From contig DPVW01000144.1 of NCBI GenBank assembly GCA_003529325.1, positions 4,716 to 14,815 of the forward strand: 10,100 bases of DNA, in the 5' to 3' direction. This DNA comes from Candidatus Latescibacterota bacterium. Lineage in GTDB: Bacteria; Latescibacterota; UBA2968; UBA8231. Below the pieces are notes generated by a model. That model did no database searches and had not been told where the DNA came from. It saw only the letters and a program-made list of their open reading frames with translations. Positions 1-10,100 of this stretch are shown here, one piece after another (position 1 is the first letter of the stretch; each line of letters begins with the position of its first letter). The translations under genes were made by a program, and so were the position numbers.

Positions 1-477
1 GCGGGCGCACCATAGAAGAGTGCCCGACGCTCCGATGACGCCGACGCACCACAGCGCCAATGATGGGGCTGTGTACGAGGCGCAGAGCAGGCCGATGAGC
101 AGGGTGATGCCACCGGAGAGCAGGCGATCAGCACCTGCCAGCGCGGTCGCCCGCCGGCGGTCTTTCGGCAATCCGGCACCTCGGCCAAGCTCCCCCAACC
201 GTCCCGGCGTCAGCAGACCAAGCCCGAAACCGGCGAACAACGATCGCAGGATATCTCCCTCCCCTACTTGTGGCATGCTGTCTCGCAGGAGTCGACGCCA
301 TTTCCACCACTGCAACAGCAGCCCAACTGGACTCAAAGCCGCCGCCAGTAGTAGCCAACGTGGCTGCGCTGACATTGCCGCGTCGAGTAGCTCGGTGGGT
401 GATGCGATCCAGCGGCCGATGCCGTAGAGCAGGGCGACGGCGACCAGCAGTCGCAGAAGAGTGACTGCCACCGGCAT
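1..477 (-). CDS. Flippase-like / lysylphosphatidylglycerol synthase transmembrane-region family protein, N-terminal part (cut by window edge)
   Basis: This is the N-terminal 159 residues of an integral inner-membrane protein; the frame is open to base 1, so the C-terminus lies outside. Hydrophobic segments lie near residues 4-22, 41-57, 77-90, 119-135 and 140-157. The recognisable signature is GLLTPGRLGELGRG at residues 87-100, followed by a conserved-looking ADR (115-118 region) before the next membrane segment. This is the pattern of the LPG_synthase_TM family (COG0392-like: MprF N-terminal domain, AglD and relatives), linked to lipid flipping or to glycosyl-lipid and aminoacyl-lipid handling. 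Family members are about 300-350 aa, so about half is visible. The ATG at 477 overlaps the stop of the upstream BMC shell gene by one base (TGATG) and has no clear Shine-Dalgarno sequence of its own, so translation is probably coupled. The family call is fairly secure; the substrate is unknown. Confidence 0.8.
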   Translation of the reverse strand, partial: MPVAVTLLRLLVAVALLYGIGRWIASPTELLDAAMSAQPRWLLLAAALSPVGLLLQWWKWRRLLRDSMPQVGEGDILRSLFAGFGLGLLTPGRLGELGRGAGLPKDRRRATALAGADRLLSGGITLLIGLLCASYTAPSLALWCVGVIGASGTLLWCAR

Positions 478-773
478 CAGGAGGCTAAAATTCGCGACAA
501 TCCGGTCGTCGGCAACAGATCGAGAAGACTCGTATGGGGCCGTGCAATGACATGCACGGCGACGACTTCGCCAACGGCACGTGCCGCCAACTCACCCGCT
601 TCGGTAGCGGCGCGCACGGCGGCTACATCACCTCGGACGAGGGTTGTCACGAGGCCCCCACCAACAATCTGCCATCCCATCATTTCAACTTCGGCTGCCT
701 TCACCATGGCATCGCCCGCTTCGATCGCGGCTACGAGACCACGGGTTTCGATCATTCCGAGGGCGTCGCCCAC
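477..773 (-). CDS. Bacterial microcompartment shell protein, single BMC domain (BMC-H, PduA/EutM/CcmK-like)
   Basis: With the GTG start at 773 the protein is 98 aa, the normal size for a hexameric shell tile, and the BMC domain spans nearly all of it. Seen directly: [16 protein letters not shown] at residues 4-19, DAMVKAA at 21-27 with the edge lysine K25, a pore-loop VGGGLVT at 37-43, VRGDV at 46-50, and HVIARPH at 74-80 with R78. K25 and R78 match the PduA edge residues K26 and R79 that make hexamer-hexamer contacts, so the tile should be able to form sheets. The GGG pore loop resembles EutM more than the GSG of PduA. The start is chosen because the conserved domain begins two residues later and GGAAAGGG (778-785) precedes it. 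In-frame starts also exist at ATG 827 and GTG 947, which would add 18 or 58 residues. No enzyme, encapsulation peptide or second shell gene is visible, so the cargo is unknown. Confidence 0.9.
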
Positions 774-777
774 AATG

Positions 778-785
778 CCCTTTCC
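778..785 (-). promoter_or_regulatory. Ribosome binding site supporting the GTG start of the BMC shell gene
   Basis: On the minus strand GGAAAGGG lies 4 bases before the GTG at 773. The spacing is short but usable. It favours the compact 98-residue start over the upstream in-frame ATG 827 and GTG 947. Confidence 0.45.
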
Positions 786-878
786 GAGTTGGGGGGAGGG
801 AGAGAGTGTCGAATTCAGCACCCGCATCCGGCTTTTCCCGGTGGCGCGTGTCCATCGCCGAACCAACTCCTCAAGCTG

Positions 879-910
879 ATTAAAATGGGAGTGTCCACAC
901 AGATGGTCAA
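879..910 (-). promoter_or_regulatory. Weak candidate promoter for the BMC shell operon
   Basis: On the minus strand TTGACC (rc of 905-910) is followed after 20 bases by TTTAAT (rc of 879-884). Both boxes match the sigma70 consensus 5 of 6, but the spacer is longer than the preferred 16-18 bases, so activity would probably need an activator or would be low. It would start a leader of about 100 bases ahead of the GTG at 773. If the shell protein actually starts at 947, this element would lie inside the coding region. Confidence 0.25.
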
Positions 911-947
911 GGCACTGCCACGCCTCCCACACAGACGATCTTGACAC
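895..947. repeat. Pair of 21-bp imperfect direct repeats in the divergent control region
   Basis: Copies at 895-915 and 927-947 both begin CCACACAGA and agree at 16 of 21 positions. Their offset is 32 bp, close to three helical turns, so both would face the same side of the DNA. The downstream copy runs into the -35 box of the promoter for the gene at 1031, as expected for an activator or repressor site. No matching regulator is in the window. Confidence 0.4.
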
Positions 948-970
948 ACTTGCCGCCTACCTGCTAGCTT
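941..970 (+). promoter_or_regulatory. Sigma70-type promoter for the CxxCH barrel gene
   Basis: A consensus -35 box TTGACA (941-946) is separated by 18 bases from TAGCTT (965-970), which is preceded by TG at 962-963, giving an extended -10. Transcription would begin near 977, leaving a leader of about 54 bases before the ATG at 1031. The direct repeat at 927-947 overlaps the -35 box. Confidence 0.6.
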
Positions 971-1020
971 GCCATCGGCTTTGGCGAAAGTCACAAAGGA
1001 TCGGCCCCAATCAACTACGT

Positions 1021-1024
1021 GGAG
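1021..1024 (+). promoter_or_regulatory. Ribosome binding site deciding the start of the CxxCH barrel gene
   Basis: GGAG lies 6 bases before the ATG at 1031. This favours that ATG over the in-frame GTG at 1019, which would add only four residues (MEQK) and has no comparable site. Confidence 0.55.
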
Positions 1025-1030
1025 CAAAAG

Positions 1031-2137
1031 ATGGCCCGCCCCGAACGTTGTCTGAAGGTCCTCGTCCTACTGTCCCTCCTCTGTGTCAGCATTCGGCTCG
1101 AGGTGGCAGCCGAGCCTTATATCGCCCTTCGCGAGGGGCTAAAATGTAGCTCCTGCCATGTCAATCATACCGGCGGCGGTATGCGCAACGGATATGGGGC
1201 GCTGTTCACGCAGACCGAGATCACTCCTCTGCTTGAGGAGATGTCGGAGGCGGCTCTCGATTTTTCTGCGGATCTTGGCCCGAGTATCACGATTGGCTCC
1301 GACTTCATCCTCAGCAACGAGACGACGTCCGGTTCCGGGGATACGGACCGGCAAAACACCTTCGCTGTGGAGAGTGGCAATCTTTATGTCAACGCCCGGC
1401 TGCTGCCAGGTCGGATGTCCCTCTATTTAGATGAGATCGTCGCCCCTGGAGGCGCCGCAAGCCGTGAGGCGTTCCTGCTTCTGGAAGGACTCCCACTCTC
1501 CGGTTATGCCAAGGCGGGCCGGATGCTGCTGCCCTACGGTATCCGCATGTGGGACGACGATGCCTTCGTGCGGCGGGTGACGGGGTTCAATTTTGACAAC
1601 CAGGACCTGGGTGTGGAAGTCGGGATCGAGCCCGGCCCGATCGCTGCATCGATTGCCGTGAGCAATGGCACTCAGGGTGGTCGCGACGATGACGCCGGCA
1701 AACAGGTTTCGAGTGTCCTGACTTGGTGGCAGGGCCCCTTCGTGCTGGGTGGCTCCTTCGCTTATAACAATCCGTCAGGCGGCGATCGTCTGGTCTATGG
1801 TCCGTTCGCCTCAGCTTCCCTTGGTCCCCTGACCTGGATCGGGGAAGTCGATTGGATCGCGGAGAGTGCAGGTGGCGTCGACAACGACCAGTTCGTCGCC
1901 TTTACCAGTCTCGACTTGTGGTTGCGGCAATCCATCAATCTCCGCGCGGCCTTCGATTTTCACGACCCATACGATGATCTCAGCGAGGATGAGCGCAGTC
2001 GTGTCAGCATTGGTGTCGACGCTTTCCTCACACCTTTTCTCACCGGTAGCGTCGTCTATCGACTGCGTGACAGCATTCCTCAGGATCCAACTGGCAATGC
2101 AGACGGGTTTGGCCTGAGCCTGCATACCCATTTTTAA
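1031..2137 (+). CDS. Exported beta-barrel-like outer membrane protein with one N-terminal CxxCH haem-c motif
   Basis: The product is 368 aa. Residues 1-27 form a signal peptide (positive RPER..K, hydrophobic LVLLSLLCVSI, likely cut after VAA), so it is exported by Sec. Just after it comes KCSSCH (38-43), a canonical haem-c attachment site, then a Gly/Asn-rich segment (HTGGGMRNGYG, 46-56). The rest is an alternating polar/hydrophobic sequence rich in Gly, Asp, Ser and aromatics, with no hydrophobic helix, and it ends in Phe (LSLHTHF), the usual BamA recognition end of outer-membrane barrels. Residues about 120-200 resemble porin strands. The likely role is a porin or barrel carrying a single c-type haem near its periplasmic face, perhaps in electron transfer, but substrate and partners are not shown. 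A structural or metal role of the CxxCH without haem is possible. It is a single gene with its own promoter, convergent with ychF, 6 bp away. Confidence 0.7.
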   Translation: MARPERCLKVLVLLSLLCVSIRLEVAAEPYIALREGLKCSSCHVNHTGGGMRNGYGALFTQTEITPLLEEMSEAALDFSADLGPSITIGSDFILSNETTSGSGDTDRQNTFAVESGNLYVNARLLPGRMSLYLDEIVAPGGAASREAFLLLEGLPLSGYAKAGRMLLPYGIRMWDDDAFVRRVTGFNFDNQDLGVEVGIEPGPIAASIAVSNGTQGGRDDDAGKQVSSVLTWWQGPFVLGGSFAYNNPSGGDRLVYGPFASASLGPLTWIGEVDWIAESAGGVDNDQFVAFTSLDLWLRQSINLRAAFDFHDPYDDLSEDERSRVSIGVDAFLTPFLTGSVVYRLRDSIPQDPTGNADGFGLSLHTHF

Positions 2138-2143
2138 AGAAGG

Positions 2144-3238
2144 CTAGTTCTTGAACAGGAAGGTGACGACATCACCATCGCGAATCGCGTACTCACGCCC
2201 CTCGGCGCGTAACCGTCCCGATTCTCGCAGCTTGGATACCTGTCCATCGACGGCTTCCAGTTCGGCGGCAGTGACTACTTCGGCGCGGATGAATCCCTCT
2301 TCCATGTCACTGTGGATGCCGCCGGCGGCAGTCGGGGCTGTGGTACCGGCAGGCAACTGCCATGCTTGCAGCTTGTCGTTGGCGAGGGTGTAAAATGTGA
2401 TCAGATCCAGCAGTTCGTAGGCGCCTTGCACCAGCCTGTCAACGCCACTTTGTGCGAGTCCCATGTCCGCAAGAAAGAGTGCCCTCTCTTCGACCTCCAA
2501 TTGCGACATCTCGGCCTCGATCTGGGCGGCAATGACAAGGAGCCCCGCGCTGTCATAACGCTGACGCAACCCGGCCACCGCTGCTGCTCCATCGACGGCA
2601 TCTGACTCGGCCACATTGGCGACGGTCAGGATCGGCTTTTCCGTCAAGAAGGCGTACCCCCGCAGTGCGCCCAGCTGTTCCCGGCTCAATCCAGCATCTC
2701 GTACTGCGACCCCTTCGGACAATGCTGCGTGCGCTTTTTGCAGGGCAGCCAACTCCCCTTGGCGCACTGAGCGAGGATCGGAGCGGACCACCTTGTCGAG
2801 ATTCGGCAGATTCCGTTCGGCTACCTCCAGGTCAGCCAGCACCAACTCCACGAGCACGGTGTCAGCGTCCCGTACGGGGTCGATGGTGGCATCCACATGC
2901 GAGACACCGTCATCAGAAAAACAGCGCACGACGTGCAGCAGCGCGTCGACGCCACGCACATCGGCAAGAAACTGATTGCCACGACCTTCCCCCTTGCTGG
3001 CACCACGAACAAGGCCGGCAATGTCGGTGATCTGAATTGCGGTGGGAATACATTCGGCTGGCCTCAGCAGTGCTTGCAGACGATGCAGCCTGACATCGGG
3101 AACTTCGACGATGGCCATGTTGGGTTCGATTGTGCAGAACGGGTAATTCGAGGCTGGCACACTGCCACGCGTGAGTGCGTTGAACAAGGTCGACTTACCG
3201 ACGTTGGGCAGCCCAACGATCCCGGTGGAGAGGCTCAC
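2144..3238 (-). CDS. ychF: Redox-responsive ribosome-binding ATPase YchF/OLA1
   Basis: At 364 aa it has the normal family length. The P-loop GLPNVGKST is at residues 9-17 and the switch II motif DIAGLV at 72-77. The latter carries Leu where classic GTPases have Gln, as usual for the HAS-GTPase YchF. H114 sits where the catalytic His of E. coli YchF lies. The base-specificity motif is NVAE (208-211), the NxxE form that explains the family's preference for ATP over GTP. A coiled-coil region fills about 125-195, and a C-terminal TGS domain (about 280-364) includes DMEEGFIRAEV and REYAIRDGDVV. YchF binds the ribosome and is implicated in translation and oxidative-stress control. The GTG start at 3238 overlaps the stop of the NFACT gene by 4 bases (GTGA) and has a strong Shine-Dalgarno sequence. 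It is the last gene of the valS operon. Confidence 0.97.
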   Translation of the reverse strand: MSLSTGIVGLPNVGKSTLFNALTRGSVPASNYPFCTIEPNMAIVEVPDVRLHRLQALLRPAECIPTAIQITDIAGLVRGASKGEGRGNQFLADVRGVDALLHVVRCFSDDGVSHVDATIDPVRDADTVLVELVLADLEVAERNLPNLDKVVRSDPRSVRQGELAALQKAHAALSEGVAVRDAGLSREQLGALRGYAFLTEKPILTVANVAESDAVDGAAAVAGLRQRYDSAGLLVIAAQIEAEMSQLEVEERALFLADMGLAQSGVDRLVQGAYELLDLITFYTLANDKLQAWQLPAGTTAPTAAGGIHSDMEEGFIRAEVVTAAELEAVDGQVSKLRESGRLRAEGREYAIRDGDVVTFLFKN

Positions 3239-4989
3239 GTTTGCCTTTCCTCCTCAGCCAACAGTCCCGGTCGTGCCATGATCGTCCGCTCTCGTTTCAT
3301 CACTGCAAGACCGGGTACGGCACCCTTCGGTTTCGACACATATTTGGCCAGAGTGTAAACTACGGGAACCTTGTTTGCCGTGCGCCCCTTGCTCCAGTAC
3401 GCGGCGACCGCTGCCGCCTCTTCCAGGGTCTGTCGACTCGGCTCCTGCTTGCGCCCCTCCCGTCGCAGAATCACGTGTGATCCTGCGTATCCATGGGCGT
3501 GAAACCACACATCGTTCTGCGCCGCGAGTCGGTGCGTGACAATGTCGTTTTCACGATTGTTACGCCCCGCCCACACCGACCAGCCCGTGCTCGTCAGATA
3601 ACGCCGAGGATGAGCGCCATGGCGGCCTTCTGTACTGCCGCCAGTCCCTCCTGCTGTCTCGCCCGGCAGGGCGGCGCCCTGCCGTACCTCCACTGCGGCA
3701 CTCTGCCGCACCTCCACCCGTCGCTCCCATCTTGTCATCACTTCCTCCGCAATGGTATCCTCGTCGAGCAGAGCATCGAGGAGTTGCTCAGTCTCGAATA
3801 TCAGTTCCCGAACCCGGTGCAGGCGCGGGGGCAGAACATTGGCGCGTCGTCGCAGTTTTGCGGCGCGGCGTAACAACCGTGCCGCGTGCTGGGCGGCTGT
3901 GACACCTGGTGCCAACTCGATCTCGAGCGTCGCCTCCCCGTGCGCGTCGTGAACATCGGGGATCACCCCTTTGGTACCGGCAGCGATGTGGTCCGTAGCA
4001 GCCATGAGCGAATTGCCCACCCGATCCAGCAGGTCGACGTCGTCAGCCTCGTCCAGGTCCTTTTGCAGATCTGCCGCGCGCCGCTCAAGGACACGCCTCA
4101 CGTATTCGAGTCGGCGACGCTGGCCATTCATGTCGGCTGCCGCGTCCGCGGCGGTCTCCCCTGCGTCAGCAAGGGCGGCACAGACGGAAGGAAACTGCAG
4201 AGCTTCCATCTGGGAGTCTGGTGCTACGATCGATATTCGCGTCTGTCCCCGCGTCCAGCGGTAGACGGGACCGCCCCCAATCGACCAGAGATGTTGCGCC
4301 GTTGACCACATGGCTGCCGACACCAGCTCTGTGACGCTGTCGGTGTGTGTGGTGGGACAGACACCGCTGTCGGTGCAGATCCGAGCGACGAGATGCCGAT
4401 CTGCCCCGGAGAGAATGGTACGCACCGCGTCTTTTACCGCTCTATCCTGGGCTCGGAGTCGATCGAAAAAAACCTCCGGCGTGTCGCGACCTGGCACGAG
4501 TCCACCCACCGGTGTTGCCGGTGCTTCATATGGCGTTCCGTGTGCGGGGGCGCGCCGATCCTTACCCGTCGCCCACACCCCCAAAATGCGGCCATGGCTT
4601 TCGGATACGAGTACGGCGTGATAGCGTGGCGGAATCAGGACGAGGTGAAACAGAGCGTAGGTGAGATTTGACTCGGCGTCGCGTCGGCTCAGACGGAGTG
4701 TGAGCACACGCTCCCCGGGGACCGGCAGAATTCGCTCGATGCGCGCCCCCTGAAGATACCGCTCACGACCATCGCCGCCGGCCACCGACCCGCCAGGCGT
4801 CAGACGCAGAGAGCCGGCGGGACCGAAGGCCAGTCGCAAGTGGTTCGCCGTTGAATCTCCTTCCGGCTGCGTTTCGAGAAGCAGATCCAGACCCGTTTCG
4901 TCGGCGTGGGCGCCACGGACGTGGTAGCCCTCATGATGGGCAGCCAGTTCGCCGGCGAACACCCCAATGGTGAGAGAATCAAGAATCAC
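3235..4989 (-). CDS. Divergent NFACT-family protein (RqcH/NEMF/Tae2/Fbp-like)
   Basis: The product is 584 aa. The C-terminal NFACT-R domain (about 463-575) is clear: GRNNREND (475-482), AGSHVILRR (502-510), TLEEAAAVAAYWSK (521-534), VPVVYT (541-546) and KPKGAVPG (553-560). Residues 1-240 fit NFACT-N plus a helix-hairpin-helix part but are much diverged. The usual DR pair appears as GER (92-94), and the segment normally like ELMGRHSNI reads LIPPRYHAV (118-126). Residues 285-425 are Arg/Glu-rich helices, the coiled-coil arm. A Gly-rich linker with a small duplication (VEVRQ twice, 425-437) precedes NFACT-R. RqcH binds 50S subunits with stalled nascent chains and adds Ala tails, so rescue of stalled ribosomes is the natural guess. 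The changed N-terminal residues make Ala-tailing uncertain. Start is GTG 4989, overlapping the upstream stop by 4 bases; its Shine-Dalgarno-like GGGA abuts the start, so coupling is likely. Confidence 0.85.
   Translation of the reverse strand: MILDSLTIGVFAGELAAHHEGYHVRGAHADETGLDLLLETQPEGDSTANHLRLAFGPAGSLRLTPGGSVAGGDGRERYLQGARIERILPVPGERVLTLRLSRRDAESNLTYALFHLVLIPPRYHAVLVSESHGRILGVWATGKDRRAPAHGTPYEAPATPVGGLVPGRDTPEVFFDRLRAQDRAVKDAVRTILSGADRHLVARICTDSGVCPTTHTDSVTELVSAAMWSTAQHLWSIGGGPVYRWTRGQTRISIVAPDSQMEALQFPSVCAALADAGETAADAAADMNGQRRRLEYVRRVLERRAADLQKDLDEADDVDLLDRVGNSLMAATDHIAAGTKGVIPDVHDAHGEATLEIELAPGVTAAQHAARLLRRAAKLRRRANVLPPRLHRVRELIFETEQLLDALLDEDTIAEEVMTRWERRVEVRQSAAVEVRQGAALPGETAGGTGGSTEGRHGAHPRRYLTSTGWSVWAGRNNRENDIVTHRLAAQNDVWFHAHGYAGSHVILRREGRKQEPSRQTLEEAAAVAAYWSKGRTANKVPVVYTLAKYVSKPKGAVPGLAVMKRERTIMARPGLLAEEERQT
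3244..3254 (-). promoter_or_regulatory. Strong ribosome binding site of ychF inside the end of the NFACT gene
   Basis: On the minus strand AGGAGGAAAGG ends 5 bases before the GTG start of ychF. It supports that start and suggests ychF can be initiated independently as well as by coupling. Confidence 0.7.
3664..3717. repeat. Perfect 9-bp hairpin next to a 24-bp tandem duplication within the NFACT gene
   Basis: CGGCAGGGC (3664-3672) and its exact complement GCCCTGCCG (3676-3684) are separated by three bases. Overlapping it, CTGCCGTACCTCCAC (3679-3693) recurs at 3703-3717 with one mismatch, a 24-bp period. The duplication keeps the frame and encodes the repeated VEVRQ in the linker before NFACT-R, so it looks like local expansion of a tolerant linker rather than a mobile element. 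Confidence 0.6.
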
Positions 4990-5474
4990 TCCCAGACGAT
5001 GACCTCGATACGGCGATTCAGGGCTTTGTTCTCAGGGGTGTCATTCGGCACGATGGACTGGACTTCGCCATACCCCTTTGCCTCGACCATGGCTCCGGTG
5101 ATGAACGCATATTGAGCGACGAGGTAGTCGGTGATCTGTGACATGACCATGGGGTTGGCCTCGAAAATGCCGATGGAGGACTGATGCTGGGCGTCGGTTA
5201 TCGTCATGGTACCGATGAACATGCGAAGGGGGACGGGAATCCGCTGTGACCGCTTGTTCTCTCGATCCACGTTCATCACGTCCCCTCGGTTGACCTGGTG
5301 GATCTGCCCCTTGTCGATCACGTATCTGCGGTCTGCCAGTTCGGCAGCCGACCTACTCCCTGAGTCGGATTGGTTGATGACGCCGACGATCCGGGGTGGC
5401 TCGAAGGCGGCAGTGGCATGGTCGCTCAGCAGGAGCAACACGCCGAATGCCATGATCGAGCAACAGAATCTCAT
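4986..5474 (-). CDS. Exported small protein with SH3-like N-terminal region and C-terminal half of an OmpA-like domain
   Basis: The product is 162 aa. Residues 1-23 form a signal peptide (hydrophobic IMAFGVLLLL, likely cut after ATAA). Residues 50-106 (YVIDKG, NRGDVMNV, FIGTMTITDAQ, SSIGIFE) have the look of the small beta-barrel found in FlgT C-terminal and similar envelope proteins. Residues about 110-160 match the second half of an OmpA/MotB peptidoglycan-binding domain: a helix, then AKGYGEVQSIVPNDTPENK and LNRRIEVIV. The first half, with the NSA strand, the GHTD motif and the LSxxRA helix, is missing, so the usual diaminopimelate-binding Asp and Arg are not there. It probably acts in the periplasm. 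The start is ATG 5474, overlapping the valS stop by 4 bases (ATGA). A much longer open frame upstream lies inside valS and is not needed. The role is unknown. Confidence 0.75.
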   Translation of the reverse strand: MRFCCSIMAFGVLLLLSDHATAAFEPPRIVGVINQSDSGSRSAAELADRRYVIDKGQIHQVNRGDVMNVDRENKRSQRIPVPLRMFIGTMTITDAQHQSSIGIFEANPMVMSQITDYLVAQYAFITGAMVEAKGYGEVQSIVPNDTPENKALNRRIEVIVWE

Positions 5475-8263
5475 GTGGCGAGCCTGTCCAGACTCGAGGT
5501 CAGTTTCTGCAGGCTGACACCGTACTCCTGCTGACGCTGCCGTTCTTTCTCGACCACTGCTGGCGGCGCTTTCTTGAGGAAGCCCTCGTTGGCCAGCTTC
5601 TTGTCGAGGTTCGTGATGAGCCACTGTAGTTTGTCGATCTCCTTGGTCAGGCGCTTTGCCTCGATATCCGGGTCGATGAGCCCCGCCAGAGGAATGTAGA
5701 GCTCGATCTCCCCCACAATGGCGCTCCCAGAGGATGGCGGCTGTGGCACACCGACGCCGATGTCGACGGACTCGGCGCCGACCAGCGCCTGCAGGTAGTG
5801 GCGGTGCGCGGTGAGTCGATTGGCAGATGGTTCCGAGCCGGCGGAAAGGACGAGCTGCACTTTTTTGCCCTGTGGAACATTCAGTTCGCTACGCACCGTG
5901 CGTGCCGCAGAGATGACGTCCTGCAGAAAAACCATGTCCGCCTCGGCTTCTGCATCGATGGCCTCTTCATCGACCAACGGCCATGAGGCGATCATGAGAC
6001 AGTCCGGGCGCTGCACGGAGGCAGCGAAGGGAAGGCTTTGCCAGATCTCTTCCGTGAGGAATGGCATAATCGGATGCATGAGGCGGAGGGCCTGTTCGAG
6101 TACGTGGACGAGAACTCCCTGTACAAGGCTGCGTTCGGTGGTCGAACCTGACAACAGTCGCGGCTTCGCCAGTTCGATGTACCAGTCGCAGTAATCGCGC
6201 CAGAGAAAGTCGTGCAGCGCACGGGTCACTTCACTGAAGCGGAAGCCCTCCTGGGTTTCATCGATGGTGCGGATCGTCTGCGCCAGACGGCTCAGAATCC
6301 ATCGATCGGCCAGGACACCGACGCCGGCACCAGAACCGGTCACTGGCGCCACCTCCCCTTCAAGATTCATCATCACATAACGGGCGGCATTCCACAGCTT
6401 GTTGCAGAAGTTACGACCAGCCTCGGCACTCAGGCTAGCTTGCACGACATTGTCCTCGATGTCGGCGTCGAAACGCACGTCCTGAGTCGTCCCGCACTGC
6501 GCCAAAAGGCTGAAACGAGTGGCGTCAGCACCATACAGACGCACCAGATCGAGAGGGTTGAGCCCCGTTCCCAGGCTCTTGCTCATCCGCTTCCCATCCT
6601 TGGTCAGAATCGTCGGATGGATGAGGACCTGCTTGAAGGGAATTTCATCGATAAATTCCGCTGCTGTCATCACCATACGCAACACCCACAGATACAGGAT
6701 GTCGCGGCCGGTGATCATCAGGTCGGTGGGATGGAAGTAGTCGAGATCCGACCTCTTGTCCGGCCAACCCAGAGTGGCAAAGGGCCACAGCGCCGAGGAG
6801 AACCAGGTATCCAGGACGTCGGGATCCTGCACCAGGTGGCTGCCGCCGCAGTCCGGACAGGCAGCCGGTTGGCTCGCGGCGACAATCGGGCGGGCGCCAG
6901 CCTCGACACTCACTCGAAAAGCGCCGTCCGCCAGGGCCTGCTCTTTCTCGTATCCACCAAAGGGTTCCAGTCCCGCTCCCGAGCAGTCGACGCAATACCA
7001 CGCAGGGATGCGGTGGCCCCACCAGATCTGCCTCGACAATGCCCAATCTCGGATGTTGTCCAGCCACTCCAGAGCATATCCCCGATATCGATCCGGTGTG
7101 TAGTGGACCTGGTCAGCACCTGCGGTGCCCTGCAATTTCGGCCGGACTTTGTCGGCGAGTTCCTCCATGTTCATGAACCACTGCTCCATAGGTAGTGGTT
7201 CGATGACGGTGCCACACTTGTCATGGTGAGGTACCGCATGTTCGTGGTCGTCGACCTGCAGTAGCACCCCGGCTTCCTCTAGGGCGGCCAGCACCTGCTT
7301 GCGGCACTCGTAGCGGTCCTGTCCCTGCCACTTTCCTGCGTTCTCTGTCATGATCCCGTCGAAGCCGATGACGACGATCTGCGCCAGATCGTGGCGGGCT
7401 CCGACTTCGTAGTCATTGGGGTCATGTGCAGGTGTCACCTTCACCGCCCCCGAGCCCATCTCAGGATCGGCGTACTCGTCGGCGACGATGGGAATGGGTC
7501 GCTCCATGAGCGGCAGCAGGACCCGTTCACCCACGGCGCTCTGCCAGCGAGCGTCCCCAGGGTGCACGGCAACACCGGTGTCACCAAGCATCGTTTCGGG
7601 CCGAGTCGTAGCGACGGTGACGTCAGGGCCACCATCCAGGCCTTGGTAGCTGATGTGCCAGAGCTTTCCCTGGGTCAACCGTTCTTCGGTTTCCAGGTCG
7701 GAGATCACGGTGCCGCATTTCGGACACCAATTGATCATGCGGGTGCCACGGTAGATCCAGCCATGGTCGTGGAAACGGCCAAAGGCCTTCATCACGGCGC
7801 TGACATAGGCATCGTCGAGAGTGAAGCGTGAGCGGTCCCAGTCATAGCTGCAGCCCAGCTTGCGGAGCTGGTCGTAGATGGCGTTTCCGTATGTCTCCCG
7901 CCACTCCCAGATACGTTCGATGAGGCCCTCGCGGCCCACATCGTACCGGGTTTTGCCCTCTTCGCGCGCGAGCTTTTCTTCGACCTTCATCTGCGTTGCG
8001 ATACCGGCGTGGTCGGTACCGGGCAGGCAGAGGGTTTCGTAGCCCTGCATGCGCTTGCGTCGGATCACATTGTCATGGATGGCGTGCTGGACGGCGTGGC
8101 CCATGTGCAACTCACCGGTCACATTGGGCGGGGGAATGGTGATGCAGTAAGACTGTCGCGCCGGGTTCGGGCGGGCACGGAAGTAGCCGGCGGACTCCCA
8201 GTGTTTGTACCAGGTGGTCTCGCAGTGCTCGGGGTCGTATTTCGTCGGTAATTCGGTTGTCAT
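5471..8263 (-). CDS. valS: Valyl-tRNA synthetase
   Basis: This cytoplasmic class I synthetase charges tRNA-Val. The product is 930 aa from ATG 8263, a normal length. PPPNVTGELHMGH (44-56) holds the HIGH motif and KRMSKS (558-563) the KMSKS motif. The CP1 editing insertion lies between about 185 and 405 (ATTRPETMLGDTG 218-230; PAHDPNDYEVG 278-288). Cys pairs at WCPKCG (179-184), CVDC (424-427) and CPDC (469-472) suggest zinc sites. DVLDTWFSS (482-490) and the anticodon-binding region follow. The C-terminal arm, about 860-930, is the Lys/Glu-rich coiled coil typical of ValRS. An in-frame ATG at 8290 would add nine residues, but it would leave only a 12-base leader from the predicted promoter, so 8263 is preferred. 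It heads a four-gene operon. Confidence 0.97.
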   Translation of the reverse strand: MTTELPTKYDPEHCETTWYKHWESAGYFRARPNPARQSYCITIPPPNVTGELHMGHAVQHAIHDNVIRRKRMQGYETLCLPGTDHAGIATQMKVEEKLAREEGKTRYDVGREGLIERIWEWRETYGNAIYDQLRKLGCSYDWDRSRFTLDDAYVSAVMKAFGRFHDHGWIYRGTRMINWCPKCGTVISDLETEERLTQGKLWHISYQGLDGGPDVTVATTRPETMLGDTGVAVHPGDARWQSAVGERVLLPLMERPIPIVADEYADPEMGSGAVKVTPAHDPNDYEVGARHDLAQIVVIGFDGIMTENAGKWQGQDRYECRKQVLAALEEAGVLLQVDDHEHAVPHHDKCGTVIEPLPMEQWFMNMEELADKVRPKLQGTAGADQVHYTPDRYRGYALEWLDNIRDWALSRQIWWGHRIPAWYCVDCSGAGLEPFGGYEKEQALADGAFRVSVEAGARPIVAASQPAACPDCGGSHLVQDPDVLDTWFSSALWPFATLGWPDKRSDLDYFHPTDLMITGRDILYLWVLRMVMTAAEFIDEIPFKQVLIHPTILTKDGKRMSKSLGTGLNPLDLVRLYGADATRFSLLAQCGTTQDVRFDADIEDNVVQASLSAEAGRNFCNKLWNAARYVMMNLEGEVAPVTGSGAGVGVLADRWILSRLAQTIRTIDETQEGFRFSEVTRALHDFLWRDYCDWYIELAKPRLLSGSTTERSLVQGVLVHVLEQALRLMHPIMPFLTEEIWQSLPFAASVQRPDCLMIASWPLVDEEAIDAEAEADMVFLQDVISAARTVRSELNVPQGKKVQLVLSAGSEPSANRLTAHRHYLQALVGAESVDIGVGVPQPPSSGSAIVGEIELYIPLAGLIDPDIEAKRLTKEIDKLQWLITNLDKKLANEGFLKKAPPAVVEKERQRQQEYGVSLQKLTSSLDRLAT

Positions 8264-8308
8264 CCAGATCTCAGAAATAGCTGTAACCATGTGTCAGATA
8301 AGGACTTC

Positions 8309-8337
8309 AATATACGGGGGGTGGTGCCAGCAGACAA
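8309..8337 (-). promoter_or_regulatory. Sigma70-type promoter of the valS operon
   Basis: On the minus strand TTGTCT (rc of 8332-8337) and TATATT (rc of 8309-8314) are 17 bases apart. Transcription would start near 8302, giving a leader of about 39 bases to ATG 8263. No T-box or attenuator-like structure fits in so short a leader. Confidence 0.6.
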
Positions 8338-8375
8338 TCGTCTCCTCTGTCGTGTGGATGGCGGCGAGTACTGTT

Positions 8376-8404
8376 TTGCTGACAGCGACACCCTCTTTTA
8401 TACT
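8376..8404 (+). promoter_or_regulatory. Sigma70-type promoter of murQ
   Basis: TTGCTG (8376-8381) and TATACT (8399-8404) are separated by the optimal 17 bases. Transcription would start near 8411, about 52 bases before the murQ ATG. It lies back to back with the valS promoter. Confidence 0.6.
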
Positions 8405-8462
8405 GGTGTAGCTGTACTCCGAGTTGTCTCAACACGACAAACCTAAAAAATAGGCAATCGCA

Positions 8463-9374
8463 ATGACGGACTGGTCCCGGCTGCTCACCGAGCAGCGCAA
8501 TCCGGCCAGTGCAGGGGTCGACGAACTCGACACCCTTGAACTCGTGCGTCTCATCAACAGTGAGGATACGCTGGTGCCGGCGGCGGTTGCGGCGGTGTTG
8601 CCTGATGTCGCCTCTGCCGTCGATCTGGTCATTGAGGCTCTCAGCAATGGTGGGCGACTGTTCTATCTCGGCGCAGGAACGAGTGGCCGGCTGGGTGTGT
8701 TGGACGCATCCGAGTGTCCGCCGACATACAGCTGTGACCCGGAGCAGGTCCAGGGCCTGATCGCAGGAGGTGACACCGCCGTGTTTCGCGCTGTCGAGGG
8801 CGCCGAGGATGATCCGGAGGGGGCCCTCACCGACATGGCCAAACGCAATGTGGGGGCGACTGATGTTGTGGTCGGTATCGCTGCCAGTGGCGTCACTCCG
8901 TGGGTCCTGGGTGGTCTTCGACACGCGCGCGCACTTGGCTGTGGCACCGTGTTTTTTACCTGCAGCCCGAGTGCGGCAGGCAGCGTCGATGTGGATGTGA
9001 CTATCGTTGCCGAGGTCGGACCCGAAGTGGTCACTGGATCGACGCGGATGAAAGCGGGCACGGCGACGAAGCTTGTCCTCAACACGCTGACGACGGCGGC
9101 GATGATTCGACTTGGCAAGACGTACGACAATCTGATGGTCGATCTCCAGCCCACCAACGCCAAGCTCCGCGATCGCATGGTGCGCATTCTGGTCGCCCTT
9201 ACCGAGCTGGACGCGGAGAGCGCCAGTCGTCGACTCGACATGGCCGGCTGGGAGTTGAAACTGGCCCTGGTCATGGAACTGTGCGACGTGGATAACGTTC
9301 GTGGACGTCTCCTGCTTGCAGCAGCTGGCGGTCGTGTCAAGGCAGCCGTGGCTGGCGCCAGCGAAAGCGCGTGA
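8463..9374 (+). CDS. murQ: N-acetylmuramic acid 6-phosphate etherase
   Basis: MurQ cleaves the lactyl ether of MurNAc-6-phosphate to give GlcNAc-6-phosphate and D-lactate, a cytoplasmic step of peptidoglycan recycling. The 303-aa product has the usual length of about 300 and a single SIS (sugar isomerase) fold: GAGTSGRLGVLDASECPPT at 70-88, AVEGAEDD at 110-117, VVGIAASGVTPWVLGGL at 136-152, and the family stretch TGSTRMKAGTATK at 191-203. E84 and E115 correspond to the catalytic Glu83 and Glu114 of E. coli MurQ. The start is the ATG at 8463, and only a weak AGG precedes it. The gene is followed after 7 bases by an aldo/keto reductase. A kinase supplying MurNAc-6-phosphate (such as AnmK) is not visible. 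Confidence 0.97.
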   Translation: MTDWSRLLTEQRNPASAGVDELDTLELVRLINSEDTLVPAAVAAVLPDVASAVDLVIEALSNGGRLFYLGAGTSGRLGVLDASECPPTYSCDPEQVQGLIAGGDTAVFRAVEGAEDDPEGALTDMAKRNVGATDVVVGIAASGVTPWVLGGLRHARALGCGTVFFTCSPSAAGSVDVDVTIVAEVGPEVVTGSTRMKAGTATKLVLNTLTTAAMIRLGKTYDNLMVDLQPTNAKLRDRMVRILVALTELDAESASRRLDMAGWELKLALVMELCDVDNVRGRLLLAAAGGRVKAAVAGASESA

Positions 9375-9381
9375 CGGCTTG

Positions 9382-10100
9382 TTGACGTCCGCTCTTGCGA
9401 CAACACAATTGCAGGTTTCCGCCCTCGGTCTGGGTACGGTTGAACTCGGTATGCCTTACGGCCTTGGCAAGGTGGCTCCACCTGATGATAAAAGCTGTAT
9501 CCGCCTGCTCCATCACGCCATCGCCCGGGGCATCAATTTTATCGACACCGCCGCCGCCTACGGCCGCAGCGAGGAACTGATTGGCCGCGCGTTCAGTGGC
9601 GGCCATCGCCCCGTGATCGGCACCAAAGTCGCCCTTCGAGATGTCGACGGTACCCCCCACACCGGAACCCGCTTGGCGACGGCGATGAGCGCCTCGATCG
9701 ACCGCTCCCGACGGTTGCTGGGAGTGGAGACGCTTGACCTGGTGCAGATTCACAATGCCGATGCCATCGTCACCAAGGATCCAGCCCTGGCTGATGCCAT
9801 GGAAACTCACCTTCAGGCTGGTGACGTGCGCTACTGGGGTGCCTCTACCTACGGCCAGCAGGCGGCGAGGGCCGTGCTTGATTACGGCGCTCCTTTTCGC
9901 ACATTGCAGGGCGCCTACAGTGTTCTTGATCGCAACCTGGAAGTCGAACTCTTTCCCCTCTGCCATCACTCTGGCGTGGGTCTCATCCTGCGCTCCGTAT
10001 TCCTGCAAGGTGTATTGTCGGATCGTCGCCATGCACTATCCGAGGGGCTGGCGCCGCTACGCCAGGCAGCTGACGCCGTCGCCGGCGTTGCCGAAGCCCT
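9382..10100 (+). CDS. Aldo/keto reductase, N-terminal part (cut by window edge)
   Basis: The 239 visible residues form most of a TIM-barrel NAD(P)H-dependent oxidoreductase. The N-terminus has the family's VSALGLGT (12-19). The catalytic tetrad is complete: D55 in INFIDTA, Y60 in AAYGRSEELIG, K82 in GTKV, H124 in LVQIHN. RYWGAS (150-155) and the following strands fit the family, which runs about 280-340 aa. No ATG exists near the conserved N-terminus. TTG 9382, 7 bases after the murQ stop, is the likeliest start; TTG 9379 and a GTG at 9334 inside murQ are alternatives. It should be cotranscribed with murQ. The substrate cannot be told from the sequence; a sugar- or lactate-related role near MurQ would be a guess. 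Confidence 0.88.
   Translation, partial: MTSALATTQLQVSALGLGTVELGMPYGLGKVAPPDDKSCIRLLHHAIARGINFIDTAAAYGRSEELIGRAFSGGHRPVIGTKVALRDVDGTPHTGTRLATAMSASIDRSRRLLGVETLDLVQIHNADAIVTKDPALADAMETHLQAGDVRYWGASTYGQQAARAVLDYGAPFRTLQGAYSVLDRNLEVELFPLCHHSGVGLILRSVFLQGVLSDRRHALSEGLAPLRQAADAVAGVAEA

Follow-up and report, generated by a model that had tools for sequence, protein, structure and literature searches.

A likely satellite microcompartment locus with an embedded lipid-flippase-like gene in a Latescibacterota bacterium

Why would the gene for a single shell tile of a bacterial microcompartment (BMC) overlap the gene for a lipid-handling membrane protein? We met this arrangement at the left end of a 10,100-nucleotide stretch of DNA from a Candidatus Latescibacterota bacterium (the window), which corresponds to positions 4716-14815 of contig C152 in a draft genome of 5.53 Mb and 502 contigs (completeness 85, contamination 5). 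An initial annotation, made from the window alone, had read a BMC-H tile gene overlapping an LPG_synthase_TM (PF03706) gene by one base and had proposed either the edge of a BMC locus extending to the left or a lone tile that acts with a membrane protein and belongs to no classical compartment. The features that bear on the question are the following, in window coordinates unless another piece is named.

477..773, minus strand: BMC-H shell tile gene, 98 amino acids, GTG start at 773, TGA stop at 479-477, assigned from its PF00936 match and translation.
475..479, minus strand: TGATG junction, read from the sequence; base 477 is common to the tile stop and the flippase ATG (477-475).
1..477, minus strand: 5' part (159 amino acids) of the flippase-like gene, whose remainder lies left of the window (C152, L009 3964-4431), past an assembly gap.
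774..810, minus strand: tile-gene leader with GGAAAGG, which by eye resembles a ribosome site.
L009 3210-3974 (C152), minus strand: class II aldolase gene, 254 amino acids, PF00596 at 152.8 bits over the whole domain.

The one-base overlap was borne out by the sequence and by the PF00936 and PF03706 scores. The tile is one complete PF00936 domain (model positions 1-75 of 75; 89.7 bits, cut-off 24.5), and its closest natural PDB chain is the H. ochraceum BMC-H 5DJB (E 2.4e-31). By homology to 5DJB and PduA, it is predicted to form hexagons. The 159 flippase residues in the window match PF03706 with 48.2 bits (cut-off 33.4), and the orthologue in relative G018 does so with 49.9 bits. We then looked at the family, that is, the window's own genome and 24 relatives, uncultured bacteria mostly labelled Latescibacterota. 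An intact tile gene stands before the flippase gene in 16 of the 22 family genomes that carry the latter (G000-G005, G008, G009, G010, G014, and G018-G023), so the pair is not a product of chance; conservation across genomes, a check that the annotation had proposed, was thus upheld. The exact one-base overlap occurs in 4/4 loci of the genus (our own and L073-L075) and in that genus only. At the 12 other tile-flippase loci, the nearest candidate flippase start lies between -6 and +33 bases from the last base of the tile stop codon; counted by nearest candidate start, tile and flippase genes overlap in 9 of the 16 adjoining pairs.

What lies to the left of base 1? Extending the contig in that direction brought up an enzyme of the signature type, the class II aldolase, and no further shell gene: a scan of C152 gave one PF00936 match, which is the window tile, and zero PF03319 matches. 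The idea of a BMC locus extending to the left therefore survives in part, as a BMC context with an aldolase, but no full locus follows beyond base 1. The description of the tile as lone has to be dropped, since tile, flippase, and aldolase genes follow one another across the gap and a main BMC locus lies on another contig. Further left of the aldolase, C152 codes for a TPR-parvulin protein, a ThiT-like transporter, and an aminotransferase-like protein; we dropped the TPR-parvulin neighbour as a lead because TPR matches were too numerous to trace.

The gap itself is a run of N at C152 4432-4715, just left of window base 1 and within the flippase gene, whose frame ends at 3964. Some 30-odd nearly identical bases are repeated on its two sides, and a database protein of 303 amino acids (P0152), identical to the window part at 156 of 159 positions, spans it and continues into the piece on the left. 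For these reasons the run is most likely a scaffold artefact.

Past the gap, the aldolase ATG (3974-3972) overlaps the flippase gene by 11 bases on hand reading, as it does in three other loci of the genus; across the family, an overlap between a candidate aldolase start and the flippase stop is seen in 18 of the 21 readable loci. Residues E83, H102, H104, and H165, which we take to be the class II metal site, are invariant in 8/8 aligned rows. Among the 25 of 29 NCBIfam matches listed for the aldolase, none exceeded its own cut-off. The closest aldolases among the matches listed are 11 named records at 66-91% identity, 7 of them labelled Latescibacterota or Latescibacteria and the others bearing Gemmatimonadota-type names or simply "bacterium." Every family aldolase whose end could be read has a variable linker followed by a helix-like C-terminal tail, such as LVEQITKQVVDQMR or LVERITEEVLRQLR. 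Similar tails (for example, IVEEITRKVLAALQK) occur on many aldolases from outside the family and from other phyla; the remainder differ or are cut by a contig end. Judged from sequence resemblance and, by eye, amphipathicity, the tail is likely encapsulation-like, and we infer that it packs the enzyme.

The three genes hold together over most of the family. With our own genome included, the flippase was found in 22 genomes (21 of 24 relatives) and the aldolase in 23 (22 of 24 relatives), and the flippase gene directly precedes the aldolase gene in 22 of the 23 aldolase-bearing genomes (22/22 of those with a flippase). A contig end truncates the aldolase gene of G001, and the flippase gene of G017 is interrupted by a contig break, its final part lying next to the aldolase gene on a different contig. 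The one exception is G006, where the tile is followed by the aldolase and a flippase search gave no match at E 0.001. G012 and G015 (75% and 84% complete) yielded neither flippase nor aldolase and stand outside the 22 and 23. The cassette tile is absent in G007, G011, G013, G017, and G024, and in G016 it has been reduced to an in-frame C-terminal remnant.

Where, then, is the rest of the shell? The genome has 14 PF00936 matches, of which 12 are on contig C119, one is the window tile, and one is a second orphan tile on C126. C119 carries all four PF03319 (BMC-P) matches as well, three of them consecutive at 18892-19723. This main locus also codes for an aldehyde dehydrogenase (AldDH), PduL, two DHDPS-family proteins, an FAD oxidoreductase, and BMC-H and two-domain tiles. 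In the single-contig relative G018, about 1.8 Mb separate the cassette (near 2.39 Mb) from the main locus (near 4.18 Mb).

The main locus has a peculiarity of its own, a frame with four complete BMC domains (C119, L010 11999-13249) beside which lies a two-domain protein (13159-13746). The pair is found in 15/15 main loci in which the region is intact; a further one, L112, is truncated at the end of its contig. Of 7997 scored database entries, 710 matched the four-domain protein at E<=0.001, and those listed (120) are mostly 370-396 amino acids long; its AF2 model has a pLDDT of 90.7. Among the PDB matches listed for it, none has more than two BMC domains and the engineered tandem 6NER ranks first, and a search of the open-access literature on multi-BMC-domain proteins found nothing on a four-domain tile. 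One copy each of the four-domain and two-domain tiles is predicted to make a hexagon, an asymmetric one. Also in the main locus, L010 13748-14248 codes for a 166-amino-acid protein that has a cysteine-rich part, a C terminus resembling an encapsulation tail, and no Pfam or NCBIfam match.

The second orphan BMC-H (C126, L012 7863-8676) carries a C-terminal tail like LPVTRLRQLARKTPG..LQGRQISRANKDQLL, our own copy being read across an N gap, and a tail of this kind is present in 13/13 other second-orphan loci read (L094-L106). By eye, it resembles what we take to be a Rho-N/SAP-type nucleic-acid-binding motif. The N run in this gene (L012, about 8094-8406), like that at L009 4432-4715, is flanked by overlapping sequence; both are probably scaffold artefacts inside genes.

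The link between cassette and main locus came from the tile itself. In a tile tree, the main-locus BMC-H proteins of G007 and G013 group with 17 cassette tiles (19 rows versus 52 others, support 97/96, two very long rows aside), on a short alignment of few columns that drew a long-branch warning. Direct searching found a tile orthologue with 66-70% identity in the main loci of G007, G011, G013, and G017, other full tiles reaching at most 55%; the same search found none in G024 and, apart from the remnant, none in G016. In the first four genomes, the orthologue stands directly upstream of AldDH. All belong to genus g5, so that the orthologue is beside AldDH in 4/4 genomes of that genus with a main locus; the fifth genome, G015, showed none. 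Since the orthologous tile is upstream of AldDH in these four, it appears to tie the satellite and the main locus to one compartment, and this placement is the strongest evidence that both loci serve it. It also speaks against the idea that tile and membrane protein act together without any compartment, an idea further weakened by G024 and G016, which have lost the cassette tile but keep flippase and aldolase, and by G006, which has the other two genes but in which no flippase was found.

We therefore return to the opening question with a reading to which we assign a probability of about 0.84: the window holds the end of a satellite BMC locus of tile, flippase, and aldolase genes, and the tile and the aldolase probably become part of the compartment encoded on C119, with its AldDH, PduL, and vertex proteins. 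Tile, flippase, and aldolase would be read from one message, and the C-terminal helix would draw the aldolase into the shell. The enzyme would split a deoxysugar phosphate (fuculose- or rhamnulose-1-phosphate type, a putative substrate) into DHAP and an aldehyde; within the shell, AldDH and PduL would convert the aldehyde to an acyl phosphate. The tile, with its glycine-rich loop QIVGGG, presumably the pore position, would add facet area or a pore for the pathway.

What does the membrane protein do in such a locus? PF03706 is the sole listed domain of P0152, and MprF's C-terminal aminoacyl-phosphatidylglycerol synthase domain was not found in it. Its AF2 model (pLDDT 88.3) was run through Foldseek, and the MprF structures 7DUW, 9J8Q, and 7F47 were the only PDB matches at E<=0.001 (for 7DUW, E 4.8e-4 and a TM-score of 0.65 by query length); a flippase profile had no match among PDB sequences. 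MprF of P. aeruginosa is reported to be a promiscuous scramblase, and stand-alone domains such as YbhN are mentioned alongside it (PMC11980842). The protein here has the profile and fold of MprF and YbhN-type proteins in common with them; it differs from MprF in missing the synthase domain and in adjoining BMC genes. Movement of lipid between leaflets is its predicted function. Flippase dN/dS (Nei-Gojobori) was 0.12-0.23 in 10 pairs, with dS saturated in the two most distant, and pairs in which one genome is tile-less gave 0.138 (G018-G024) and 0.150 (G016-G021). Given these low values in pairs with G024 and G016, the gene appears to be maintained for its own sake, with purifying selection acting also in genomes that have lost the tile. 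The protein is most likely a co-expressed, ancillary, stand-alone inner-membrane lipid flippase or scramblase and is probably independent of the tile, though its place beside the aldolase in 22/23 genomes may point to a closer link than "ancillary" conveys.

The alternative that survives best makes the flippase gene a passenger between tile and aldolase, with an unrelated job and kept in place only because its reading is coupled to that of the aldolase. It is the least conserved of the three: between G018 and G009, the flippase, which diverges fastest, is 56% identical, the tile 77%, and the aldolase 85% (aldolase rows of G002 and G003, out of frame, were left out of the pairwise identity and dN/dS comparison). 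It was not found in G006, which keeps tile and aldolase, and the stretches that hold its relatives in G048 and G056 contain no BMC genes. A passenger might, however, have moved or vanished more often than a gene that stays beside the aldolase in 22/23 genomes over deep divergence, with dN/dS of 0.12-0.23. We regard this alternative as possible but do not favour it.

Could the membrane protein instead be a physical partner of the compartment, docking the tile or shell at the inner membrane or feeding it, with the overlap keeping both in step? The adjoining of tile and flippase in 16/22 genomes, the overlap in 9/16 pairs, and a likely BMC cargo gene beside the flippase in 22/22 are consistent with this idea. 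We nonetheless consider it unlikely, for in G024 and G016 purifying selection has kept the flippase although the tile is missing, the tile orthologue of g5 belongs to the main locus, no flippase was found in G006 beside its tile and aldolase, and the open-access literature searched ties no BMC to a PF03706 protein. A seeming proof of contact, the 363-amino-acid protein P0156 with both PF00936 and PF03706, was rejected: it is the sole two-domain protein of this kind in the database, its BMC match ends at model position 63 of 75 with an unlike stretch after it, and with the domain cut short it is probably a frameshift across neighbouring genes. A bolder version, which strikes us as very unlikely, would make the satellite operon a membrane-side entry port, in which a lipid-linked or lipid-like substrate is collected or flipped at the inner membrane by the MprF-like protein, aldolase and tile from the one message nucleate there, and a compartment of asymmetric four-plus-two-domain tiles forms around the aldolase at the membrane.

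Four genomes, G004, G006, G015, and G019, have only one or two PF00936 matches each, and no main locus was found in them; G004 and G006 also gave zero BMC-P matches in a search that did not cover G015-G024. G004 and G006 are 86% complete, and the completeness figures predict about three main-locus absences among 24, against four seen, so the missing main loci are not decisive, yet they allow for use of the tile where no complete shell exists. That tile and aldolase alone form sheets, tubes, or a small compartment separate from the shell of the main locus, as their presence in G004 and G006 might suggest, is very unlikely given that near match to prediction and the g5 tile orthologue in the main locus.

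Is a satellite locus of this make-up known? Satellite BMC loci are distal, have one or more shell genes of one domain type (PF00936 or PF03319), insufficient for a shell, and are accompanied by a full locus elsewhere (PMC4207490, PMC8217296). Here, C152 has one shell-domain type, and a nonsatellite locus lies on C119. With the aldolase on C152, the locus counts as "satellite-like" by the definition of Axen (no other BMC-related genes) and as satellite by that of Sutter (enzymes allowed). The cassette adds to such loci a PF03706 gene between tile and aldolase, and it lies near ychF in most mapped family loci. The PF00596 aldolase is common to PVM, PVM-like, and GRM5 (fucose/rhamnose) loci, and in other families of the phylum it occurs with BMC-P and BMC-H. 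Unlike the PVM type, in which aldolase, BMC-P, and BMC-H share one locus, our own genome has aldolase and BMC-P on different contigs; in the family, the aldolase and the two tiles that would belong to such a set are dispersed over the genome, and the enzymes of the main locus are different ones (DHDPS-family, FAD oxidoreductase). FRAG BMCs (Sutter 2021) have in common with this genome shell genes at several places (here three), a BMC-P triplet, and occurrence in candidate phyla. FRAG types are assigned by shell-protein grouping, however, whereas the likeness here rests on gene places and the triplet, and the available text of Sutter 2021 does not mention tiles with more than two BMC domains, such as the four-domain tile here. 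Tile genes have been relocated likewise in the CcmK satellites of beta-carboxysomes, which are said to add regulatory plasticity; no cargo enzyme or membrane protein is named with them in the available text (PMC5853843), whereas the cassette has both.

As for the aldolase, a PF00596 member with a C-terminal encapsulation peptide is described from ACI loci, the same family occurring in PVM and GRM5 (PMC8217296). For the Latescibacteria, a fucose/rhamnose BMC was inferred by Youssef et al. 2015 (PMC4454575), and an SPU-like locus with a class II aldolase was given by Axen et al. 2014 (PMC4207490); the available text of the Poribacteria BMC paper (PMC3909097) has no aldolase. The open-access literature searched held neither the trio nor a BMC tied to a PF03706 protein or to membrane anchoring, although supplementary tables might list them. 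Taken as a satellite BMC locus that carries a lipid-flippase-like gene within it, the cassette is ordinary in kind and, as far as our searches show, new in make-up.

Outside the family, we retrieved 14 aldolase loci from 14 of the 35 genomes of other families, with BMC-P in 14/14, a BMC-H-type tile in 10/14, all three in 10, and a flippase in 0/14. A further 69 non-family aldolase loci from named genomes (L124-L192) included 40 with a BMC match and 0 with a flippase match; some of these are short, at least one is probably also among the 14, and the scan took the best 80 of at least 560 confirmed places. From these counts, the aldolase is often found with shells, and a flippase beside it was seen in this family only. 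In other families of the phylum, the PVM-like set comprises a tile, three BMC-P genes, an AldDH-like gene (by reading), and the aldolase. Against a cassette-tile profile, the first tile of the other families scored 151-159 (8 loci); within the family, single-domain main-locus tiles scored 110-124 and the g5 main-locus orthologues 174-176. In the tree, the family's second orphan tile falls with the second tile of those other families. The simplest reading is that a PVM-like locus of tile, second tile, and aldolase broke up in this family; aldolase and one tile would have ended up next to ychF, in company with the flippase gene.

We also considered whether the cassette is an old neighbour of ychF. 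This was rejected: the 13-19-kb ychF stretches of the sister-family genomes G025, G035, G038, and G046 lack cassette genes, tblastn recovering ychF in 4/4 and tile, flippase, or aldolase in none at E 0.001. The flippase relatives in G048 and G056 were likewise discarded as cassette kin, their 17-19-kb stretches having no tile or aldolase matches. To the right of the tile, on various strands, the window codes for a CxxCH protein of 372 amino acids, YchF, an NFACT-like and an OmpA-like protein, ValS, MurQ, and an aldo-keto reductase, named from reading the translations, with a family scan on the 372-amino-acid protein only. The gene for that protein (window 1019-2137; CSSCH motif; no Pfam or NCBIfam match) is divergent to the tile gene, and a relative of it stands before the cassette in 8 of 22 mapped loci, our own included.

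In this family one can test how the locus of a compartment might disperse while remaining in use, with the same tile gene standing in a satellite, standing in the main locus, reduced to a remnant, or absent. A membrane protein beside a likely cargo enzyme throughout the family provides a concrete gene for testing membrane partners of microcompartments. The four-domain wall protein, if paired with its two-domain neighbour, would force an asymmetric hexagon.
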